Source of the DNA: Ignisphaera aggregans DSM 17230
GTDB taxonomy: Archaea; Thermoproteota; Thermoprotei_A; Sulfolobales; Ignisphaeraceae
Direction: 5' to 3'
DNA length: 64,000 nucleotides
Assembly: GCA_000145985.1 (NCBI GenBank)
Contig: CP002098.1
Coordinates: 1,282,501-1,346,500 of the forward strand
In this document: positions 1-64,000 of the stretch, piece by piece
How positions within the stretch are numbered: the stretch's first letter is position 1
How the letters are laid out: each line of letters opens with the position of its first letter
The notes under the pieces: generated by a model
The model's database searches: none
What the model was told of the DNA's origin: nothing
Seen by the model: only the letters and a program-made list of their open reading frames with translations
Position numbers and translations under genes: made by a program

Positions 1-1440
<1,440 letters not shown>

Positions 1441-1556
1441 AGGGGTTTATGTAGTGCCCATCGGGAAGTAGATACTTCTTAAAGGTTCTTCCTATCTAAG
1501 TTTTTATTCCTCTTAGTTGCTCTCTATCTAAAGTACTGGATTGTTGGTGATAGGTT

Positions 1557-1859
1557 ATGGAGACTTCAGATATGGGTAAATCATCTACAGCTATAGAGAG
1601 ACAAAAGGATCAGAAGAGGGCGTGGATACAGAAGATGGTTAGAAGTGCTAAGCTTCATCATAAGCTATGTCCCTTCTATGATAGGAAGAAGAAGTTCTGC
1701 TTCCTTAGATTGGGAGAGAGGTGTCAACTTGATGGAAAGTTTGATAACTGTCCTATATTTATTGGATTTCTAGAAAGGAGATATGATGAAATTACTGCTG
1801 CTGGAAAGCCTCTACCTGTTGATTTTGAGGATCCTCTAGTACAGTTTGGTGTTACATAG
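1557..1859 (+). CDS. Small conserved Cys-rich protein (unknown function)
   Basis: A 100-residue protein starting at ATG 1557 behind a GGTGATAGG ribosome-binding site. The N-terminal half is basic. Residues about 40-70 hold four cysteines in the arrangement CPFY...FCFL...RCQ...CPIF, which could bind zinc or an iron-sulfur cluster. It is the first gene after the 23S rRNA and its stop is followed within 10 bases by argS, so the two are probably co-transcribed. A similar CxFY...C spacing occurs in the small protein at 22277. I do not recognise a function. Confidence 0.8.
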   Translation: METSDMGKSSTAIERQKDQKRAWIQKMVRSAKLHHKLCPFYDRKKKFCFLRLGERCQLDGKFDNCPIFIGFLERRYDEITAAGKPLPVDFEDPLVQFGVT

Positions 1860-1868
1860 GGTGTCTCT

Positions 1869-3791
1869 TTGCCTTCTCTATATAATCCTATGGAGATAGT
1901 GAGAAGGTGTATAGCTAGTGAAGTATCTAAGGATGTAGGGGTAGATATAGAGGCAGTTGAAAAAGCTATAACTATACCTAGAGAGGAGTTTGGAGATCTG
2001 TCAATAGTATTGTCTAAGATAGGAATAGATATAGCTCTTGAGAAAATACTAAATATGGTTAATAGATGTAGCTATGTTAAGAAATCTGATGGTGTGGGGA
2101 TATATGTAAATATGTTTTTAGATAGGACTAGATTTACAGAACTTGTATTCAACTCTATAGTTAGTGGAGAAGAAAACTACGGTATTTTTATAGATGATAA
2201 GCCTAGGAGAGTAGTAATAGAATATGTATCTGCAAATCCCATACATCCTCTACACATAGGTGCAGCTAGAAATGCTGTTTTAGGAGACTTCCTAGCGAGG
2301 ATACATAGAAAAACAGGTAATACTGTACAAACAAGATTCTATATAAATGATGTTGGTAGACAAGTAGCACTACTAGCGCTAGGCATAATGAAACTAGGAT
2401 CGATAGATATACCAAATGACGTTAAGCCTGATCACTGGCTAGGAACAGTATATGCAATAACAAATACAATTGCAGAGATATATACATTAAAGAAAAGACT
2501 TGAAAATACAGGTGATATAGAGAGAAAAGAACTTGTGAAAGAACTAGATCAACTACTAATAGACGCATCTAAGCTCAGGGAAATAGCTCCAGAAATATTT
2601 GATAAAATCTCTGAAGAACTTAAGAATATCGATATAGAGCAAGAGATATCAAAAATAATGAGAAGCTATGAGAGAGGAGAAGAATGGATAAAAAATATAA
2701 TTAGAAAAACTGTAGAGCTATGTATTAAAGGATTCAAGGAGACTCTATCAAGACTAGGAATAGAGATAGAGATATGGGATTGGGAAAGCGATCTTGTATG
2801 GAGTAAAGAAGTTGATAAACTAATAGATGAACTTAAGAAAAGACCAGAGACCATAGTACATAAAGGGGCATATGCATTAGACTTCACAGAGATTCTAAAG
2901 GATACTGAAATTAGGAGAAGGCTTAGAATTCCGGAAAATCTAGAGATACCTCCATTAATATTTCAGAGAAGCGATGGAACAACACTATATACAGTCAGAG
3001 ATATTGTGTATACACTTAAAAAGTTTAGAGAGTTCAATGCAGATCAGGTAATAAATGTAATAGCCTCAGAACAAACACTACCACAAGCACAAATCAGATT
3101 GGCTCTATATCTACTAGGGTATAGAAAAGAGGCTGAAAACCTTCTACACTATAGTTATGAGATAGTCAATGTAGAAGGTATGAAGATGAGTTCGCGTAGA
3201 GGAAGGATAATAACATTGGATAGCATTATTGAAGAAGCCAAAATTAGAGCATTAGCAGAGCTTGAGAAGAGAGGTAATAGATCAGAGGAACTAGCTGAGA
3301 AGATAGGTATAGCAGCAATAAAGTTCTATTTACTCTCAGTAACACCTTCAAGACCAGTGAAATTTGCTTGGGAATCTGTACTAAATTTTGAAAGGAATTC
3401 TGCTCCATATCTACTCTACACATATGCAAGAGTAGAAGGGATATTTAGAAAGGCTAGGGAAAAGGGAATAGAACTAAATTGGAAGGAACTACTAAGCCAA
3501 GCAGATTTAGGATTTGCAGAAAACCATTCAAGGAGATGGAGACTTATTAAATACATTGCAGAGTATCCAGATATATTTAAGAAGACATATCTAGAACTAG
3601 ATCCATCAATACTAGCAACATATATCCTCAGATTAGCAGATGAATTTAATTCATGGTATGATGAAGAGCCTATAGTTCTTGAGCAGGATCCAAGGGTAAG
3701 AGCATCAAAACTCTTACTAGTATATAGCATAAGAACTGTGTTAAGAAATGCACTTGAGATACTAGGTATAGAGGTTGTAGAGAGGTTATAG
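1869..3791 (+). CDS. argS: Arginyl-tRNA synthetase
   Basis: A 640-residue class I aminoacyl-tRNA synthetase that charges tRNA-Arg. The HIGH-type signature appears as SANPIHPLHIGAARNAV around residue 121-137. The KMSS signature appears as GMKMSSRRG around residue 437. The C-terminal part has the helical DALR-type anticodon-binding features, with a run of Tyr/Arg such as SAPYLLYTYARVEGIF. The start is a TTG at 1869 preceded at 5 bases by GGTG (1860-1863). Length fits archaeal ArgRS. The next small gene begins 3 bases after its stop. Confidence 0.97.
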   Translation: MPSLYNPMEIVRRCIASEVSKDVGVDIEAVEKAITIPREEFGDLSIVLSKIGIDIALEKILNMVNRCSYVKKSDGVGIYVNMFLDRTRFTELVFNSIVSGEENYGIFIDDKPRRVVIEYVSANPIHPLHIGAARNAVLGDFLARIHRKTGNTVQTRFYINDVGRQVALLALGIMKLGSIDIPNDVKPDHWLGTVYAITNTIAEIYTLKKRLENTGDIERKELVKELDQLLIDASKLREIAPEIFDKISEELKNIDIEQEISKIMRSYERGEEWIKNIIRKTVELCIKGFKETLSRLGIEIEIWDWESDLVWSKEVDKLIDELKKRPETIVHKGAYALDFTEILKDTEIRRRLRIPENLEIPPLIFQRSDGTTLYTVRDIVYTLKKFREFNADQVINVIASEQTLPQAQIRLALYLLGYRKEAENLLHYSYEIVNVEGMKMSSRRGRIITLDSIIEEAKIRALAELEKRGNRSEELAEKIGIAAIKFYLLSVTPSRPVKFAWESVLNFERNSAPYLLYTYARVEGIFRKAREKGIELNWKELLSQADLGFAENHSRRWRLIKYIAEYPDIFKKTYLELDPSILATYILRLADEFNSWYDEEPIVLEQDPRVRASKLLLVYSIRTVLRNALEILGIEVVERL

Positions 3792-3793
3792 AT

Positions 3794-4051
3794 ATGGAAA
3801 GACAATGTAAATATATAGTAGAATTGATAGATATAGAGGGATACGCAATGATAGGAATGATAAAAGATTTAAGAATAGCTCAATGCAAAGGTGGTGCATA
3901 TATAGAGACAACGCTCAGTAATAATGAAAAACTATGCACTAGATGTATGGATGCCAAGACCATAGAATTAAGTAGAAAAGTTATAGACTTTTATGCAACA
4001 CTAAATAGAAAAGGGATGATGATTGGTATTACCACTGAGTCTATACAATGA
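3794..4051 (+). CDS. Small conserved hypothetical protein with three Cys
   Basis: An 85-residue protein starting with ATG 3 bases after argS, so it is almost certainly translated from the same message. Cysteines fall at the start and in LCTRCMD near the middle, so metal binding is possible. I do not recognise the family. Its 3' end overlaps a candidate C/D-box sRNA whose C' box spans the stop codon (4010-4075), so the last codons may be constrained by the RNA rather than by the protein. Confidence 0.65.
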   Translation: MERQCKYIVELIDIEGYAMIGMIKDLRIAQCKGGAYIETTLSNNEKLCTRCMDAKTIELSRKVIDFYATLNRKGMMIGITTESIQ

Positions 4052-4075
4052 AGAGGACACCAGATCTGACTCTAG
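4010..4075 (+). ncRNA. Candidate C/D-box guide sRNA (16S 530-loop guide)
   Basis: Seen: box C ATGATGA 4016-4022, 12-nt guide 4023-4034, box D' CTGA 4035-4038, 9-nt spacer, box C' ATGAAGA 4048-4054, 11-nt guide 4055-4065, box D CTGA 4066-4069. The bases before C (GGG) can pair with those after D (CTC). The D' guide TTGGTATTACCA is complementary to GGUAAUACCA, the near-universal 16S 530-loop sequence, which would place the modified base at the A equivalent to E. coli A532. The D guide matches 8 bases of the 23S in this window (1181-1188). It overlaps the stop codon of the 85-residue gene. Confidence 0.7.
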
Positions 4076-4140
4076 ATAGATAGATTTTTAAACTCTGAAA
4101 AAACAATTTAACGGCACAAAATATTTGGTGATATAATCAA

Positions 4141-4428
4141 ATGCAGTTTTGCCCAAGATGTGGAGGTTTATTAATGCCTATAAAGAAAGATGATGGTACA
4201 ACAATACTTAGATGTACGAAGTGCGGATACGAATTACAGCCACAAACAACAGAGTATAGAATAGCTAAAGCAGGAGGATCCAATAGAGTTCAAACAACAT
4301 CTGTTGTAACAGAGGGTAAGAAGATAGGTAGGAAAAAAGAGGAACTAGAACAGGAGAAGGAAGAGTATTATAAAGAGCTATTCTTAGAGCTACTCCATGA
4401 GGAGGAGTATGGCGGTGAAGAAACATAG
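4141..4428 (+). CDS. TFS/RPB9-type N-terminal zinc-ribbon protein lacking the TFIIS ribbon
   Basis: A 95-residue protein beginning with a zinc ribbon, FCPRCGGLL...LRCTKCGYEL, typical of the N-terminus of archaeal TFS (RpoM) and eukaryotic RPB9/RPC11. Archaeal TFS normally continues into a second ribbon with the acidic DE hairpin that stimulates RNA cleavage. Here that domain is absent and the C-terminus is a charged Lys/Glu-rich helix (residues about 60-95). It may be a divergent TFS paralogue or a stand-alone RPB9-like ribbon. GGTGAT lies about 9 bases before the ATG. Confidence 0.75.
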   Translation: MQFCPRCGGLLMPIKKDDGTTILRCTKCGYELQPQTTEYRIAKAGGSNRVQTTSVVTEGKKIGRKKEELEQEKEEYYKELFLELLHEEEYGGEET

Positions 4429-4436
4429 AGAAAGTA

Positions 4437-5294
4437 GTGGGAAGCATTAAAAGAGTTGAAGAAGAATCAGAGAAGATATATAGAGTTCTATATAATGAGC
4501 TCAGTAAAGCAAACAATATCGCTATACTAAGTTGCGGAAATAGTAAGGGATTGGCACAACATCTATTTACAATACTTAAAATAGCTAAGACAAATATGAG
4601 TGTCTTTTTTCTTGATGCTGATTATGCATATAACATTCTTTTACCATATATTGGAGAAGAAATAGATGTAGCAATTCTATTTACAGATACAAAAAGTAGT
4701 AAGTGTCTTTTTCGTATATACCAATCACTATTATTAAGTGGAATAAAAACAATAGCTCTAGTTCATAGAATATTATCTGAAGAGGAAAGGAACATAATTA
4801 AGAGATATGATGAATATATAACTGTAGTGGAAATAGATAGAGATATCTATAGAATTTCTATTCTGCATGCAAACCTGAGACTAGGTTTAGCACTAAGCAA
4901 AGGGTCCTCCGCTAGAATAGAGCGTATAGCTAGGGAACTAGAGGTAGCATCTATTGTAGAAGAATTATCTAAGAGATACTATAGAGAGATAAATGAGCTG
5001 GAGAGGTGTAGAACAATACTATATACAAAATCTCTACAATCAGTAGGTGAAGAACTGAGTGAGATGGGTTTCAATTCAATTGAGCTTCCATTAATGAAAA
5101 ATATAGACACAATCCAAAAACCTGTATTAATGATATATACAACTGTTGAGGAGCACATAGTTAATGAACTACTAATGGAATTCATGAGAAAGGGTATCAG
5201 CAAAGAAGATATCCTTAGTATCAGAATTAATACAGATCCATTTACAGCACCAATATATGGACACATATTGCTACTTCTATATAGCTATAAATAG
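4437..5294 (+). CDS. SIS-like (sugar-isomerase fold) protein, function unknown
   Basis: A 285-residue protein starting with GTG 8 bases after the zinc-ribbon gene. The first half looks like a SIS fold: a strand plus glycine-containing turn (IAILSCGNSKGLAQHL, near residue 28), then VFFLDADYAY and a second strand-helix unit DVAILFTDTKSSKCLFR followed by KTIALVHR. This resembles the phosphosugar-binding topology of GlmS/GutQ isomerase domains, but the usual Ser/Thr-rich phosphate loop is only partly kept. The C-terminal half has no feature I recognise. It could be a SIS-type regulator or a degenerate relative. Confidence 0.55.
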   Translation: MGSIKRVEEESEKIYRVLYNELSKANNIAILSCGNSKGLAQHLFTILKIAKTNMSVFFLDADYAYNILLPYIGEEIDVAILFTDTKSSKCLFRIYQSLLLSGIKTIALVHRILSEEERNIIKRYDEYITVVEIDRDIYRISILHANLRLGLALSKGSSARIERIARELEVASIVEELSKRYYREINELERCRTILYTKSLQSVGEELSEMGFNSIELPLMKNIDTIQKPVLMIYTTVEEHIVNELLMEFMRKGISKEDILSIRINTDPFTAPIYGHILLLLYSYK

Positions 5295-5357
5295 ATATGT
5301 ACATGATAAGCTTATAGCCTCCAGTTTAACAGAAATACTATTAGTGGGTCAAAAAGC

Positions 5358-5430
5358 GCCGGGGTAGCTCAGCTGGTAGAGCGCGGGGCTGTTAACCCCG
5401 TGGTCGGAGGTTCGAATCCTCCCCCCGGCG
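5358..5430 (+). tRNA. tRNA-Asn (anticodon GTT)
   Basis: A cloverleaf folds cleanly: acceptor GCCGGGG/CCCCGGC, D arm GCTC...GAGC, anticodon stem CGGGG/CCCCG around loop CTGTTAA (GTT anticodon), T arm GGAGG TTCGAAT CCTCC, discriminator G. There is no intron. No CCA is encoded after the discriminator, unlike the other three tRNAs in the window. A TATA-like ATAAGCTTATA lies at about 5306-5316, upstream. Confidence 0.97.
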
Positions 5431-5441
5431 CTATACAATAC

Positions 5442-5500
5442 TTAATATGATGAGGCTCGAAAGGGTTGAATAGTGATAGACTCGCGCAGGACTGATAGCT
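5442..5500 (+). ncRNA. Candidate C/D-box guide sRNA between tRNA-Asn and ubiX
   Basis: Seen: box C ATGATGA 5447-5453, guide GGCTCGAAAGGG 5454-5465, a degenerate D' (TTGA) 5466-5469, C'-like AGTGATA 5472-5478, guide GACTCGCGCAGGA 5479-5491, box D CTGA 5492-5495. The internal boxes are imperfect, which is common in archaeal sRNAs. It starts about 12 bases after tRNA-Asn, so co-transcription with the tRNA is possible. I found no convincing match of either guide to the 23S part in this window. Confidence 0.5.
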
Positions 5501-5513
5501 ATAGTGATGCCTC

Positions 5514-6134
5514 ATGAAGATATTGCTGGGGGTTACAGGTGCAAGTGGATGTGTAGTTGCATTAAGATTAGCGGAGGTTCTTAGGAAATATGGATTTAAT
5601 GTCATTGGGATATATACAAGATCTTCACTTATTGTTGCAGATACCGAATGTGTTTCTGCTAATTGGTTTATAGATAAACTTAGAGGATATGTGGATGAAC
5701 TTTATAGTGAGGACGATATAAAAGCTCCTATAGCAAGTAGTAGCAATATACTTGATGCATATATAATTGCTCCAGCATCAATAAAAACTATGGCGTTAAT
5801 CATTAACGGTATAGCCTCTAATTTACTAGTAAGAGCTATACTCAATGGTCTTAGAATGAGAAAACCTGTAGTTGCAGTTGTAAGAGAATCACCATTAGGA
5901 GAAATAGAACTTGAAATACTTTATAAGGCCTCTAAAAAAGGTATAACCATTGTACCAGCAGTAGTAGGTTTCTATACATATCCTCAACATATAGGTGATA
6001 TAGTAGATTTTATTGTTGGAAAAACTCTTGATGTTCTTGGAATACAAAACGATTTATATAGAAGATGGAGAGGTGCTAAAGATCCTCGATACCTAGATCC
6101 TTGCGAATACCTCTACGGCTCAGCAAAGACTTAA
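5514..6134 (+). CDS. ubiX: Flavin prenyltransferase, UbiX/Pad1 family
   Basis: A 206-residue flavoprotein of the UbiX family, which joins dimethylallyl phosphate to reduced FMN to make the prenylated flavin used by UbiD-type decarboxylases. It opens with the FMN-binding GVTGASG loop (residues 6-12), and has the family's YTRSS, IIAPASIKTMALI and KPVVAVVRESPLGEIELE segments in the usual order and spacing. Length is normal for the family. No ubiD lies in the window, so the partner must be elsewhere. The last 59 bases overlap the convergent gene at 6076-6564. Confidence 0.93.
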   Translation: MKILLGVTGASGCVVALRLAEVLRKYGFNVIGIYTRSSLIVADTECVSANWFIDKLRGYVDELYSEDDIKAPIASSSNILDAYIIAPASIKTMALIINGIASNLLVRAILNGLRMRKPVVAVVRESPLGEIELEILYKASKKGITIVPAVVGFYTYPQHIGDIVDFIVGKTLDVLGIQNDLYRRWRGAKDPRYLDPCEYLYGSAKT

Positions 6135-6564
6135 GATTCTTTCTATTATCCTCCTTCTCTAACTCCTTTAAAAACTCATCTTCACTCTTTTCAACAGTCT
6201 TTATTGCTGCAAGACACTTTCCATTTGGTAGTAGATATCTAGTTGCACAAGAGGCATACTGACATTTATATCCTATACATGTATCATTTACCCAATTACA
6301 GTATGCTACAGGTTTTCCATTAACTAGCTTTATCACTAAAGCTTTCTTTCCACATCTAAATAATGGGCATGTTGGAGTACACATATCCCCTATAGGTTTA
6401 GGTATAGCTTCCACATACTCTCTTCGTTCAGCATATCTACTCTCCTCCTTTTTTGGCTGTGGTCTATATCCTTCTCTATGACGAAAACGTTCATCTCTAT
6501 GAGTATGAGATCTAAAGCTTCTAGAAGATCTATTTCTCTCCTCTCGATCCAATAAACCCACCAC
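6076..6564 (-). CDS. Conserved Cys-rich protein with a charged N-terminus
   Basis: A 162-residue protein starting at GTG 6564. Residues 1-50 are a low-complexity Arg/Ser/Glu-rich tail, probably disordered and perhaps nucleic-acid binding. Residues 60-115 carry eight cysteines in MCTPTCPLFRCGKKAL, YCNWVNDTCIGYKCQYASC and GKCLAA, suggesting two metal sites. It is the last gene of the minus-strand glyS-endA run and overlaps ubiX tail to tail. No function recognised. The N-terminal tail could instead be untranslated if a later start is used. Confidence 0.7.
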   Translation of the reverse strand: MVGLLDREERNRSSRSFRSHTHRDERFRHREGYRPQPKKEESRYAERREYVEAIPKPIGDMCTPTCPLFRCGKKALVIKLVNGKPVAYCNWVNDTCIGYKCQYASCATRYLLPNGKCLAAIKTVEKSEDEFLKELEKEDNRKNLKSLLSRRGIRKDLGIEDL

Positions 6565-6612
6565 AGTTTGTTACATACCACATAATTCAGAGCCACATAT
6601 TCTAAAACTAGG

Positions 6613-7170
6613 TTAGAGCTTAATCCACTTAAAAACTAGAAAGGTTATATCACCTCTGTCACTAGCTATAGCCAATACAGACTTCTTTCTTACACTATGG
6701 CTAACTCTACCAAGTCTAACAATATCTATGGGGGTAAGATCAGCATTTTCATCAATTACTGTTACTACATAGGGTGCATGTTCAAGTCCAGGACCAAGCT
6801 CATATACACTAAAATCAGTTCCAAACTTAATACCACTCCTAACTATATATCCTCTATCCCTCAAATACTCATACACTCTATATCTTAGCCAAAGCCTTCT
6901 ATCCATATGTTTAAGTTTTTCAAGTAACTCCTGACACCTTAGATTTAGATTAAGATCGGCAATATTTTTTCTACATAGATATATTGAATCATATGTAGAT
7001 AAAATGAATGGCGATACATATTCTTGCATAGGACTAGGCTTTGAAATACCAATGGGCTTCCCTAGAAAGGATTTAAAGAGTTTATTACCAATAGAATGAT
7101 CTCTCAGTAATATTCTCTGACCCATAATAACTGATTTACTATTCAAATTTGTTTCATTATTTGAAGACAT
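6613..7170 (-). CDS. endA: tRNA-splicing endonuclease, catalytic subunit
   Basis: A 185-residue EndA-family nuclease that cuts bulge-helix-bulge motifs in intron-containing tRNA and rRNA precursors. The C-terminal catalytic domain shows the family triad in order: Tyr in FSVYELGPG, His in EHAPYVV and Lys in SHSVRKKSVLA. The start at 7170 is supported by GGAGG seven bases upstream, inside the end of the preceding gene (28-base overlap). Crenarchaeal EndA usually works with a second, structural subunit; none is seen here. Confidence 0.92.
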   Translation of the reverse strand: MSSNNETNLNSKSVIMGQRILLRDHSIGNKLFKSFLGKPIGISKPSPMQEYVSPFILSTYDSIYLCRKNIADLNLNLRCQELLEKLKHMDRRLWLRYRVYEYLRDRGYIVRSGIKFGTDFSVYELGPGLEHAPYVVTVIDENADLTPIDIVRLGRVSHSVRKKSVLAIASDRGDITFLVFKWIKL

Positions 7171-7826
7171 TGCAAATCCTCCAATATATTAGTAGAACTT
7201 CTAATAATAAATCTAAGTTCTTGGGCGATTAACGCTATTATCTGTACTAAATTCCTATCTTCTCCACTAAGTATATCTGGAAATAGTCCTTCAAAGATAT
7301 CTCTAATTTCATTCAATGTTTTGATACCTCTATCACTAATTTCTAAGAATTTTGATGGAGCTCCGATAAGCATCTTAAGTAGTTCTGCATAATCATTTAA
7401 TAGATTTGAGAGGAGCATCATGATCTTCTGTAGATATAGAATAGAGCTCTCCTTCACAACCGCATTTTGTTTGATGATAGCAGATATTGCAGTGGTAACT
7501 ATGTAGAGAGATTCTAGAATATTTATAGTTTCATTTATGATTTCCAGATAGTATTTAGAGTTCTGTAGACCTATAGAGATCCTCGCTAAATATAGCTTTG
7601 TCCTTCTATTGTCTTCACAAATCTCTCTATAGAGGGCTAGGAGCCGTGGAACCTTAAGTTTTGCACTCTCAAACATATCATTGAATATGTCATCTAGAAT
7701 ACTATTAATATCTCTCACCATATTCGATAGCTTAAGAATAATATTTCTTAGCTGTTCAACTAAATTCTCCTCAGCTAGAGAGAGCTCAATACGTGTCTGT
7801 CTAGGCTCTAGCACATCACTTGTCAT
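7143..7826 (-). CDS. All-helical protein, unknown function
   Basis: A 227-residue protein that appears almost entirely alpha-helical, with Leu/Ile heptads throughout (for example LAEENLVEQLRNIILKLSN). It has no signal peptide, transmembrane segment or Cys motif. Its 3' end carries the ribosome-binding site and start of endA, which implies coupled translation. It sits third in the run glyS - beta-barrel protein - helical protein - this gene - endA. PhoU-like or coiled-coil scaffold folds are possible, but I cannot name a family. Confidence 0.7.
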   Translation of the reverse strand: MTSDVLEPRQTRIELSLAEENLVEQLRNIILKLSNMVRDINSILDDIFNDMFESAKLKVPRLLALYREICEDNRRTKLYLARISIGLQNSKYYLEIINETINILESLYIVTTAISAIIKQNAVVKESSILYLQKIMMLLSNLLNDYAELLKMLIGAPSKFLEISDRGIKTLNEIRDIFEGLFPDILSGEDRNLVQIIALIAQELRFIIRSSTNILEDLQCLQIMKQI

Positions 7827-7899
7827 CTATATACAACCCTAAAACAATGTATTTTTCTCAGCGTATAAATACTTTCTGTTTTCTTTCTCTATATAATAA

Positions 7900-8355
7900 T
7901 CATCTGCTAGATATAGTAGAATTTATGTTTAGGGCTATATGCTCGATTCTCAATATTCTTTTGAATTGATCATCTAAACTTATTGTCAGTCCTATACCTT
8001 CTAAGAAATGCTCATCAATAGAGCTCCAAACATCTTTTTCTTCAGCAATAGATACTGTCGCTATATAGAATGTCAGTATATCTAGCCTTTCACCAATATC
8101 TTCTGTTAAAAAACTATTAGCTGTATTAATAAGTGATTCTAGCTTCATCAATATCTTCTCGAGCTTTATAGAAAGCAACATTAGCCTTCTAATCATTCTA
8201 GCAATATTTCTTCTTGTTTCTTCATCCTCTATTTTCTTTGGAATTGAACGACATTTTCTGATATACATACTATGTCTATGAATAATATCTTCAAGTTCTT
8301 TAATCATTACTTCTATATTCTGAGTCTCCAAATCTATACAGCCCTTATGGTACAT
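7900..8355 (-). CDS. Small helical protein, unknown function
   Basis: A 151-residue, mostly helical protein with Arg/Leu-rich amphipathic helices (such as RRNIARMIRRLMLLSIKLEK). It overlaps the 3' end of the upstream gene by 22 bases if the ATG at 8355 is used. A TTG at 8331 with AAGGG about 9 bases upstream is an equally good start and would shorten the protein by 8 residues. It resembles the following 227-residue protein only in being helical. Function unknown. Confidence 0.65.
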   Translation of the reverse strand: MYHKGCIDLETQNIEVMIKELEDIIHRHSMYIRKCRSIPKKIEDEETRRNIARMIRRLMLLSIKLEKILMKLESLINTANSFLTEDIGERLDILTFYIATVSIAEEKDVWSSIDEHFLEGIGLTISLDDQFKRILRIEHIALNINSTISSR

Positions 8356-8732
8356 ATACTGTTATCAGAGATTCCAAATCTTTTTGCTGGTTCTGGATTG
8401 ATATACACTGCATCAGAAGGAATTGAATCAGATATCACTGCCTTTAACCTAAATCTCTTTTTACCTGTTACACTAATCTCTACGTACTCCCTAATCCCTA
8501 GCTCTCTTGCAAGAGATGAAGATATCTTTGCCTCATCTGTTTTTACGCTTTGATCATATCTTAACCTTATTCTTTTCTCCCTACTCCCCTGCTTCTGTTT
8601 TGAAAATAACGTTGCTGGTGGTGGGATGACAGACAATAGCTTCTTTATATCTACCTTCTCTTGTTTTTCAATACTTTCTGTAGTGTTATCTGAAGACATA
8701 TTTTCTTCACTTTGACCTACATTTTCATTCAT
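8334..8732 (-). CDS. Stand-alone double-psi beta-barrel-like protein
   Basis: The protein is 132 residues long if started at ATG 8732, which has GGTG six bases upstream; an upstream ATG at 8765 lacks such a site. The N-terminal 55 residues are polar and probably disordered. The C-terminal 75 residues end in VYINPEPAKRFGISDNSIC, close to the 'NPEDAxxLGIxdGdxV' signature of double-psi beta-barrels found in molybdopterin enzymes and in the N-domain of Cdc48/VAT ATPases. No ATPase or molybdoenzyme domain is attached. Its neighbours suggest a role with the two helical proteins. Confidence 0.6.
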   Translation of the reverse strand: MNENVGQSEENMSSDNTTESIEKQEKVDIKKLLSVIPPPATLFSKQKQGSREKRIRLRYDQSVKTDEAKISSSLARELGIREYVEISVTGKKRFRLKAVISDSIPSDAVYINPEPAKRFGISDNSICTIRAV

Positions 8733-8813
8733 AATATGCACCAGATACTTCAAAATATACTTCATGTTTTTGGAGAAAATAAATATATGGTCTATATAAT
8801 AGGCTTTATCCTA

Positions 8814-10571
8814 TCAATTATTTATAATAGGATAACCTAGAGAGAATATATCTTCACCTTTTAATGCCATATCTAATACCCTAGTCAATTCATTTATAGG
8901 AACTCTAATCTGTTTTCTTGTATCCCTATCTCTAATAGTTGCATCAGCCCTCTCAATGCTTTCATAATCTACTGTAACCACATATGGTATACCAAGTTCA
9001 TCTGCATATGCATATTTCTTACCTATAGATCCACCCTCAATATATATAGAATAGTAATACTGTTTTAATGTCTTATATATATTAACTGCTACATTAGTTA
9101 AAGGCTCTCTATCAACCAATGGAGTTATAGCTATCTTTATTGGTGCAATTCTCTTGGGGAATTTAAGTATGATTCTTCCCTCATCCTCTGTATATGCATA
9201 TTCTAAGGCAATGTATAAAAGACGTTCAGCACCAAAAGAGGGCTCTGCCACATGTGGTATAAATCTCTCTGTCCATATCTGTTCTTCTACTTCCTCAATT
9301 TTTAAAATATTCTTAGGAATTTCAATACCATCATTAAGCATAATTCTATCTCCAGGAGTCTTCTCAACAATTTCAGCTAATCTATCTTCACCTAAACTAT
9401 ATAAAGCTTTAAAGACTTCTCCAGCTCTTGATCCAAAGATTTTGATTATCAACGTCTTATCTATTTTGACTCTCCTCTTCCTTTCTATTCTTGGCGAAGG
9501 TAACTGTCTAATAGCATAGAGATCAGCATTACTAAACCTTATATGTCTATCTATATCATATGTATGTCTATATGCATGTCCCGATACCTCAAGTTTACCC
9601 CATTTATCAACTATGACCATCTGATCAAAAGTTTGCTGAGAATAATGAGCTCTTTCTGTCGGTAGTTTTTCCTCAAAATAGGTCTTATCCTCTGGAACAC
9701 CTATAGCAGAAATAAAGTTATGGGCAATACACATCCAGTAAGCTAGCCATGGACTCTTTATAAACCCCTCCTTATATGCCTCTACAACAGAAATCTCAAT
9801 TGGTTTATCATCTCCTCGCTCTCTTTGCTGAGCAGTTAAAATCCTTATCTTTCTATCAGAACAACGCTCATATAGAATATCACATCTCGGATCTTTATCA
9901 TCGTAGAAGAACTCTATTTCCATTATAGTAAATTCCCTAAGTCTTATCGGTCCCTGTCTAGGGGAAATTTCATTTCGTGCTACACGACCTATCTGTGCAA
10001 TACCCAATGGCAATCTTCTTCTCATTAATTCATAAACACGTTTAAAGTTTATGAACATACCCTGTGCAGCTTCAGGTCTTAGATAAGCAAGATTTTCTGG
10101 TGTATATGGACCTATATATGTTTGGAATAGAAGTAGGAATTTCCTTGTCTTTGATAAAGAACCTTTACATACTGGGCATCGAATATTGTTTTTCTCTATA
10201 ATTTCATCTAGCTGCTCACCTGTAAGTCCCTCAGCACTAATCTTCAATATCTCTTCAACTAGATGATCAGCTCTATAAACACGGTGACAACTGAGACACT
10301 CAACAGCATAGTCTGTGAAATTTTCTTCATGGCCACTAGCTCTAAAGACTATTGCAGGTGTTATTATAGGTGTTTCTATTTCTACAACAAAATCTTGGTG
10401 TTGCTTAACGAAATACTCTCTCCAAAGATCAACTATATTATTCTTTAACAACACTCCTAATGGTCCAAGATCGTAGAATCCAGATTGACCACCATATATT
10501 TCATAGGATTGCCATATAAATCCTCTCCTAATAGCATAGTCTATGACTTTTTCATATTTTGATACACTCAC
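8814..10571 (-). CDS. glyS: Glycyl-tRNA synthetase, archaeal/eukaryal class II type
   Basis: A 585-residue homodimeric-type GlyRS. The N-terminus SKYEKVIDYAIRRGF...YGGQSGFYDLGPLG is diagnostic. Class II motif 2 is seen around RNEISPRQGPIRLREF and motif 3 near EPSFGAERLLY. A zinc-binding insertion is present with ECLSCHRVY and RCPVCKGSL. The C-terminal anticodon-binding domain is present. The start is GTG 10571 with GGGG seven bases upstream. It heads the minus-strand run ending at 6076. Confidence 0.97.
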   Translation of the reverse strand: MSVSKYEKVIDYAIRRGFIWQSYEIYGGQSGFYDLGPLGVLLKNNIVDLWREYFVKQHQDFVVEIETPIITPAIVFRASGHEENFTDYAVECLSCHRVYRADHLVEEILKISAEGLTGEQLDEIIEKNNIRCPVCKGSLSKTRKFLLLFQTYIGPYTPENLAYLRPEAAQGMFINFKRVYELMRRRLPLGIAQIGRVARNEISPRQGPIRLREFTIMEIEFFYDDKDPRCDILYERCSDRKIRILTAQQRERGDDKPIEISVVEAYKEGFIKSPWLAYWMCIAHNFISAIGVPEDKTYFEEKLPTERAHYSQQTFDQMVIVDKWGKLEVSGHAYRHTYDIDRHIRFSNADLYAIRQLPSPRIERKRRVKIDKTLIIKIFGSRAGEVFKALYSLGEDRLAEIVEKTPGDRIMLNDGIEIPKNILKIEEVEEQIWTERFIPHVAEPSFGAERLLYIALEYAYTEDEGRIILKFPKRIAPIKIAITPLVDREPLTNVAVNIYKTLKQYYYSIYIEGGSIGKKYAYADELGIPYVVTVDYESIERADATIRDRDTRKQIRVPINELTRVLDMALKGEDIFSLGYPIINN

Positions 10572-10689
10572 TATTATACCCCACTACAAACCTTAATTAT
10601 CAGTGTACTAGTCTTTACTGATAAGTATATTGAAATATTTTTATGCTTATCTTCTAAATATGGTTAGCTAAATCAGAAAGGTGAAAACT

Positions 10690-11625
10690 ATGGCAGAAGC
10701 AGGTTTGTATATAAGTCCTCTAGAAGATTATTCTGCATTTCTAGGATTTAATAGGGATAGAAAGAAAACACCATTTACAATCATTGGAATACCACTAGAT
10801 ATATCATCGAGCTATAGAAGTGGATGTAGTTTAGCTCCTCAAAGTATAAGAAATACATCTAGATCTATAGAGCTATGTTCATTTGTAAACAATATTAATC
10901 TAGAGGATATAGGGTTTGAAGATCTTGGAAATATAATTATGGCACCAGGAGATATTATTACATCACTAAAGCGTATAGAAATTGTTATAGAATCGCTACT
11001 TAATGAAGGAAGAAGAATATTCATATTAGGGGGAGAACATACATTAACATATGGTTCATTTAAGGCATTTGCAAAGATTTTCAAGAATCCATGTCTATTA
11101 GTATTTGATGCACACCTAGATCTAAGAGATGAGTATCTAGGTACAAAGTTCAATCATGCTACAGTTATAAGAAGAATCATAGATGATACAAATGTACTTA
11201 AAGTAATATTTATCGGGTCAAGAGCCATAAGTATGGAGGAAAGTAGTTATGCATTAGAGAAGAATGACAAAGTCTCTATCTACAGATTTTGGGGGAGTAG
11301 AATACCTATTGATATAATAGATAGAGTTAGGGAGGATATATCAAGATGTGATGCTATATATATATCAATAGATATGGATGTTATAGACCCTGCATATGCA
11401 CCAGGGGTTCAAACACCAGAACCCCTTGGAATAGACCCACAAAATCTTTTGCAAATTCTAAGTAGGTTAATAGATACAAGAACATGGGTTACCGATATAG
11501 TAGAAATAACACCTGTATATGATCATAGTGAGACCACATCCTTTCTCGCCTCACGAATTATAATTGAGATAGCATCAATATTAATAGAAAGTCTTAACAT
11601 AGAGAAAAGCTATTGTAAAATCTGA
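10690..11625 (+). CDS. speB: Agmatinase / ureohydrolase family enzyme
   Basis: A 311-residue ureohydrolase, most likely cleaving agmatine to putrescine and urea. The binuclear manganese ligands are all present: GGEHTLTYGS, FDAHLDLRDEY, and SIDMDVIDPAYAPG. The start is set by AGGTG (10679-10683) six bases before ATG 10690; a GTG three codons earlier overlaps that site and is unlikely. A TATA-like TTGAAATATTTTTATGC lies upstream. Together with the aminopropyltransferase at 21134 it points to polyamine synthesis. Guanidinobutyrase or arginase activity cannot be excluded. Confidence 0.9.
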   Translation: MAEAGLYISPLEDYSAFLGFNRDRKKTPFTIIGIPLDISSSYRSGCSLAPQSIRNTSRSIELCSFVNNINLEDIGFEDLGNIIMAPGDIITSLKRIEIVIESLLNEGRRIFILGGEHTLTYGSFKAFAKIFKNPCLLVFDAHLDLRDEYLGTKFNHATVIRRIIDDTNVLKVIFIGSRAISMEESSYALEKNDKVSIYRFWGSRIPIDIIDRVREDISRCDAIYISIDMDVIDPAYAPGVQTPEPLGIDPQNLLQILSRLIDTRTWVTDIVEITPVYDHSETTSFLASRIIIEIASILIESLNIEKSYCKI

Positions 11626-11629
11626 GCTA

Positions 11630-11705
11630 TGGTAGCCGGGCGGGGATTCGAACCCCGGTCACGGGGGCCAGAGCCCCGCATCCTTGGCCGCTAGACGACC
11701 CGGCT
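11630..11705 (-). tRNA. tRNA-Gln (anticodon CTG), CCA encoded
   Basis: The minus strand folds as a tRNA with acceptor AGCCGGG/CCCGGCT, anticodon stem CGGGG/CCCCG around loop CTCTGGC (CTG anticodon), T arm CGGGG TTCGAAT CCCCG and discriminator A. The 3' CCA is encoded (complement of 11630-11632). No intron. It lies between convergent speB and the TFB promoter. Confidence 0.96.
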
Positions 11706-11809
11706 ATTGCTAACTTAGTTTATAGTTAGCTAAAAAAGTTTTTGTAGGGGGCTCACATTCATGTATGTATTTATATGGTCAATTGTATTAATTTGTGGGT
11801 TATTTAGTA

Positions 11810-11826
11810 GAAAAATTTATAAGCTT
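11810..11826 (+). promoter_or_regulatory. BRE/TATA promoter of the TFB gene
   Basis: GAAAAATTTATAAGC is an A-rich BRE followed by a strong TATA box. It lies about 38 bases before ATG 11858, so transcription should start near 11845. This argues against an in-frame upstream start at 11795, which would put the promoter inside the gene. Confidence 0.75.
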
Positions 11827-11857
11827 TTCGGAGAATAGGTTTAAAAGGCGTTGTTTT

Positions 11858-12805
11858 ATGGTAATAAGACCTTCAGAGCCTTCTCCAGAGGATATACTGG
11901 CTAAGTGTCCAAGTGGTAATATTGTTTATGATGAGGTTAGGGGAGAATGGATATGTGCAGATAGTGGTGAAGTTATAGCAGAACATGTTATTGATAGAGG
12001 TCCTGAGTGGAGAGCTTTTACAGCTGAGGAGAGAGAGCGTAGAAGCAGAGCTGGTGCACCAATCAATATAGCGCTTCACGATAGCGGACTTTCAACAGTT
12101 ATTGATTGGTATGATAGAGATTCCGCAGGGAGAAGACTTGATTTAAAGAGAAGATTAGAACTTATTAGGATAAGGAAATGGCATAGCAGAACAAGGATTC
12201 AGAGTACTATTGATAGAAATATTGTACAAGCAATGAATGAGCTTGAAAGAATAGCTGATCAATTAAATCTTCCTAGGGTTATAGTTGAGGAGGCTACAAT
12301 GATATATAGAAGAGCTGTTGAAAGAGAGCTCGTTAGAGGGAGAGCTATTGAGAGCATGGTTGCAGCAGCACTATATGCTGCTTGTAGAATACATGGAATT
12401 CCAAGAACATTAGACGAGATATCTAAGTATACCAAGAGTGGTAGGAAAGAGGTTGCAAGATGTTATAGACTTCTTGTAAGAGAATTATCATTAAGAATAC
12501 CTATAGTTGATGCAGCTGAATATGCACAGAGAATAGCATCGATGTTAGGACTAAGTGGTGCTACAGTAAAAACAGCTATAGATATAATACGTAGGGCTAG
12601 GGATATGGGTGTTACAGCAGGTAGAGATCCTGCAGGAATTGCAGCAGCGGCTGTCTATATAGCAGCTCTGCTTAATGATGAGAGGAGAACACAGAAGGAA
12701 GTTGCTTCAGCAGCTGGTGTTACAGAGGTTACAGTTAGAAACAGATATAAAGAGCTGATAAAAGTACTAAGTACTGAAGAATTAAAAGAATCTATAGAGA
12801 AGTAG
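11858..12805 (+). CDS. tfb: Transcription initiation factor TFB (TFIIB homologue)
   Basis: A 315-residue TFB that binds the TBP-TATA complex and recruits RNA polymerase. The B-reader region ([11 protein letters not shown]...RSRAGAPIN...LSTVIDW) is followed by two cyclin-like repeats, with [20 protein letters not shown] in the first and [16 protein letters not shown] in the second. The N-terminal ribbon has only two of four expected zinc ligands (C17 and C33): the partner positions read CPSG and CADSG. A similar loss is known to me from Sulfolobus TFB1. The start at 11858 is fixed by the upstream TATA box. Confidence 0.96.
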
Positions 12806-12817
12806 CTCACTATATAT

Positions 12818-12964
12818 CTATATCGCCTTTAATATTTTTACCTCACTACTTCTTGTTTTTGCTATAACTCTATATCCACAGTATGGGCAGCGAATAGTCA
12901 TCATAACGGAGAGCTGAGATTCATCGAATTCTTTTCCACACTTTAAACATATGTATCTACTCAT
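12818..12964 (-). CDS. rpoP: RNA polymerase subunit P (Rpb12)
   Basis: A 48-residue protein, short enough to be missed by length cut-offs. It begins MSRYICLKCGKEF and continues IRCPYCGYRVIAKTRS, the Rpb12/RpoP zinc ribbon with CxxC...CxxC and the basic tail. GGTG lies 8 bases before ATG 12964. It is convergent with TFB, 12 bases from its stop. Its product is part of the RNA polymerase core on the Rpb3/Rpb10 (RpoD/RpoN) assembly platform. No other RNA polymerase core subunit gene is in the window. Confidence 0.93.
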   Translation of the reverse strand: MSRYICLKCGKEFDESQLSVMMTIRCPYCGYRVIAKTRSSEVKILKAI

Positions 12965-13050
12965 TATTACAACACCTTATTTACAGAGCCTATACTGTGA
13001 AGCAGATTTTTAAGCTCTAGTTACAAAAGTGTAGATGGGCATGCAATAAT

Positions 13051-13365
13051 ATGAAATTAGATAACCTATGTGCAGGTCTACCACCAGAACTATGTAGCCA
13101 GCTAGAAATGGAGTCACAAGTAATCAAGATAAAGCTTGAACATAGAAAACTAGGAAAAATAGTAACAGTAATCGAAGGTATTGATGATAAAACATTTGAT
13201 TTAAAGAAACTTGCCTCATATCTAAAGACAAAACTTGCTGCAGGAGGAACAATAAAGAATGGTAGGATAGAGATTCAGGGAGATCATAGATCAAAGATAA
13301 AGAAATTACTTATAGAAGAATTTGGTTTTAAACCTGAAAATATAGTGTTTATAGAGGAAGCATAG
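13051..13365 (+). CDS. Translation initiation factor aIF1 (SUI1)
   Basis: A 104-residue SUI1-family protein that helps select the start codon on the small ribosomal subunit. The core has the SUI1 pattern: [40 protein letters not shown] and a hydrophobic final strand. Length is normal. A TATA-like ATTTTTAAGCTC lies at about 13000-13011. No clear Shine-Dalgarno site precedes the ATG, which fits a short or absent leader. Confidence 0.95.
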
Positions 13366-13381
13366 AGAATAGTGTAGGTTA

Positions 13382-14614
13382 ATGGCAATAATAAACAACG
13401 TATTACATGAGATCATTAATAGGAGTAGAGAAGCTGAAAAGATAATAAGAAGCTATATTCATAGAACACCTATTGATAGAAGTGAGACATTTTCAAGAAT
13501 ATCGAATTGTGATGTATACCTAAAATACGAGAATCTACAAAAAACAGGATCATTTAAGGTTCGTGGAGCATTATATAAGGTATACAAAGCTTATATAAAT
13601 GGTGCAAAAGGTGTTGTTGCAGCCTCTGCTGGAAATCATGCACAAGGAGTAGCATATGCGGCTAGGGTATTTGGATTACCTAGTATAGTAGTTATGCCTA
13701 GGACAGCTCCTATATCTAAGATAGATGCTACTAAAAACTATGGTGCTAAGATAATTCTATATGGCGATATTATTGATGAGGCTGAAGAGAAAGCTAAAGA
13801 GGTAGCAGAGGATCAAGACTTTGTATTTATCCATCCATACAATGATATTGATGTAATAGCTGGTCAAGCTACAATAGCATGGGAGATCCTAGAACAGCTT
13901 AGCAATTTTGATATAGTTGTTGTGCCAATAGGTGGAGGAGGACTTGCATCAGGAATCATTAGCATTATAAAAAGTGTAAAGCCTAGCATAAAAATAGTTG
14001 GTGTTGAGCCTAAAAATGCGCCTAAATTTTATGAGTCATTAAAATGTGGTAAAATTGTAAGTATAGATGTAAAACCTTCTATAGCTGATGGTCTTATCGC
14101 TAAAAAACCAGGGACCTTAACCTTTGAGATAATATCTAAGCTTATAGATGATATAGTTCTTGTAGATGAAGATGAGATAGCTTATACAATGTTTCTATTA
14201 CTAGAGAGAGCAAAGATGTTGGTTGAGGGTGCTGGAGCAGTATCGCTTGCAGCAATATTAAGCAGAAAGATAAGCAATATTGACGGCAAAAAGGTTTTGG
14301 CATTGATAACAGGAGGAAATGTTGATCTAACCTCTATATACAGAATTATATTAAAGGGGCTTCTTGTCTATGGAAGAATAGTGAAGATACGTGGCTATGT
14401 CCCAGATGTTCCAGGTACATTGCATAAGATACTAACTGTTTTGACAAAATATGGATGTAATATATTGGAGATAAGACATGAAAGATATCATGAAAAGGCA
14501 TTACCATGGCATACAGATTTAGAGATACTGATGGAAGTACCATCCAAGGACTATGTAGATCAAATCATCAGCGAGTTAAAATCTATTGGTATAGAAATGA
14601 ATATAGAGAAATAG
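13382..14614 (+). CDS. ilvA: Threonine ammonia-lyase (PLP-dependent, with ACT domain)
   Basis: A 410-residue enzyme deaminating threonine (and probably serine) to 2-oxobutyrate. The PLP lysine is K59 in KTGSFKVRGA; the substrate loop SAGNHAQG and the phosphate-binding loop IGGGGLASG follow. The last 80 residues form an ACT-type regulatory domain (VRGYV... first strand RGYVPDVPGTLHKIL), as in TdcB/IlvA of the one-ACT type, so allosteric control by an amino acid is likely. It follows aIF1 by 16 bases with AGGTTA before the ATG. Confidence 0.92.
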   Translation: MAIINNVLHEIINRSREAEKIIRSYIHRTPIDRSETFSRISNCDVYLKYENLQKTGSFKVRGALYKVYKAYINGAKGVVAASAGNHAQGVAYAARVFGLPSIVVMPRTAPISKIDATKNYGAKIILYGDIIDEAEEKAKEVAEDQDFVFIHPYNDIDVIAGQATIAWEILEQLSNFDIVVVPIGGGGLASGIISIIKSVKPSIKIVGVEPKNAPKFYESLKCGKIVSIDVKPSIADGLIAKKPGTLTFEIISKLIDDIVLVDEDEIAYTMFLLLERAKMLVEGAGAVSLAAILSRKISNIDGKKVLALITGGNVDLTSIYRIILKGLLVYGRIVKIRGYVPDVPGTLHKILTVLTKYGCNILEIRHERYHEKALPWHTDLEILMEVPSKDYVDQIISELKSIGIEMNIEK

Positions 14615-14616
14615 TT

Positions 14617-14678
14617 TTTTATTCAGGGCGAGAGCTCCTCATCACATTTCAGATGGTTTGCATAGTCATCATTATTTC
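14617..14678 (-). ncRNA. C/D-box guide sRNA with canonical C, D', C' and D boxes
   Basis: On the minus strand: box C ATGATGA (14672-14666), 13-nt guide, box D' CTGA (14652-14649), 3-nt spacer, box C' GTGATGA (14645-14639), 12-nt guide GGAGCTCTCGCC, box D CTGA (14626-14623). All four boxes match consensus and spacing is textbook. It starts 6 bases after the stop of the RimK-like gene, so it may be cut from that transcript. Nine bases next to box D pair with 963-971 of the 23S rRNA here (helix 89), predicting methylation at A967 (about E. coli 2469). The D' guide has 7 bp with 987-993. Confidence 0.8.
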
Positions 14679-15595
14679 TAACGTCTTATCATAGACACTA
14701 CATATTTAGCTAGCTTTAGTGCAGGATTTATATTTGTAACCCTTTGTATTCCTCTCCACTGTGGAGATGCATTAACCTCAAAAACTATGTAGCCATCCTT
14801 AGTTTCTGCTACATCTATACCCGCATAATGTAATCTTAAGGTTCTAAGAGTTTTAAATGCTATATCCTCTAATTCACTATCTATTCTGGCAATGGGTTCT
14901 GCATGAGCACCTTGAGCAATATTTGTTTTCCATTCATTAGGATTGTTCTGCACTCTATAATATGCAGCTACAATTTCGTCACCTATAGCTAGAAGTCTTA
15001 TATCTCTTCCCGGTTTCTCAACAAATTCCTGAACATATATAGGTTGTCTTAACTGCGTTAATGTTTTAGCTATAGTATATACAATTTCTGGAGTCTCAGC
15101 TTTAATTATGCCAAACCCCATACTACCTATCATAGGTTTAACAACAACATTTTTCCATTCATTTGCAATTTTAGTTGCAGTAAAATAATCCTCTAAAACC
15201 ACAGTTTTTGGAACTCGTATACCCGCTCTTTCCAAAAGCAATAAGCTTAGATACTTATCCCTTGCAGTTACTATAGAGTCTACGGGATTAACTACAGGTT
15301 TATTCATCATCTCTATGTGTTTAAATACATTTATTCTTCTCAGAAACATCTCAAGTGTGACAGCAACACCTAGATCTCTTAGGATTACAGCGTCAAAATC
15401 TATGGGTTTCAAGGAATTTGTATATACAACAGAGGAATTACCTCTATCTATCAAGGACATGATATCACAAGGCCTTAGATATATCGATGAAACTCCTAGA
15501 GAATCTAATGCTAATAATATCTGTCTTGCACTCCATGGAGGAACAAATCTATCTGCAACTACTGCGACTTTCGCCATGGAGATCGCCTTAATCAT
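14678..15595 (-). CDS. RimK-like ATP-grasp ligase
   Basis: A 305-residue ATP-grasp enzyme of the RimK/MptN/LysX group, which adds an amino acid, often glutamate, to a carboxylate. The ATP-binding elements are seen in order: VVVKPMIGSMGFGI (phosphate loop, about residues 145-160), VQEFVEKPGRDIRLLAIG, and the metal site VFEVNASPQWRGIQ. No LysW-type carrier protein is encoded nearby, so a ribosomal S6- or cofactor-type substrate is more likely than lysine synthesis. A DUF1614 protein is directly upstream on the same strand. Confidence 0.8.
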   Translation of the reverse strand: MIKAISMAKVAVVADRFVPPWSARQILLALDSLGVSSIYLRPCDIMSLIDRGNSSVVYTNSLKPIDFDAVILRDLGVAVTLEMFLRRINVFKHIEMMNKPVVNPVDSIVTARDKYLSLLLLERAGIRVPKTVVLEDYFTATKIANEWKNVVVKPMIGSMGFGIIKAETPEIVYTIAKTLTQLRQPIYVQEFVEKPGRDIRLLAIGDEIVAAYYRVQNNPNEWKTNIAQGAHAEPIARIDSELEDIAFKTLRTLRLHYAGIDVAETKDGYIVFEVNASPQWRGIQRVTNINPALKLAKYVVSMIRR

Positions 15596-15608
15596 TAATT
15601 TATGTAGA

Positions 15609-16223
15609 TTATGTTATCCAAGTTAAAAATCTATAGATTAATATCGATAAATATGAAACAAGGCTTGAGATAACTATTGCATCAGTTTCTTTAGCACCGC
15701 CAATCTCTATAGCTATACGATGTCTATTCTTTTTACTGATTGACAAGAAAATAAATGGGATTATATCAGAACCTAGTGCTATACCAATAATACTTGAAAA
15801 AGGAAGTGTATAGGGAAGCCATTCACATCCCCAGAAAATAGTATAGGATATTATGATATGGGTTAAACAATATCTAACTACATTTACTAAAATATATTTT
15901 GTTGAGATAAAGGTGTGAAAAGATGCTATAGCTATTGATAAGAGGAGTAATACACTAAATCCGAGAAGATCTACATATGTTCCAGAAATATTCACTAGGC
16001 TGGTAAAAAGAGGTACAAGGAATCCACATATGTTGAAGGAAATTGGAAAGCTCTTTGTACATTTAATTGAGCTACAGCTCCTGGAGAAAAAAATAATAAG
16101 AATAATGGACATCAATATTAATATAATGAATAGCTTATCAAATCCATGGAGAATAATATATGTGCTTAAGAATGATATTAAATAAATAGTTAAAATATAT
16201 CTACGCATGATGATTTTATTCAT
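15609..16223 (-). CDS. DUF1614-like integral membrane protein
   Basis: A 204-residue protein with about six hydrophobic segments. The conserved-looking parts are GIALGSDIIPF in a polar-in-membrane loop and IEIGGAKETDAIVIS near the C-terminus, which resemble DUF1614 proteins. Its stop lies 13 bases before the start of the RimK-like gene, so the two form a pair. Function of the family is not known to me. The start at 16223 is the first good ATG; another ATG lies five codons later. Confidence 0.65.
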   Translation of the reverse strand: MNKIIMRRYILTIYLISFLSTYIILHGFDKLFIILILMSIILIIFFSRSCSSIKCTKSFPISFNICGFLVPLFTSLVNISGTYVDLLGFSVLLLLSIAIASFHTFISTKYILVNVVRYCLTHIIISYTIFWGCEWLPYTLPFSSIIGIALGSDIIPFIFLSISKKNRHRIAIEIGGAKETDAIVISSLVSYLSILIYRFLTWIT

Positions 16224-16346
16224 AGTGATCGTAAAAGTTATATCATGAGATATATTCTATAAGCACTAACATACTTAATTCAACTTATAATCTTGGTGAT
16301 TTATATTAAGAGTTAAGAAGAACTAAATATGCTGGGTTGATATTAA

Positions 16347-17162
16347 ATGTTATATACATTAATAAAAGCCTTAGTATTTTCATGTAGTAGCTATCCTAAG
16401 ATATGTGCTCCACACCGCTTTACACTCTCGAGAGATTATGATCTTTGTATCTTATCGGGTTTACTAGCAGTATCCTCTATAAATAGCTATGTCGATACTG
16501 TAATGGAGGAATATAAATATGGCAAAAGATCTATAAGTGATTTAGAGATTGGTAAAGTAATGAATATGGTATTTATTGAAGGATTGAGAGACCTCAGTAC
16601 GCAATTCAATGTGATTATAGGTATCACCTCTGTCATAGTAACATATATAGCTCACCATGTTCAAAAAATGGGTACAAACTTTCATGATTCCTTGAGAAAT
16701 ATATATAGAAGTATGATGTTTAATAAAACTGAAGACTCTATTGAGATGATTAGAGGTTTACGGAGGTTTGGTGGAGAGATTGCTCATATACTAGATCAAA
16801 TAGGTTTATCAGAGAGAAGAATAGCTATTGAAGATTTAAAAATATTTGATATCATAAAGCTTCTAGGAGAGCAACATCCTGGATTTAAATCACTGAGTCA
16901 GGTCCAAAGAATGATTAATATATTAGGTCTTGCAGAAAAGATCTTTAAAGAGTTAAGAGATTTAAATATGACTCTCTCTATAGTTTCGTTGCAATTAGCT
17001 AAAGAGGAACTTGGTATAGATATAGATCTAACAAAAAGAGATCCTAGATATTTCGCTGAACTACTAAGAATTGATAGGGAATATAGAAAGAAGGGTATAG
17101 ATCTCGAATATATAATGCCCTATATAGTAACATCTTCTCTATATCTAGTTCTAACCCAGTGA
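16347..17162 (+). CDS. Divergent CitG/MdcB-like (triphosphoribosyl-dephospho-CoA synthase family) protein
   Basis: A 271-residue, mostly helical protein. The N-terminus YPKICAPHRFTLSRDYDLCI aligns by eye with the 'KPGNVHRxRDFxDxxYEDFL' start of CitG-family proteins, and STQFNVIIGITSVIVTYIAHH matches the later 'TNxxLGIxLLLAPLA' segment. Key residues are altered (the GN and TN pairs), so the classical reaction is doubtful. It is transcribed divergently from the RimK-like/DUF1614 pair across a 123-base gap. The assignment rests on motif resemblance only. Confidence 0.55.
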   Translation: MLYTLIKALVFSCSSYPKICAPHRFTLSRDYDLCILSGLLAVSSINSYVDTVMEEYKYGKRSISDLEIGKVMNMVFIEGLRDLSTQFNVIIGITSVIVTYIAHHVQKMGTNFHDSLRNIYRSMMFNKTEDSIEMIRGLRRFGGEIAHILDQIGLSERRIAIEDLKIFDIIKLLGEQHPGFKSLSQVQRMINILGLAEKIFKELRDLNMTLSIVSLQLAKEELGIDIDLTKRDPRYFAELLRIDREYRKKGIDLEYIMPYIVTSSLYLVLTQ

Positions 17163-17188
17163 TAAATCAAATTATATAGGGATTAAAC

Positions 17189-17899
17189 CTATGTCACTTC
17201 TATGATAGAGACATTTTTATTGGCTATAAGAGATACATTATATACCTGAACACCATTAACAAAAGCATATAGCCTCTTAGAATTATGTGCATGTCCATGT
17301 ATAGCTATCTTAGGTTTTGGCATCATCTGTAGATTTTCTATTAATGGATAGCCTAAATAATCGTATATCACTGGATTTTCTCCATAAAGAGTAATAAAAC
17401 TTGATGCATAGTGTGTAACGAGAATGGATATATCATATTTTGAGCATTCTATAATCATATTCTTAATTCTATCTAATCTCTTTTGATATATCTGATAAAT
17501 ATCAGGTATATTTTTCTTTTGCCATGGTGTAGGCTTTCTAAGCACCCCTCTACTTCCAATAACACATAGATTCTTATTCTTAATCTCAATAACTCTATAT
17601 TCATCGTCAAGCCATATAAGCTCGTTTGAAACTTCTTTAAATAATGATTCTCTTCCCATATACTCCTCATTACCAAAAATGGAGATTACAGGTATTTTCA
17701 TACCAACTCTATTCATTAAACGATTTATTATCTCTATGACAGGTTTAAGCATTTCTGGACAACCATTCTCAACAATATCTCCTGCTAATATTATTAAATC
17801 AAATTGTCTATTTAGGAGACTGTTGATGGAGGCAACAAATAGAGGTAGATAGCGGGGACTATGGATATCTGCAACCGCTAACAATGATATCTTCATCAT
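17189..17899 (-). CDS. Calcineurin-like metallophosphoesterase
   Basis: A 236-residue phosphoesterase with the binuclear-metal motifs in order: VADIHSPRY (D-x-H), LAGDIVENG (GD), FGNEEYMG (GNE in place of GNH), LVTHYAS and HGHAHN. The third motif with Glu instead of His is common in archaeal members. It is cytoplasmic, with no signal peptide. Substrate unknown. It converges on the CitG-like gene, with 26 bases between stops. Confidence 0.87.
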   Translation of the reverse strand: MMKISLLAVADIHSPRYLPLFVASINSLLNRQFDLIILAGDIVENGCPEMLKPVIEIINRLMNRVGMKIPVISIFGNEEYMGRESLFKEVSNELIWLDDEYRVIEIKNKNLCVIGSRGVLRKPTPWQKKNIPDIYQIYQKRLDRIKNMIIECSKYDISILVTHYASSFITLYGENPVIYDYLGYPLIENLQMMPKPKIAIHGHAHNSKRLYAFVNGVQVYNVSLIANKNVSIIEVT

Positions 17900-17995
17900 G
17901 CTGATACCTCTGGTTGCACTAAACTAATTATTTCATTAATACTTAATAAGCTATAGTTAGAGTCTTATGTGTGTAACATAAGGGTGGTAAGTAAA

Positions 17996-18214
17996 GTGTT
18001 AAGACCTAGGGGAACAAATGCTTCAGGACATAGAGGATGGTATGAAGTTAAATGTAGAATATGTGCAAAGAAAATGTATATAGGAGATGACATTATATAT
18101 CATTGCCCTAAATGTGCTCAAAAATACAATGCATATTTTTGTTTAGCTGATGCAAAAAGGCTACATATGCGTTGCCCATATTGTTCATCAGAGCTAACAT
18201 TAGTGCTACAGTAA
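17996..18214 (+). CDS. Small double zinc-ribbon protein
   Basis: A protein of about 72 residues with three CxxC units, VKCRICAKKMY, YHCPKCAQKY and RCPYCSSEL, plus a single Cys (FCLADAKRL), enough for two zinc sites. The start is uncertain: GTG 17996 has GGTGG eight bases upstream and is preferred; GTG 17969 would add nine residues. Such small ribbons often act in RNA or DNA binding or ubiquitin-like pathways. No specific function recognised. Confidence 0.7.
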   Translation: MLRPRGTNASGHRGWYEVKCRICAKKMYIGDDIIYHCPKCAQKYNAYFCLADAKRLHMRCPYCSSELTLVLQ

Positions 18215-18242
18215 AATTATCTTAACAAGGTAGTTAAGATAA

Positions 18243-18620
18243 ATGATAAGAGAGTATTTTTTGGAAGAATTCAGAAAAATACTATTAATAGATCATAATA
18301 CATATTCGTTAATTATTGTAGACACATATCCATGTGATATCAGCATCACCGATATTCCTACTAGTATTAACGGCAATATAGAATCAATAAAAATTGATAA
18401 TATAGAGTATTATGTTATTACAATTAACGTAAATAGGAATTATATTTACAGAATGGAAATTGATATTGTCTGTTTAGGGTATAGGGGAGTATGTGAGGTT
18501 ATAAACCTCAAGATTTTCGTAGATAGAAAGTTTAATGATCTTGAAGAAGGCGATATTATATCAATAGTGAAAATAGCAGAAGAGGAGCTAAAGCAATTAA
18601 AACTATGTATTGATGTATAG
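18243..18620 (+). CDS. Hypothetical protein
   Basis: A 125-residue acidic protein with alternating hydrophobic segments suggesting beta-strands in the middle (IEYYVITINVNRNYIYRMEI) and a C-terminal helix (ISIVKIAEEELKQLK). No motif, signal peptide or metal site is visible. It follows the small zinc-ribbon gene by 28 bases in the same direction. Codon use is like its neighbours, so I regard it as real, but I do not recognise it. Confidence 0.55.
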   Translation: MIREYFLEEFRKILLIDHNTYSLIIVDTYPCDISITDIPTSINGNIESIKIDNIEYYVITINVNRNYIYRMEIDIVCLGYRGVCEVINLKIFVDRKFNDLEEGDIISIVKIAEEELKQLKLCIDV

Positions 18621-18703
18621 AACCTCTTTAGTAAATTAACTTATGAGTGTTACATTTTAAATTTGATATCTAGGTAAGTTAGAGTTATAGAAGGTGTATA
18701 GAT

Positions 18704-19009
18704 ATGAGACAGGGGATAGCATTGAAAAAAATTGTTGAATATGTAGCTAGAAAAGCATCTATGTTAGGCCAGAAATATAATTTAGAAGATCTTGTAACTC
18801 CATCAATAGTTCCAATGTTTGACAAATCTATAGATAAAATTGTTTCAATAATAGTTCGAAACAGTAATGGACTTTGGTGTGGATTATGTGAAAAGGGACC
18901 TTTTACAAAACGTGGGCTATACTTACATCTGATTCGTGTCCATTCAAAAGACATAGAGTATATGGTTCACGATGAGCTCAAAAAGCTTTTAGAGGTTGTC
19001 AAAAAATAA
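18704..19009 (+). CDS. C2H2 zinc-finger protein
   Basis: A 101-residue protein. After a 50-residue helical part, residues 58-83 read LWCGLCEKGPF...LYLHLIRVH, a C-x2-C-x12-H-x4-H arrangement (C59, C62, H75, H80), that is, a classical C2H2 finger with the hydrophobic core residues in place. A basic C-terminal helix follows. A single finger with a helical N-domain could bind nucleic acid. It ends inside the region before the HAD gene and shares its message. Confidence 0.7.
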   Translation: MRQGIALKKIVEYVARKASMLGQKYNLEDLVTPSIVPMFDKSIDKIVSIIVRNSNGLWCGLCEKGPFTKRGLYLHLIRVHSKDIEYMVHDELKKLLEVVKK

Positions 19010-19037
19010 ACTATATAAAGGATATAGAGGAGGCTCT

Positions 19038-19697
19038 GTGTTTATAGTAGCATTTGATATTGATGGAACTCTCACACCGATAAAGAGCTCTTGGTCTTAT
19101 GTTCACAAAGTTCTAAATACTTTAAAAAGAGCAGAAAGTATGGCAAAACAGTTTTTTGAAGGATTCATAAGTTATGATGAATGGATAGTACACGACTTGA
19201 GTCTATGGAAAGGACTAAGCTTAGATACTTTCAATAAAATTTTATCATCAATACCATGGAGAAGTGGTATAGAGAGTATAAGAAAACTGAAAAATAAGTA
19301 TGCTAATAATGTTTTATTCATTGCAGTTTCTGGCGGATTTGCTCAGCTAGGGAAAAGAGCTGTAGAGGAACTGGGTTTTGATGCTTATATAGGTGTTGAA
19401 ATTGATTATGAAAGTAATAGGTTGAATGGCAAAGCTAAATTTTATCCTGAATATAATGATAAAGGTAGATTGCTGGAGGAGTTTTTGCGGCAAAAACATA
19501 TTAATGTGGAGAAAACTATTTGTGTAGGAGATAATATCAATGATATAGGTCTCTTCAGATATTGTGATATTTCAATATCTTTTTGCTCAACATGTTTAGA
19601 TAGATATGCTACCTATGTTATAAAGACCTGTAACATTCGTATGCTAGCTGGATTTTTAGACTTCTTGTTGAGTACAATGATGAAGAAAGATTATTAA
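19038..19697 (+). CDS. HAD-family phosphatase (phosphoserine phosphatase-like)
   Basis: A 219-residue HAD hydrolase. Motif I is FDIDGTLTP (nucleophile Asp), motif II is the AVSGGF serine, and motif IV is CVGDNINDIGLF. A helical C1 cap lies between I and II as in SerB-type enzymes. I choose GTG 19038 because AGAGGAGG ends five bases before it and the nucleophile then falls near residue 7; a TTG 14 codons earlier would overlap the previous gene. Phosphoserine phosphatase is the nearest match, but other small phosphates are possible. Confidence 0.82.
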   Translation: MFIVAFDIDGTLTPIKSSWSYVHKVLNTLKRAESMAKQFFEGFISYDEWIVHDLSLWKGLSLDTFNKILSSIPWRSGIESIRKLKNKYANNVLFIAVSGGFAQLGKRAVEELGFDAYIGVEIDYESNRLNGKAKFYPEYNDKGRLLEEFLRQKHINVEKTICVGDNINDIGLFRYCDISISFCSTCLDRYATYVIKTCNIRMLAGFLDFLLSTMMKKDY

Positions 19698-19741
19698 CTA
19701 GTCATTTCTATTACTTTTATCTAACAACAGTACAGTGGGTA

Positions 19742-21112
19742 GTGACTACTTTGAGTATAAATCATAATGAGGATAAGATATTAATGATTTCTACAATAGT
19801 AACATTTATGTTAGTAATGAGCATATTTTCTAATACAGTTACAACTATATCAGCTCAACATATCAACATAATTAGAGTAAATAGAAATAGTATAGAATGG
19901 TTGTTTACTCCAAACAATTCTATTGCAAATCAATTATTTAAAGAGATTCAATTAGCCATTATTCCTTCAAGAGGTACTCTTCTCTTTAATTCTATTATCA
20001 ACCTAAGTGAAGAACTAGCATTTGAAACAAATATTTCATTTCATATGATTGGTGGAGAAAGAATATATTATCGTATGTCAAGTACTACATCCCTAGATAT
20101 CAACAATACCATAATTAAGCAGTCCGAGAATATAGAGGGCAATATGATTATAGAAAAGGATTCTATAGTCATTCAATGGCATAAATATCAAATCTTATTA
20201 TCATCATCAAGCCTTCTATCATCAAAAAAGAATGTTACTACAGAGATCATATCAAAACATCTACAATCTACCGTTAAATCATTAAACTTAAGCTATGTAG
20301 AGAATCTAGAAGGATTATTAGTAGTTGATTATAATCAGAACTATATTTCATTAGAGATCATAATGTATAATATAGATATCAATTCTACTAAATATTTTTA
20401 TAGTATATCCCAAGGAAATAACATATCTAATGAATTATTAAATATTCCTATGAGAAGCGATCTAGATATCACCCTATACCAAAATAAGACATCTTTAGGA
20501 ATTAGATACAGCTGTATCGGTATGGATATGGAGGATCCAATAAAAACACAATTAGTATATTCTATAGTCTTACCATTAATTATAGATATTCAAAAAATTG
20601 TGGATAACCTTAATATAACTAAGGTTTTTGGAGGTAGTATAATTAATAAAGTTCTTACAAATTTGCTTCCAAGAATAAATACCTTATTCATAACACCTTT
20701 AATAATGTATACTTATAATAATATCTCTACTGGGGCTATCAATAATAATATTACTGATGTTAAGCTAGCTGTAATATATAAAAGTATTCCATCTCCTATA
20801 TTTTACATGGCATTAAATAATAGCAATATACATTTATTGAATGAATCTAGAACAAGATCCATGATGAGAGAATTTTATAACTATATTAGCCAATCATTTA
20901 ATATCTTCTATGAAAATCTAGATCCATGGATAGAAAATGCATCCATAGAAACTACTGTTATTACAACTCTACCGTCAACTCAATCTATACAATTCAATGA
21001 TACAGCTCTAAAATTATTAGCAATAGTGATTAGTATAGTTTTTATACAAACATTTGTTATTGTCTACATGATATATAAATTGTATGTATATTCAAAAAAG
21101 CCTAAAGGTTAG
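19742..21112 (+). CDS. Secreted or surface protein with one C-terminal membrane anchor
   Basis: A 456-residue protein. Residues about 15-37 are a hydrophobic signal/anchor (ISTIVTFMLVMSIF). The bulk is extracellular-like: rich in Asn, Ser, Thr and Ile with many N-x-S/T sequons. A transmembrane helix near residues 420-445 (LLAIVISIVFIQTFVIVYMI) is followed by a short basic tail. No family recognised. It starts with GTG 45 bases after the HAD gene. It may be an envelope component. Confidence 0.65.
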   Translation: MTTLSINHNEDKILMISTIVTFMLVMSIFSNTVTTISAQHINIIRVNRNSIEWLFTPNNSIANQLFKEIQLAIIPSRGTLLFNSIINLSEELAFETNISFHMIGGERIYYRMSSTTSLDINNTIIKQSENIEGNMIIEKDSIVIQWHKYQILLSSSSLLSSKKNVTTEIISKHLQSTVKSLNLSYVENLEGLLVVDYNQNYISLEIIMYNIDINSTKYFYSISQGNNISNELLNIPMRSDLDITLYQNKTSLGIRYSCIGMDMEDPIKTQLVYSIVLPLIIDIQKIVDNLNITKVFGGSIINKVLTNLLPRINTLFITPLIMYTYNNISTGAINNNITDVKLAVIYKSIPSPIFYMALNNSNIHLLNESRTRSMMREFYNYISQSFNIFYENLDPWIENASIETTVITTLPSTQSIQFNDTALKLLAIVISIVFIQTFVIVYMIYKLYVYSKKPKG

Positions 21113-21133
21113 CTTTTAAATGACATTAATTTA

Positions 21134-21973
21134 CTAGTATATTCCTCCATAAATAAACGATAGATATTTATAGCCATTAAAGAACTTAGTTGTTACATTT
21201 CTATTCTTCAATATCGTATCAATATCTTCAGGCTTTAGCATCATAGGATTATATTTCTTTGAACCAAGAATGAAATTACATGAATAACCAAATGATGGAA
21301 TCCATACCTGATACTCTAGTACATAGTTAAATACAGATTTTACTGCTTGGTAAACATCCATATAAACATCTCTATAGAAGAAGCTTGAGCCTGCCTGTGT
21401 TACCATAACTCCATCATCTGTTAAAACACTGTATATCTTTCTATAGAAATCAGTTGTATATAGTTGTTTAGCTATGTCGCTTGAATAGGGATCTGTTAAA
21501 TCTAGTATAATTACATCGAAACTTCCACTCTCTGCTTCCTCAATAAACTTCTTTCCATCTTCTATTACTATCTTAGCACGTTTATCAAAGAATGACCCTT
21601 GATGAATTGGATATAGATATTTTTTAGAGAGTTCTACAACATCCTCATCTATATCAACCATAACAGCATTATTAACAGTATTATGTTTTAATACCTCTCG
21701 TAGAGCAGCCCCCTCTCCACCACCTATTATCAGTACTTTCATTGGATTTGGGTGAAGAACCATTGATGGATGAACAAGGCTTTCATGATAAATGAATTCA
21801 TCTGCTTGTGTACTTTGAATATATCCGTCAAGGATTAGACTTAGACCAAACTCCTCTATCTCAGCAATAATTATTTCTTGAAATTTTGATTTATGTACAA
21901 CATGTAATTCTTTTATCTTCATGATCATAGAGCTGCTTCTTCCAATTCCTTGAATTATTGTAACACCAAGCAT
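21134..21973 (-). CDS. speE: Spermidine synthase-like aminopropyltransferase
   Basis: A 279-residue aminopropyltransferase that moves the aminopropyl group of decarboxylated AdoMet to a polyamine. The family signature is clear: LILDGYIQSTQADEF, YHESLVHPSMVLH, LIIGGGEGAALREVL and the catalytic-region ILDLTDPYSSD. ATG 21973 is preferred because AAGGTG lies nine bases upstream; a GTG four codons earlier overlaps that site. With the agmatinase at 10690 it supports polyamine synthesis in this thermophile. Acceptor specificity (putrescine, spermidine, agmatine) cannot be read from the sequence. Confidence 0.92.
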   Translation of the reverse strand: MLGVTIIQGIGRSSSMIMKIKELHVVHKSKFQEIIIAEIEEFGLSLILDGYIQSTQADEFIYHESLVHPSMVLHPNPMKVLIIGGGEGAALREVLKHNTVNNAVMVDIDEDVVELSKKYLYPIHQGSFFDKRAKIVIEDGKKFIEEAESGSFDVIILDLTDPYSSDIAKQLYTTDFYRKIYSVLTDDGVMVTQAGSSFFYRDVYMDVYQAVKSVFNYVLEYQVWIPSFGYSCNFILGSKKYNPMMLKPEDIDTILKNRNVTTKFFNGYKYLSFIYGGIY

Positions 21974-22276
21974 TATTGGTTTCACCTTATACTTATCTAT
22001 AATCCATAGAGTTTTTAAGGTTAAAAGTAGAAGTTATCTTAATACAAATTGATGATGTGCATGCTAAATACTGAAAATATGATGATGGGCCAAAGCGCTG
22101 AACATGCTTATCGAGATAATCATTTTCAATATAACATTACTACATTTACTTATAACTCAATTCGTATGTAAATCATTCTACTAGGGTCACTTTTTATAAC
22201 ATTCTAGGTTCATAAATATTGAACATGGGTGTAGACAACGCTAGCCAAAGAGAAGCTAGTAAGGAATATAAGGAGA
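21974..22276. other. Intergenic region with sRNA candidate and no clear gene
   Basis: About 300 bases between speE and the next gene. It contains the candidate C/D sRNA at 22045-22106. TATA-like sequences (TTTTTATAAC near 22190-22200 and CATAAATATTGAAC near 22211) probably serve the next gene. A 29-codon frame from ATG 22225 overlaps the following gene's start out of frame and is not supported as a gene. Confidence 0.6.
22045..22106 (+). ncRNA. Candidate C/D-box guide sRNA
   Basis: Seen: box C TTGATGA 22049-22055 (first base off consensus), 15-nt guide, box D' CTGA 22071-22074, 4-nt spacer, box C' ATGATGA 22079-22085, 12-nt guide TGGGCCAAAGCG, box D CTGA 22098-22101. Three of the four boxes are exact and the 12-nt D guide is the normal length. 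It stands alone in a 300-base gap, downstream of a TATA-like A+T stretch near 22012-22027. Neither guide matches the 23S part in this window; targets would be in 16S, the 23S 5' half or tRNA. Confidence 0.7.
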
Positions 22277-22588
22277 ATGCTAAAGATAAGGGTAGATTTA
22301 AGAAGTTTTACTAATATTCGCAAAAGAGTGGGTAGTAAAGAATCTTCGTTGGAAGATACAGAGGTTTTAGTATTAGCGAATATACTCACTAATATGATTC
22401 TGATGGGTAAGGATAAAAGACGAAGGTGTATATTCTATAATCATGTTGACGGACTTTGTACATTCCTAAAATTTGATGTGGCAATACCTACACTAACTAT
22501 GGTGAAGGTAGGGGATGGATATAGAGTAAATGTTGCAAATAATCCAGAGGTATGTGCTGTATGTCCATACTGGAGGGAGAGAAGATAA
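22277..22588 (+). CDS. Small conserved Cys-rich protein
   Basis: A 103-residue basic protein with cysteines in RRRCIFYNHVDGLCTFL and PEVCAVCPYW. The four Cys could bind one metal or cluster. The CxFY-x6-C spacing resembles CPFYDRKKKFC in the 1557 protein. An AGGAG precedes ATG 22277 but is only one base away, so a slightly later start is possible. It is followed by the pyrimidine genes 110 bases on, across what looks like a promoter (ACTTATAACTTATAAT). No function recognised. Confidence 0.65.
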   Translation: MLKIRVDLRSFTNIRKRVGSKESSLEDTEVLVLANILTNMILMGKDKRRRCIFYNHVDGLCTFLKFDVAIPTLTMVKVGDGYRVNVANNPEVCAVCPYWRERR

Positions 22589-22698
22589 TATTTCCTATAT
22601 TGTTCATACCATGTAGATGCTATATCCGTATACGATTATACTTATAACTTATAATAGTTATTCTAAATCTAAAGACAATGTGTTAAGTGTGATTAGAT

Positions 22699-23385
22699 AT
22701 GACTATAATTGTAGCTTTAGATCCTCCATTGTTTGTAGATCCATATGAATGGATTTATACTAGATATATCCAGCTAAGAGATGTGGTAGAGGGATTTAAG
22801 GTAGGTTTGCCTGCAATTATTAGGTTGGGTGTTGAGAAGATTAGTACAATATTTAGAGATTACAATAAGTTTCTAATTGCAGATTTAAAGCTTGCAGATA
22901 TTGGCGATATAATGTCTCTGAGTATAGAGATTCTAGCTACATATGGATTTAATGCTGTTATTGCACATGGATTTGTGGGGATAGAACAAGCTCTAGATAT
23001 AGCTTCTAAGCATTGTAAAGATCTAGGTATAAAATTGATACTAGTAGTATCTATGTCACATGATGGTTCTAGGGAGTTCATAGATAAACATCTCGATGAA
23101 CTTATAGATATAGCTAAAAAGATAGAGAGTTGGGGTGTAGTTGCACCAGCAACAAGGCCAGAGATAATAAAGAGGATTAGAATGCGTTATAGTAGTACAG
23201 AGCTAAAGATTTTATCACCTGGTGTAGGAGTACAAGGTGCAGAACCTGGCATAGCTCTATGTAATGGTGCTGACTATGAAATTATTGGAAGAGCTATTAC
23301 CCTCTCAAGCAACATTAGAGAAAGTGCTTTAAGGATTAAAGAGGAGCAAAGCTATAGGGTGAGACAATGTCTTGGCTCGCTATAG
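22699..23385 (+). CDS. pyrF: Orotidine 5'-phosphate decarboxylase
   Basis: A 228-residue TIM barrel doing the last step to UMP. It starts IVALDPP and has the catalytic IADLKLADIGD (D-x-K-x-x-D) near residue 60, then AHGF and a C-terminal phosphate site LSPGVGVQGAE...EIIGRAIT. Length fits the archaeal enzyme. Its 3' end overlaps pyrE by 19 bases, so the two are translationally coupled and catalyse successive steps. Confidence 0.96.
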   Translation: MTIIVALDPPLFVDPYEWIYTRYIQLRDVVEGFKVGLPAIIRLGVEKISTIFRDYNKFLIADLKLADIGDIMSLSIEILATYGFNAVIAHGFVGIEQALDIASKHCKDLGIKLILVVSMSHDGSREFIDKHLDELIDIAKKIESWGVVAPATRPEIIKRIRMRYSSTELKILSPGVGVQGAEPGIALCNGADYEIIGRAITLSSNIRESALRIKEEQSYRVRQCLGSL

Positions 23386-23954
23386 AGCTATATAGAAAGG
23401 GTATGGTTAAAATAGGACAGTTTAAACTATCTTCTGGTCTAGAAAGCCCATTCTATATAGATTTAAGAAGACTGTATAGTTATCCAGAGCTAATGGAGAA
23501 TATTATTAACATGGCATTGAATACTATTAACTTAGATGAATACGATGGTATAACTGGGATTGCAACATCTGGTTTAGTGTTAGCCTCTTTTATTGCGTGT
23601 AGAACTAAAAAGCCATTGTCCTATGTAAGACTAGAAAGAAAGGAGTATGGTACGAAATCACTTGTTGAGGGAGATGTAGTGTCGAAGAAGATATTAATAG
23701 TAGATGATGTAGCAACAACAGGCAGCTCCATCGAATATGCATATCTGGCGGTAAAAGAGCAGGGAGGAAATCCTATAGGAGTATTTGTTGTTATTGATAG
23801 AGAACAAGGTGCTAGAGAAAGACTGGGTAGATATGGCTTAAGGTTTTACTCTTTATTGACTGCTAGGGAATTATTTGATATCCTTAGAAATGAAGGATAT
23901 ATTGATGAAGAGAAATATAATGAGATAATAGAATATTTAAAAGGATATAGGTAA
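23367..23954 (+). CDS. pyrE: Orotate phosphoribosyltransferase
   Basis: A 195-residue type I phosphoribosyltransferase converting orotate and PRPP to OMP. The PRPP-binding signature is ILIVDDVATTGSSIEYA, preceded by RKEYGTKSLVEGDV (flexible catalytic loop) and LSSGLESPFYIDLR near the N-terminus. Start ATG 23367 has GGGTGAG just upstream, inside pyrF. Length is normal. It ends the first pyrimidine transcription unit; a TATA box follows before pyrB. Confidence 0.95.
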   Translation: MSWLAIELYRKGMVKIGQFKLSSGLESPFYIDLRRLYSYPELMENIINMALNTINLDEYDGITGIATSGLVLASFIACRTKKPLSYVRLERKEYGTKSLVEGDVVSKKILIVDDVATTGSSIEYAYLAVKEQGGNPIGVFVVIDREQGARERLGRYGLRFYSLLTARELFDILRNEGYIDEEKYNEIIEYLKGYR

Positions 23955-23980
23955 TACAGAGATGACTGTTTTAATACACA

Positions 23981-23992
23981 AAATATTTATAA
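23981..23992 (+). promoter_or_regulatory. TATA box upstream of pyrB
   Basis: AAATATTTATAA, with A-rich bases before it as a BRE, lies about 38-49 bases before the TTG start of pyrB. It suggests that pyrBIKCD can be transcribed separately from pyrFE. Confidence 0.6.
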
Positions 23993-24029
23993 CTTTAGAA
24001 CAATACTAATACCATAAGGCTGATAACGA

Positions 24030-24965
24030 TTGAGACATAAATCTTTTTATCGTAGAGATATAATATCGATACTTGATTTTACACGTGAGGATTTAGAACA
24101 GTTGTTTGAATATGCAGATAAGTTTATTGAATACGGAGATAAGAAGTTCTCGGTGTTAAGCAATAAGGTTATAACCCTAGCATTCTTTGAACCATCAACA
24201 CGAACAAGGCTCAGCTTTGAAATTGCTAGTAAAAAGCTAGGTGCAGATGTTATTACAATTGTTGGAGAAGAAGCAGTAAGTATAGCAAAAGGTGAAAACT
24301 TTACTGATACCATAAGAATGCTTGATACATTTTCTAATGCAATAGTACTTAGACATAGGTTTGAGGGAGCAGCTAAATATGCAGCAGAAATAGCTGAAAA
24401 CCCTGTTATAAATGCTGGTGATGGTAGACAACATCACCCCACTCAAACGATGATAGATCTATACACTATTAAAAAACTATTTGGAACTATAGATGGACTT
24501 ACCTATGGTGTTTTAGGGGATCTTAGGTATGGTAGAGCAGCTGCATCGTTTATATATGGTTTAACTCTCTTCAATCCAAAGAAAATATACCTTATATCAC
24601 CACCACTTCTTAGAGCTAGAGAGGAGATAATAAAGGTATTAAACGATAAAGGTATTAATTTCGAGGAAACAACAAATATTGAGGATGTATTGCCCTATCT
24701 CGATGTTCTCTACGTTATTCGCATCCAAAAAGAACGTTTCCCAGATCCCATGGAATATGAAAGAGTAAGAGGCTCCTATAGAGTAACGTTAGATCTATTA
24801 TCTAAGGGTAGAAAAGAACTTAAGGTACTACACCCATTGCCAAAGGTCGATGAGATAGACCATGATGTAGATTCTTCTCCCTATGCAGCATATTTTATTC
24901 AGGCTAGGTTTGGTATACCAGTTAGAATGGCTCTTTTAGCATTGTTATTTGGTGTTGAGATATGA
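24030..24965 (+). CDS. pyrB: Aspartate carbamoyltransferase, catalytic subunit
   Basis: A 311-residue ATCase catalytic chain joining carbamoyl phosphate and aspartate. The carbamoyl-phosphate site [14 protein letters not shown] and the [12 protein letters not shown] segment are both clear, as is [10 protein letters not shown] near the C-terminus. The start is TTG 24030 without a strong Shine-Dalgarno site, consistent with a short leader from the TATA box at 23981. The stop overlaps the pyrI start by four bases (ATGA). Confidence 0.97.
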
Positions 24966-25447
24966 ATGAATCTGTATCTACATTAATTGTGTCAAAGATT
25001 ATGAATGGTACTGTTATAGACCATATACCGGCTGGTAAGGCACTTGACATATTAAATGTATTGAATATTAAAGGCTCTGAAGGTCTTAGGATAGCAGTTT
25101 TAATGAATGTTGAGAGTAAGAAGCTTGGAAGAAAAGATATTATAAAAATTGAGCAGAAGAAACTTACACCAACTGAAGTCAATGTTATAGCACTAATAGC
25201 TCCTACAGCAACGATAAATATAATTGAGAATTTCTTGGTTGTATCAAAGTATAGAGTTGAAATACCTGAAGTTATTGAAGGTATTTTGCGATGTACTAAT
25301 CCAACATGTATATCGAATAAAGGGGGAGAGCCAATAAGATCGCGATTCAAAGTAATAAGTAGAGAGCCGCTTAAGATTCAATGTGTTTATTGTGGATCCT
25401 TTGTGGATAAGGATGATATACCAAAGCTTATTATAAGGAAAAGCTGA
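24962..25447 (+). CDS. pyrI: Aspartate carbamoyltransferase, regulatory subunit
   Basis: A 161-residue regulatory chain that should assemble with PyrB and bind nucleotides for feedback control. The N-terminal allosteric domain shows [16 protein letters not shown] and the C-terminal zinc domain has CTNPTCISN and IQCVYCGSF, the four zinc Cys. Length is normal. It overlaps pyrB by four bases. Its presence implies allosteric control of pyrimidine synthesis at this step. Confidence 0.96.
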
Positions 25448-25453
25448 GACAAA

Positions 25454-26233
25454 ATGTCTATAAAACCAGCAAGAATTTTATATGTGGATTCAATTGCTAA
25501 AAACATATTTTTAGTAAGATTAAAACCCATCTTCTCTATAGGTTCACCAAAACCATTTCAGTTCTTCACGGTGTGGATTCCTAGAAGAGATGAAATCCCA
25601 TTAAGTATAGCGGATTTTGATGGAAAAGAGCTTGTATTTATATATAAGGTTAAGGGTTATGGAACAAAGAGTTTCTCAGAGCTTTCAAAAGGCTCTATAG
25701 TTGGATTGAAAGGTCCTCTAGGAAGGGGCATTGATGTAGAAAGTCTTGGTAGATCAATATTGGTTATTGCTGGAGGAATAGGTATAGCTCCAATACCATA
25801 TCTAGTTAGAGCCATAACTTATAATACAAATACAAAGATAGATATCTTCTGGGGAGTTAAAGAATATACAGAGATATTCGATATAAAATCCTTAATATCT
25901 ATGGAGAGAGTTAATAGGATTATAATATCAACAGAAGATTGTAGCCAAAAGAACTATCTCTGTGGCATGATAACAGATGTAATAGATTTAAGAGAAATTA
26001 ATAACTATGATAGCATTATAGCTGTAGGGCCATTGGGTATGCTAAAAACTGTATGTAGGAAATTTAGAGATCATAATCCATATGTAGCTCTAGAGACAAT
26101 TGTTAAGTGTGGTATAGGTATCTGTGGTTCATGTTATATTAGATACACAGATAAATTACTATGTGTTGATGGTCCTGTATTTAGATGTTCAGAGGTAGAA
26201 AAACATCTTGAGTCGGAGGATACTAATACTTAG
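25454..26233 (+). CDS. pyrK: Dihydroorotate dehydrogenase electron-transfer subunit
   Basis: A 259-residue PyrK-type flavoprotein (ferredoxin-reductase fold) that passes electrons from dihydroorotate oxidation to an acceptor such as NAD. A flavin-binding PLSIAD segment and the nucleotide-binding LVIAGGIGIAPIPYLV are present. The [2Fe-2S] cysteines are in VKCGIGICGSCYI and VFRCSEVE. It pairs with the PyrD at 27482 to form a class 1B-type enzyme. It overlaps pyrC by 26 bases. Confidence 0.92.
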   Translation: MSIKPARILYVDSIAKNIFLVRLKPIFSIGSPKPFQFFTVWIPRRDEIPLSIADFDGKELVFIYKVKGYGTKSFSELSKGSIVGLKGPLGRGIDVESLGRSILVIAGGIGIAPIPYLVRAITYNTNTKIDIFWGVKEYTEIFDIKSLISMERVNRIIISTEDCSQKNYLCGMITDVIDLREINNYDSIIAVGPLGMLKTVCRKFRDHNPYVALETIVKCGIGICGSCYIRYTDKLLCVDGPVFRCSEVEKHLESEDTNT

Positions 26234-27485
26234 ATATTATTATTATGGAGAGGTAGTGGATGTGGCAGTAGTTGTTAGAGATGGTATAGTTATAGAAAGT
26301 AGAGGCTTTGTAAATAAGGATATATGTAATAATAACATGTGTATAGATCTTAGATCTCATGGTATTGCTCTGCCAGGGTTTATCGATATACATACTCATT
26401 TAAGGGGTCTTCATCTAAGCTATAAAGAGGATGAGGAGACAGGTACAATGGCTGCTGCTAGAGGAGGATTTACAGCTGTTATAGATATGCCCAACACTAT
26501 TCCTAGGATAGATAATATTGATGCACTAGAGAGTAAGCTTAGGAGTCTTAGAGAAAAGGCATATGTTGATTACGGTATATACATATCTCCATCAAATAGT
26601 ATTCCTAGAGTAAATTCAATGCTAAATGTCGATGGTGTTATAGGTGTAAAGATATTTCCAGAAGACTTAAAGTATGTAGATATTGTCCTAGAGATTCTTA
26701 GACGTAGAAATTTTGATAGGCTCTTAATTGTTCATGCAGAACATCCTGACTATATAAGTGAATGTGAAGCTGGTCTTAGATGGAGATGTAGATCTATAGA
26801 TAGTGAATTAGTTGCACTAAAAATATTGGGAGAACTTTCTAGACGTGGTGATAGAATTCATGTAACTCATGTTACAAATACCACTACACTTCGATATGCT
26901 AGAAATATGGGCTTTTCTGTAGATACTTGTCCTCATTATCTATATCTCTCCTCGGAAGATGAGAGAACCCTTGGATGTATAGCTAAGGTGAATCCTCCGC
27001 TTAGAGAACCAAGTGTTAGAGATGAATTGCTTAGATCTATAAAGATGTTTGATGCTATTTCAACGGATCATGCACCTCATAGTATTGAAGAGAAGAGCAA
27101 ACCGTTTGATGAATGTCCTGCTGGTATACCATCTTTAGATATAGCTGGATCTCTAATTCTAAACCTTATTCATATGGACTTTCTATCTATAGATGATGTT
27201 ATTAGACTTACATCTCTAGGACCTGCAAAAATAATTGGTATAGATAGATGGGGCTGTATTCATGAAGGCTGTATAGCTAGCTATACAATTGTTGATCTAG
27301 ATAGCGAAATTATCGTAGATCCTAGCAAATTTTACTCCAAGGCTAAGTTCTCACCATATAGAGGAAGAAGATTGAAAGGAGTAGTGAAAGCTACAGTTAT
27401 TAGAGGATATGTTGTTTTTAATGGTGATAATCTGGATGAAAAACCGGTTCCAGAGCCATTAACAAAGTTTATGGTGAGAAAATGA
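26208..27485 (+). CDS. pyrC: Dihydroorotase
   Basis: A 425-residue amidohydrolase closing carbamoyl aspartate to dihydroorotate. Metal ligands are seen in IDIHTHLRG, in the VHAEHP and HVTHVTN histidines and in STDHAPHS. The carboxylated-lysine position fits GVKIFPED. The start is taken as TTG 26208 inside pyrK; the true N-terminus could lie a few codons downstream, since GGAGG sits just after this TTG. It overlaps pyrD by four bases. Confidence 0.94.
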   Translation: MSRRILILRYYYYGEVVDVAVVVRDGIVIESRGFVNKDICNNNMCIDLRSHGIALPGFIDIHTHLRGLHLSYKEDEETGTMAAARGGFTAVIDMPNTIPRIDNIDALESKLRSLREKAYVDYGIYISPSNSIPRVNSMLNVDGVIGVKIFPEDLKYVDIVLEILRRRNFDRLLIVHAEHPDYISECEAGLRWRCRSIDSELVALKILGELSRRGDRIHVTHVTNTTTLRYARNMGFSVDTCPHYLYLSSEDERTLGCIAKVNPPLREPSVRDELLRSIKMFDAISTDHAPHSIEEKSKPFDECPAGIPSLDIAGSLILNLIHMDFLSIDDVIRLTSLGPAKIIGIDRWGCIHEGCIASYTIVDLDSEIIVDPSKFYSKAKFSPYRGRRLKGVVKATVIRGYVVFNGDNLDEKPVPEPLTKFMVRK

Positions 27486-28387
27486 GTTTAGAAACAATTG
27501 TTGCAGGTATAGTGCTTAAGCATCCTATTATGAATGCAAGCGGTATATTGGGTGAGTATAGAGAGCATATAGCTAGATTAGCTAGATATGGATTTTCAGC
27601 AATAGTTACAAAAACTATTACACCCAGTCCTAGGAAAGGTTATGAACCACCAATAATAGTAGAGCTACCTAATGGAGGACTTCTTAATGCTGTTGGATTA
27701 GCTAATCCAGGTAAAGGTATTGTTTATGATTTGGTTAATGAAGCTAGGAAATATAGTTTGCCAATAATAATAAGCATTGGTGGTTCTAGTGAAAGGGAGT
27801 TCATTGAAGTAGCTTCACTTGCCGATGAATTTGGTGCTAACGGTATAGAGCTAAATCTAAGTTGTCCTCATGCAAAAGGCTATGGCATTGAAATTGGTGC
27901 AGATCCTAGTAGTGTTTATAGCATTGTAAAGGAGGTTTCATCTGTTGTCAAGATACCTATAATAGCCAAGTTAGGGTTGTGTGATAGAGTTGTAGAGTCC
28001 TCTATAAAGGCATTGAGTGGTGGAGCTAGGGCTTTAACTCTAATCAATACTGTGAAGGCTATGGCCATAGATGTATATACCATGAAGCCAATACTATCAA
28101 ATATCTTTGGAGGGCTCTCAGGTCCTCCAATACATCCGATAGCTGTAAGAATTGTATATGAAGTTTATAGGGAGACTGAAGCTGATATAATAGGCTGTGG
28201 AGGTGTAGATAGTTGGGAGAGTGCAGCAGAATTCTTCCTTGCAGGGGCAAAAGCGGTACAGATAGGTACAGCTATATATAGAGATGAGAATATAGTTAAT
28301 AATATTGTGCAAGGGCTTCAGCAGTGGCTTTACGAAATAGGGGCGAAGAGTATTAGGGATATTGTTGGTGCTGCACACAAGTTTTAA
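27482..28387 (+). CDS. pyrD: Dihydroorotate dehydrogenase, catalytic subunit (class 1B type)
   Basis: A 301-residue FMN TIM barrel oxidising dihydroorotate to orotate. Characteristic parts are PIMNASGILGE, TKTITPSPRKGYEPP, GIELNLSCPH (with the catalytic-base Cys used in class 1 enzymes) and CGGVDSWESAAEFFLAGA. Presence of pyrK three genes upstream indicates the heterotetrameric class 1B. It completes the pathway from carbamoyl aspartate to orotate in this operon. Confidence 0.95.
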   Translation: MSLETIVAGIVLKHPIMNASGILGEYREHIARLARYGFSAIVTKTITPSPRKGYEPPIIVELPNGGLLNAVGLANPGKGIVYDLVNEARKYSLPIIISIGGSSEREFIEVASLADEFGANGIELNLSCPHAKGYGIEIGADPSSVYSIVKEVSSVVKIPIIAKLGLCDRVVESSIKALSGGARALTLINTVKAMAIDVYTMKPILSNIFGGLSGPPIHPIAVRIVYEVYRETEADIIGCGGVDSWESAAEFFLAGAKAVQIGTAIYRDENIVNNIVQGLQQWLYEIGAKSIRDIVGAAHKF

Positions 28388-28447
28388 ACATCTTTAATCC
28401 TTCGAATAAACTAATTATCTCTTCTAGAACGTATACTACTGAGATTT

Positions 28448-29590
28448 ATGGGTTTGTGCAGACTTTGTAATAGATCTAGCATCACTATAAGTAGCTCTAT
28501 TAATGTCTGTGTCAATTGTTTAAGAGAGAAACCTGTAGAAGCCTTAAACATCGCTATGGAAATACATAGGAGATATAGAGCCTTTCTAGGCTTACCCATA
28601 GAACCTCCTAGAGATGTTAATGGTGTTAAGTGTAGGATATGTGTCAACGAATGTTCCATACCTAAAGATTCTGTTGGTTATTGTGGAGTGTGGAGAAATA
28701 GTAATGGAGTTCTAACTCCTGTAGAAGGATATGGGAAATCTATTGCATATGCATATCTAGATCCATTGCCAACAAACTGTGTTGCAACACCTGTATGTCC
28801 AGCTGCTACAGGTGTGGGGTATCCCAAGTATGCTATCTCTAGCTATGGAGAATATGGATACTATAATCTAGCTGTATTCTTTGCTGGATGTAACCTTGAC
28901 TGTGTTTTTTGTCAGAATTGGGATCACAAGGATATTATTACTAGTTGGGATCTACGCAAAAGATATACTATAGATAGAGAGTATTTAATTGAAAAAGCTC
29001 TGAAGAATGATAGAATTACATGTATATGTTTCTTTGGTGGTGATCCAGGGCCACATATAATAGATGCTCTTTATATCTCTAGAAAAATAGTTGAAAATAA
29101 AGGAAGTAGCATTAAGAGGATATGTTGGGAAACAAATGGACTTGTAAATACAGAGATTATGAGGGAGATGGCAAGACTCAGTCTAGAGAGTGGAGGTATT
29201 GTAAAGATAGATTGGAAAGCATGGACATCATCTATATATCAAGCTTTAACAGGAATTGATGGATATAGAGCTGTAGAGAGGATTAAGAAGAATGTAGAAC
29301 TTGTGGCAAAATTAGGTAAATTAAGAGAAGAAGTACCGCTTCTTGTAATTAGCATTCTCCTAGTCCCAGGATATGTGGATACTCTAGAGGTACTAAATAT
29401 AGCTAAATATATAGTGTCAATAGATAGCAGAATACCCTTAATATTACTAGCATTTCATCCAGATCACTTACTAAGAGATTTATCTCCAACAAGTAAAAGA
29501 CATGCATATGAAGCATATAAGATAGCTAAGGAGGTAGGGGTTGAGAGAGTATATATAGGAAATGAATGGCTCTTAGGAAACTACTATTGA
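28448..29590 (+). CDS. Radical SAM protein (PflA/AmmeMemoRadiSam-like)
   Basis: A 380-residue radical SAM enzyme. An N-terminal Cys-rich section (LCRLC...VCVNC, KCRICVNECSI, YCGVW) precedes the cluster motif AGCNLDCVFCQNW (C-x3-C-x2-C, about residues 150-158). GGDPGPH and WETNGL are the expected glycine-rich and SAM-ribose segments. This layout matches archaeal PflX/COG1180-type proteins whose substrates are mostly unknown. No glycyl-radical enzyme is nearby. It is 60 bases after pyrD and may be read from that operon. Confidence 0.85.
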   Translation: MGLCRLCNRSSITISSSINVCVNCLREKPVEALNIAMEIHRRYRAFLGLPIEPPRDVNGVKCRICVNECSIPKDSVGYCGVWRNSNGVLTPVEGYGKSIAYAYLDPLPTNCVATPVCPAATGVGYPKYAISSYGEYGYYNLAVFFAGCNLDCVFCQNWDHKDIITSWDLRKRYTIDREYLIEKALKNDRITCICFFGGDPGPHIIDALYISRKIVENKGSSIKRICWETNGLVNTEIMREMARLSLESGGIVKIDWKAWTSSIYQALTGIDGYRAVERIKKNVELVAKLGKLREEVPLLVISILLVPGYVDTLEVLNIAKYIVSIDSRIPLILLAFHPDHLLRDLSPTSKRHAYEAYKIAKEVGVERVYIGNEWLLGNYY

Positions 29591-29646
29591 TATCAAATAT
29601 CAAAATAGATAATGAGTTATATCAATACTCGCACAGGTTTGGATAT

Positions 29647-29724
29647 TGGTGCCGCGGCCGGGATTTGAACCCGGGTCACGGGCTCGAGAGGCCCGCATAC
29701 TTGACCGGGCTATACTACCGCGGC
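29647..29724 (-). tRNA. tRNA-Glu (anticodon CTC), CCA encoded
   Basis: Minus-strand cloverleaf: acceptor GCCGCGG/CCGCGGC, anticodon stem CGGGC/GCCCG around loop CTCTCGA (anticodon CTC), T arm CCGGG TTCAAAT CCCGG, discriminator A and an encoded CCA (complement of 29647-29649). No intron. It lies between the radical SAM gene and the translation cluster. Confidence 0.96.
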
Positions 29725-29795
29725 GCTGATTTATAGATGTTTTGTTATAAGGACTTAAAAGCTTTTTACCTATAGATCTTGTCTAGTGATTTGTA

Positions 29796-30134
29796 TTGAG
29801 GCGAAGGGTAGAGAGGTTATTGAGAGATATTGCTTTACAGAGGATTGATATTCTATATGGTTTAGGTGTTGAAGCTGTTAGGAGGGGGGATTATGCTTTG
29901 GCTAAGAGGTATGGAGAGCTTATTAGGAGGATAGCTATGAAAGCACGTGTAAGGATTCCAAAGGGTATTAAGAGGTGGATTTGTAAGAATTGCAATGTTA
30001 TAATGGTTCCAGGTATAAATGTTAGAATTAGAACTAGGAGGGAGGGTAAAACTCTTAGGATTGTAACTAGATGTTTAGTCTGTGGTTGGATTCATAGATA
30101 TGAATTTATTAGAGGGGGGAGTGATGGGATATAA
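29796..30134 (+). CDS. rnp4: RNase P protein subunit Rpp21 (Rnp4)
   Basis: A 112-residue homologue of eukaryotic Rpp21/Rpr2, part of the archaeal RNase P that trims tRNA 5' leaders. N-terminal helices are Arg-rich (AKRYGELIRRIAMKARVRIP), followed by a zinc ribbon WICKNCNVIMVPG...RCLVCGWIHRYEF. The start is TTG 29796. The end overlaps the next gene, whose GAGGGGGG ribosome-binding site lies within the last codons. It heads the translation/secretion cluster. Confidence 0.92.
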   Translation: MRRRVERLLRDIALQRIDILYGLGVEAVRRGDYALAKRYGELIRRIAMKARVRIPKGIKRWICKNCNVIMVPGINVRIRTRREGKTLRIVTRCLVCGWIHRYEFIRGGSDGI

Positions 30135-30423
30135 GAAAGCTATAGGTAGGCTTAAGAAACAGAAGATAGCTATACATAGAGCTGATGTTAATATAGGTAA
30201 GAATGGTTTGCATGAGAATGTTGTAAATGAGATAAAGAGGAGGTTAGAGCTAGAAGGAGTTATAAAGATTAGAATACTTAAGAGTGCTAGGCAATATGTA
30301 AGTGAAGATGATATATATCAATTGGCGAGGAATATAGATGCTATAGTTGCTGATGTAAGAGGATATACATATGTATTGATTAGTAAGAAAGCTCTTAAGG
30401 GAAATCCTAGAAAGATATCCTAA
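30124..30423 (+). CDS. YhbY/CRM-domain RNA-binding protein
   Basis: A 99-residue CRS1-YhbY domain protein. It shows the fold's IHRADVNIGKNGLHENVVNEI and VIKIRIL segments with the GxxG-like loop and a final strand GYTYVLISKK. ATG 30124 is chosen because AGAGGGGGG lies just upstream; an in-frame ATG at 30082 is inside rnp4. Bacterial relatives bind pre-50S ribosomes, so a role in ribosome or RNase P assembly is plausible given its place between rnp4 and S19e. Confidence 0.87.
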   Translation: MGYKKAIGRLKKQKIAIHRADVNIGKNGLHENVVNEIKRRLELEGVIKIRILKSARQYVSEDDIYQLARNIDAIVADVRGYTYVLISKKALKGNPRKIS

Positions 30424-30448
30424 ACACTGTAAAGGGTTAGATCCATCA

Positions 30449-30934
30449 ATGGTTACAGTAAGAGATGTACCAGCAGATATGCTTATAGATAGATTAGCAA
30501 AGTATTTAAAGGAAAATATCTCTGTTATTAGACCTCCTCACTGGGCTCTTTTCAGTAAAACAGGTTCCCATAGAGAAAGAGTTCCTGATAATCCAGATTG
30601 GTGGTACTATAGAGCAGCGGCAATTCTAAGGAAGCTTTATCTAGCAGAAGAGCCTATTGGTATTGAAACATTTAGAACTATTTTTGGAGGGCTAAAGAGA
30701 AGAGGATCAGCACCTCCACACTTTAGGAAATGTGGAGGCTCAAATATAAGAAAAATATTACAGCAGCTTGAAGCTGCACACCTGGTTATGAAGACTCCAA
30801 AAGGGCGTGTAATATCGGGTGAGGGTAGAAGGCTACTGGATAGGATAGCTAATGAAATATTTAATGAGCTTATAAAAACCAGACCTGAATTAGCAAAATA
30901 TGGATCTCTAGCTAGTAAACAAGTACAGAGTTAG
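30449..30934 (+). CDS. rps19e: Ribosomal protein S19e
   Basis: A 161-residue small-subunit protein shared by archaea and eukaryotes. The family signature is seen in RPPHWALFSKTGSHRERVP, WWYYRAAAILRKLYL and GLKRRGSAPPHFRKCGGSNIR. It assembles into the head of the 30S. Length is normal, with a short C-terminal extension. It lies 25 bases after the YhbY-like gene. Confidence 0.96.
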   Translation: MVTVRDVPADMLIDRLAKYLKENISVIRPPHWALFSKTGSHRERVPDNPDWWYYRAAAILRKLYLAEEPIGIETFRTIFGGLKRRGSAPPHFRKCGGSNIRKILQQLEAAHLVMKTPKGRVISGEGRRLLDRIANEIFNELIKTRPELAKYGSLASKQVQS

Positions 30935-31002
30935 AGCATTAAGCACATAAACTTAGTTATGCATATATAGAAACAGCTTATTAGTACTATGGGTGAAAAG
31001 AT

Positions 31003-31356
31003 ATGGAGATGGACTCTTATAATGATGAAGAAGTAGCAGCATTATTAGAGAAACAGTATAGAGAACTCTTAATGAGGAGAAGAGAGCTTGAGAGAAGAAG
31101 GCTTGAGAAGGAGGCAGAAGAAGCTAGGAGACAAGAGATACTTAGAACCATACTAACACCTGAAGCAAGAGAGCGTTTAGCAAACATAAAACTTGTTAGA
31201 CCGGAAATAGCTAAAGCTGTTGAAGATAGACTAATAGTATTAGCACTTCAGGGAAGAATAAATAGACCTATTACAGATGAGGAGCTAAAAGCTATTTTAT
31301 CTGAGATCTATGAGAAGACGAGGAGAGAGTTTAGAATAAGTATTCGTGAGAAATAG
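31003..31356 (+). CDS. PDCD5-family DNA-binding protein
   Basis: A 117-residue helical protein of the PDCD5/TFAR19 family. The N-terminal helix is highly charged (RRRELERRRLEKEAEEARRQ) and is followed by the conserved three-helix core ILTPEARERLANIKLVRPE, AVEDRLIVLALQGRI and ITDEELKAIL. GGGTGAAAAG precedes the ATG. It lies between S19e and L39e, a common archaeal position. Archaeal relatives bind nucleic acid; the precise role is unclear. Confidence 0.9.
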   Translation: MEMDSYNDEEVAALLEKQYRELLMRRRELERRRLEKEAEEARRQEILRTILTPEARERLANIKLVRPEIAKAVEDRLIVLALQGRINRPITDEELKAILSEIYEKTRREFRISIREK

Positions 31357-31366
31357 GGAAAAGCTT

Positions 31367-31525
31367 ATGGCAAGGAATAAGCCCTTAGCTAAAAAGCTTA
31401 GACTTATAAATAGAGAGAAATCTAATCAGCCCATACCAGTATGGGTTACCATGAAAACAAGGCTAAAAGTTAGAAGAAGTTTTAGATTAAGGCATTGGAG
31501 AAGATCAAAGCTTGGTGATGTATAG
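31367..31525 (+). CDS. rpl39e: Ribosomal protein L39e
   Basis: A 52-residue, very basic large-subunit protein, too short for many gene callers. It reads MARNKPLAKKLRLINREKSN, continues with PIPVWVTMKTRLKV and ends RHWRRSKLGDV, all typical of L39e, which lines the peptide exit tunnel. It starts at ATG 31367, 10 bases after the PDCD5 stop, and ends 11 bases before L31e, filling an otherwise unexplained gap in the operon. Confidence 0.95.
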   Translation: MARNKPLAKKLRLINREKSNQPIPVWVTMKTRLKVRRSFRLRHWRRSKLGDV

Positions 31526-31536
31526 GGTGAATATTT

Positions 31537-31809
31537 ATGCCGAGTAGTAAGAGTGAAGGTATCTATATAATACCTCTAAGACGTGTCTATATGGCGAAGG
31601 GAAGAAGAGATAGGGGTAAAAGAGCTATAAGATATATTCGTAAGTTTCTAGAGAGACATTTGGGTGGAAGAGTTCTATTAGATCCATATATAAGTAGCTA
31701 TGTATATCAGAGAAAGATAGAGAAACCACCGCGTTATATCGTAGTAAAGTTTATGAGAATTGATGAGGGAGTATATAAAGCTATGCTTGCTTTTTTGGTA
31801 AAGAGGTAG
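31537..31809 (+). CDS. rpl31e: Ribosomal protein L31e
   Basis: A 90-residue large-subunit protein. IYIIPLRRVYMAKGRRDRGK, then AIRYIRKFLERHLG and a basic C-terminal strand are diagnostic. It sits near the exit tunnel next to L39e's product. GGGTGAATATTT precedes ATG 31537. Downstream aIF6 begins 9 bases after the stop. Confidence 0.95.
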   Translation: MPSSKSEGIYIIPLRRVYMAKGRRDRGKRAIRYIRKFLERHLGGRVLLDPYISSYVYQRKIEKPPRYIVVKFMRIDEGVYKAMLAFLVKR

Positions 31810-31817
31810 TCTTCTAG

Positions 31818-32483
31818 ATGAACATAGAGAAGATAAATTATAAAGGTAATCCAAATATAGGCGTATTTATGTTTTCTAATGATAAAATAACATTAGTACC
31901 CAAGGATACTGATGATAAAATTCTAAATATAGTTGCAAAAGTATTGGGATCACGTGTTCTGAGGATCACTTTAGGGGGTATGAATATCGTTGGAATATTT
32001 GTTGCAGGAAATAATAAAGGATTGCTGCTTTCTCCTCTCGTAAGAGAAGATGAGTATAGGTTAATAAAAAGCTCTTTTGATGGTAATGTAGCTATAGTAA
32101 AAACAAGGTTTACTGCAGTGGGTAATGTGATACTGGTTAATGATAGAGCTGCCTATGTACATCCAGATGCCTTTGATGAACTTAAAAATTATGTAAAGGA
32201 ATATCTGGAGGTAGAAATAGTGGAGAAGGGAACTATTGCAGAAATACCTACAGTAGGTTCAGCTGCCTATGTAAATAATATTGGTGGGATAGTACATCCA
32301 GAGGCTTCAGATAGAGAAATAGAATATCTTTCTAATTTATTTGGTGTGAAAATGGATGTAGGAACTGTAAACTTTGGTATAGGGTTTATAAGGTCTGGTT
32401 TAGTTGGTAATAATCGCGGTCTCCTAGTAGGTGATAGAACAACAGGTCCCGAAATTATGAGGATAAGTAAGATTTTTGGGTGA
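31818..32483 (+). CDS. Translation initiation factor aIF6
   Basis: A 221-residue anti-association factor that binds the 50S subunit. It shows the five-fold repeat of short units typical of eIF6, for example NPNIGVFMFSND, LGGMNIVGIFVAGNNKGLL, VNDRAAYVHPDAF and GSAAYVNNIGGIVHPEAS. Length matches the archaeal family. It is in the usual L39e-L31e-aIF6-L18a order. Confidence 0.96.
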   Translation: MNIEKINYKGNPNIGVFMFSNDKITLVPKDTDDKILNIVAKVLGSRVLRITLGGMNIVGIFVAGNNKGLLLSPLVREDEYRLIKSSFDGNVAIVKTRFTAVGNVILVNDRAAYVHPDAFDELKNYVKEYLEVEIVEKGTIAEIPTVGSAAYVNNIGGIVHPEASDREIEYLSNLFGVKMDVGTVNFGIGFIRSGLVGNNRGLLVGDRTTGPEIMRISKIFG

Positions 32484-32489
32484 ATATAT

Positions 32490-32753
32490 ATGAGTAATGA
32501 TGTAAAAATATATAGAATTACAGGCCTCATGTTAATAGCTCAAGACAAATTACCTAGATGGCAGAAGTTCATAGTTGAGGTAAGAGCTCTCAAACCTGAA
32601 CATGCTATAGAGAAAGTGGTATCTGAGATTGGTGGTAGACATAAGGTTAAGAGGAGTAATATAAAAATAGTTAAAGTGGAGGAGATAAGTCTTGATGAAG
32701 TTCAAAGTAAGTATGTCAAAGATCTAAGTACCATTACATATATGGTGATATAA
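32490..32753 (+). CDS. rpl18a: Ribosomal protein L18a (LX / L20e family)
   Basis: An 87-residue protein with KIYRITGLMLIAQDKLPRWQ, FIVEVRALKPEHAIEKV and GGRHKVKRSNIKI, the LX signature. It ends with a short acidic tail. The stop overlaps the ATG of prefoldin alpha by one base (TAATG). It is present in crenarchaeal 50S subunits, sometimes in more than one copy per ribosome. Confidence 0.93.
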   Translation: MSNDVKIYRITGLMLIAQDKLPRWQKFIVEVRALKPEHAIEKVVSEIGGRHKVKRSNIKIVKVEEISLDEVQSKYVKDLSTITYMVI

Positions 32754-33214
32754 TGTCACAACCAAGTGAGGAAAATATTGAGGAGATTGCACAACAATTA
32801 ATTTTACAACTCAATGAGCTTCGTAATGCTATACAGCTAGTTCAAGGTAGATCATTAGCAATATCAAGTGAGTTACAGGAGATTAGATTAGCATATGAAA
32901 CTCTTTCAACAATTAGAAAATTTAGTCAAAGCAATGTCCTAGCATCTCTAGATAGACAGGGATATGTCTTTGTGAAGATGCATCTAGCTGAATCTGATAG
33001 AGCTATAGTGAGAATAAGTCGAGATCTATATGCTTTACTACCTATAGAGAATGCTATGAACATTCTATCAATGTATGAAAAGGATCTTATCTCAGAGCTT
33101 CGTGAGACTGAGGCAGAGCTAAAGAAGCTAAATGAGCTCTACGAACAACTTCAAAAGAAACTTCAAGAATATTTAGCTATATTATCACAAAAAGAAAGGA
33201 CTACTAAAAAATAG
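32753..33214 (+). CDS. pfdA: Prefoldin subunit alpha
   Basis: A 153-residue coiled-coil chaperone subunit. N-terminal and C-terminal helices (IAQQLILQLNELRNAIQLVQ and ELRETEAELKKLNELYEQLQ) flank a beta-hairpin region with SNVLASLDRQGYVFVKM. It forms a hexamer with prefoldin beta (not in this window) that hands unfolded protein to the thermosome. It overlaps L18a by one base. Confidence 0.92.
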   Translation: MSQPSEENIEEIAQQLILQLNELRNAIQLVQGRSLAISSELQEIRLAYETLSTIRKFSQSNVLASLDRQGYVFVKMHLAESDRAIVRISRDLYALLPIENAMNILSMYEKDLISELRETEAELKKLNELYEQLQKKLQEYLAILSQKERTTKK

Positions 33215-33236
33215 ATAAGGAGAGGTATAGTATATA

Positions 33237-34157
33237 GTGTTTCAAAAGATTCGCAATGCTGTTCAGAATTTTGTTAAACAGATTTCTGATGCAATAAGAT
33301 ATAAGACTCTTGATGAAAAAGATATTTCTAGATATTGTGATAATCTTTTAAATGAGTTAATAGAATCTGATGTAGCTTATGATGTTGCTGAGAAGATTGT
33401 AACAGATATTGGAAATCGATTGAGAGAGATAAAGATTCCTAGAGGTACAAATGTTGAGGAATACATAAATAATATTGTAATTGATGTACTACGAAAGCTT
33501 CTAGATAATGCAACATCTTATGACTTTATAGAGTATATAGCTAAATCATCTGAGAAACCAGTTAAGATAGTATTTATGGGTATAAATGGTGTAGGTAAAA
33601 CTACAACGATTGCTAAAGTTGCATATATGTTGAAGAAAGCAGGTGTAAAGCCTGTAATAGTAGCTGCAGATACATTTAGAGCTGGTGCCCAAGAACAGCT
33701 GAAAAAGCATAGTGAGAGACTTGGTATACCATTTATTGGTGGTAAATATGGTGCAGATCCTGCGGCTGTTGCATTCGATGGTATTGTATTTGCATCTAAA
33801 AATAGGTTTGATGTTGTTTTAATCGATACTGCTGGTAGAATGCATATAGATGTAGATCTTATGAATGAGCTGAAGAAGGTTATTAAGGTTGTAAAGCCTC
33901 ATATAAAGGTGCTTGTATTAGATGCTCTTACAGGTAATGATGCTATAGAACAGGCTAAGAAATTTGATGAGGCTATAGGTATAGATGGTGTAATACTAAC
34001 AAAACTAGATGCAGATGCAAGTGGAGGTGCAGCAGTATCTGTTGTTGCAGGTCTTGGTAAGAAGATTTTCTATGTAGGTGTAGGCCAAGGATATGACGAT
34101 CTTATTAGATATAGCTCCGATATAATAATAAGATTACTTTTTAAGCAATCTAAATAA
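33237..34157 (+). CDS. ftsY: Signal recognition particle receptor FtsY
   Basis: A 306-residue SRP GTPase that docks ribosome-SRP complexes at the membrane. After a short N-domain, the G domain has GINGVGKTTTIAKVAYML (G1, about residues 116-133), DTFRAGAQEQL, DTAGRMHIDVDLMNEL and TKLDADASGGAAVSV. The acidic A domain of bacterial FtsY is absent, as usual in archaea. The start is GTG 33237. It is followed by SecE, linking targeting and translocation in one operon. Confidence 0.96.
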   Translation: MFQKIRNAVQNFVKQISDAIRYKTLDEKDISRYCDNLLNELIESDVAYDVAEKIVTDIGNRLREIKIPRGTNVEEYINNIVIDVLRKLLDNATSYDFIEYIAKSSEKPVKIVFMGINGVGKTTTIAKVAYMLKKAGVKPVIVAADTFRAGAQEQLKKHSERLGIPFIGGKYGADPAAVAFDGIVFASKNRFDVVLIDTAGRMHIDVDLMNELKKVIKVVKPHIKVLVLDALTGNDAIEQAKKFDEAIGIDGVILTKLDADASGGAAVSVVAGLGKKIFYVGVGQGYDDLIRYSSDIIIRLLFKQSK

Positions 34158-34170
34158 GAGATTTCTGTAG

Positions 34171-34380
34171 ATGTGGGTAATCATGCCTATATCACTAAGA
34201 AATATCTTTGAAGATATAAGGAAAATACTTGAATTAGCAGAGAAGCCCGAGGGTGATGACTTTAGACAGATACTTAAGATAACATTTTTGGGCTTAGCAA
34301 TTGTTGGTTTAGCGGCTTTTGCTATATCAATTGCAATAACATATATATTTCAGTTAGCTGGTATAGAAATACCGAGTTAG
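34171..34380 (+). CDS. secE: Preprotein translocase subunit SecE (Sec61 gamma)
   Basis: A protein of 65-69 residues with an amphipathic N-terminal helix (SLRNIFEDIRKILELAEKP) and one transmembrane helix near the C-terminus (ITFLGLAIVGLAAFAISIAI). Either ATG 34171 or ATG 34183 could be the start; GTGGGT before the second is a possible ribosome-binding site. It clamps SecY in the membrane. Position between ftsY and spt5 is typical for archaea. Confidence 0.92.
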   Translation: MWVIMPISLRNIFEDIRKILELAEKPEGDDFRQILKITFLGLAIVGLAAFAISIAITYIFQLAGIEIPS

Positions 34381-34389
34381 GGGAGGTAT

Positions 34390-34890
34390 ATGGAGGTAGC
34401 AGATAAAGGATCTGAATCAAATACTTCGCTAATGAAAACAAGTAAAAATATGTTTTTTGCTATTAGAACTACAGCTGGTCAGGAAACTAATGTCGCTTTA
34501 ATGATAGAGGTTAGAGCTAAAACATCTAATTTACCTATATACTCAATACTCTCATTACCAAATTTAAAGGGGTATATAGTGCTAGAGACACCAGGTCTTC
34601 ATATAGTTTATGAGGCTATTAGAGGTCTAAAACATGTTAAGGGTAAGACATCAGGAACATTAAGATGGGAAGATTTGGAGGCTCTTATAAAGCCAAGGTC
34701 TCTAATAGAGCTTATTCAGGTTGGTGAGGAAGTCGAGGTTGTTGCAGGTCCGTTTAGAGGAATGAAAGCTAAAATTATCGCTATAGATAAAACTCGTAAT
34801 GAAGTTTCACTTAACGTTTTAGAGGCGAGCTATCCACTTACAATAACAGTACCTGTAGACTATATTAGGCCTTCAAAGAGGGAGATGTAG
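34390..34890 (+). CDS. spt5: Transcription elongation factor Spt5 (NusG homologue)
   Basis: A 166-residue NGN-KOW protein that binds the RNA polymerase clamp. The NGN domain has [20 protein letters not shown] and [11 protein letters not shown], and the KOW domain has [17 protein letters not shown]. The N-terminal 18 residues are an extra Ser/Lys-rich tail. GGGGAGGT precedes ATG 34390. It is immediately followed by the L11-L1-L10 ribosomal genes. Confidence 0.95.
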
Positions 34891-34892
34891 AT

Positions 34893-35402
34893 ATGCCTAG
34901 GATAAAGGTAATAAAGATTCAGGTAGAGGGTGGGAAGGCTTCACCAGCTCCACCTCTAGGACCTGCTATAACTGATGCAGGACTAAATGTAGCTGAAGTT
35001 ATTGAGAAGATAAATAAGATGACTGAGGTGTACAAAGGATTAACAGTAACAGTAAAGATTATTGTTGATCTCGATACTAAGAACTATGAAATAGAGCTTG
35101 AGTTACCGACAGTGACAAGTATGTTACTATCGATGGCAAAGGCATCGGAACCTTCTGGCGATCCTATGCATAAGAAGATAGGTAATATAAGTATTGAGGA
35201 TGTTGTAAGAGTTGCATTGCTGAAGAAACCAGAGCTAACAGCTAAAAGTTTAAAGGCTGCAGTAAAGACAATTCTAGGATCTGCTAGATCCATAGGACTT
35301 ACAGTAGAGGGCAAGGATCCTAAGGATGTGATAAAAGAGGTGGAACAAGGTGTATATGATGCTATTTTGGGTAAATATGAGGGTGAGTGGTCAAGGGTGT
35401 AA
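34893..35402 (+). CDS. rpl11: Ribosomal protein L11
   Basis: A 169-residue protein of the GTPase-associated centre. The N-terminal [16 protein letters not shown] is the L11 hallmark, with the rRNA-binding C-domain [20 protein letters not shown] and [15 protein letters not shown]. It begins two bases after spt5. It binds 23S near the L10 stalk base. Confidence 0.97.
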
Positions 35403-35408
35403 TGATTT

Positions 35409-36062
35409 ATGAGTATAACCTCAAAGGAATATGGTGAAAGAATAAAGGAATTGATTAGACTTGCCATAGATACTAGTAAGCCTAGAAAATATGTTCAAAG
35501 TGTAGAATTGATAGTAACATTTAGTGGTGTTGATGTTAAGAAGCAACAGGAGTTTAGATTTAGGGATACAGTATTTCTGCCAAAGGGCTTGGGTAAGAAT
35601 AATAAGATATGTATGGTTCTAGATGATACCCAGGTACAGAGAGCAACTGAGCTAGGTGTTTATAGAGCTATTGGTAAGAGTGAACTATCTAAGATTGATA
35701 AGAAGACAGCTAAAAAAATAGCACAAGAATGTGATTGGGTATTGGTAAGAGCAGATTTAATGGGTTTAGCTGGCAGGGTTCTTGGACCTGCTCTAGGGCC
35801 TAGGGGTAAAGCACCTATAGCTATTCCTCCTACAGCAAGTATAGAGAGCATAGTTGCTCAGTATAGAAATGCTACAAGGCTCCATTCAAAGGAGCAGCCA
35901 TGGGTAGGCTGTAGAATAGGTACAGTGAAGATGTCTATAGAGGATCTTACTGAAAATGCTATTGCTGTACTACACTATATTGAAGAAAAGATAAAAAGAC
36001 CTCTGCTCCAAGTTGCACGTATATATGTAAAAACTACGAGTAGTCCTGCATTAGAATTGTAA
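35409..36062 (+). CDS. rpl1: Ribosomal protein L1
   Basis: A 217-residue L1-stalk protein. FSGVDVKKQQEFRFRDTVFL, GLAGRVLGPALGPRGKAPI (the L1 signature) and a C-terminal strand VYVKTTSSPALEL-like segment are clear. In archaea L1 often represses its own operon by binding an mRNA mimic of its rRNA site; I did not identify such a site here. It lies six bases after rpl11. Confidence 0.96.
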   Translation: MSITSKEYGERIKELIRLAIDTSKPRKYVQSVELIVTFSGVDVKKQQEFRFRDTVFLPKGLGKNNKICMVLDDTQVQRATELGVYRAIGKSELSKIDKKTAKKIAQECDWVLVRADLMGLAGRVLGPALGPRGKAPIAIPPTASIESIVAQYRNATRLHSKEQPWVGCRIGTVKMSIEDLTENAIAVLHYIEEKIKRPLLQVARIYVKTTSSPALEL

Positions 36063-36075
36063 AGAGGTGTCTGGT

Positions 36076-37161
36076 TTGAAGGCTGGTTTAAAAGCGGAAT
36101 TGGAAAGACTTGTTAAGGAGCTATCATCTTCTCATGTGATGGAGGAGAAGAGGATTGGTGTAGCTAGAGCTGAGAAGAGAAAACAGATAGAGATGGCTAA
36201 AAAGTTATTGAATGAATATAGAACTATTGTTTTAATAGATGCTAATAGAGTACCTGCAAAGTTCTTTACATATCTTAGGCAAAGGCTATATGGTATAGCT
36301 GTAGTAAAAATGTTTAAAAATAATTTGTTGTTGTTAGCTTTGAAAGAGATGGGTTATGCTAATGTTGATGAATTTTCAAGATTTTTAACAGGGCCTAATG
36401 TAGCTATATTTACAAATCTTAATCCATTTGAGATAAAATTGCTGTTAGATAAGATTTCCATGCCTATGAGGGCAAGACCCGGAGATAAGATTGATAGAGA
36501 AATTGTAGTTCCACCAATGAGAACAGAGCTAAAGCCTGGACCTATAATGAGTCTTTTCGGAAAGCTTAAAATACCGATACAGGTAAGAGATGGTGTTATA
36601 TGGATTGCTAAGGAAGCTACAATTGCTAGACCAGGAGATGTAGTTACACCAGAGCTTGCATCTCTATTTGATAAGCTTGGTGTTGAGCCTAGCTTTATAA
36701 AAGCTAATGTTAAGGTTGCTTTTGAGAGAGGGATTGTGATACCTGCTGAGAAGCTTTATATAGATATTGAGGCTTATAGAAACGAATTTGTGAAGGGTGT
36801 TATAGATGCAATTAATATTGCATCAGAAATTGTTATACCAGTACCAGAGATAGTTAAGGTGTCTATAGGTAAGGCATTCATTAGAGCTTCAAAGATCTTA
36901 GCAGAAACAGGTATAGTAACGAAGGAATCTGCTCCAATAGTATTTATGAATGCTTTATCAAAGGCATTATATCTAGCATCATTATTAGCACAGAAAGTTC
37001 CAGAGCTTGGGCAAACACTACCTGCTGTACAGCAGATTCAACAGCCACAACCCGTGGCTGCTCCAGCTAAGGAGGAGGCTAAGGCTGAGGAGAAGGAGGA
37101 GAAGAAGGAGGGTGTGTCTGAGGAAGAGCTTGCTGAAGGTCTTTCAGCACTCTTTGGCTAA
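36076..37161 (+). CDS. rpl10: Ribosomal protein L10 (P0)
   Basis: A 361-residue P0-type stalk protein. The rRNA-binding domain comes first (VIDANRVPAKFFTYLRQRL-like region), then the insertion domain of archaeal/eukaryal P0 and helices that bind L12 dimers, a Gln/Pro/Ala hinge, and the acidic tail ending EEELAEGLSALFG that recruits elongation factors. I prefer TTG 36076, six bases after GAGGTG; GTG 36067 overlaps that site. The gene expected next, rpl12, is not downstream: a convergent SIS-domain gene follows. Confidence 0.95.
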   Translation: MKAGLKAELERLVKELSSSHVMEEKRIGVARAEKRKQIEMAKKLLNEYRTIVLIDANRVPAKFFTYLRQRLYGIAVVKMFKNNLLLLALKEMGYANVDEFSRFLTGPNVAIFTNLNPFEIKLLLDKISMPMRARPGDKIDREIVVPPMRTELKPGPIMSLFGKLKIPIQVRDGVIWIAKEATIARPGDVVTPELASLFDKLGVEPSFIKANVKVAFERGIVIPAEKLYIDIEAYRNEFVKGVIDAINIASEIVIPVPEIVKVSIGKAFIRASKILAETGIVTKESAPIVFMNALSKALYLASLLAQKVPELGQTLPAVQQIQQPQPVAAPAKEEAKAEEKEEKKEGVSEEELAEGLSALFG

Positions 37162-37180
37162 AACATTTTTGTATCTTATA

Positions 37181-37810
37181 TCATACCTCTATATTTGCAT
37201 GTTCTTGTCTTAAATCTTCCTCAGTTTTACCAAATCTATGCATAAGCTCTGCTATAACTGCATCTAGAAAAACTGCTGCACAATCCTCAAATAGTGTTCC
37301 TAGTGGTGCTAATGGTTCGTGAAGTCCTAGTACCTGTCTAGCAAAATAGTCTTCTACATGGCTAATCTTAGTTCTTCCAGGAATCTCTACAACTACATCT
37401 GCTAATCTAGCTAAGGGGGAATCTATAAAACTTGTTATTGCTATAACCTTTGCACCAACAGTTTTAGCTGCTTCTGCAGCAGTAACTATTAGAGCAGTTC
37501 TACCAGAGCCAGAGATAGCTATAACTATATCATCTTTTCTAACAGGAGATACAATAGTATCGCCAAGAACATATACATCAAAACCAAGGTGCTTTAACCT
37601 CATTGCAAAAGCTCTACCAACCAAACCACTCCTCCCAGCACCAATAACAAGAATTCTACGATCATTCTTATAAGCATCTTCCAACAACTTAATAAAGTTC
37701 TCCACCTGTGGAGACTTAATAACAGCTAGAGCATTAGATATAAAATTTGAGATCTGTAAATAGGCTCGATACAACATAGGTAGCTTCTCAGCTAACTCAG
37801 GATTACTCAA
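37181..37810 (-). CDS. hxlB: 6-phospho-3-hexuloisomerase (SIS domain)
   Basis: A 209-residue SIS-domain enzyme interconverting 3-hexulose 6-phosphate and fructose 6-phosphate, used by archaea to make ribose phosphate. [20 protein letters not shown] and [14 protein letters not shown] are the sugar-phosphate loops; [11 protein letters not shown] follows. TTG 37810 is preferred, with GGTG seven bases upstream; frames further upstream give an implausible aromatic-rich leader and contain the A+T-rich promoter. The partner 3-hexulose-6-phosphate synthase is not in the window. It converges on rpl10. Confidence 0.92.
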
Positions 37811-37924
37811 AACATAACACCAAAACCAATAACAATAATACAGAAAAAAAGCTTTAAAGAAAAAGCAAGAAATATAAACCAGCATTAAAACTCATAAAGC
37901 AGACACAAAACCTATTATATTTTA

Positions 37925-38001
37925 GCCGCCGTAGCTCAGCTCGGTAGAGCGCCGGCCTTGTAAGCCGGTGGTCGCGGGTTCAAATCCCGCCGGCGGCTCC
38001 A
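37925..38001 (+). tRNA. tRNA-Thr (anticodon TGT), CCA encoded
   Basis: Cloverleaf with acceptor GCCGCCG/CGGCGGC, anticodon stem CCGGC/GCCGG around loop CTTGTAA (TGT anticodon), T arm GCGGG TTCAAAT CCCGC, discriminator T and encoded CCA (37999-38001). No intron. It marks the left edge of the accessory island, a typical integration position. Confidence 0.97.
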
Positions 38002-38232
38002 AGAATAGAATTTCCTCCATAAAATTTTTATATCTGATTGAATAGTTTCCACTTTTGTCATAGCTCATCGTAACGTCATTGTCAAGCCACTCCTCATCCA
38101 TGGTTCTGCTCCCAGCTCTATCGCTAGGATATGGGCGTCAGGGGTAGTACTTCAATACTGAATTCATCTATAGCTCACCCTTCTACGTTCCACCAGAAGT
38201 TAGCTATGTGTGTAGTGGTGATCAGTATAGAT

Positions 38233-38667
38233 TCAGAGAGTATAGCTTAACTCCTTAATGATCTGGCTAGCTTTTCCAGCTATGTTGCTGAATTTGCTGA
38301 GCAACTCCTTATCATAAGTTATTAATTTGGAGCCTGTAGTTCTGGCCAAAGCTACGTAGACTGCATCATACACTGTTATGCTATGATTGAAGGCTATCTC
38401 GATAGCTCTATCTAAAACTTCTAGATCACTAACAACTTTTAGGTGTAGGATTTTCAACGCTTCAATTGCGTTGATAACATCAGTCGGAGTTAGACCGCCA
38501 ATGTATCTGAGAGCGTTTGACAACTCCACGAAGAGCAACGAAGGAATGTATATGATGACCATGCCATTTATATGCAGATCTCTGATCCTGCGCATCTCTT
38601 CGGATTCATCCTCCTCAACAAACCACTTAGCCACAGCACTTGCATCAAGGACAAGACTAATCTTCAT
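38233..38667 (-). CDS. vapC: VapC-type PIN-domain toxin (ribonuclease)
   Basis: A 144-residue PIN-domain protein. The acidic active-site residues are seen: Asp in LVLDASAVAKWF, Glu in FVELSNALRYIG and Asp in ITVYDAVYVALA, with a final TYDKEL. VapC toxins cleave specific RNAs, often tRNA-iMet, rRNA loops or mRNAs. Its start overlaps the vapB stop by four bases (ATGA), so the two are translationally coupled. Confidence 0.9.
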   Translation of the reverse strand: MKISLVLDASAVAKWFVEEDESEEMRRIRDLHINGMVIIYIPSLLFVELSNALRYIGGLTPTDVINAIEALKILHLKVVSDLEVLDRAIEIAFNHSITVYDAVYVALARTTGSKLITYDKELLSKFSNIAGKASQIIKELSYTL

Positions 38668-38885
38668 CTACGATCCCTAAACTCCCTGATTATTTCGGCT
38701 ACGGGCTTCTCCGGCTTCGCTTTGTGGGAGATCTCCTCCATAACCTTCAGAGCCCAGTTGATCTCCTCTTCACGAACCTTCTCCTCTAAGGCTCTCCGGA
38801 TAACATCACTCCAATTCACATGTCTAAGTTTTTCCATTCTCTCCTTAAGTTCCTTGGGAATCCTAACAGTAATCTTAACAGACAT
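38664..38885 (-). CDS. vapB: VapB-type ribbon-helix-helix antitoxin
   Basis: A 73-residue protein with an N-terminal ribbon-helix-helix DNA-binding domain (MSVKITVRIPKELKERMEKL) and a C-terminal charged tail that should wrap the VapC toxin. ATG 38885 is preferred, with GGTG five bases upstream; TTG 38900 would place the start within the operator. Such antitoxins repress their own promoter, and two inverted repeats lie upstream of it (38896-38947). Confidence 0.85.
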   Translation of the reverse strand: MSVKITVRIPKELKERMEKLRHVNWSDVIRRALEEKVREEEINWALKVMEEISHKAKPEKPVAEIIREFRDRR

Positions 38886-38895
38886 GACAACACCA

Positions 38896-38947
38896 GACAA
38901 GATATGTCCTGTCAGAATTTATAAGTCTTATCTATGTAAGTACATAG
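38896..38947 (-). promoter_or_regulatory. Promoter and candidate operators of vapBC
   Basis: Read on the minus strand: a 16-base inverted repeat CTATGTA-N2-TACATAG (38932-38947), then a TATA box (complement of ATTTATAAGT, 38918-38927), then an 18-base imperfect palindrome GACAAGATATGTCCTGTC (38896-38913, 14 of 18 symmetric) between TATA and the start codon. This fits autorepression by VapB, but which repeat is bound is not known. Confidence 0.6.
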
Positions 38948-39063
38948 ATTAACCATACTTGAAGATGTCAGCCAAAAAGTTGTAAAGGTTGCAGAACACT
39001 CCTACGGCATTGAAGTGAGGATTTGGCAGTATCTACAGCGCGAAAACAGAGGCTGAAGAAATC

Positions 39064-39723
39064 TCAACCCGCGGAGTCAAACTCGCCTATGCCTAAGCTT
39101 GGATACCACCATGTCTCCATAGATATGTAGAAGCCGTAATCTGGGTCGTAGTCGAGCATAACCCTTACAGATATATTGTGCTTGCTCAGAACCCTGTAAA
39201 CCTCTAGGAAAGCTTTGATCAGAGGATACTCAGGAGTAATGATATCGATGGAAGACTCGATATCATCAACTTCTCGAAGTGTATGTCTATATTTATCAGC
39301 GGAATTTGAAATTTGTGTATAGCTTCAGTAATCAGAGGTTAACTGCTTGACATCGCTTAACGACCTCTTGAGCATGTCTACAAACTCTTCTAAATCTCTC
39401 TCAACGCGTTTGACATCCTCAGCTACAGCTTCCTTTTCATCTATGCTTAACTCCAAGAACTTGTTTATCTTCGGAGAGATCTGAGCCATAGAGATTAACG
39501 CTCTGAAAAGTTTGCCCAAAGTTTCGGGAGGAACCAGCTTAGATACTTCCTCTAGCGATTCCGGCTTAAGGACTTCAGTCATCAATTCTTTGATGGGTTT
39601 ACCAACTTCTTTCTCCAACTTGATTATGGCATCCAATGTTTGTATGTATAAATCTAGAAGCTGTATAACAGGCTTGAGCGCGTTTGCAGATAGGTTTGAC
39701 AGGTGAATCCATTGAATATTCAA
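39064..39723 (-). pseudogene. Unknown island protein interrupted by one in-frame TGA
   Basis: From TTG 39723 a 132-residue helical frame (KPVIQLLDLYIQTLDAIIKL...EEFVDMLKRSLSDVKQ) ends at TGA 39327-39325. The same frame stays open for a further 86 codons to TGA 39066-39064, and this second part looks like real protein (PEYPLIKAFLEVYRVLSKH, VMLDYDPDYGFYISMETWWY). The simplest reading is one gene of about 219 codons broken by a nonsense mutation. Two adjacent genes is the alternative, but the second part lacks a good early start. Family not recognised. Confidence 0.55.
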
Positions 39724-39816
39724 CCTAGCAAGTTTTCCAGACAGTTAACAGTTTATTAATTTTCATTTGTTCCACATATAAGTTTAAGTTCTGAAAGTTC
39801 TCAGAGACACCTCCAG

Positions 39817-39891
39817 TCAAACCTTCGTACCTCCTAAGACTCGAGCTGAAATGTCTCTGACCCTCTTCACGCTTTCTACATTTCTAAGCAT
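39817..39891 (-). pseudogene. Possible truncated nucleotidyltransferase start
   Basis: Two bases after the HEPN gene's stop, ATG 39891 opens a 24-codon frame (MLRNVESVKRVRDISARVLG) that resembles the N-terminal helix of minimal nucleotidyltransferases normally partnered with HEPN. It stops before the GSxxxG catalytic motif would appear. It may be a remnant of the antitoxin partner. Evidence is weak and positional. Confidence 0.3.
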
Positions 39892-39893
39892 TC

Positions 39894-40244
39894 TCAATCC
39901 ATGGTACTTTCCTTGTCCAGAACCATCCTGGCTGTGTCTCTGAGCTCTCTGTAGAGTTGAAGCACTTCATAAGCATCTGCTTCCGACAGAATGTAGTTCA
40001 GATCATATCTTGTCCTATTCCTAAGATCCAACCCTCTGTATAGTTTCGATACAATCTCTCTGTTGACTTCGCCGGGGAACAGGTATAGTTCCCCAAACCT
40101 CTGTATATAGCCTCCGCGACTCCTCGGCAGAGCTCCTCCTCTGGTCAACATCAAAGCCTTGAGCAGAAGTTCAACGATATTCTGCCCCAGGAGGGCAACA
40201 CTCCCGAGGTCTGCTAAGTCCTCGACATAGGGCAAGACATTCAC
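39894..40244 (-). CDS. HEPN-domain protein
   Basis: A 116-residue helical protein. LLGQNIVELLLKALMLTRG, then IQRFGELYLFPGEV and a late LDLRNRTRYDLNYILSEADA follow the pattern of archaeal HEPN proteins that act with minimal nucleotidyltransferases, where the RN-x-x-RYD segment replaces the R-x4-6-H of RNase-type HEPN. The start (GTG 40244) is uncertain. Its expected partner downstream is reduced to about 24 codons, so the pair is probably non-functional or orphaned. Confidence 0.6.
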   Translation of the reverse strand: MNVLPYVEDLADLGSVALLGQNIVELLLKALMLTRGGALPRSRGGYIQRFGELYLFPGEVNREIVSKLYRGLDLRNRTRYDLNYILSEADAYEVLQLYRELRDTARMVLDKESTMD

Positions 40245-40447
40245 CGCTAATCCAGCACTCGCGGAGAATTAAACCTTGCTGAGAGTTGTGGATCTGCTTC
40301 CCCCGATACGGGAGCTTCCAGGGATGTGTAAGGCTCCGAGAAGGGGGTGGTGAGTAGCAGGATAAGGATTGATCTAAGCGGGCTGAAGAGCATGATTGTT
40401 TAAAATCCCTCAGTATGCTTTAGCTGATTCAGGCTCGGTGTGTAGCT

Positions 40448-41122
40448 GTGAGCGTGGAGAGGCTTGTGTTGGTGCTGCTCGGAGTTGCACTGATATCCCT
40501 AGGCATCCTCGTAGTCTCGATTCCCTCGATTGCTAGTGTGAGGGTTGAGAATAGGTTCACAGTGGAGTTCACAAAGAATGTTACCGTGGAGCCGGAGTCC
40601 AGTCTCTACCTGTGGATACCCTTCAGGGAGAGCAACGTAAACGTCAGTATTACGGTCAGCATCGAGGGTAGCGAGATAGGGTTCGAAACATATGTCTGCC
40701 CTGGAAAGCCGTCTGAGTGCCCAGACGAAGTTGACTGGCTGTATGGCAGAAACACCCCTCCATGCAACGCAATGCAGTCGGTGACACTGTATAGGCGGAT
40801 CTCTCAGAACTTTAATACAAGCTTCAGAGCAGACCTCAGCGCCCCCTACTACATCATGCTCGACAACACGTTCTCCCAGACCCCAAAGAATGTGACGCTA
40901 GTCCTCAGGCTCACCTGGAGCGAAGCTCAGCACATCCTACAAGGCTTCAGAGGTCTAGGAGTCTCTATATCAGTGGTGGGAGCCATTTCATTCCTTCTAG
41001 GGTTCCTGCTGTCTAAAATCCGAGAAGCAGTGGAGAAGACCCGGCGCTGGTTAACATATTCGTTGCGCAACAGGATATGCCACGAAGAGACGAAAATCCT
41101 GAGCAGAACTCCCAATACCTAG
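40448..41122 (+). CDS. Membrane protein with external domain between two membrane helices
   Basis: A 224-residue protein. An N-terminal helix (LVLVLLGVALISLGILVVSI, residues 6-25) and a C-terminal one (VSISVVGAISFLLGFLLS, about residues 175-192) bracket an external, beta-rich domain with N-x-S/T sites and four Cys (VCPGKPSEC, PPCNAM). A short basic cytoplasmic tail ends it. A TATA-like GTTTAAAATC lies about 45 bases upstream. Base composition is clearly more G+C-rich than chromosomal neighbours. No family recognised. Confidence 0.6.
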   Translation: MSVERLVLVLLGVALISLGILVVSIPSIASVRVENRFTVEFTKNVTVEPESSLYLWIPFRESNVNVSITVSIEGSEIGFETYVCPGKPSECPDEVDWLYGRNTPPCNAMQSVTLYRRISQNFNTSFRADLSAPYYIMLDNTFSQTPKNVTLVLRLTWSEAQHILQGFRGLGVSISVVGAISFLLGFLLSKIREAVEKTRRWLTYSLRNRICHEETKILSRTPNT

Positions 41123-41658
41123 GAATAATGTGGAAGTAACGAATGGGGTTGCGGTTCTCTACCCGTATATGGGGACTGCTACATAGGCTGCGAGGGGTGT
41201 TGCAGAAGCGTTGGTTATATGGCTGTCACTATGAAGGTGCTCATGGTGTGTCTTCCGCACATCTATGATTACCTGCGTAAACCTGTTGCGTCGTGCACTA
41301 CAGTTGAAGTCTTGGAGTACGTAGCCGCAGCATTGGGCTCTACGGGGCTACGACGTTCAGAGCTATCCTGTTCCTCATATTCTCCATGGCTACGTAGCAC
41401 AGGTAGTGGAGCCCGATGAATAGGTAGATGAAGAGGGTCTGCACAGCATCAATGCAGAAGGCTATAGGCACACCAGTAGGGTGCTCACCATGGACTTCAA
41501 CAGAAGGAGCCTCCTAACGCTTATCGGGGCTGTACACAGGATGTGATCTGTGACCCTCAGCGAATCTCGTCGAAGGTCATTGTAGCTATAACCGTTGCAG
41601 AGAATACAGCTATCATTGTTTATAATGTGAATGTGTTTCATGTGATGTAGTGTTTGGT
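41123..41658. other. Decayed non-coding stretch of the island
   Basis: About 540 G+C-rich bases with no intact gene. On the minus strand a 50-codon open stretch (about 41490-41340) reads like part of a membrane protein (LFIYLFIGLHYLCYVAMEN). On the plus strand ATG 41234 opens MKVLMVCLPHIYDYLRKPVA, reminiscent of the start of a glycosyltransferase or cobalamin-binding protein, but the frame soon degenerates. I treat both as remnants. Confidence 0.45.
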
Positions 41659-41800
41659 ATGAGGGTTGTTGTTACTAGTGGTGCTAGTTTTATAGGTCAT
41701 AATATTGTTATTATCCAACAAATCCTATTTCTCCATATGGTTTGAGTAAATTGTTTAGTGAACAGATTCTAGATCTATATTCTCACTATCAATTAGACAG
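41659..41800 (+). pseudogene. Remnant of a sugar-nucleotide epimerase (GalE/RmlB-type)
   Basis: ATG 41659 begins MRVVVTSGASFIGHNIV, an SDR Rossmann start in which the usual TGGAGFIGS has become TSGASFIGH. Within 50 bases, in another frame, follows NPISPYGLSKLFSEQILDLY, the YxxxK catalytic motif that normally sits over 100 residues later. Most of the N-terminal half has been deleted with a frame change, and everything after about 41800 is lost or overlapped by the convergent ATPase gene. Confidence 0.75.
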
Positions 41801-41827
41801 CACGGCGAGCATCTATACGCATTGCGA

Positions 41828-42856
41828 CTATTTAGATGAAGCACTCAGCACTCTTCTAACTGCTTCTCTATGTAGCGGAGACTGCCATGCATATCTCTTC
41901 CCGATGCCCAGCCCTGGATCCCTCTCCGGTGGTGGAACATCTATCCAGAAGTATTCGTCTCTGTCCCATATCCTTATGATCAGGTTCTTCTCAATGAGCT
42001 TGTCTCTAAGCCTTTGAACAGGCTCTTCAGCTAGCCTCTCGAATATTACGTCAGGATCCTCTATAGCTTCTCTAAGGATCTCCAGGCTTTCATCGTTTAA
42101 TCTGAGCAGAGCCTCTTCAAGGTTTCTGGATACTATCAGATCATTCACTACGTGCTCCACCCTCCACCCAGCTCTGAGAAGCCCTGAGAGTATCATTGGG
42201 CTCCCTCCTGTCAACCTCCAAGTGGTCTCGAAGTCGAGCTTGGGATCTGGTACAAACCTATATAGCTCTTCGAATCCATTCCTAGACATATTCCACATAA
42301 TCCTAATGGTGACCCACCTATGTCTACCAACCCTCTCCCACGTTATGCCCTCACTGCTGGTCACCAACACTGCAATCCTCTCATATTCTCTAGGTGGATA
42401 CTCGATGAGATTCAGCAATGTTTTGGCGTAAGCCTCAGCCTTATCTAGCCCCACAGCCTGGAATATATCATCCATCAGCACTGCGACCCTAGGTCTCGAA
42501 AACTTCTTAATCACTCTATAAGCTATGCTAATAGCTACATCAACTATTTTAGAGTAGGGTTCTGGAAATACACCGAGAACCTCCTTAACTATGTCTTTCA
42601 CCGAGGGGGTGAACTCCAAGATCTCTTCAAACCTCTCGGCAAGGGGATTTGTATAGATCACATGGTATCCGAACTCCTCCTCAAGAATCACTTTAGCTTG
42701 TCTAAGAAAGGCTGTTTTACCACATCCCTCAGGACCATAGATGACATAGACGGGGTATGTACCTTTTTCAGCTAGTTCAGATAACTGTTTCAAAGCTCTA
42801 TCCCTGTCTACGAATTCAACCTTGAGATCCGCAAAGCTAAGCCTAATCCTCCTCAA
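41828..42856 (-). CDS. Archaeal P-loop ATPase, paralogue 2 of tandem pair
   Basis: A 342-residue STAND/AAA+-type ATPase of the archaeal ATPase family. FVDRDRALKQL precedes Walker A YGPEGCGKTAFL (about residues 40-51); Walker B is VAVLMDDIFQA, followed by the sensor-like strand LVTSSEG and the WRLTGGSPMIL motif of this family, then a C-terminal winged-helix-like part. It is closely similar to the next gene upstream along its length, so the pair arose by duplication. These proteins are common in accessory regions of thermophilic archaea; function unknown. Confidence 0.85.
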   Translation of the reverse strand: MRRIRLSFADLKVEFVDRDRALKQLSELAEKGTYPVYVIYGPEGCGKTAFLRQAKVILEEEFGYHVIYTNPLAERFEEILEFTPSVKDIVKEVLGVFPEPYSKIVDVAISIAYRVIKKFSRPRVAVLMDDIFQAVGLDKAEAYAKTLLNLIEYPPREYERIAVLVTSSEGITWERVGRHRWVTIRIMWNMSRNGFEELYRFVPDPKLDFETTWRLTGGSPMILSGLLRAGWRVEHVVNDLIVSRNLEEALLRLNDESLEILREAIEDPDVIFERLAEEPVQRLRDKLIEKNLIIRIWDRDEYFWIDVPPPERDPGLGIGKRYAWQSPLHREAVRRVLSASSK

Positions 42857-42869
42857 TACTGGATCACCC

Positions 42870-43892
42870 CTAGAACTTCTTCAGTATCCTCCTAACAGCT
42901 TCTCTATGTAGCGGAGTCTGCCAGGCATAGAATTCTCCTATACCTAGCTCCAGATCCTTCTCTGGAGGTGGAAAATCTATCCATCCAAACTCATCACGCT
43001 CCCACATCCTTGAAATGAGGTTTCTAGCAATAAGCTCATCCCTAAGCTTCCTCGCAGCCTCTTCACGCAGTTTGCGAAGTATTGCATCGGGATCCTCCAA
43101 AGCCTCCTCCAAAAGCTCCCTAGTATATGAGTCAAGTGTAGAGATCCATTCATATAGAGACTTCTCCCTTATAATCCTGCTAAGAACAGCTTCAACAGAC
43201 CAATTCGATTTATAGAGCTTCTCTAACACATCAGGATTTCCACCTGTAAGCCTCCAAACCTCTTCAAACGAGGGTTTGGGCTCTGGTAACAATTTGTACA
43301 GCTCTTCAAACCCATCTCTAGACATATTCCACATAACGAATATATCGGCCCATCTATGCCTCCCAATCCTCTCCCAGGTAACGCCTTCGCTAGACACTAC
43401 GATAACCACGATTCTCTCATATTCTTCAGGTGGATATTCAATCAAGTTTAGAAGTATCTTTGTATATATCTCAGCCTTGTCTAATCCAATAGCCTGGAAT
43501 ATGTCGTCCATGAGGACTGCAATCTTAGGCTTCCTAATCCTCCTCATAACTCTACTAGCAATGGTTATAGCAACATCAACAATTTTAGAATAGGACTCAG
43601 GAAAACTCTTCACAACCTCCTCAACAATCTCACGGATCGTTGGTGTATATATAAGGATTTCCCTTAAATCCTTAGCCAGGGGGCTTACGTAGATCACATA
43701 GTAGTTAAACTCCTCTTCAAGAAGCATTTTAATCTGCTTAAGCAAAGCGGTTTTCCCACACCCCTCTGGGCCATAAATTACGTGAACATCCCATGTACCC
43801 TTCTCAGCCCACTCAAAGATCTGCTTCAAAGCCCTCTCCCTATCAATAAACTCAATCTCTCTACCAGCGAATGCTAGCTTAATCCTCTTCAT
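42870..43892 (-). CDS. Archaeal P-loop ATPase, paralogue 1 of tandem pair
   Basis: A 340-residue ATPase with the same layout as the downstream copy: FIDRERALKQI, Walker A YGPEGCGKTALL, Walker B IAVLMDDIFQA, VVSSEGVTWERIGRHRW, WRLTGGNPDVL, and the C-terminal PPPEKDLELGIGEFYAWQTP. The two genes are 13 bases apart. Differences concentrate in the middle third (after the WRLTGG motif), suggesting divergent partner recognition. A broken nucleotidyltransferase gene lies upstream in the same direction. Confidence 0.85.
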   Translation of the reverse strand: MKRIKLAFAGREIEFIDRERALKQIFEWAEKGTWDVHVIYGPEGCGKTALLKQIKMLLEEEFNYYVIYVSPLAKDLREILIYTPTIREIVEEVVKSFPESYSKIVDVAITIASRVMRRIRKPKIAVLMDDIFQAIGLDKAEIYTKILLNLIEYPPEEYERIVVIVVSSEGVTWERIGRHRWADIFVMWNMSRDGFEELYKLLPEPKPSFEEVWRLTGGNPDVLEKLYKSNWSVEAVLSRIIREKSLYEWISTLDSYTRELLEEALEDPDAILRKLREEAARKLRDELIARNLISRMWERDEFGWIDFPPPEKDLELGIGEFYAWQTPLHREAVRRILKKF

Positions 43893-43905
43893 ACTGCATC
43901 AAACT

Positions 43906-44394
43906 CTAGAAAGTTGATAAGAAGCTAATATACGCAATTGCAAAAGGAAATCTTGTAAAGTCTGAAAGATTTACATAGGTATCTAACATGAGATGTTGTG
44001 GTACAGCATCTCTTATTATGTCTGGCAATTCTCGAAGTTTCTGCACTCTATAAACCTTGGCAAAGGTGTATATCCCCTCAATCAGTATTTCATAGTTAGT
44101 GTTCATGGGTATAGCCATTGTAGTTCTACTGGAGCTTCAAGCCCTATAGCTTCATAGATTTTCACTGCTATCTCAGAACGTTTAGACATCTGCTCAGGCA
44201 ACTCGTTTGAAACTATGAGAATATCTATATCGCTAGCCATTGTGTAGCCCCTCTGCAACTGAGCCAAAGAGATAGATTTCATACTCCTTGAAGTATTCAT
44301 CAAGAATCCTCCTAATAGTTTCAGATACCTTATCCAAGTTCTCAAACACCACCTCCCCCTCAACACTCTCCCTACTAAGCCATAGCTCACCCAC
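43906..44394 (-). pseudogene. Frameshifted minimal nucleotidyltransferase (MNT) gene
   Basis: From GTG 44394 (GGAGGGTG seven bases upstream) a frame runs MGELWLSRESVEGEVVFENL...EYEIYLFGSVAEG and stops at 44233. The expected continuation YTMASDIDILIVSNELPEQ is present in another frame from about 44250 to 44103; joining them needs two extra bases and gives a perfect GSxxEGRYTxxSDIDxLxV active site. A second shift near 44115 leads to a third frame ending at 43906. The intact ancestor was an MNT of the type paired with HEPN proteins. Confidence 0.75.
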
Positions 44395-44399
44395 AATGT

Positions 44400-44768
44400 T
44401 CACCCTCCAAGCTTCTCAAATAACTGGATAGCTCTATTGAAATCCTCCCTAGGTCTATTCAAATCCTCTCTTAACTTTGCTAATTCCATATCGTGTCTCT
44501 CAAAACCCTTTACCATATCTTCCCTCAGTTTTGCAATTTCGTTCCATAGTTTTGCAATCTGCTGATCATATCTCTCAAATCCTCTATTCATATCCTCCCT
44601 TAATCTTGCGATCTCCTCCCAGATCTTCTTAAGTTCCTCCTCATGTCTCTCAAGCCTCCTAAGAATCTCTCCCAAACCTATAAGACCAGCTACAGCATAT
44701 CTAAACTCTGTATCCTCCTCCAAAAGCTTCAACAACCTTGCCCTAAGCTCAGCTGTCTCTATAGACAT
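44400..44768 (-). CDS. Coiled-coil protein
   Basis: A 122-residue, almost wholly coiled-coil protein built from repeated units (EIARLREDMNRGFERYDQQI, then AKLWNEIAKLREDMVKGFE, then AKLREDL). It resembles the coiled-coil N-terminal part of crenarchaeal proteins that continue into a PD-(D/E)xK nuclease-like domain, but here it ends after the coil. Its stop overlaps the ribosome-binding site of the broken MNT gene. It may be truncated or a stand-alone scaffold. Confidence 0.6.
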   Translation of the reverse strand: MSIETAELRARLLKLLEEDTEFRYAVAGLIGLGEILRRLERHEEELKKIWEEIARLREDMNRGFERYDQQIAKLWNEIAKLREDMVKGFERHDMELAKLREDLNRPREDFNRAIQLFEKLGG

Positions 44769-45150
44769 TATACTCCAACCCTATATATCTAGAAAACCCT
44801 ATAAAGAGTTATATATCTATAGCCTGTCTCTAGAGTGATGCAGATTGGATATTCTGAATAGCTCTTAATTGTTTAGGTAATGATATTGTTTATAGATTGA
44901 CCACTATACCATAGTCAGCTATGTTGACGATCTGGGAAACGATATCTAAACTCAGATGAGAAGTGTACAGCATTCACCTCGATAGAGCCTCGTGAAGTAT
45001 GTGTGAAAGTAGTGAATATACACTAAGTGCTAACCTAGGGCACGGAGCTAAAAATATTTAAGGGCGTTGATAATGCTTATTCTAAATGCAATAAACTTAG
45101 GTGAAGAGAATTTCGCGCGCTGAAAAGTGATGATATTCCCGCATTGCAGA
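44769..45150. other. Intergenic stretch at the right edge of the island
   Basis: About 380 bases without a supported gene. A TATA-like GCTAAAAATATTTAAGGG at about 45049-45066 could be a plus-strand promoter, but no gene follows in that direction. A weak C/D-box-like arrangement begins near 44834. No repeat of the tRNA-Thr 3' end is present. Composition returns to A+T-rich here. Confidence 0.4.
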
Positions 45151-45507
45151 TTATAGAGCTTCTATAGATTTTGGATATATGTGTTGTATCACATCTGGTT
45201 TCAGTAGGAGATAGTTAACTTTTGTAATATATTTATCATTTCTAATAATGGCATCCTTAAGAATTAGATAGCCATGTTCCTTACCAATTAAAGTACCCTC
45301 ATATACAACACCATTTTTTGTAGATATATGTATATTGTTATTGCCAAATAATCTTAGAATAAATTTTACCAAATTCTCATTATTATATCTTCTAAGATTG
45401 TTCTGTTTATCTATATTTCTCCTCTTTGTAGTAGAGACAGCTAAGACCAAGTCTCTTCGCCGATATGTAGATTGGGATATAGAGAAAATATTAGCAGTAT
45501 AGCTCAT
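45151..45507 (-). CDS. Sm-like (LSm) domain protein, probable
   Basis: A 118-residue protein. The C-terminal 70 residues read LRLFGNNNIHISTKNGVVYE, then GTLIGKEHGYLILKDAII and later LLLKPDVIQHIYP. This follows the Sm fold: Sm1 strand pair with a conserved G in 'NGxxYxGxL', a bend, and an Sm2-like strand ending in xVxxI. The Arg/Asn-rich N-terminal 45 residues have no parallel I know. If real it would be an unusual RNA-binding Sm paralogue. The assignment rests on pattern only. It lies downstream of the cobalt/nickel transporter. Confidence 0.5.
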   Translation of the reverse strand: MSYTANIFSISQSTYRRRDLVLAVSTTKRRNIDKQNNLRRYNNENLVKFILRLFGNNNIHISTKNGVVYEGTLIGKEHGYLILKDAIIRNDKYITKVNYLLLKPDVIQHIYPKSIEAL

Positions 45508-45554
45508 TATATAAACAGCATTGTTATGCGTAATGATCTTAATAACATGGAGTG

Positions 45555-46226
45555 CTATGAATATATGTTATATATCTTTACAATCTCTCCATTACTAATA
45601 TGTATTATATAGTCAGCAAGACCTCTATAGATATTCCTATTGTGGCTCGCTATAATTGTTATACCCCCACTCTCTCTATTTAATACTATTACCTTTTTCA
45701 ACTTCTCTACAAATTTCCTAGATAGATTTGTATGTGGTTCATCTAGAAGAAGTATTTTTGGGTTGTATATAAGGATTGACATTAATGCCACAATCTTTTT
45801 ATATCCATAGCTAAGAGTATGTATAGGTCTAGACAATATATTTTCATCTATTTCAAAGAACTTTAACAACTCTTTTACCCTAGATTTAATCCGTTCTTCA
45901 TCATTGCATATCTGTCTAATTGAATATGTTATCTCATCATATACAGTAGGATTGAATAGCATTAGATCAGGATTCTGAAACAAAAAACCGAAGAGTCTTC
46001 TAGCTCCTGGCAATTGTTTAAATAGTGATACGCCATTGAGAATAACATCTCCTTTCTCAGGCTTTAACAAACCTGCTGTAACAAGTAGAAGTGTTGTTTT
46101 ACCAGCTCCATTAGGTCCTGTAACTAGATATATCTTTCCAGCTTCAAACACAATATTTATATTCTTTAGAGCATACTCCTGTTGTCCTGGATATCTATAG
46201 TACACATCTATAAGCTCTATCTTCAA
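45555..46226 (-). CDS. cbiO: Cobalt/nickel ECF transporter ATPase (CbiO-like)
   Basis: A 223-residue ABC ATPase energising metal uptake. Walker A is GPNGAGKTTLL, the Q-loop is LFQNPDLMLFN and Walker B is ILLLDEPHTNLS. The signature motif is LSYGYKK instead of LSGGQ, as in several CbiO/EcfA proteins. It directly abuts the CbiQ gene (adjacent bases) in the cluster cbiM - PDGLE protein - cbiQ - cbiO. Confidence 0.9.
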   Translation of the reverse strand: MKIELIDVYYRYPGQQEYALKNINIVFEAGKIYLVTGPNGAGKTTLLLVTAGLLKPEKGDVILNGVSLFKQLPGARRLFGFLFQNPDLMLFNPTVYDEITYSIRQICNDEERIKSRVKELLKFFEIDENILSRPIHTLSYGYKKIVALMSILIYNPKILLLDEPHTNLSRKFVEKLKKVIVLNRESGGITIIASHNRNIYRGLADYIIHISNGEIVKIYNIYS

Positions 46227-46982
46227 CTATTTCAACACCACTAAGCCCAACACCATTACATATGATGTAGCTAACAATAATATTATGTCTAAAGGTTTAA
46301 ATCCTATACATGTTTTACTATTCTCATTAGAACCAATGTCTCTAGACATTATTGCTAAGGTAAGATTTTGTGATAAGGCATTGGTATGGACTATGGCATC
46401 TGCTATAGATATCGATAAAATGCTCCATGTGCTTCTAATATTATTGCCACCTATATTCCTAGACATTCTCGCTATTATTATATCGCTAACAATTCTCGAT
46501 AACTTTGGTATTAAAGCTATGAAAATTGACACTATAGTCTCAAGATGTTTTGAGAAATAGCCTAGAGCTTTAACAATATTTCGCAACCCTATCAATATGA
46601 ATAATACTATCATTGGGGATGAAGCAGCTGTAACTGTGAGCATTGTCTCTAGAATAGATATCAATACATCTGAACTTCTATAGATAAATAGTGTTGGGAG
46701 CCCTAGAAAAAATGCAAATGTATTTACATAGAGATAAGTCTTTAGAGCATTTTTAAGGATTCCAATATTTGATAATGATATTAGTATAGATAATGAAAAT
46801 ATTATGATGATAAGCTTAAGTATATAGCTACTGCTATAAGCACCTGTTATTGTTAGCATTATAGATGCTATGAAAATAGTCAAGCTATTTATCTTATTGC
46901 TATAACTTTTATTTAGACCCCATGTGATATTTTCAAGAGTATCAGCAACCTCTCTAACTATTATACTATAGTCCATGAACAC
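46227..46982 (-). CDS. cbiQ: Cobalt/nickel ECF transporter T component (CbiQ-like)
   Basis: A 251-residue membrane protein with about five transmembrane segments. The cytoplasmic coupling region with Ala-Arg-x motifs is visible in IIIARMSRNI and LAIMSRDIG, the two short Arg helices that contact the ATPase in EcfT/CbiQ proteins. Its start overlaps the end of the PDGLE gene by one base. Identity is supported mainly by its place between the ATPase and CbiM. Confidence 0.82.
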   Translation of the reverse strand: MFMDYSIIVREVADTLENITWGLNKSYSNKINSLTIFIASIMLTITGAYSSSYILKLIIIIFSLSILISLSNIGILKNALKTYLYVNTFAFFLGLPTLFIYRSSDVLISILETMLTVTAASSPMIVLFILIGLRNIVKALGYFSKHLETIVSIFIALIPKLSRIVSDIIIARMSRNIGGNNIRSTWSILSISIADAIVHTNALSQNLTLAIMSRDIGSNENSKTCIGFKPLDIILLLATSYVMVLGLVVLK

Positions 46983-47266
46983 TACCTCCTACCTATAAAA
47001 AATCTTATGACATATCCTATCCCTATAATGATTGCAATACCTATAGCTCCAGAAATAATATATCCAAGCCAATCTGGTAAACCTGGAACTGTATAGTCTT
47101 TAAATGGTGTCCAGTTAAACCCCTCCCACTCAGATAAATTAAGCTCTTCTGCAACACGGTCAAGGGGCTCTGTATAGCCTAGGATATTCGCAAGCCAAAC
47201 TCCAAATATAGGGCTGATGATAAGAAGTATAATTAGTATAAATAGCTGTTTCCTACTCAACACCAT
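46982..47266 (-). CDS. PDGLE-domain (CbiN/NikN-like) transporter accessory protein
   Basis: A 94-residue protein with a membrane helix at each end (LFILIILLIISPIFGVWLA and GYIISGAIGIAIIIGIGYVI) and an external loop reading EPLDRVAEELNLSEWEG...FKDYTVPGLPD. This is the PDGLE-type layout of small subunits needed by CbiM/NikM metal transporters. It is three bases from cbiM and overlaps cbiQ. Confidence 0.85.
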   Translation of the reverse strand: MVLSRKQLFILIILLIISPIFGVWLANILGYTEPLDRVAEELNLSEWEGFNWTPFKDYTVPGLPDWLGYIISGAIGIAIIIGIGYVIRFFIGRR

Positions 47267-47269
47267 ATC

Positions 47270-47938
47270 TCACCTTGTTTCAGCAGCTATAGGAATAATA
47301 TTTCTTGACCTTATGTAGCTAACAATAGAACCTGTAATAAATCCTTCAACAATACCTAAGATAAAATGCCAGATAGCCATTGTTGGAACACTTATAGCCA
47401 AGCTATATCCAAGGCGGTTAAGTATCTCACCACTAATACCAATCTCAATTCCGCATACAGTACCTGCTAAACCAAGGCTTATCCAACCCGATAATAATCC
47501 TGCTAAAAATCTCGATTCTCCTATCCCTATACCCATTCTATCCATTGAATAAACTATAGCTTTGTAAATGAGATAACCAGTAAATGTAGCTACAATACCC
47601 ATGTTAAGAACATTTGCACCTAAAGCTGTTATCCCACCATCGTGAAACACTAGGCATTGCACTAATAATACTATGAACATCACTATAAAACCCATCCACG
47701 GACCTAACAAGATTGCTGATAAAGCACCTCCAACCATGTGAAGACTTGTACCCCCTGGAATAGGCCATGCAATCATCTGTGCAACAAATATAAATGCAGC
47801 TAGTGTTATCGCCAAACTAAGACCTCTGATCTCCAGTGTTTTGGAGGTCTTTAGAACTGCTATAACAAGGAATATTATCATTACTATATATGTTACAATA
47901 GCTGTATATGGATCTAAAAATCCATCTGGTATATGCAT
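47270..47938 (-). CDS. cbiM: Cobalt/nickel ECF transporter S component CbiM
   Basis: A 222-residue substrate-binding membrane subunit. It begins MHIPDGFLDP, and in CbiM/NikM the N-terminal amine and His2 bind the metal, so the start must be ATG 47938 and not the ATG two codons before. Further ligands fit GGTSLHMVGGALSAILLGPW and QCLVFHDGGITALGANVLNMG. Seven hydrophobic segments are seen. An inverted repeat at 47945-47969 lies between its TATA box and start. Confidence 0.93.
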   Translation of the reverse strand: MHIPDGFLDPYTAIVTYIVMIIFLVIAVLKTSKTLEIRGLSLAITLAAFIFVAQMIAWPIPGGTSLHMVGGALSAILLGPWMGFIVMFIVLLVQCLVFHDGGITALGANVLNMGIVATFTGYLIYKAIVYSMDRMGIGIGESRFLAGLLSGWISLGLAGTVCGIEIGISGEILNRLGYSLAISVPTMAIWHFILGIVEGFITGSIVSYIRSRNIIPIAAETR

Positions 47939-47944
47939 TATCAA

Positions 47945-47980
47945 TGCACCTGGTATTAGATAGGGTGCACAAATTTAAAA
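47945..47980 (-). promoter_or_regulatory. Promoter and candidate metal-responsive operator of the cbiM operon
   Basis: On the minus strand CTTTTAAATTTG (about 47971-47982) is a TATA box. The inverted repeat TGCACC-N13-GGTGCA (47945-47950 and 47964-47969) follows, where transcription should start, and ends 7 bases before ATG 47938. It could bind a metal-sensing repressor or form a leader hairpin. No NikR or DtxR gene is adjacent. Confidence 0.45.
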
Positions 47981-48035
47981 GTTTTTGAAAATATTTAAAG
48001 TTTTTGATAATAACATATGATGTGGTGTTTAGTGT

Positions 48036-48320
48036 ATGGGTAGTGAGGAGAATATGGCTGTTATAGTTGTTATAGGTGCTGATAGACCTGGTATTGTTGC
48101 AGGGATAACAGGTGTTATAGCTAAACACAATGTGAATATTGTTGATATTTCACAGACTGTTGTAAGAGGAATATTCTCAATGATTATGATAGTCGATTTA
48201 TCTACAGGTGATATAGATCTACCTAAGCTAAGAGAAGAACTTGTAGCTAAGGGTAGGGAGCTTGGGGTTGAAGTAGCCGTTAATCATATAGCGGTATTTA
48301 GAGCTATGCAGAGGGTATAG
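48036..48320 (+). CDS. ACT-domain protein (UPF0237 family)
   Basis: A 94-residue single ACT domain, AVIVVIGADRPGIVAGITGV, with NIVDISQTVVRGIFSMIMIV following. UPF0237 proteins are regularly encoded just before UPF0210 proteins, as here (2 bases apart), which suggests the ACT domain senses a ligand for its partner. A TATA-like AAATATTTAAAG lies about 40 bases upstream, divergent from cbiM. Confidence 0.9.
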   Translation: MGSEENMAVIVVIGADRPGIVAGITGVIAKHNVNIVDISQTVVRGIFSMIMIVDLSTGDIDLPKLREELVAKGRELGVEVAVNHIAVFRAMQRV

Positions 48321-48322
48321 AA

Positions 48323-49711
48323 ATGCCTAGAATATTTGCTCCAGAGGAGATAAGTGAAGTAGTAGAGATGCTATTGTTTCACGACCTAGATATAAGATCT
48401 GTAACCCTAGGACTAAATATACAGGATTGTATATCTAGCAATACTGAGGAGATGATTAGCTGTATTGAGGGTAAGATCGATGTATATTCAAGGAAGCTTG
48501 TTGATGCTGTACATACTGTTGAGAAGGAGTTGGGTGTAAAGATAGTTACAAAGAGAATAGCACTTACACCAATATCAATTCTCCTAGAGCCTATAGCAAA
48601 GAGAGGATATGAATATGCAAAGCAGATAGCTATTGAAATAGCCAAGCATATAGATACAATAGCGATTAATAGTGGTATAGATTATGTTGGTGGTTATGCA
48701 GCTTTTGTTCATAAGGGAATTACAGGTGGAGATAGAGTATTGATGGATACTATCCCAGATGTTCTAGCTAATACAAAAACTGTTGCAGCTATGGTAAATG
48801 TTGCTTCAACATTAACAGGTATAAATATGGATGCTATAAGAATTGTAAGTGAGAAGATAATTGAGACCTCTAGAAAGACTCCAAAGGGTATTGGATGTAC
48901 AAGACTTGTTATAATGGCTAATGCCCCTGAAGACAATCCATTTATTCCAGGTGCATACCACGGTTTAGGGGAGCATGAAGCCGTTGTCAATGTTGCTGTA
49001 AGTGGACCTGGTGTTATTGAAGCTGTTGTTACTAGAATTGGACATAATGTTGATCTAAGGACTCTCCACGACACTATAAAGAGGACAGCATTTAAGATAA
49101 CAAGACTTGGAGAACTTGTTGGGAGAAGAGTTGCAAAGCTTATGGGAGTAGAATTTGGTATTGTTGATCTCTCACTTGCACCATCTCCAAAGATAGGTGA
49201 TAGTGTTGCTAGAATTCTAGAGGCTATGGGGATAGAGGTAGCTGGTGCACCAGGAAGTATAGCTGCACTCTATATACTTGTCGATGCTGTTAAGAAAGGT
49301 GGTGCAATGGCTTCATCTAGTATTGGTGGATTGAGTGGAGCTTTTATACCTGTTAGCGAGGATTGGGGGATGAGTAGAGCAGCAGAACTAGGCGCAATAA
49401 ATATTGATAGATTAGAAGCTATGATGGCAGTATGTAACACAGGTCTTGATATGGTTGCAATACCGGGGGATACACCACCAGATATTATTGCAGGTATAAT
49501 AGCAGATGTAATGGCTATAGCAATAGCATTAGATAAAGCCCTAGGTGTAAGAATAATACCTGTACCAGGAGCAAAACCAGGTGAGAAAATAGATTTTGGA
49601 GGTCTTCTAGGATCTACAACAGTTATCAATGTATCTAGATATAGCCCTAAATCATTCATAGAGAGAGGAGGTTTGATACCACCATCAACAAGAAGATTAG
49701 ATAAAGGTTAA
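48323..49711 (+). CDS. UPF0210 (PFL-like) family protein
   Basis: A 462-residue protein of the UPF0210/DUF711 family, which shares the pyruvate-formate-lyase-like ten-stranded barrel but lacks the glycyl-radical domain. Segments such as IRSVTLGLNIQDCIS, GCTRLVIMANAPEDNPFIPG and AVCNTGLDMVAIPGDTPP are characteristic. The catalytic role is not established. Its pairing with the ACT protein is conserved widely in bacteria and archaea. Confidence 0.92.
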   Translation: MPRIFAPEEISEVVEMLLFHDLDIRSVTLGLNIQDCISSNTEEMISCIEGKIDVYSRKLVDAVHTVEKELGVKIVTKRIALTPISILLEPIAKRGYEYAKQIAIEIAKHIDTIAINSGIDYVGGYAAFVHKGITGGDRVLMDTIPDVLANTKTVAAMVNVASTLTGINMDAIRIVSEKIIETSRKTPKGIGCTRLVIMANAPEDNPFIPGAYHGLGEHEAVVNVAVSGPGVIEAVVTRIGHNVDLRTLHDTIKRTAFKITRLGELVGRRVAKLMGVEFGIVDLSLAPSPKIGDSVARILEAMGIEVAGAPGSIAALYILVDAVKKGGAMASSSIGGLSGAFIPVSEDWGMSRAAELGAINIDRLEAMMAVCNTGLDMVAIPGDTPPDIIAGIIADVMAIAIALDKALGVRIIPVPGAKPGEKIDFGGLLGSTTVINVSRYSPKSFIERGGLIPPSTRRLDKG

Positions 49712-49731
49712 ATAAATAGCTATGGGGAATA

Positions 49732-50223
49732 CTATTTCATATAACCCTTAGCTATATTAGATAGTATCTCAATAATTTCATCTACTCTTGTTCTAATATT
49801 CTCAATTACATCTGGTGAAAGAACAATATTATTTTCCCATAAAACCTTTACAATATTTATCAGTTTATCAATATCAAGTTTCTCTAAAATTTCTGTAGCA
49901 TATCTAAGTTTTCCAACATAGGAATATATCTTCTCTCTATCTCTCTCTAAAAGCTTTCTTCCATATTCTGTTAACATGTATACTCTTCTCCTACCCTCTT
50001 TATATGACATAAGAATGCCTTCCTTCTCAAGCTCATGAAGTGTTGGATATAAAATACCTGTACTTGGAGTATATAGTTTCAGAATAGATCTAATGAATCT
50101 TCTTATCTCATATCCATATGCCTTCTTAAGATTATCAATTGCATATAAAACTAGATATCTAAACATCCCCCTAAATTCCGGTAATATATCAATATCTTTA
50201 TTCACAATACTCAACCCTACCAC
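49732..50223 (-). CDS. PadR-family transcriptional regulator
   Basis: A 163-residue protein with an N-terminal winged helix (YLVLYAIDNLKKAYGYEIRR, PSTGILYPTLHELEKEGIL, RRVYMLTEYGRKLLE) and a C-terminal helical dimerisation part. PadR proteins often repress neighbouring transporter genes and respond to small molecules. It is divergent from the ABC ATPase at 50301 across 77 bases and is the likely regulator of that exporter. Confidence 0.9.
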   Translation of the reverse strand: MVGLSIVNKDIDILPEFRGMFRYLVLYAIDNLKKAYGYEIRRFIRSILKLYTPSTGILYPTLHELEKEGILMSYKEGRRRVYMLTEYGRKLLERDREKIYSYVGKLRYATEILEKLDIDKLINIVKVLWENNIVLSPDVIENIRTRVDEIIEILSNIAKGYMK

Positions 50224-50300
50224 AATAAACGATCTATAACTTATAAACCTAGAGACTTAAAAAAGTATTTGCCAATAGAGGATATTCATGGGTAAATTAA

Positions 50301-51014
50301 ATGAAGGAGATAATGTCTGTAAGAGATGTTGTAAAGATATATAGGGTAGGCAATGTTGTTACCTATGGTCTTAGAGGTGTAAACCTCAATATATATCAAG
50401 GAGATTTTATAGCGATAATGGGACCATCAGGCTCTGGAAAAACAACACTTCTAAACATATTAGGCCTTCTTGATAAGCCTACTAAGGGTTCTGTATATAT
50501 CGATGGTATTGATGTATCCAAGCTTAGTGATAGGGAATTAGCTAAGATAAGAAATCTTAAGCTGGGGTTTGTATTTCAACACTTTAATCTAATTAATAGA
50601 CTAACTGTTCTAGAGAATATAGAGATACCATTGATAGCTAGAGGTATACCAAAACAGAAAAGAGTTGAATTAGCCAAAGAAGCATTACTAAAAGCTGGTG
50701 GTGAACTAAGCTGGCTACCAAAGAAACCACTACAGCTATCAGGTGGTCAACAACAGAGAGTAGCTATAGCAAGAGCTATTGTAGGTTCTCCAGAGATTAT
50801 ATTGGCTGACGAACCTACAGGTAATCTCGATGTTAATAGCTCAAAGATAGTTGTCAAAACATTTTTAGAACTTAATAAACATGGACATACCATAGTAATG
50901 GTTACACACAATCCAGAGGTTGCACACTGTACACAGAAGATATATGTGATAAGAGATGGAACTATTGTTAATATTGTTGATCCAGACCCGAGCAAGTGTA
51001 TAGCATATACATAG
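50301..51014 (+). CDS. ABC transporter ATPase, MacB/LolD type
   Basis: A 237-residue ATPase. Walker A GPSGSGKTTLLNILGLLDKP, signature LSGGQQQRVAIARAIV and Walker B IILADEPTGNLD are intact. The 'GLLDKPTKGSVYIDG' style and the short C-terminus are typical of MacB/LolD-like ATPases, which power mechanotransmission rather than substrate passage. The matching permease is the FtsX-type protein at 56094, separated from it by the giant repeat protein. Confidence 0.93.
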   Translation: MKEIMSVRDVVKIYRVGNVVTYGLRGVNLNIYQGDFIAIMGPSGSGKTTLLNILGLLDKPTKGSVYIDGIDVSKLSDRELAKIRNLKLGFVFQHFNLINRLTVLENIEIPLIARGIPKQKRVELAKEALLKAGGELSWLPKKPLQLSGGQQQRVAIARAIVGSPEIILADEPTGNLDVNSSKIVVKTFLELNKHGHTIVMVTHNPEVAHCTQKIYVIRDGTIVNIVDPDPSKCIAYT

Positions 51015-51405
51015 TTAGAGAATTTTTAATAGATTTCTCCAAAGAGAGGATTTTCAACACAGTTAATTTGCTTAGAGCCACTCTACTTCTCAAGGCCCCT
51101 TTAGATCTTCAGCTCATAGACCCAAGCTCGTAGGAGGGACTTTGAGCTACAAAATGCTTTATCTAATCGCCGACCCTTGAAGAATTTTTTAAAGCTATAT
51201 ATGAAGACATGGAATGGACTCTATACACTCTTTAACGATATTGTTTAAAATCTACGTCTTAAAGGATCATCATTACTAATCGTCTAGCCTTAAAATAATG
51301 CTTATAGATACCCATCCCTACCTTAAAAGACGAGACATTTAGTGGTAAAGCTTTTAAGTCTGTTAGAGTGTGTCTACAGACACAGTATAGTAATGGTGAT
51401 AAGAT
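51015..51405. other. Leader/intergenic region before the giant surface-protein gene
   Basis: About 390 bases with no supported gene between the ABC ATPase and the giant gene. Near the right end a TATA-like GCTTTTAAG (about 51349-51357) is followed by the perfect palindrome TGTGTC-TACA-GACACA (51369-51384), 22 bases before ATG 51406. An AGCTC...GAGCT inverted repeat occurs near 51124-51150. Nothing else was recognised. Confidence 0.5.
51369..51384 (+). promoter_or_regulatory. Palindromic candidate operator upstream of the giant gene
   Basis: TGTGTCTACAGACACA has 6-bp arms around TACA. It lies about 12 bases after a TATA-like GCTTTTAAG and 22 bases before the ATG, where a repressor would block initiation. 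The nearby PadR protein is a candidate, but I saw no copy of the palindrome in the padR-ABC divergent region. Confidence 0.4.
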
Positions 51406-54400
51406 ATGAATAAAAGCGTTTATATGGCAACTTTTGTACTCATAATCATGGCTATAGGGTTTATAGACATATTCAGCAATATCATTAGATCGCAGACAAA
51501 AAATTTTAATCTAGTTGCACCTACATATACTAATCAGGCTGGATCCACATCTATATATCCAGGTAGTAGAAACGTTAATATTGTTGTAGATGTTCAATAC
51601 ATTGGTACAACTACTGCCGTGGTAATCTCTGGCTGTATAGAGCTTCCACCAGGATTTAGAGTTTCTAGGGGATACAGCTATTGTTCTCCTCCATATAATC
51701 CAAATGGAAGCGTTATGAGTGTTGTAAATAGTGGAGACATAATTGAGTTTAGATATCATATAGATGTTGGTTCTGAGGTATCTCCAGGAAGATACACGTT
51801 TAATATAAATATCTCATATAGATATGAGAATGAGATTCTATATGAAAAATTATCTATCGATATAACTGTTTCTATGTATCCACAGCCAAATATAGTTGTC
51901 ATGGATAGCTATTGGAGTCCTAATGCTTATCCCGGAAGCGAAGATGTTTATCTATATCTCATACTTAAGAATAGTGGTGATTCTGTTATAGTTAGTGCTA
52001 ATGGAATTGCAGAATTTGAGTCAAATGATTTTACTCCTCAAAGTTATAGATTTACATTTTCAAATCTTGGTAAAGAATCTACTGTAGCTATAGGTATTGG
52101 AGGTATATCGATAAGCCCTAATGCATTACCACAGCAGTCATATCGGTTAGTATTAAGAATGAATTTAACTATGGTTACAGACGATAATGTAGTATACTCT
52201 ATTACTGACTGGAGCACCTCTACATATGTACAAATATCACAGCCCCCCATCCTAAATATAGCTATTCTTGATTATGGTGCTGAAACACCGCGATTTGTTG
52301 AAGGAGTCAAAATGACGAGATTGTATATGAGTATTCAGAACAGGGATTTCAAGACGATTAGATCCATGATAGCTACATTTGAAGTTGTATCACCAGGTTC
52401 AATGTTTGTAAATAATTCACTGAAAAGTATATCTATAGTGCAACAAGCCTTAAACTATGGCGATGTTACAACCATAACCTCAGACTACATCAATATAGGA
52501 TCAGTAGATAGCATCGCAGTTAGAGTAGTACTAACAATCTTTGGTAGTGATAATGGTGCAGAGTTTTGGTCTACACAGACATACACGTTAACCATACCTA
52601 TATCGCTACCGAGAATCTCACTAAATATCTCAAAAGCTTTCTGGATTCAAGATGAGGTATATCCAGGTTCTCAAAATGTTGGTATTGGTATTGCTCTTAC
52701 AAATCTCGATATTGTTGACCTAAGAAGTGCTATAGCTATTCTAGAGCTATGTGAAGGCTTCTATCCAAAAACATTAACTGTTACAGATATTAGTATTTCT
52801 AGGGGTGATACATATACAATAATATTCAACGGTATTTCTATATCTAATCAAACACTACCAGGATCATATATATTTAAGGTTAGAATAATTGGAACAGCAT
52901 ACTCTAGGGAAGGCTCATACTATCCGATAGATATCCAGCTCAGTTTCTCTCTCCCAGTATCCTCAGTACCACAGAAAAACGTTATAGATATTATAGACTT
53001 TGGCTGGACTTCGCAAAAGGCATATAGTGGTACTATTAATACAGGTATCTATATACGCTTCAGGGTTCGCGAGCCAGGGTTCTCTATTCAGAATCCAAAG
53101 GTAACTCTATATCTAAGCAAACCACTTCTATTTGAGAAAGGTAATATATCAGATGTAGTAGTGTTGACAGGTGTATATAGATATAGTGATACATTTATGG
53201 TAGAGTTTAGCGGTATAGACATACCAGAAGGGGTTTATGGAGAATACCCTGTTGTTGTAGAACTCAATGCTTTGTGTATAGGTACTGCTAGTTATTGGTG
53301 TAACCAGATATTTGTTATACCTCTACATATAGTTCCTCCTAAGCTCAATATAACTATTATAGATATTGGATGGCAGACAATAACCTTGAACCAATCTACT
53401 GGGGCATCGATATATATAACTATGCAATCTCTATCTATAGACCAGATAAGAAATATGTATATATCTATTCAATTAGATGGTATTTGTAGTAGGTTTATAG
53501 ATAATAGAACTATAGGTATAGCAGTTCTAAACAGAGTGTTAAACTATGGGGAGATAGTAACAGTAAGTTTTAACGATATAGTAGTCAGCTGTAGCTCTAC
53601 TGAAATTCCTATAGGGATAAAGCTTTATGCTGTAAATAGCATTGGTAGTTCAACATATTATAGAAGTTCAATAGAATTCAATAAAACCCTTAAAATATTA
53701 TCAAAGATAAAGATGCTTAGAGTTTCAAATCTAAGGACTCTTCTAAATATGCAGTATTCTCCATTGATCCCCTCTGCAAGGGGTATTACTATAGAGGTTA
53801 CATTGGTTAATACATATAGTTATCCTATACCATGGATTTCAATTCTTGGCATAAGAAGTATTAATGGAATTGTTATTAGAGATGTATCAGGCTCCTGTCT
53901 TACAGGAGTTCCAGCTGGAGGTTCCTGTTCTCTTGATATTCTTGTAGATATAGATGAACATGTAGTGCCAAATATATACAATATATCGCTTATGATTAGC
54001 TATGCTATAAGGGATGGAAATACTATATCAGTATCTAGTGATGAGATACATATACCCATAGTGATAGCGGACTATAGCTACTATAGACCAAATATAAATA
54101 TTGTTGAGTGGTACTGGGGTATACAGACACCAACAAGAGTTGTAAAAGGACAGAGAAATACACCTTTAACAATTGTTATAGTTAATAATGGTAGATATCA
54201 GGCTAGAGGAGTATGGATAGATGTAAGACCAATAGATAATAACATTATAGCTATATACAATAGTTCATATTGTGCACCTATTCTAGATGTAGGGGCAAGC
54301 TGTACAGCTACAGTATACATGGATCTAGAGAATGCTTCAGCAGGTATAGCTCTATTCAATGTAACAATAAGATATAAATTTGTGAATTACGGAACGAATA

Positions 54401-56097
54401 TCGATGACTATGTCATAAAGACTATAGATTTGTATATCGATGAATTTGCTGGTGGTGAAGGTATAGAAATTGTTGATAGTGGATGGTATAATAACTGGCC
54501 TACATATCCATATACAGAGAATGCAACATTCATAATAAATCTTGTTAATAGATGGCCTTATAGGATCTCTGGAATAAAACTAGATTTAGTGTTGCCACAA
54601 GGATTTACATCTAAGGGCTCCCAAATTGCATCAACATATATAGGAGGGCCTATTAATAGTCTTCAGGAATTCTCAGCAACATTTACAATATCTATAGGCT
54701 CTGTAAAACCTGGAAGATATACCGCTTTATTGATAGCAGACTATGTTGTAGAAAGCGGATATCCTAATACAAGGGTTATACAGAGATACAATATCAGTAT
54801 ACAGGTAAATGATCTTAATAGTTCAATAACCTTGGTCTCTGCTGAATGGCTGGGGATATCGGCAGAACCCGAGATGTATGGAGCTCCCTTCGTTGTATCA
54901 ATAAGGAATAACCTTATTCCATCGATAAGCGGACCTATACTAGAGCTATACCTTCCAGATGGTATAACATATTCTTATACAAATACCTCTTCAGCTCTAA
55001 TTCCAGCAACAAATATTGCTCCCACAGTTCTCTATACACAGACTCTACAACAATATGCTCAAGGAGGTATACTAAGCTATTTACAGAATATCCTAGGGCA
55101 ACAAACTTCACAAGCTCTACAAAGCTTCTCTAAGGGAAGTATAATGTATTTCTATACAAAGTTAAATCTGAATGTTAATAGCACAGGTGAGTATATAGCT
55201 AAGGGCTATCTAAACTTTATAGATCATTGGGGTTGTATAAGGAGAATACCATTAGATATACCGATAAGGATTCTAGGATCTAGCAGAATGATAGAAATAC
55301 TATCACCTACAACTATAAAAATTGAAAATGGCACATCAACATTAGTTTTAAGGTTGAGGAATCGTGGATCAGCAGCGATATACAATGTATATGTCTATAT
55401 AGTTCCCTATGCAAGTATGTTAATACCTCAGCAAAATGTTATTTATTTAGATAAGATGTACCCAGATGTATATTATAATGTATCATTTCTATTGGTTTAT
55501 AATCCATACTCCATCTCTATGGGAACTACAACTGCATATCTCAGATACATGTCTGTGCCATTTATGGTGGCAGTAGCATATAGAGATGTTTTAGGAACAC
55601 TAAGATATTTTAATACATCTATAGCTGTTAATATTGAACCCTTTGTTGATCTAAGAATTGAGGGTTTAAAGGCCATATATTCAGGGAATAGGTTAATGAT
55701 TTCAGGAACCATTGTTAATTATGGGATTGTAACAGCACGTAGTGTAGAAGCAAGGGTATTGGTAAATGGTTCATATGTATCAACACTTGTTGGAGATATA
55801 GATCCGGCATCGCAATCAGCATTTAGATTAGAGGTCATGACAGGTTATGTACCGAAATGTGAATTGGTAATAATATATAGGGATGAATATAATATAGAGA
55901 GAAGCATTGTTAGACCGGTTGAGATTACTATTGGTGAAACCATTACTACAGGTGCTACTCAGATTCCTCAACAACAATCATTAAATCACTATATTATCAT
56001 AGGTTTAATAGCACTATTCTTATTTGTAATAGGCTTTATTCTCTATAGATATATTAGGCTACATATGAAAAAACTTGAGAAAAGCATAGAGATATGA
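51406..56097 (+). CDS. Giant surface-anchored Ig-like repeat protein (COG1361/NEW3-like)
   Basis: A 1563-residue protein. Residues 5-27 are a signal peptide or anchor, and residues about 1525-1547 a transmembrane helix followed by a short Lys-rich tail. Between them are at least eight beta-rich units of about 120 residues, each opening with a W/Y-x(n)-YPGS-like motif, for example SYWSPNAYPGSEDV (about 168), AFWIQDEVYPGSQNV (about 411), FGWTSQKAYSGT, SGWYNNWPTYPYTE (about 1025). The last unit (about 1410-1495) looks like a CARDB domain. Four-base overlap with the permease gene implies a joint complex. Confidence 0.85.
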   Translation: MNKSVYMATFVLIIMAIGFIDIFSNIIRSQTKNFNLVAPTYTNQAGSTSIYPGSRNVNIVVDVQYIGTTTAVVISGCIELPPGFRVSRGYSYCSPPYNPNGSVMSVVNSGDIIEFRYHIDVGSEVSPGRYTFNINISYRYENEILYEKLSIDITVSMYPQPNIVVMDSYWSPNAYPGSEDVYLYLILKNSGDSVIVSANGIAEFESNDFTPQSYRFTFSNLGKESTVAIGIGGISISPNALPQQSYRLVLRMNLTMVTDDNVVYSITDWSTSTYVQISQPPILNIAILDYGAETPRFVEGVKMTRLYMSIQNRDFKTIRSMIATFEVVSPGSMFVNNSLKSISIVQQALNYGDVTTITSDYINIGSVDSIAVRVVLTIFGSDNGAEFWSTQTYTLTIPISLPRISLNISKAFWIQDEVYPGSQNVGIGIALTNLDIVDLRSAIAILELCEGFYPKTLTVTDISISRGDTYTIIFNGISISNQTLPGSYIFKVRIIGTAYSREGSYYPIDIQLSFSLPVSSVPQKNVIDIIDFGWTSQKAYSGTINTGIYIRFRVREPGFSIQNPKVTLYLSKPLLFEKGNISDVVVLTGVYRYSDTFMVEFSGIDIPEGVYGEYPVVVELNALCIGTASYWCNQIFVIPLHIVPPKLNITIIDIGWQTITLNQSTGASIYITMQSLSIDQIRNMYISIQLDGICSRFIDNRTIGIAVLNRVLNYGEIVTVSFNDIVVSCSSTEIPIGIKLYAVNSIGSSTYYRSSIEFNKTLKILSKIKMLRVSNLRTLLNMQYSPLIPSARGITIEVTLVNTYSYPIPWISILGIRSINGIVIRDVSGSCLTGVPAGGSCSLDILVDIDEHVVPNIYNISLMISYAIRDGNTISVSSDEIHIPIVIADYSYYRPNINIVEWYWGIQTPTRVVKGQRNTPLTIVIVNNGRYQARGVWIDVRPIDNNIIAIYNSSYCAPILDVGASCTATVYMDLENASAGIALFNVTIRYKFVNYGTNIDDYVIKTIDLYIDEFAGGEGIEIVDSGWYNNWPTYPYTENATFIINLVNRWPYRISGIKLDLVLPQGFTSKGSQIASTYIGGPINSLQEFSATFTISIGSVKPGRYTALLIADYVVESGYPNTRVIQRYNISIQVNDLNSSITLVSAEWLGISAEPEMYGAPFVVSIRNNLIPSISGPILELYLPDGITYSYTNTSSALIPATNIAPTVLYTQTLQQYAQGGILSYLQNILGQQTSQALQSFSKGSIMYFYTKLNLNVNSTGEYIAKGYLNFIDHWGCIRRIPLDIPIRILGSSRMIEILSPTTIKIENGTSTLVLRLRNRGSAAIYNVYVYIVPYASMLIPQQNVIYLDKMYPDVYYNVSFLLVYNPYSISMGTTTAYLRYMSVPFMVAVAYRDVLGTLRYFNTSIAVNIEPFVDLRIEGLKAIYSGNRLMISGTIVNYGIVTARSVEARVLVNGSYVSTLVGDIDPASQSAFRLEVMTGYVPKCELVIIYRDEYNIERSIVRPVEITIGETITTGATQIPQQQSLNHYIIIGLIALFLFVIGFILYRYIRLHMKKLEKSIEI

Positions 56098-57332
56098 GGG
56101 ATAGCTATAGAATGAGTATACAATTCTTCATAGATGTTATGATACTAGCATTCAAAGCTCTAACCGAGAGAAAACTTAGAGCCTCACTAACAATTATAGG
56201 TATTGCTATAGGTCCTCTAGCTTTGGTTATGATTTCAAGTGTTGTTGATGGATATGCAGATTATATATCCAATCAAATACAGAGTCTAGGTCAGAATACA
56301 ATAGTTCTATTCCCAGCTTCAGGATATAGATTTACTGAGAATGATCTAAATATGTTGAGATCAATTGAGGGAGTATCTAGAGCTGAGCCGTTCTATTCTG
56401 TTCAAGCATCAGTAAAAATTGAAGGAGAAGATAAGATCGTTTTTGTATATGCTCTCCCAATAGACGTTATTTTCCAGGCTTTCGGAGGACTTGAGGTTTT
56501 AGAAGGATCAATACCATCAGAGAGTCAGTATAGCTATGCTGTTATAGGCTATAAACTCGCCTTTAAGGATAATAGAAAGGTAAATGATATAGGAGATGTA
56601 ATTACCTTGACATTCATTAGAACTGAAGGTGGTAGATCAGTAATAAGAAGAGCTACAGTCCTAGTCTCAGCAATTCTAAATGAGTTTGGAGGAGCATTCA
56701 TACTTAGTCCCGATACAACAGTATTCCTACCCCTAGATGCTGGGAAAAAGCTTCTAGGTCTAAACGAGTGGTCAGGAATACTTATAATTAGTAGGAGTAG
56801 TGAAGATGTCCCAAGGATAGTAAAAACACTTCAGGAAATCTATAGAAATTCTGCTGATATAATTTCATTTCAGGGTATTGCCAATATCGCTAATTCTATT
56901 ACAGGTGCAGTAAGCTTCATATCATTTGCCGCAAGTCTATCAGCATTTGCAGTAGCTGTTGCTGGTGTTGCAGCAACAATGATTACATCAGTTATTGAAA
57001 GAACGAGAGAGATAGGGGTTTTGAAAGCTATGGGCTTTACTAATGTTCAAGTACTTATAATGATATTGATGGAGAGTATAGTTATGAGTATTGTTGGAGG
57101 TGTAATAGGTATGAGCTTGGGTATTCTTGGTGCTCATCTACTTGCTCAACAGGGATTTACAATAAGAGCTTCTGCTGAAGTTGTAATGGTGGTTAGAGCA
57201 CCACCGAAAATAACTATTGATAATATTCTAAGAACCTTAGGCTTAACGTTGTTTGTTGGGGTGGTAGGGGGAATATTTCCTGCTTATAGAGCATCTAAAA
57301 TACCTCCGGCAGTAGCATTGCGATATGAGTAG
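56094..57332 (+). CDS. ABC transporter permease, MacB/FtsX type
   Basis: A 412-residue permease with the MacB layout: an N-terminal transmembrane helix (RASLTIIGIAIGPLALVMISS), an external domain of about 210 residues, and three C-terminal helices (AVAVAGVAATMITSVIE, LIMILMESIVMSIVGGVIGM, GLTLFVGVVGGIFPAY). The cytoplasmic coupling loop TREIGVLKAMGFT and the final RASKIPPAVALRYE are family signatures. It works with the ATPase at 50301; the giant protein, whose gene overlaps it by four bases, probably replaces the MacA-type adaptor. Confidence 0.92.
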   Translation: MRDSYRMSIQFFIDVMILAFKALTERKLRASLTIIGIAIGPLALVMISSVVDGYADYISNQIQSLGQNTIVLFPASGYRFTENDLNMLRSIEGVSRAEPFYSVQASVKIEGEDKIVFVYALPIDVIFQAFGGLEVLEGSIPSESQYSYAVIGYKLAFKDNRKVNDIGDVITLTFIRTEGGRSVIRRATVLVSAILNEFGGAFILSPDTTVFLPLDAGKKLLGLNEWSGILIISRSSEDVPRIVKTLQEIYRNSADIISFQGIANIANSITGAVSFISFAASLSAFAVAVAGVAATMITSVIERTREIGVLKAMGFTNVQVLIMILMESIVMSIVGGVIGMSLGILGAHLLAQQGFTIRASAEVVMVVRAPPKITIDNILRTLGLTLFVGVVGGIFPAYRASKIPPAVALRYE

Positions 57333-57391
57333 CTATTACAGCTATTTCTATCTCATATATATTTAAGTCCAGGATAGTAATTTAGATTGCT

Positions 57392-58981
57392 ATGAGCTAC
57401 AATGAATTAAATAGCTATGTTAACAATATTTTTAGTATAGCTTCACAATTAAGTAGTGTTTGGGAGCCTATAGCTGGAAGCAATAGAGAAAAAATTGTTG
57501 TAGATATAATAAGAAGTAACCTTGAGGAAATAGCAGAGGCTATAAATATTGAGCCTATAGAGATAGGTTCTTGGTCAGAAGATTTTTGCTATATAGAGAC
57601 ATCTGAAGAGATATATCCATGTTCTATACATCCTCCATACTATGGAGAAATAGATATAGAGTTCAAGAGGAGTGATATTATAAGGTTACAGATTGATAAT
57701 ATAGATAAAATTGTTAATGGATCTACACTAGATATTATATTTGTTGATATGCCTACAGATCCTGATGATATTTCAACTATTGCAAATATCCTAAAGTCTT
57801 ATAATCCTCTTGCATTGGTATTTATAGATAAATTTAATGCATTGAGAAGAATAGTTGTTATGGATAAAACATATTGTTCCTATAGAGAGGCTAAAATATT
57901 GGAATATCCAGTGCTACACATACCTAAAGAGGTTGGGGAGAGAATTCTTGGCAATGAATACAACGATAAGATAAGAATAGTTGCAAAATCAGACTATAGA
58001 GTTGGCTATGGATACAATATTACTGTAGATATTTATAATGGATATGATAGAACCATATATATCACGGCTCATCATGATCATTGGCTATCAGGGGGCAGTG
58101 ATAATATAATGGGAATAGCACTTGTAACTACATTGGCAAGAATGTTGAGGCATTCAGTATTGCGTAAGAATATTAGAGCTATATTCTTTACAGCAGAAGA
58201 AGGTTTTCCAACAAAGCTAAACTCATTTTATTGGTTAGTAGGTTCGAGAACCTATATCCTTAATCATAGAGATGAAATATTAGATGAATTAGAATTGCTA
58301 TTAAATTTTGATGTCATATATAGAGATCCTATCGAAATATCAACATCTAATATTGTATTGAGGAATATGCTAAGAAGAATTATTGAGAAATCAATGGTTA
58401 TTCAACATGATAATGTAGTGTTTGATTCCTATCCCTTTACACTTTTAGGACTTCCTGCTTTAACTATAAATACTTTTACATCGGTACTATCTGATGGTAT
58501 ATATCATACTTCAATAGATCTAGTGAATAGAATTGATAGGAATACAATACTAAATGTCTTAAAATTAGCACAAAGATTGATAGACATAGTCTCAAATGAG
58601 AAACTATATGTGGAGAATATAGTGTATGATATTGAGAATGAATTAATTCTATCCATTCAAAATAGATATATACCCTTAGAGATATTGTCAGAACTACATA
58701 GAATTATAGGTATTCTATCCAAGTGTCATCATTTAAACATAAATGATATTGTGAGAACCATGAATATGGTTATAACTAAGGCATATGTTAATAAAGATGT
58801 TATGAATAAGTTAGGTATACGAGAAACTATAGGCTATCTACATTGTGAAAATAATGCTATTCAACTACCTACTCATAGAATTCTAGAGACAGTAGATGAT
58901 ATGAGGATGTGTATGGATGAATATCTTCATAATTTAGAGATTCTAGCATATACACTATTTAAGCATTGTTACACAGTATAG
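57392..58981 (+). CDS. M28-like zinc peptidase (Iap-type aminopeptidase)
   Basis: A 529-residue protein related to predicted archaeal aminopeptidases. The metal-binding core shows TAHHDHWLSGGSDNIMG (His and Asp ligands, about residues 225-241) and FFTAEEGFP (the Glu-Glu pair, about 270). LLNFDVIYRD and the later YHTSIDLVNRID segment give the remaining Asp and His. The N-terminal 200 residues resemble a protease-associated domain; the last 120 are helical. No signal peptide, so it is probably cytoplasmic. Start ATG 57392 is 60 bases after the permease. Confidence 0.82.
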   Translation: MSYNELNSYVNNIFSIASQLSSVWEPIAGSNREKIVVDIIRSNLEEIAEAINIEPIEIGSWSEDFCYIETSEEIYPCSIHPPYYGEIDIEFKRSDIIRLQIDNIDKIVNGSTLDIIFVDMPTDPDDISTIANILKSYNPLALVFIDKFNALRRIVVMDKTYCSYREAKILEYPVLHIPKEVGERILGNEYNDKIRIVAKSDYRVGYGYNITVDIYNGYDRTIYITAHHDHWLSGGSDNIMGIALVTTLARMLRHSVLRKNIRAIFFTAEEGFPTKLNSFYWLVGSRTYILNHRDEILDELELLLNFDVIYRDPIEISTSNIVLRNMLRRIIEKSMVIQHDNVVFDSYPFTLLGLPALTINTFTSVLSDGIYHTSIDLVNRIDRNTILNVLKLAQRLIDIVSNEKLYVENIVYDIENELILSIQNRYIPLEILSELHRIIGILSKCHHLNINDIVRTMNMVITKAYVNKDVMNKLGIRETIGYLHCENNAIQLPTHRILETVDDMRMCMDEYLHNLEILAYTLFKHCYTV

Positions 58982-59002
58982 TATTAAGGGCAGAGCTTCA
59001 TC

Positions 59003-60169
59003 ATGACTACACAGAAATTTCAAGAACACTTATCAATTCCATCACGTATTTTAAATGAGCTTACAAAACCCTTTGTTGGTAGAGAGGAAGAGGCTAAGGT
59101 TATACTATTAGCTTTACTCACAAAAGAACATGTTGTTCTTATAGGTGAACCAGGTACAGCTAAAAGTGCTCTAATTAGAAGAGTTGCACAAATACTAAAT
59201 ATGAAGTGCTTTACATATCTATTAACAAAGTATACAGAGCCTGCAGAACTCTTTGGACCACTAGATATAAATGCTCTTAAAGATGGTAAATATGTGAGAA
59301 TAACATCAAATAAGCTTCCTGAAGCTGAAATAGTTTTCCTAGATGAAGTATTTAAGGCAAATTCTGCTATATTAAATACACTTCTAACTATTATGAATGA
59401 AAGACTATTTTACGATGGTTATACAGAAATGCGTGTTCCTCTATGGAGTCTATTTGGAGCAAGTAATGAAGTACCAGAAGATCCAGAATTAGAAGCTATG
59501 TATGATAGATTTCTATTGAGACACTATGTAAAGCCATTACCAGAGGATATGTGGAAAGACCTCCTAAGATACTCATGGAATATAGAGAGATATGGCTATC
59601 CAAAACCCGAGGTTACAGTTAGTAAGGAGACATTGGAAAAAATTCATGAAGCTGTGATGATGGTTGATTTTACAAATATTGAAGGGAAGCTACTAAAACT
59701 GTTTTCAGTCCTAGAGTCTAAAAACATACATTTAACTGATAGGAGAAAAGGAAAGGCACTAAAAGTTATAGCAGCACATTCAGTATTAAATGGAAGGCTT
59801 GTAGCATCGGAAGAGGATTTAATTGTACTTAAGTTTGTAGCTCCTCACGATATTGAGGATTTTGAACGTGTAAATATTATCCTCTCCGAAGAGCTAAAGA
59901 CTGCCTATAGATATCTAAGGGAGTTAGAGGAAATACTAATAAGCGTAAAGGAGGTTGGAAATTACATATCAACATTCCCTACAATCAATTCTAGATTTGT
60001 TGAATATAGGCTTCTAGAGATCTATAGAGATCTTGAGTCAACACGTGATAGAGTTATATCCATGACTAGAGAGACTAATGATGAGAAAGTTCATAGAAAG
60101 GCCATGGAGGTTATAGAGAATATAAATGATGTGATTGAAAAGATTAAACAAAAGATAGAGGGAAGATAG
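59003..60169 (+). CDS. MoxR-family AAA+ ATPase
   Basis: A 388-residue AAA+ ATPase of the MoxR/RavA group. Walker A is IGEPGTAKSALIRR (about residues 48-61), Walker B is IVFLDEVFKANSAILN (about 111-126), sensor 1 is LFGASNEVPEDPELEAMYDR with the arginine finger region DRFLLRHYVKP. A C-terminal helical part follows. MoxR ATPases act with VWA proteins to insert cofactors or remodel complexes; its stop overlaps the VWA gene by one base. Confidence 0.93.
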   Translation: MTTQKFQEHLSIPSRILNELTKPFVGREEEAKVILLALLTKEHVVLIGEPGTAKSALIRRVAQILNMKCFTYLLTKYTEPAELFGPLDINALKDGKYVRITSNKLPEAEIVFLDEVFKANSAILNTLLTIMNERLFYDGYTEMRVPLWSLFGASNEVPEDPELEAMYDRFLLRHYVKPLPEDMWKDLLRYSWNIERYGYPKPEVTVSKETLEKIHEAVMMVDFTNIEGKLLKLFSVLESKNIHLTDRRKGKALKVIAAHSVLNGRLVASEEDLIVLKFVAPHDIEDFERVNIILSEELKTAYRYLRELEEILISVKEVGNYISTFPTINSRFVEYRLLEIYRDLESTRDRVISMTRETNDEKVHRKAMEVIENINDVIEKIKQKIEGR

Positions 60170-61500
60170 TGCCAGGTGTATTAAAGAATATAGACTATCA
60201 GGATCCTTTCACTAGATATAAAGGGCAAAAAATAATAGATAATATTAAGAAGTTTAAACATGGACTTGAATATTCTATAGACTTAGCTATTGATATATAT
60301 TATTCCCTATATCTACCATTTCCCAGAATATTAGAGCCATCAGCACTTCCTATAGGTGCTGAAAAACACTATGAAATTATAAAGACATTATTAGTAGATG
60401 AAGAAGCAAAAGCCTTGAGACACTATACTGTTGCTGACAGCTTTGCCTCTGTAGCTATAGGTACATTATTTCTTATTAATCTTAGTGAAGAAATGGATAA
60501 AAGCAATATTAATCAACAATCTAGTGGTGAGGGAAAAAGCCAGGGGGCGGCAAAGAGGGAACAAAGTGAAGAGAATCAGGGAGAAGGATCTCTATCACAA
60601 GATCTTAATAATGTGATAAAAAATGCTATTAGAAAAACTCTAGACAAAGCTGAGACAATTAAAGAGGTGGAAAGTCTAGTATATGGGCAAAGGGCAGGTA
60701 TTGGACATACACTAAACCTTGATGACGATGTATCTACAGTTCTAAGACTAGTTAGGAATACGGATATCAAAAACATCTTAGCATTATTAGCAAAGATACT
60801 CGATATAAAGGCTTTTGCAAAAAGAAAAAGAGTTAGGTATCAGCGTGGTGAAATTGAAGGATATTTTATGGGTTTTGATGTTGAGAGAATTGTTCCTACA
60901 GAACTTGCATATCCAAGTATATATCTATATGCGAAGATTTCTGAAGGTAATATCCTTCTATATGATAAGATACTCTATATGTCTCTAGGACCTATATATG
61001 TATTGCTAGATAAATCTGGGAGTATGGATGGAAACAAAATTTTATGGGCAAAGGCAACAGCTTTAGCATTATTTATGAAGAGTAGGATTGAAAGAAGACC
61101 TTATTACATTAGATTTTTTGACTCTGAACCATATGATTTAATAAAAGTAAAGAGTGGTGCAAAGCCATCAGAGGTTATGAAACTGATTGAATATATAGCT
61201 ATGGTTAGAAATGGTGGTGGAACAGACATCTCTAAGGCAATAATTACAGCATGTAACGATATTCTAAGAAACGAGGTTGTTAGAGATGTAAGTGATATTA
61301 TTATAATAACTGATGGCGAAGATAGAATTGCTAAAAGTTTAGTAAGAAAATCTTTACAGCATGCTAAAGCAAAACTAATCTCTGTTATGGTTATGGGAGA
61401 AAATGATGATTTGAAACAGATAAGCAGTAAATATCTAAAGGTTGTAAAGCTTACAGAGAAAGACGCAATCTCCGTTATAGAGAGTACAGGACATGAATAG
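60169..61500 (+). CDS. VWA-domain protein (CoxE/ViaA-like partner of MoxR)
   Basis: A 443-residue protein. The N-terminal half is helical with a polar Gln/Ser/Glu-rich linker (about residues 105-145). The C-terminal von Willebrand A domain has the MIDAS motif in YVLLDKSGSMDG (about residue 280), the Thr/Asp positions in RNGGGTDISKAI and IIITDGEDRI. Such proteins are the metal-binding partners of MoxR ATPases. It overlaps the MoxR gene by one base and ends the cluster that begins with the ABC exporter. Confidence 0.9.
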   Translation: MPGVLKNIDYQDPFTRYKGQKIIDNIKKFKHGLEYSIDLAIDIYYSLYLPFPRILEPSALPIGAEKHYEIIKTLLVDEEAKALRHYTVADSFASVAIGTLFLINLSEEMDKSNINQQSSGEGKSQGAAKREQSEENQGEGSLSQDLNNVIKNAIRKTLDKAETIKEVESLVYGQRAGIGHTLNLDDDVSTVLRLVRNTDIKNILALLAKILDIKAFAKRKRVRYQRGEIEGYFMGFDVERIVPTELAYPSIYLYAKISEGNILLYDKILYMSLGPIYVLLDKSGSMDGNKILWAKATALALFMKSRIERRPYYIRFFDSEPYDLIKVKSGAKPSEVMKLIEYIAMVRNGGGTDISKAIITACNDILRNEVVRDVSDIIIITDGEDRIAKSLVRKSLQHAKAKLISVMVMGENDDLKQISSKYLKVVKLTEKDAISVIESTGHE

Positions 61501-61571
61501 TAATATAGGTAAAAATATTGTGAACCACTAATGATTTTGCTAAGGGTCAAAGATTTTGAAGCTATAAGATC

Positions 61572-62981
61572 TTAACTCATTATTCGTAGAATTTCAACTT
61601 TTTGTCTAGGCTCTTTAAGTCCATAGGTAAGTACCACTAAGTCTCCATAGCTGATGAGCTTAAGATCCATAGCCTTAGATAACATGTTTTGTAAGCCTTC
61701 CTCATAGCTATTTGCATTTATATGAAATGGTGATAATCCCCATAGTATAGATAGTTTTCTTAGCACCTTGATGTTTTGCGAGGCTACATATACAGGTATC
61801 TTTGGTTTAAGGGCGGCTATTCTTCTAGCAGTATTTCCATGTATGCTAAATACAAAGAGCTTAGCACTGAGATCTTCAGCTAGTTCTAAAACACCTTTAG
61901 CAAACTTCAACTGTATTGTCTCGAGATGCTCTCTTGCTTTATTAGATACTCTATCAATGATTTTCGGCATTATGTGCCGCTCTACAAAAACAACTATTCT
62001 ATTAAGCCATGATACAGCCTCTACAGGGAACTTTCCTACAGCAGTTTCACCAGTAAGCATTAATGCATCTACACCCATCTCAACAGCTACACTAACATCT
62101 ACAACCTCAGCTCTTGTAGGAACAGGCTTCTCTGTCATTGACTCTAACAGCTGTGTTGCTACAATAACGGGTTTTCTATTCTCTAAAGCTTTTTCAACAA
62201 TATATCTTTGGTGATAGTGTATCTCCTCTAGACCAAAATTCATTCCCAGATCTCCTCGAGCTACTAATATAATATCGCTCTTCTCTAGAATTGAACTAAG
62301 ATTTCTTATAGCACTCTTAGTCTCAATTTTAGATATAATACCTATATCCTCTCTACCAGCCCTCCTAAGGATATCTCTTAGCAGATCTATATCTTCGGCT
62401 GTTCTAACATAGCTAAGACCTATATAATCAAAGTCATTCTCTATCGCAAACTTAATACTATTAATATCTCTATCGCTTAAAGCAGGCAAATCTAATTCCT
62501 TACCTTGTATCGCTATAGCCTTTCTAGAGGTTATAACAGAATCTGTAAGAGCTATAGCCTCTACACTATCAGCTCCCTTATCAACAATCCTAAGCCTTGT
62601 TCTTCCATCATCCATAATCAAAATATCTCCAACATCTATATACTCAAAGAATTTTGGAATTGGCATTGGAACATTCTTCTCATTAGAATCCGATACCTCA
62701 TTACCATAAATAATCTTTATATGTTCACCCTTTTGAAGCACTATAGGCTTAGATATTTTTCCCAATCTAAGTGAAGGCCCTTCTAAATCGCCTATTAATG
62801 CAATTGGTTTTCCAAGCTTTGCTTCAACCTCTCTAACAGCTTCTACATATTTCTTCCACTCACTCTGATCGCCATGAGCAAAGTTTATCCTAAAGCCACG
62901 GACACCCTCCTTAACCATATTGCAGATAGTTTCAATATTACCACTAGATGGGCCTATGGAAGCTATAATCTTAACAAACAT
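61572..62981 (-). CDS. pyk: Pyruvate kinase
   Basis: A 469-residue enzyme making pyruvate and ATP from phosphoenolpyruvate. The N-terminal KIIASIGPSSGN, RINFAHGD, the catalytic-lysine region IGIISKIETKSAI, ARGDLGMNFGLEE and DALMLTGETAVGKFPVEAV are all present. The C-terminal domain is short. ATG 62981 is preferred because GAGG lies five bases upstream and the N-terminus then matches the family; GTG 62996 is a longer alternative. Confidence 0.96.
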   Translation of the reverse strand: MFVKIIASIGPSSGNIETICNMVKEGVRGFRINFAHGDQSEWKKYVEAVREVEAKLGKPIALIGDLEGPSLRLGKISKPIVLQKGEHIKIIYGNEVSDSNEKNVPMPIPKFFEYIDVGDILIMDDGRTRLRIVDKGADSVEAIALTDSVITSRKAIAIQGKELDLPALSDRDINSIKFAIENDFDYIGLSYVRTAEDIDLLRDILRRAGREDIGIISKIETKSAIRNLSSILEKSDIILVARGDLGMNFGLEEIHYHQRYIVEKALENRKPVIVATQLLESMTEKPVPTRAEVVDVSVAVEMGVDALMLTGETAVGKFPVEAVSWLNRIVVFVERHIMPKIIDRVSNKAREHLETIQLKFAKGVLELAEDLSAKLFVFSIHGNTARRIAALKPKIPVYVASQNIKVLRKLSILWGLSPFHINANSYEEGLQNMLSKAMDLKLISYGDLVVLTYGLKEPRQKVEILRIMS

Positions 62982-63196
62982 ATTAGCCTCAACCACTAGA
63001 TTTCAAAATTTATAGCCTCTATGTAAATTCCCAAGTATATAAGATTATCTGGAAATAGCTATATCTAATATCTTTCTATAGCTTATTTATTGCGATAGTA
63101 TGATCTATCTAACGATTTTGACTAAAACATTGAGTAATGATGATTTAAATTTTAAATATATTGTAACATTAATGATTAAAGCTTGGGCTGGAACAA

Positions 63197-63775
63197 ATGT
63201 CTATAATACCTGAAGATGATGGTATATACGAATATATTTCAAGTGTTTGGCAAAGAGCTGAGTTACGAGGACCTTATGTTCCTAGTGTAGATGGTATATA
63301 TCTTTTGTACTTTAGGAATAGGAGATGTGGTGGTTGTAAAAGTTTTGATAAGGTATTCCTAAGATTTATTGAGGATACGAATTCTAGGAGATGTAATGTG
63401 GCATTGGTACAATGCAATAGTTTCTTCTTTGATTGCGAATCTCAGGATGCTGCTGATACATTTCTCTTCTATCTTGTTTTTGCAACTCCACAGGTTGTTT
63501 TAGTTGTTATTGAAGATGGATTGCCTGTCTATATTGAGAGGGAAATCGGTTTTATTGATGAAGATAGGCTAAAGGATTTTGTATTTAATGTAGATAAGCG
63601 TAGGAGAGAGTATGAGGCATCACTAAGTGAGGAGGAAGGTGGAGAGGGTATATATATAGATTTAAGCTCTAAGGATTGGAAATCCATTGTTGATAAGATT
63701 AGAGATGAGTTATTTAGAGGTAGGAACATACGTGAGGTATGTGATGAACATGGATGTAGAATTATAATAGAATAG
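63197..63775 (+). CDS. Thioredoxin-fold protein with CGGC motif
   Basis: A 192-residue protein. Residues 30-110 resemble a thioredoxin fold: strand YLLYFRNRRCGGCKSFDKVFL with a C-x2-C redox motif at the start of a helix, a second strand NVALVQCNSFFF, then FATPQVVLVVIEDGLPV with the cis-Pro position (ATPQ). The C-terminal 70 residues are charged and end in CDEHGCRIIIE, a second Cys pair. No signal peptide. It may be a cytoplasmic disulfide reductase or a specialised relative. Confidence 0.7.
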   Translation: MSIIPEDDGIYEYISSVWQRAELRGPYVPSVDGIYLLYFRNRRCGGCKSFDKVFLRFIEDTNSRRCNVALVQCNSFFFDCESQDAADTFLFYLVFATPQVVLVVIEDGLPVYIEREIGFIDEDRLKDFVFNVDKRRREYEASLSEEEGGEGIYIDLSSKDWKSIVDKIRDELFRGRNIREVCDEHGCRIIIE

Positions 63776-63916
63776 AAGGATTCTAGATATTATAATGAAT
63801 AGATGTAGAAACCTGTGGATTATTTAGAGAGAATACCCACTATTTAGGTGAGGATGAAGTAAGCTCATTTAGTGTTTTTATTGTTGTCTCCCAATATATC
63901 TTAGGGGTGCAAGGTC

Positions 63917-64000
63917 TTGAAACCTATAGTAGTATTTCCCTTTGCATCAGAACTACATGGAAAAGAGTATTACTTAAATCTATTTGAGATAATTAAAAAG
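63917..64000 (+). CDS. Partial coding region at the window edge
   Basis: A TTG at 63917 with AAGGT just upstream opens a frame reading MKPIVVFPFASELHGKEYYL and continues to the end of the window without a stop. The residue pattern looks like a real N-terminal beta-strand, but too little is present to name a family. Confidence 0.45.
   Translation, partial: MKPIVVFPFASELHGKEYYLNLFEIIKK

Follow-up and report, generated by a model that had tools for sequence, protein, structure and literature searches.

Among the C/D-box sRNA genes of six archaea, 25% overlap the 3′ end of an open reading frame (ORF) such that the stop codon lies inside the sRNA, and in almost half of these overlaps it lies in the C box (PMC7994747). 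The sRNA described here was found in a 64 kb window (the whole stretch of DNA that was analysed) of the Ignisphaera aggregans genome, which is a single contig of 1,875,953 bp. As in the archaeal C/D-box sRNAs at ORF 3′ ends (PMC7994747, citing Tripp et al, 2017; Lui et al, 2018), the stop codon is located inside the sRNA, the boxes are built from UGA and there is no obvious promoter of its own. We see no difference in kind from these sRNAs; what distinguishes the present case is that the stop codon moves among the boxes within one genome family.

Helix 18 of 16S rRNA has been described as a methylation hotspot (Dennis et al, 2015; PMC4644070). Three of seven archaea are predicted to be methylated at A509, which is equivalent to Escherichia coli A532 because it lies two bases after the G507 of that study (E. 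coli G530) (PMC4644070). Four sRNAs, Tte sR114, Pca sR28, Sac sR115 and Iho sR21, have D′ guides for A535, and in three of them the D guide is directed to G491 on the opposite strand (PMC4644070). Like the sRNA described here, they are helix-18 double guides, and G491 is at or next to its D site. However, their D′ guide directs methylation to A512 (E. coli A535), whereas the N+5 base of the present D′ guide is A532, three bases away; the sRNA is therefore likened to this group by its targets and would work alike, but is not counted as a member. The same predicted site, A509 (E. coli A532), is shared with Pca sR53 and Tte sR15 (Dennis et al, 2015; PMC4644070), which reach it by their D guides and not, as here, by the D′ guide, and whose D′ guides are directed to C530 and C34/35, unlike that of the present sRNA. 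We conclude that both arrangement and target belong to known kinds, to which the pair of guides and its linkage to the gene add a new member.

A predicted C/D-box sRNA straddling a stop codon

A first-pass annotation of the window had proposed an sRNA with C, D′, C′ and D boxes in order and correctly spaced, with the C′ box spanning the stop codon of an 85-residue gene. Both statements hold: the C (RUGAUGA), D′ (CUGA), C′ and D (CUGA) boxes follow each other within the roughly 50–65 nt expected of the class (Table 1), with 9 nt between the D′ and C′ boxes and a C′ box that departs from RUGAUGA at one position. The strict box-and-spacing pattern has two matches in the 64 kb window, the second one at position 14672 on the minus strand, and none in 300 Markov-simulated windows. 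Judged by its sequence, the segment is a C/D-box sRNA straddling a stop codon, whose mature form probably spans about 4012–4073. A search against Rfam at the gathering threshold returned only rRNA and tRNA matches and no C/D-box family; the sR2, sR9, sR28 and sR1 families did not reach their thresholds, the best archaeal match being sR2 with 17.1 bits against the 42 needed. The sRNA hence resembles the C/D-box class and is not a member of these four families.

Table 1. Features of the sRNA locus (positions in the window).
Feature	Position	Strand	Evidence or remark
argS, arginine-tRNA ligase	1869..3791	+	NCBIfam arginine--tRNA ligase, E 2.4e-261; synteny
85-aa ORF, family unknown, 3′ end overlaps sRNA	3794..4051	+	Homologues in 13/18 family genomes
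C/D-box sRNA core (predicted), C box to D box	4016..4069	+	Boxes ordered; model match; kept in 15/18 family genomes
C box ATGATGA	4016..4022	+	Sequence; TGATGA invariant in 15 aligned relatives
D′ guide TTGGTATTACCA	4023..4034	+	Pairs with 16S GGUAAUACCAG (E. coli 529–539), N+5 = A532; GGTATTACC invariant
D′ box CTGA	4035..4038	+	Sequence; degenerate in several relatives
C′ box ATGAAGA	4048..4054	+	Holds stop codon TGA (4049–4051) of 85-aa ORF
D guide GGACACCAGAT	4055..4065	+	Pairs with 16S GUCUGGUGUC (E. coli 510–519), N+5 = G514
D box CTGA	4066..4069	+	Sequence
Zinc-ribbon gene like transcription factor S (TFS)	4141..4428	+	Pfam RPB9 zinc ribbon; synteny

The window contains two further arrangements of this type. 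The second strict candidate, at 14623–14672 on the minus strand (ATGATGACTATGCAAACCATCTGAAATGTGATGAGGAGCTCTCGCCCTGA), has a D guide with 9 bp to 23S 963–971 and a D′ guide with 7 bp to 23S 987–993 (positions of the window), and therefore also looks like a double guide. A looser C/D-like arrangement on the plus strand (5447–5495) starts 16 nt after tRNA-Asn (5358–5431), as would be consistent with the tRNA-sRNA dicistrons already described; the available sequence contained no strong rRNA target for it.

Genomic context and probable origin of the transcript

The 85-aa ORF starts only 2 nt after argS. Its product matched nothing in Pfam or NCBIfam; many of its homologues share a conserved C...CxxC pattern. 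Within 60 nt upstream of the sRNA, a TATA-like site is absent in 11 of the 13 family genomes that carry the ORF, I. aggregans included, and processing of the sRNA from the argS message is plausible for this reason. Between the sRNA and the TFS-like gene, such a site is present in 10 of the 13, I. aggregans among them. The simplest reading would be co-transcription with argS and the ORF, argS being the probable start of the precursor transcript, followed by release of the sRNA through RNP-protected trimming, for which a model has been reviewed (PMC7994747). Alternatively, a genuine C/D-box sRNA could have a promoter within the 85-aa ORF and not be processed from the argS message. About 20% of archaeal C/D-box sRNAs have a TATA-like motif upstream (PMC7994747), and a weak T-rich stretch, CTTTTATG, is found about 25–30 nt upstream in I. 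aggregans, but the upstream scan of the 13 genomes and the tight spacing of argS and the ORF make such a promoter rather unlikely.

Predicted guide targets in 16S helix 18

Both guides lie directly 5′ of their D′ or D box and are complementary to rRNA, as expected of the class, whose guides comprise about 10–12 nt. The 16S targets were computed on 16S genes of congeners, the relevant stretch being identical in all four that were found, and the E. coli numbering was set from the universal 515F primer site. The D′ guide had been proposed to pair over 10 bases with the 530 loop, with the D′+5 rule pointing to the equivalent of A532. The congener 16S genes bear this out, the 10-bp match to GGUAAUACCA being exact and extended to 11 by a G-U pair, with A532 as the N+5 base. 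By comparison, only 0.2% of random 12-mers drawn from the window reach 10 contiguous Watson–Crick pairs anywhere in 16S rRNA.

The D guide forms nine Watson–Crick pairs and one G-U pair with its 16S site. In the 14 aligned relatives, the guide addresses the same site, but with U513 as the N+5 base because it has an additional base in front of the D box. Without this base in I. aggregans, the exact target position of the D guide is less certain there. With the D′ guide at 529–539 and the D guide at 510–519, the sRNA addresses both strands of the helix, and by complementarity we regard it as a double guide for helix 18. It most likely directs the predicted methyl transfer onto the ribosomal decoding centre, and may possibly also act as a folding chaperone for the helix.

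The first-pass annotation had instead assigned the D guide to 23S 1181–1188. The eight contiguous Watson–Crick pairs on which this assignment was based do exist, but as the target the 23S site is rejected in favour of 16S 510–519: the latter offers more Watson–Crick pairs in 14 of 15 sequences (I. aggregans and 13 of the 14 relatives, with a tie in the remaining relative), and it shares a helix with the D′ target. That the D guide nevertheless acts on 23S rRNA is improbable.

Conservation of the sRNA and displacement of the stop codon

If the segment functions as an RNA, boxes and guides should be kept in relatives while codons vary, and this is what the aligned region displays. In each of the 13 family genomes with a homologue of the 85-aa protein (I. 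aggregans counted), the sRNA is located at the 3′ end of this gene, and the order argS, 85-aa ORF, sRNA and TFS-like gene is preserved; two further family genomes (G123 and G137) have the sRNA with the TFS-like gene downstream. The protein itself is only 26–43% identical in relatives (where the match scored best), whereas TGATGA, GGTATTACC and the central part of the D guide show little or no variation. In nine genomes, the stop codon lies where the C box begins; I. aggregans has it in the C′ box, G127 and G133 at the D box, which makes the whole sRNA coding, and G132 25 nt upstream. Measured against the C box, the stop codon occurs in frames 0, 1 and 2 across the 13 genomes. Guides and boxes are kept regardless of the reading frame, which shows selection on, and conservation as, an RNA. 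Four relatives (L021 and L023, from G133 and G127, and L026 and L027, from G125 and G132) have CGTA in place of CTGA as the D′ box, with a perfectly kept D′ guide; D′ methylation may therefore be weaker there.

The conserved guides also bear on the possibility that the segment acts mainly in cis, as an L7Ae-bound kink-turn in the mRNA 3′ end that sets the stability or translation of the message. The boxes do sit within the message, and archaeal L7Ae is described as binding mRNAs and perhaps regulating translation (PMC5539422). However, a cis element does not need conserved guides that match two strands of one rRNA helix, and we therefore consider a mainly cis-acting role highly improbable.

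Distribution beyond the family

A sequence-only model detected the sRNA in 15 of the 18 family genomes with E 2.6e-13 or better, all 15 matched sequences having been part of its training set, including that of I. aggregans itself (E 1.4e-13). Outside the training set, near-full-length matches were obtained in families f7 and f2, many of them at 1e-6 or better. In several f7 genomes, a small ORF again has the sRNA at its 3′ end; in two of these genomes the ORF matches the 85-aa protein, and most of them have a TFS-like gene downstream of the sRNA. Families f3 and f5 retain the D′ guide, but their D guide differs. At E 0.01 or better, the wide search matched 126 of 229 genomes, a number that is not to be read as a count of homologues because weak matches may represent other C/D-box sRNAs, which would share only the boxes and part of the D′ guide.

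We also scanned the 229 genomes of the class with the pattern TGATGA-(0–5)-GGTATTAC-(0–4)-CTGA, alongside a reversed control. The pattern occurred in 14 genomes, 13 of which share one geometry despite the freedom allowed in the gaps, and the reversed pattern had no match in the 229. An exact-pattern scan of genome contigs, from which the I. aggregans genome itself was possibly left out, yielded no match. Although the 85-aa ORF is a genuine gene and the motifs concerned, C/D boxes, are short and rich in UGA, the chance that boxes and 530-loop match are a mere by-product of coding sequence is negligible, this reading being already contradicted by the comparative data, with conservation across three reading frames and an empty reversed control, and by the simulated windows and the rarity of comparable 12-mers.

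A model for release and function of the sRNA

Taken together, the segment is very probably a double-guide C/D-box sRNA that forms the 3′ end of the argS–85-aa ORF message and is predicted to direct methylation of helix 18. The genes for fibrillarin, Nop5 and L7Ae-family proteins, as expected for the class, are all present in the I. aggregans genome. Following the model established for the class, we infer the following course of events. Transcription of argS and the 85-aa ORF would yield a message with the sRNA at its 3′ end, and L7Ae would bind the C/D kink-turn and the C′/D′ motif of the sRNA. Together with Nop5 and fibrillarin, L7Ae would then protect the sRNA segment while the flanking RNA is trimmed. 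In the resulting RNP, the D′ guide would pair with 16S 529–539, leading to methylation of A532, and the D guide with 16S 510–519, leading to methylation of G514 (U513 in relatives). With both of its strands held, the folding of helix 18 might be delayed or steered.

Implications

For a hyperthermophile, the sRNA predicts two ribose methylations in the decoding centre, at A532 and G514. It also predicts a shift of one target by a single base, from U513 in the relatives to G514 in I. aggregans, because of the shortening of the D guide by one base. A broader interpretation, which as a whole we consider speculative and unlikely, is that a small gene and a helix-18 guide RNA with overlapping ends form an old linkage, found across several families of the order. 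The sRNA would repeatedly have set the stop of the protein and, in some genomes, encoded its last residues in different frames, and its position between argS and the TFS-like gene may tie the maturation of ribosomes to the machineries of translation and transcription. The family itself offers a clear comparative case, with one guide RNA retained despite changes in the stop codon that overlaps it and in the reading frame. This agrees with the published proposal that C/D boxes can evolve into UGA stop codons and vice versa.

Follow-up and report, generated by a model that had tools for sequence, protein, structure and literature searches.

The window, by which we mean the whole 64,000-nucleotide stretch of Ignisphaera aggregans DNA that was analysed, carries a four-box C/D sRNA with canonical spacing on its minus strand (14672-14623), and we consider it very probable that this RNA is the Ignisphaera ortholog of sR17 and guides the 2'-O-methylation of A967 and U989 in helix 89 of 23S rRNA. 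The sRNA lies in the 63-base gap between a gene for a RimK-like ATP-grasp protein and a convergent gene for threonine ammonia-lyase, where the minus strand reads TAG-aaata-ATGATGA-ctatgcaaaccat-CTGA-aat-GTGATGA-ggagctctcgcc-CTGA. Coordinates of the individual features are listed in the table.

Table. The sRNA, its rRNA targets and its neighbouring genes, in window coordinates
Feature	Position	Strand	Basis and remarks
C/D box sRNA, sR17 ortholog	14621..14676	-	End-to-end match to Rfam RF01144 and match to model R1; RNA limits approximate
TAG stop of RimK-like gene	14680-14678	-	Sequence
Box C, ATGATGA	14666..14672	-	Sequence, alignment A2
D' guide, CTATGCAAACCAT, 13 nt	14653..14665	-	Core GCAAACC pairs with 23S 987-993
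Box D', CTGA	14649..14652	-	Sequence
Box C', GTGATGA	14639..14645	-	Sequence
D guide, GGAGCTCTCGCC, 12 nt	14627..14638	-	Pairs with 23S 963-971
Box D, CTGA	14623..14626	-	Sequence
23S helix 89, 5' side and apical part	963..971	+	Target of D guide, 9 bp; predicted 2'-O-methyl A967; helix 89 from Rfam LSU model
23S helix 89, 3' side	987..993	+	Target of D' guide, 7 bp; predicted 2'-O-methyl U989
RimK-family ATP-grasp ligase gene	14678..15595	-	TIGR00768, 196.5 bits, over cut-off; PF08443; synteny
Convergent threonine ammonia-lyase gene	13382..14614	+	TIGR01127, 481.5 bits

Boxes C and D agree with the forms expected of an archaeal C/D RNA (RUGAUGA and CUGA), the internal C' and D' boxes are canonically spaced, and the guides of 13 and 12 nt have the usual length of approximately 12 nt. 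The linker between D' and C' is 3 nt. There is one instance of this strict four-box motif in the window, and there are none in 200 windows simulated with a first-order Markov model. A preliminary description of this DNA had proposed a canonical four-box C/D sRNA behind the RimK-like gene, and the boxes, their spacing and the position relative to the gene can all be read from the sequence. It had also placed the start of the RNA 6 bases past the stop codon, which requires a small correction because box C begins after 5.

Both guides display complementarity to rRNA that extends across position 5 upstream of box D or D', as is typical of archaeal C/D RNAs. The D guide forms nine contiguous Watson-Crick pairs with 23S rRNA, so that A967 faces the fifth guide nucleotide counted from box D. 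The D' guide forms seven Watson-Crick pairs with U989 at position 5, and it begins beside the box with a G.U pair (position 1) followed by a mismatch (position 2). The methylation sites are those predicted by the +5 rule, and we take them to correspond approximately to A2469 and U2491 of Escherichia coli (window position + 1502). The preliminary description had reported the same two pairings and the same site at A967; it gave no site for the D' guide, and U989 is added here. In the Rfam structure of archaeal LSU rRNA, nucleotides 958-964 pair with 982-988, and therefore the two guides occupy opposite sides of helix 89, so that the earlier proposal of a common helix 89 target is upheld in the form of its two opposite strands. 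When the helix 89 stretch was folded in isolation by energy, the curated helix was not reproduced, and we relied on the Rfam LSU structure instead. The sRNA almost certainly directs methylation of one nucleotide on each of the two opposite strands of this helix, which lies close to the catalytic centre of the ribosome.

The target search covered a 1423-nt fragment that constitutes the 3' half of 23S rRNA. When shuffled guides were compared with the same fragment, 9 bp were reached by 6% and 7 bp by 15%, and therefore each pairing by itself is weak. Both pairings located at most 40 nt apart were obtained with 0.06% of shuffled guides.

Representatives of the sRNA are found throughout the order. 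A sequence-only covariance model (R1) built from 19 orthologs (alignment A2) matches 120 of the 197 genomes of the same order at E <= 0.01, some of the weakest matches being to the boxes only, and in a phylum-wide sample it yields a single match outside the order, which is weak and partial. The RimK-like gene itself is present in 52 of 60 genomes searched. Directly behind it, all ten Ignisphaera congeners carry a C/D RNA whose cores are GCAAACC-like and GCTCTCGC, and additional genera of the family as well as Sulfolobaceae-like genomes share this arrangement. It is also kept in other families (G035, G036, G045, G029, G012 and G033). Four genomes have the sRNA 1-3 kb from the RimK-like gene (G025, G044, G054 and G042) and two have it elsewhere in the genome (G024 and G034), with both guides retained in every one of these six. 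The preliminary description had named missing guide conservation among the findings that would count against it, and what is found is that guides, boxes and gene position are kept across the order; this conservation removes the remaining doubt regarding the sRNA. Two genomes of family f4, G020 and G049 (loci L085 and L084), have a helix 89 with GGATTGC as the D' target and GAGAGTCC as the D target. An sR17 ortholog was not found in either genome, and the combination is consistent with joint loss.

Guide-rRNA pairing was compared in the 33 genomes for which the sRNA and the genome's own 23S helix 89 are both readable. D guide positions 4-9 are paired in 32 genomes, as is position 5 (A967), the exception being G050, whose guide is shortened beside box D and was therefore read out of register in the scoring. 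In the D' guide, positions 3-6, including position 5 (U989), are paired in all 33. We had expected guide and rRNA to covary strictly, and the covariation proved to be partial. Compensatory changes are seen where rRNA U965 faces a guide A (five genomes, three families) and where C972 faces a guide G (two genomes, two families). Changes that are not compensated consist of C965 opposite a guide A or T in 10 of 32 genomes, and of a guide A opposite C972 in eight Ignisphaera genomes. What stays constant is a core of GAGAGC (966-971) in the D target and GGUU (987-990) in the D' target, and the predicted sites A967 and U989 fall within it.

These comparisons bear on the possibility that only the D guide directs methylation, such that A967 is modified, U989 is left unmodified and the D' guide is weak or serves purely for docking. 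Such an arrangement would explain why the D' pairing is the shorter of the two and carries a mismatch and a wobble beside box D' in this genome, why it shrinks to 6 bp in some Sulfolobaceae-like genomes, and why box D' is degenerate in some relatives (for example G029, G012 and G042). However, the uniform pairing of D' positions 3-6 in the 33 genomes and a D' core (AAACC) kept as well as the D core both speak for a functional guide, and we therefore judge a single active guide to be unlikely. The features that count against our preferred assignment as a whole are the sR17 score of the window copy (30 bits against a cut-off of 36), the partial covariation, the short D' pairing that is imperfect beside the box, and a target search confined to the 3' half of 23S rRNA, with better targets possible in 16S rRNA or the 5' half of 23S rRNA.

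Two variations among the orthologs should be mentioned. In one Sulfolobaceae-like genus (L058, L064 and L073), an extra base lies between the guide core and box D, and therefore the predicted D site moves from the equivalent of A967 to that of G966. In six genomes of other families (G034, G060, G067, G074, G110 and G134), the D'-C' linker is predicted to fold into a hairpin (3-9 bp), the sequences being unrelated to one another (loci L114 in G034, L125 in G067, L117 in G074, L121 in G110 and L123 in G134). The hairpins would fit C'/D' k-turns that are capped by a stem in those species, where Ignisphaera has a short k-loop.

Rfam model RF01144 (sR17) aligns with the window RNA from end to end with 30.0 bits (E 1.6e-5 in a 181-base search), which is below its gathering cut-off of 36 bits. 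Among genomes of the Sulfolobaceae-like family f11, the ortholog of G055 scores 63.3 bits and those of two others score 39.8 and 40.0 bits, within a family range of 32.6-63.3. Given that box-only matches elsewhere reach approximately 26 bits without the guides (for example L032), we abandoned the RF01144 score alone as a basis for orthology, which rests instead on guides, targets and neighbourhood. All three are held in common with sR17 sequences that score above the cut-off: boxes, guide order and the D guide core CUCGC correspond, the alignment covers the full length with a short insertion, and the Sulfolobaceae-like genomes have the same RimK-like neighbour. The window RNA differs in its D' guide, which reads GCAAACC where the top-scoring sequence has AAAAACC. 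On these sequence grounds, we regard it as an ortholog of the known sR17 that the Rfam model misses, and we do not claim formal Rfam membership. A link to the sR17 of Pyrococcus and the Thermococcales was also sought with the Rfam-consensus sequence TGATGANNNGGTCTCGCMCTGA; a scan of 84,980 genomes returned two Anaerolineae contigs only, and the link was dropped.

RNAs of this class are 50-65 nt long and bind L7Ae, Nop5 and fibrillarin through their C/D and C'/D' motifs, and the window RNA would assemble with the same three proteins. The resulting RNP would pair with both sides of helix 89 in the pre-rRNA before the helix closes, the D guide directing 2'-O-methylation of A967 and the D' guide that of U989, as the +5 rule predicts. 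Because both guides need an open helix, binding should delay closure of helix 89. The sRNA is probably co-transcribed with the RimK-like gene upstream of it, and would then be released when the 3' end of the transcript is processed, and trimmed around the RNP; such co-transcription and trimming are described as common for genes of this sort by Breuer et al. 2021 (PMC7994747).

The delay in closure could itself be the main purpose, the sRNA keeping the strands of helix 89 apart until late assembly with methylation being secondary. Guides that cover the two paired sides of the helix are in keeping with this idea, and similar roles are proposed by Dennis et al. 2015 (PMC4644070). However, the almost invariable pairing of position 5 in either guide is a pointer to methylation, and we consider a mainly chaperone-like RNA to be quite improbable. 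If the sequence were instead a terminator or regulatory element serving the convergent gene pair, with an accidental likeness to a C/D RNA, its filling of the gap and its start 5 bases past a stop codon would be in keeping with that role, yet this is very hard to reconcile with guides and boxes that are kept away from the RimK-like gene in G024 and G034 and that match rRNA. A chance match, for which the rates for single shuffled guides could be cited, is refuted by the joint rate and the order-wide conservation, and its likelihood is practically negligible.

We therefore return to the double guide for methylation. The sRNA is an ordinary member of a known family that stands out for the fidelity of its guides and of its gene location across the order. 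One double guide keeps both targets across an order that spans Ignisphaera and the Sulfolobaceae, and in many families it keeps its place beside the RimK-like gene as well. Orthologs such as the window RNA are missed by the Rfam sR17 model, which is too narrow. Methylation of helix 89 at approximately A2469 and U2491 follows as a specific prediction, and the tractable species Sulfolobus acidocaldarius is suited to testing it. We also offer, as a speculation that we think is probably wrong, the view that sR17, a double guide fixed in its synteny throughout the order, binds both strands of helix 89 in a coupled manner and thereby serves as a checkpoint in the assembly of the peptidyl transferase centre. 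If this were true, the sR17 guides would be much more strongly constrained than is typical of guides in archaea.

As portrayed in two surveys of archaeal C/D RNAs (Dennis et al. 2015, PMC4644070; Breuer et al. 2021, PMC7994747), the guides of these RNAs evolve rapidly and are often lineage-specific. The window RNA shares with the RNAs described there its four boxes and two guides, closely spaced targets within one rRNA, and a gene that overlaps or touches the 3' end of a protein gene. In contrast to the drift that PMC4644070 stresses, its guides are kept over a whole order. The main text of that 2015 survey does not count helix 89 among its methylation hotspots, and neither helix 89 nor A2469 is mentioned there or in the other papers searched. 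The main text of PMC10516650, a paper on the S. acidocaldarius ribosome, is likewise silent on H89 and on methylation. For S. acidocaldarius, the helix 89 targets may have been recorded before, for example in Omer et al. 2000 or in the target table of PMC4644070.

Two paralogs of the RimK-like ligase were found in this genome, counting the neighbour of the sRNA; the latter passes no equivalog cut-off, its MptN-like score being 215.8 of the 350 bits needed. Finally, the window includes a second C/D box sRNA candidate at 4016-4070 on the plus strand, with the layout ATGATGA-ttggtattacca-CTGA-gtctataca-ATGAAGA-ggacaccagat-CTGA, which overlaps the stop codon of an ORF at 3794-4051. No good target for its D' guide was found in the 3' half of 23S rRNA. 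Its D guide forms 8 bp with 23S rRNA around G1184, and six of the ten congeners, as well as two further genera of the family, show conservation of just this piece of DNA.

Follow-up and report, generated by a model that had tools for sequence, protein, structure and literature searches.

A gap of 291 nt (positions 21986-22276) in the genome of Ignisphaera aggregans DSM 17230 (1,875,953 bases) separates the divergent speE gene from an ORF containing cysteine residues, and the boxes within it raise the question of whether a small RNA gene lies there and which nucleotide it might guide. Positions refer to the window, i.e. the whole stretch of 64,000 nt that was analyzed. The first-pass annotation had read the element as a free-standing C/D box sRNA, a reading supported by the box architecture, the synteny throughout the genus and a D half that is conserved in the order. 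Judged from its sequence and those of its relatives, the locus is a stand-alone box C/D sRNA gene of the archaeal type. We regard it as very likely that this independent sRNA guides Um34 formation in tRNA-Gln(UUG) with its D half and has a D' half for which no target is detected.

Architecture and genomic setting

The sRNA is alone in the gap, and its boxes follow the C-D'-C'-D order of box C/D sRNAs on the plus strand. The features of the locus are as follows.

21134..21985, minus strand: speE (spermidine synthase family; Pfam Spermine_synth, E-value 4.2e-52), divergent neighbor with conserved synteny
22012..22019, plus strand: possible TATA-like stretch TTTTTAAG (weakly suggested by the sequence)
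22053..22101, plus strand: box C/D sRNA from C box to D box (sequence, relatives, relaxed Rfam matches)
22050-22055, plus strand: alternative C box TGATGA, overlapping TGATGT (sequence)
22053..22058, plus strand: C box TGATGT, preferred register (12-nt spacing in relatives)
22059..22070, plus strand: D' guide GCATGCTAAATA, 12 nt, orphan (no target in tRNA and rRNA comparisons)
22071..22074, plus strand: D' box CTGA (sequence)
22075..22079, plus strand: D'-C' spacer AAATA, 5 nt (sequence)
22080..22085, plus strand: C' box TGATGA (sequence)
22086..22097, plus strand: D guide TGGGCCAAAGCG, 12 nt (D+2 to D+11 against tRNA-Gln(UUG) positions 31-40, D+5 opposite U34)
22098..22101, plus strand: D box CTGA (sequence)
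22277..22588, plus strand: 103-aa ORF with cysteine residues, downstream neighbor

The boxes of the first-pass annotation (TGATGA at 22050-22055, CTGA at 22071-22074, TGATGA at 22080-22085 and CTGA at 22098-22101) are all present in the sequence. Of its guide lengths of 15 and 12 nt, the latter is exact for the D guide, and the former is better replaced by 12 nt. In the 11 loci with the Ignisphaera guide type, the distance from TGATGA, TGATGT or TGCTGA to the D' box is always 12 nt. Because of this spacing, TGATGT (22053-22058) is the preferred C box, which leaves 12 nt for the D' guide, and the longer first guide was probably a register slip. The four boxes agree with those of the class (C RUGAUGA, D' CUGA, C' UGAUGA, D CUGA), the preferred C box being TGATGT here and in several relatives. 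Both guide intervals (12 nt and 12 nt) agree with the approximately 10-12 nt expected for the class.

A TATA-like motif was present upstream of 20 of the 70 related loci, compared with 9.8% of random places; this weak enrichment, which covers the related loci and not the exact stretch TTTTTAAG, was not used as evidence. The 103-aa ORF gave no match in the Pfam search, and ORFs related to it are also found near the sRNA in relatives. Elsewhere in the window, positions 4017-4038 hold a further TGATGA-N12-CTGA half.

Proposed target of the D guide

The tRNA set of the own genome consisted of 43 genes found with the Rfam tRNA model, and the intron-containing ones were scanned unspliced. A first scan on 30 of the 43 genes gave no tRNA-Gln match; the Gln(UUG) match appeared when all 43 genes were included. 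The D guide forms 10 contiguous Watson-Crick base pairs (D+2 to D+11) with the anticodon region of tRNA-Gln(UUG), while the next best tRNA reaches 7. D+5 is opposite the wobble nucleotide U34, and D+1 is unpaired, which fits the variability of D+1 in relatives. In tRNA-Gln(CUG), C34 produces a mismatch at D+5, and the predicted duplex energies are -21.0 kcal/mol for Gln(UUG) and -17.3 kcal/mol for Gln(CUG). The complementarity to a stable RNA is thus at least 9 bp with D+5 included, and the predicted pairing discriminates Gln(UUG) from Gln(CUG). From this complementarity, we propose with good confidence that the D guide targets U34 of tRNA-Gln(UUG). The first-pass annotation had left the target open and had named a tRNA among the candidates, which was apt for the D guide; the D' guide is still without a target.

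From the mechanism of the family, we infer that the locus is transcribed and that the RNA enters an sRNP which methylates U34 and so may affect decoding. The transcript would form kink-turn motifs bound by L7Ae, and the sRNP would recruit Nop5 and fibrillarin. The D half would put the 2'-hydroxyl of U34 into the fibrillarin active site to yield Um34; this methylation would make the wobble sugar more rigid and adjust how CAA and CAG are read.

Predicted pairing with the spliced tRNA in relatives

In seven genomes (G003, G008, G013, G018, G035, G038, and G052), the tRNA-Gln(UUG) gene contains an intron of 14 to 727 nt after position 37, and the guide pairs over 10-11 bp with the spliced tRNA compared with 7 with the unspliced form. 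For G020, with an intron that we placed between positions 32 and 33, the values are 10.5 (spliced) and 8 (unspliced). The complementarity across the splice junction in these eight genomes ties the guide to the tRNA, and it points to the spliced form as the likely substrate, at least in those eight. Pairing with the spliced tRNA was at least 10 in 20 of the 23 genomes that have both the guide and the gene (own genome included). The comparison was made without a tRNA-Gln(UUG) gene from G001 (where the gene fetched was that for CUG), G012 and G017.

The three exceptions (G025, G044, and G054) belong to one genus. Splicing at 37/38 would leave A38 and break the duplex at D+9, and the unspliced gene pairs at 10-10.5 compared with 7 after canonical splicing. 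At these loci (L393 in G025, L391 in G044, and L389 in G054), A38 is located in exon 2, the intron starts with UCC and the guide is invariant. Hypothetically, a splice point one base later in this genus would supply U38 and restore the pairing as G-U.

Conservation of the sRNA

The sRNA was present in all 11 genus genomes examined. It lies divergent from speE, within approximately 0.5 kb, in these 11 and in G013, G014, and G017; for G008, the synteny was taken from L266, which was equated with G008 by identical sRNA coordinates. G012, of the same family as I. aggregans, has the guide, with no speE on the stretch examined. The incomplete assemblies of G011, G015, and G016, from family f1, yielded no such sRNA. 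A lack of conservation in relatives was among the findings that would have counted against the first-pass annotation; the sRNA is in fact kept across the genus and its D core across the order.

Exact copies of GGGCCAAAGCNCTGA were found in 45 of 398 genomes of the phylum, distributed as 36/71 in the own order (own genome included), 2/2 in the others of the class and 7/325 elsewhere, and its reversed control had one match among the matches listed. The distribution of the exact guide in the order is uneven, with 1/19 in f11 (which we take to be Sulfolobaceae), 0/2 in f6 and 0/3 in f8. The tRNA target core of the guide-bearing genomes is also present in G032 (f6) and in G046 and G055 (f11).

A scan of genome contigs for the guide plus part of the C' box gave 75 stretches, and 72 of them have Thermoproteota-type names. 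The remaining three, a Rufibacter, a Burkholderiaceae and a 'Euryarchaeota' record, are probably chance matches or misbinned, and the 72 loci treated below exclude them. Across these relatives, the D-guide core is unchanged while the D' half varies freely.

Two types of deviating loci were observed. In L364 (G022) and L365 (G051), from one genus, GGGGCCAAAGCG follows a C'-like box and AGGAGCC stands in place of the CTGA D box. In six metagenome records named Sulfolobales, Desulfurococcales or Thermoproteota (L263, L268, L274, L290, L291, and L295), the C box apparently overlaps the end of a presumed upstream gene that is similar in sequence in all six.

The D' half

The Ignisphaera D' guide had no target among the tRNAs of its own genome and no conserved site in the rRNA of relatives. 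A pairing with the D-arm of tRNA-Gln was inspected by eye and discarded for a mismatch at D'+4. The 72 loci were classified by the motif in their D' interval and not by a tree. The Ignisphaera clade (11/72) keeps CAYRCTAAAY, and 28/72 have a GGGGNCCTC-like motif in an interval that is 20-30 nt long where parsed and has a predicted hairpin fold. Among the rest, 24/72 have different intervals, short or long, and 9/72 were unclassified; the first interval in other lineages measures 9-11 or 20-32 nt. The same pair of the hairpin stem occurs as A-U and as C-G, e.g. in ACCTC/GAGGT and CCCTC/GAGGG. The GGGGNCCTC-like hairpin interval with changes on both sides of a pair was seen in L231, L238, L239, L273 and others, including G012, and the records with the hairpin are named Staphylothermus, Thermosphaera, Thermogladius, Desulfurococcaceae and others.

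No target was detected for the D' half, and other lineages have exchanged it, so this sRNA probably guides through its D half alone. A targetless half is usual for tRNA-targeting sRNAs, which commonly have one such guide according to a review (PMC7994747). It is possible, though we consider it doubtful, that the D' half is instead a working guide for 5S, SRP or RNase P RNA or an mRNA, so that both halves would guide in the Ignisphaera clade. The substitutions within CAYRCTAAAY in the clade are transitions (C/T and G/A), which would preserve pairing to a fixed target. Against such a target stand the replacement of the interval in other lineages and the lack of a conserved site in the own tRNAs and in the rRNA of relatives. 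The candidate D' target 10-mer GTTTAGYRTG also speaks against it: it occurs at about the control frequency in the own genome (6 compared with 5 for the control), although it is commoner in six relatives (9-14 compared with 3-7), and among 30 loci compared, homologous flanks were found only in the pair L171/L177.

Comparison with rRNA

The rRNA compared with the guides comprised the 3' 23S part in the window, the 16S rRNA of G003, G005, G008, and G009, and the 23S rRNA of G003, G005, and G009. Neither guide had a site common to all relatives in this set. In agreement with the first-pass annotation, no good pairing was found with the 23S part in the window.

Most archaeal C/D guides target rRNA; in Pyrobaculum, 56% target rRNA and 16% tRNA (PMC7994747). 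An rRNA might accordingly be the main target here and the tRNA-Gln match secondary. Indeed, the common form of the guide scores 8.5 in the 16S rRNA of three genus genomes (G005, G008, and G009) at GCTTTCGCCCC, with one internal mismatch, and 8.0 in the 23S rRNA of G005 and G009, also with an internal mismatch. The 16S site is absent from G003, whose sRNA is the closest to that of the window. With mismatches penalized, neither the common form nor the form in the window exceeds 6.0 in the 16S rRNA of G003; in its 23S rRNA they reach 7.0 and 8.0, respectively, compared with 10 contiguous base pairs for tRNA-Gln of the same genome. The tRNA match is, moreover, uninterrupted, includes the wobble nucleotide and, in eight genomes, is complete only after splicing. 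On this set of rRNAs, a primary rRNA target is improbable, and tRNA-Gln(UUG) remains the preferred target of the D guide. As for the D' guide in the window, an 8-bp 23S match at TATTTAGC in G005 and G009 was rejected; it is absent in G003, and the D' guide of G005 itself does not fit it.

Assignment to the box C/D class

The own genome contains 117 matches to TGATGA-N7-17-CTGA compared with 29 to the reversed-pattern control. The default Rfam search reported nothing at the sRNA. A relaxed search of the gap (E-values up to 10) gave 13 hits; 12 of them were C/D snoRNA families on the plus strand overlapping the element, and 10 of the 12 span nearly the whole element. All of the relaxed matches score below the gathering values, and most E-values are near or above 0.3, with three below 0.1. 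The best match was snoPyro_CD (RF00095; 25.6 bits, E-value 0.002, gathering score 45), and sR14 (RF01145) scored 19.4 bits (E-value 0.0034, gathering score 38). Both families resemble the sRNA in that the box C/D architecture aligns over its full length (22043-22104), and they differ from it as the sub-gathering scores indicate. TGATGA and CTGA are short and the reversed control still matches 29 times genome-wide, but the speE-adjacent orthologues in 11 genus genomes, the invariant D-guide core and the strong taxonomic restriction make both a decayed pseudogene and a fortuitous set of boxes in AT-rich DNA very improbable.

Candidate wobble guides in the genus

From the 117 matches in the own genome, 97 were used in a test against its tRNAs (100 were listed, and three overlapping duplicates were removed). 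Thirty-two of the 97 guides are 12 nt long, and four of these score at least 9.5 with D+5 on position 34. The four candidate wobble guides found among these 97 of 117 matches fit Gln(UUG), Lys(UUU), Ala(UGC), and Val(UAC). In 100 shuffles, the mean was 0.03 per 32 guides and the maximum was 1.

The genus was surveyed in 8 of the 11 genomes (without G003, G005, and G009), and the tRNAs of the own genome (G000) stood in for those of the others. With a score of at least 8.5 and D+5 on position 34, guides for Gln, Lys, and Val were found in 8/8 genomes each and for Ala in 7/8. Guides for Arg(UCU) (7/8) and, with G-U pairs, for Pro(UGG) (4/8) were also found, neither of them in the own genome. In 2/8, a guide fits C34 of a tRNA that contains an intron and whose anticodon was read as CAU. 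The search pattern in the genus preselected U33/Y34 (R-A at D+5/D+4), so these counts carry no inference of enrichment, and the statistics are those of the unselected test on 32 guides.

In G000, the guides of L306, L313, L135, and L302 fit position 34 of Val(UAC), Ala(UGC), Lys(UUU), and the intron-containing tRNA read as CAU. L134 and L135, which match the sRNA in part, were set aside as other wobble-guide sRNAs of the own genome. The tRNA-Gln(UUG) gene is followed, after approximately 50 nt, by a C/D sRNA-like element (G000:C1:115572-115593; L341, also L128). A half with the guide core GCCGGAAAT is found that close to a tRNA-Gln gene in 8/8 genus genomes (of the 11), and the neighbor in G001 is the CUG gene. 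The GCCGGAAAT half and tRNA-Gln likely constitute a tRNA-sRNA dicistron.

Taken as a whole, we lean slightly towards the view that methylation of the wobble U34 is a programmed, RNA-guided system in this archaeal lineage, in which sRNAs would serve at least five of the 13 tRNAs with U34 (those for Gln, Lys, Val, Ala, and Arg(UCU)) and perhaps a sixth, the more weakly matched Pro. The Gln guide would act on the spliced tRNA, and the sRNA of many relatives would have exchanged its second guide for a stem-loop of 20-30 nt, unlike the usual dual-guide form in archaea.

Relation to known systems and significance

In S. acidocaldarius, U34 of tRNA-Gln(UUG) is a predicted sRNA target whose methylation was detected by mass spectrometry, as described by Wolff et al. 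(2020; PMC7668247), where the prediction is attributed to the Lowe snoRNAdb and to Ziesche 2004. The predicted sRNA addresses the same tRNA and the same nucleotide as the Ignisphaera sRNA. The two are likened by target alone, and the S. acidocaldarius guide or box may differ, or the sRNA may be non-orthologous, as the exact pattern occurs in 1/19 genomes of f11. The same paper reports s2Um34 in Leu(UAG) of S. acidocaldarius and states that a few methylated tRNA nucleotides are still without an assigned sRNA or methyltransferase (PMC7668247).

For Pyrococcus, wobble-34 C/D sRNAs are described for tRNA-Leu(CAA), Leu(UAA), Met, and Trp (PMC7994747). These guides likewise address the first anticodon position, in other tRNAs, and the Trp guide is encoded in an intron whereas the Ignisphaera sRNA is a separate gene. 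The tRNA-targeting C/D sRNAs of Pyrobaculum (Lui et al. 2018, as cited in PMC7994747) direct one guide to a tRNA and have a targetless other guide. They belong to a different genus and share this form with the Ignisphaera sRNA by description alone. In Dennis et al. (2015; PMC4644070), two guide regions are given for each of 489 sRNAs, and tRNA matches were left uncompiled. A literature search conducted mostly without subscription papers yielded no publication on this sRNA gene or on the wobble-guide set. The type of target, Um34 of tRNA-Gln(UUG) with a predicted sRNA, is already known; the similar candidate wobble guides for other tRNAs in the genus are less expected.

The analysis assigns a specific target nucleotide to a candidate guide that had none, and offers a likely route for the wobble 2'-O-methylations observed by mass spectrometry in thermophilic archaea. 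The parts of specialist interest are the wobble-guide set and the single-guide hairpin form of relatives. If confirmed, the set would mean that in hyperthermophiles the decoding by U34 in several codon boxes is adjusted by guide RNAs as well as by protein enzymes.
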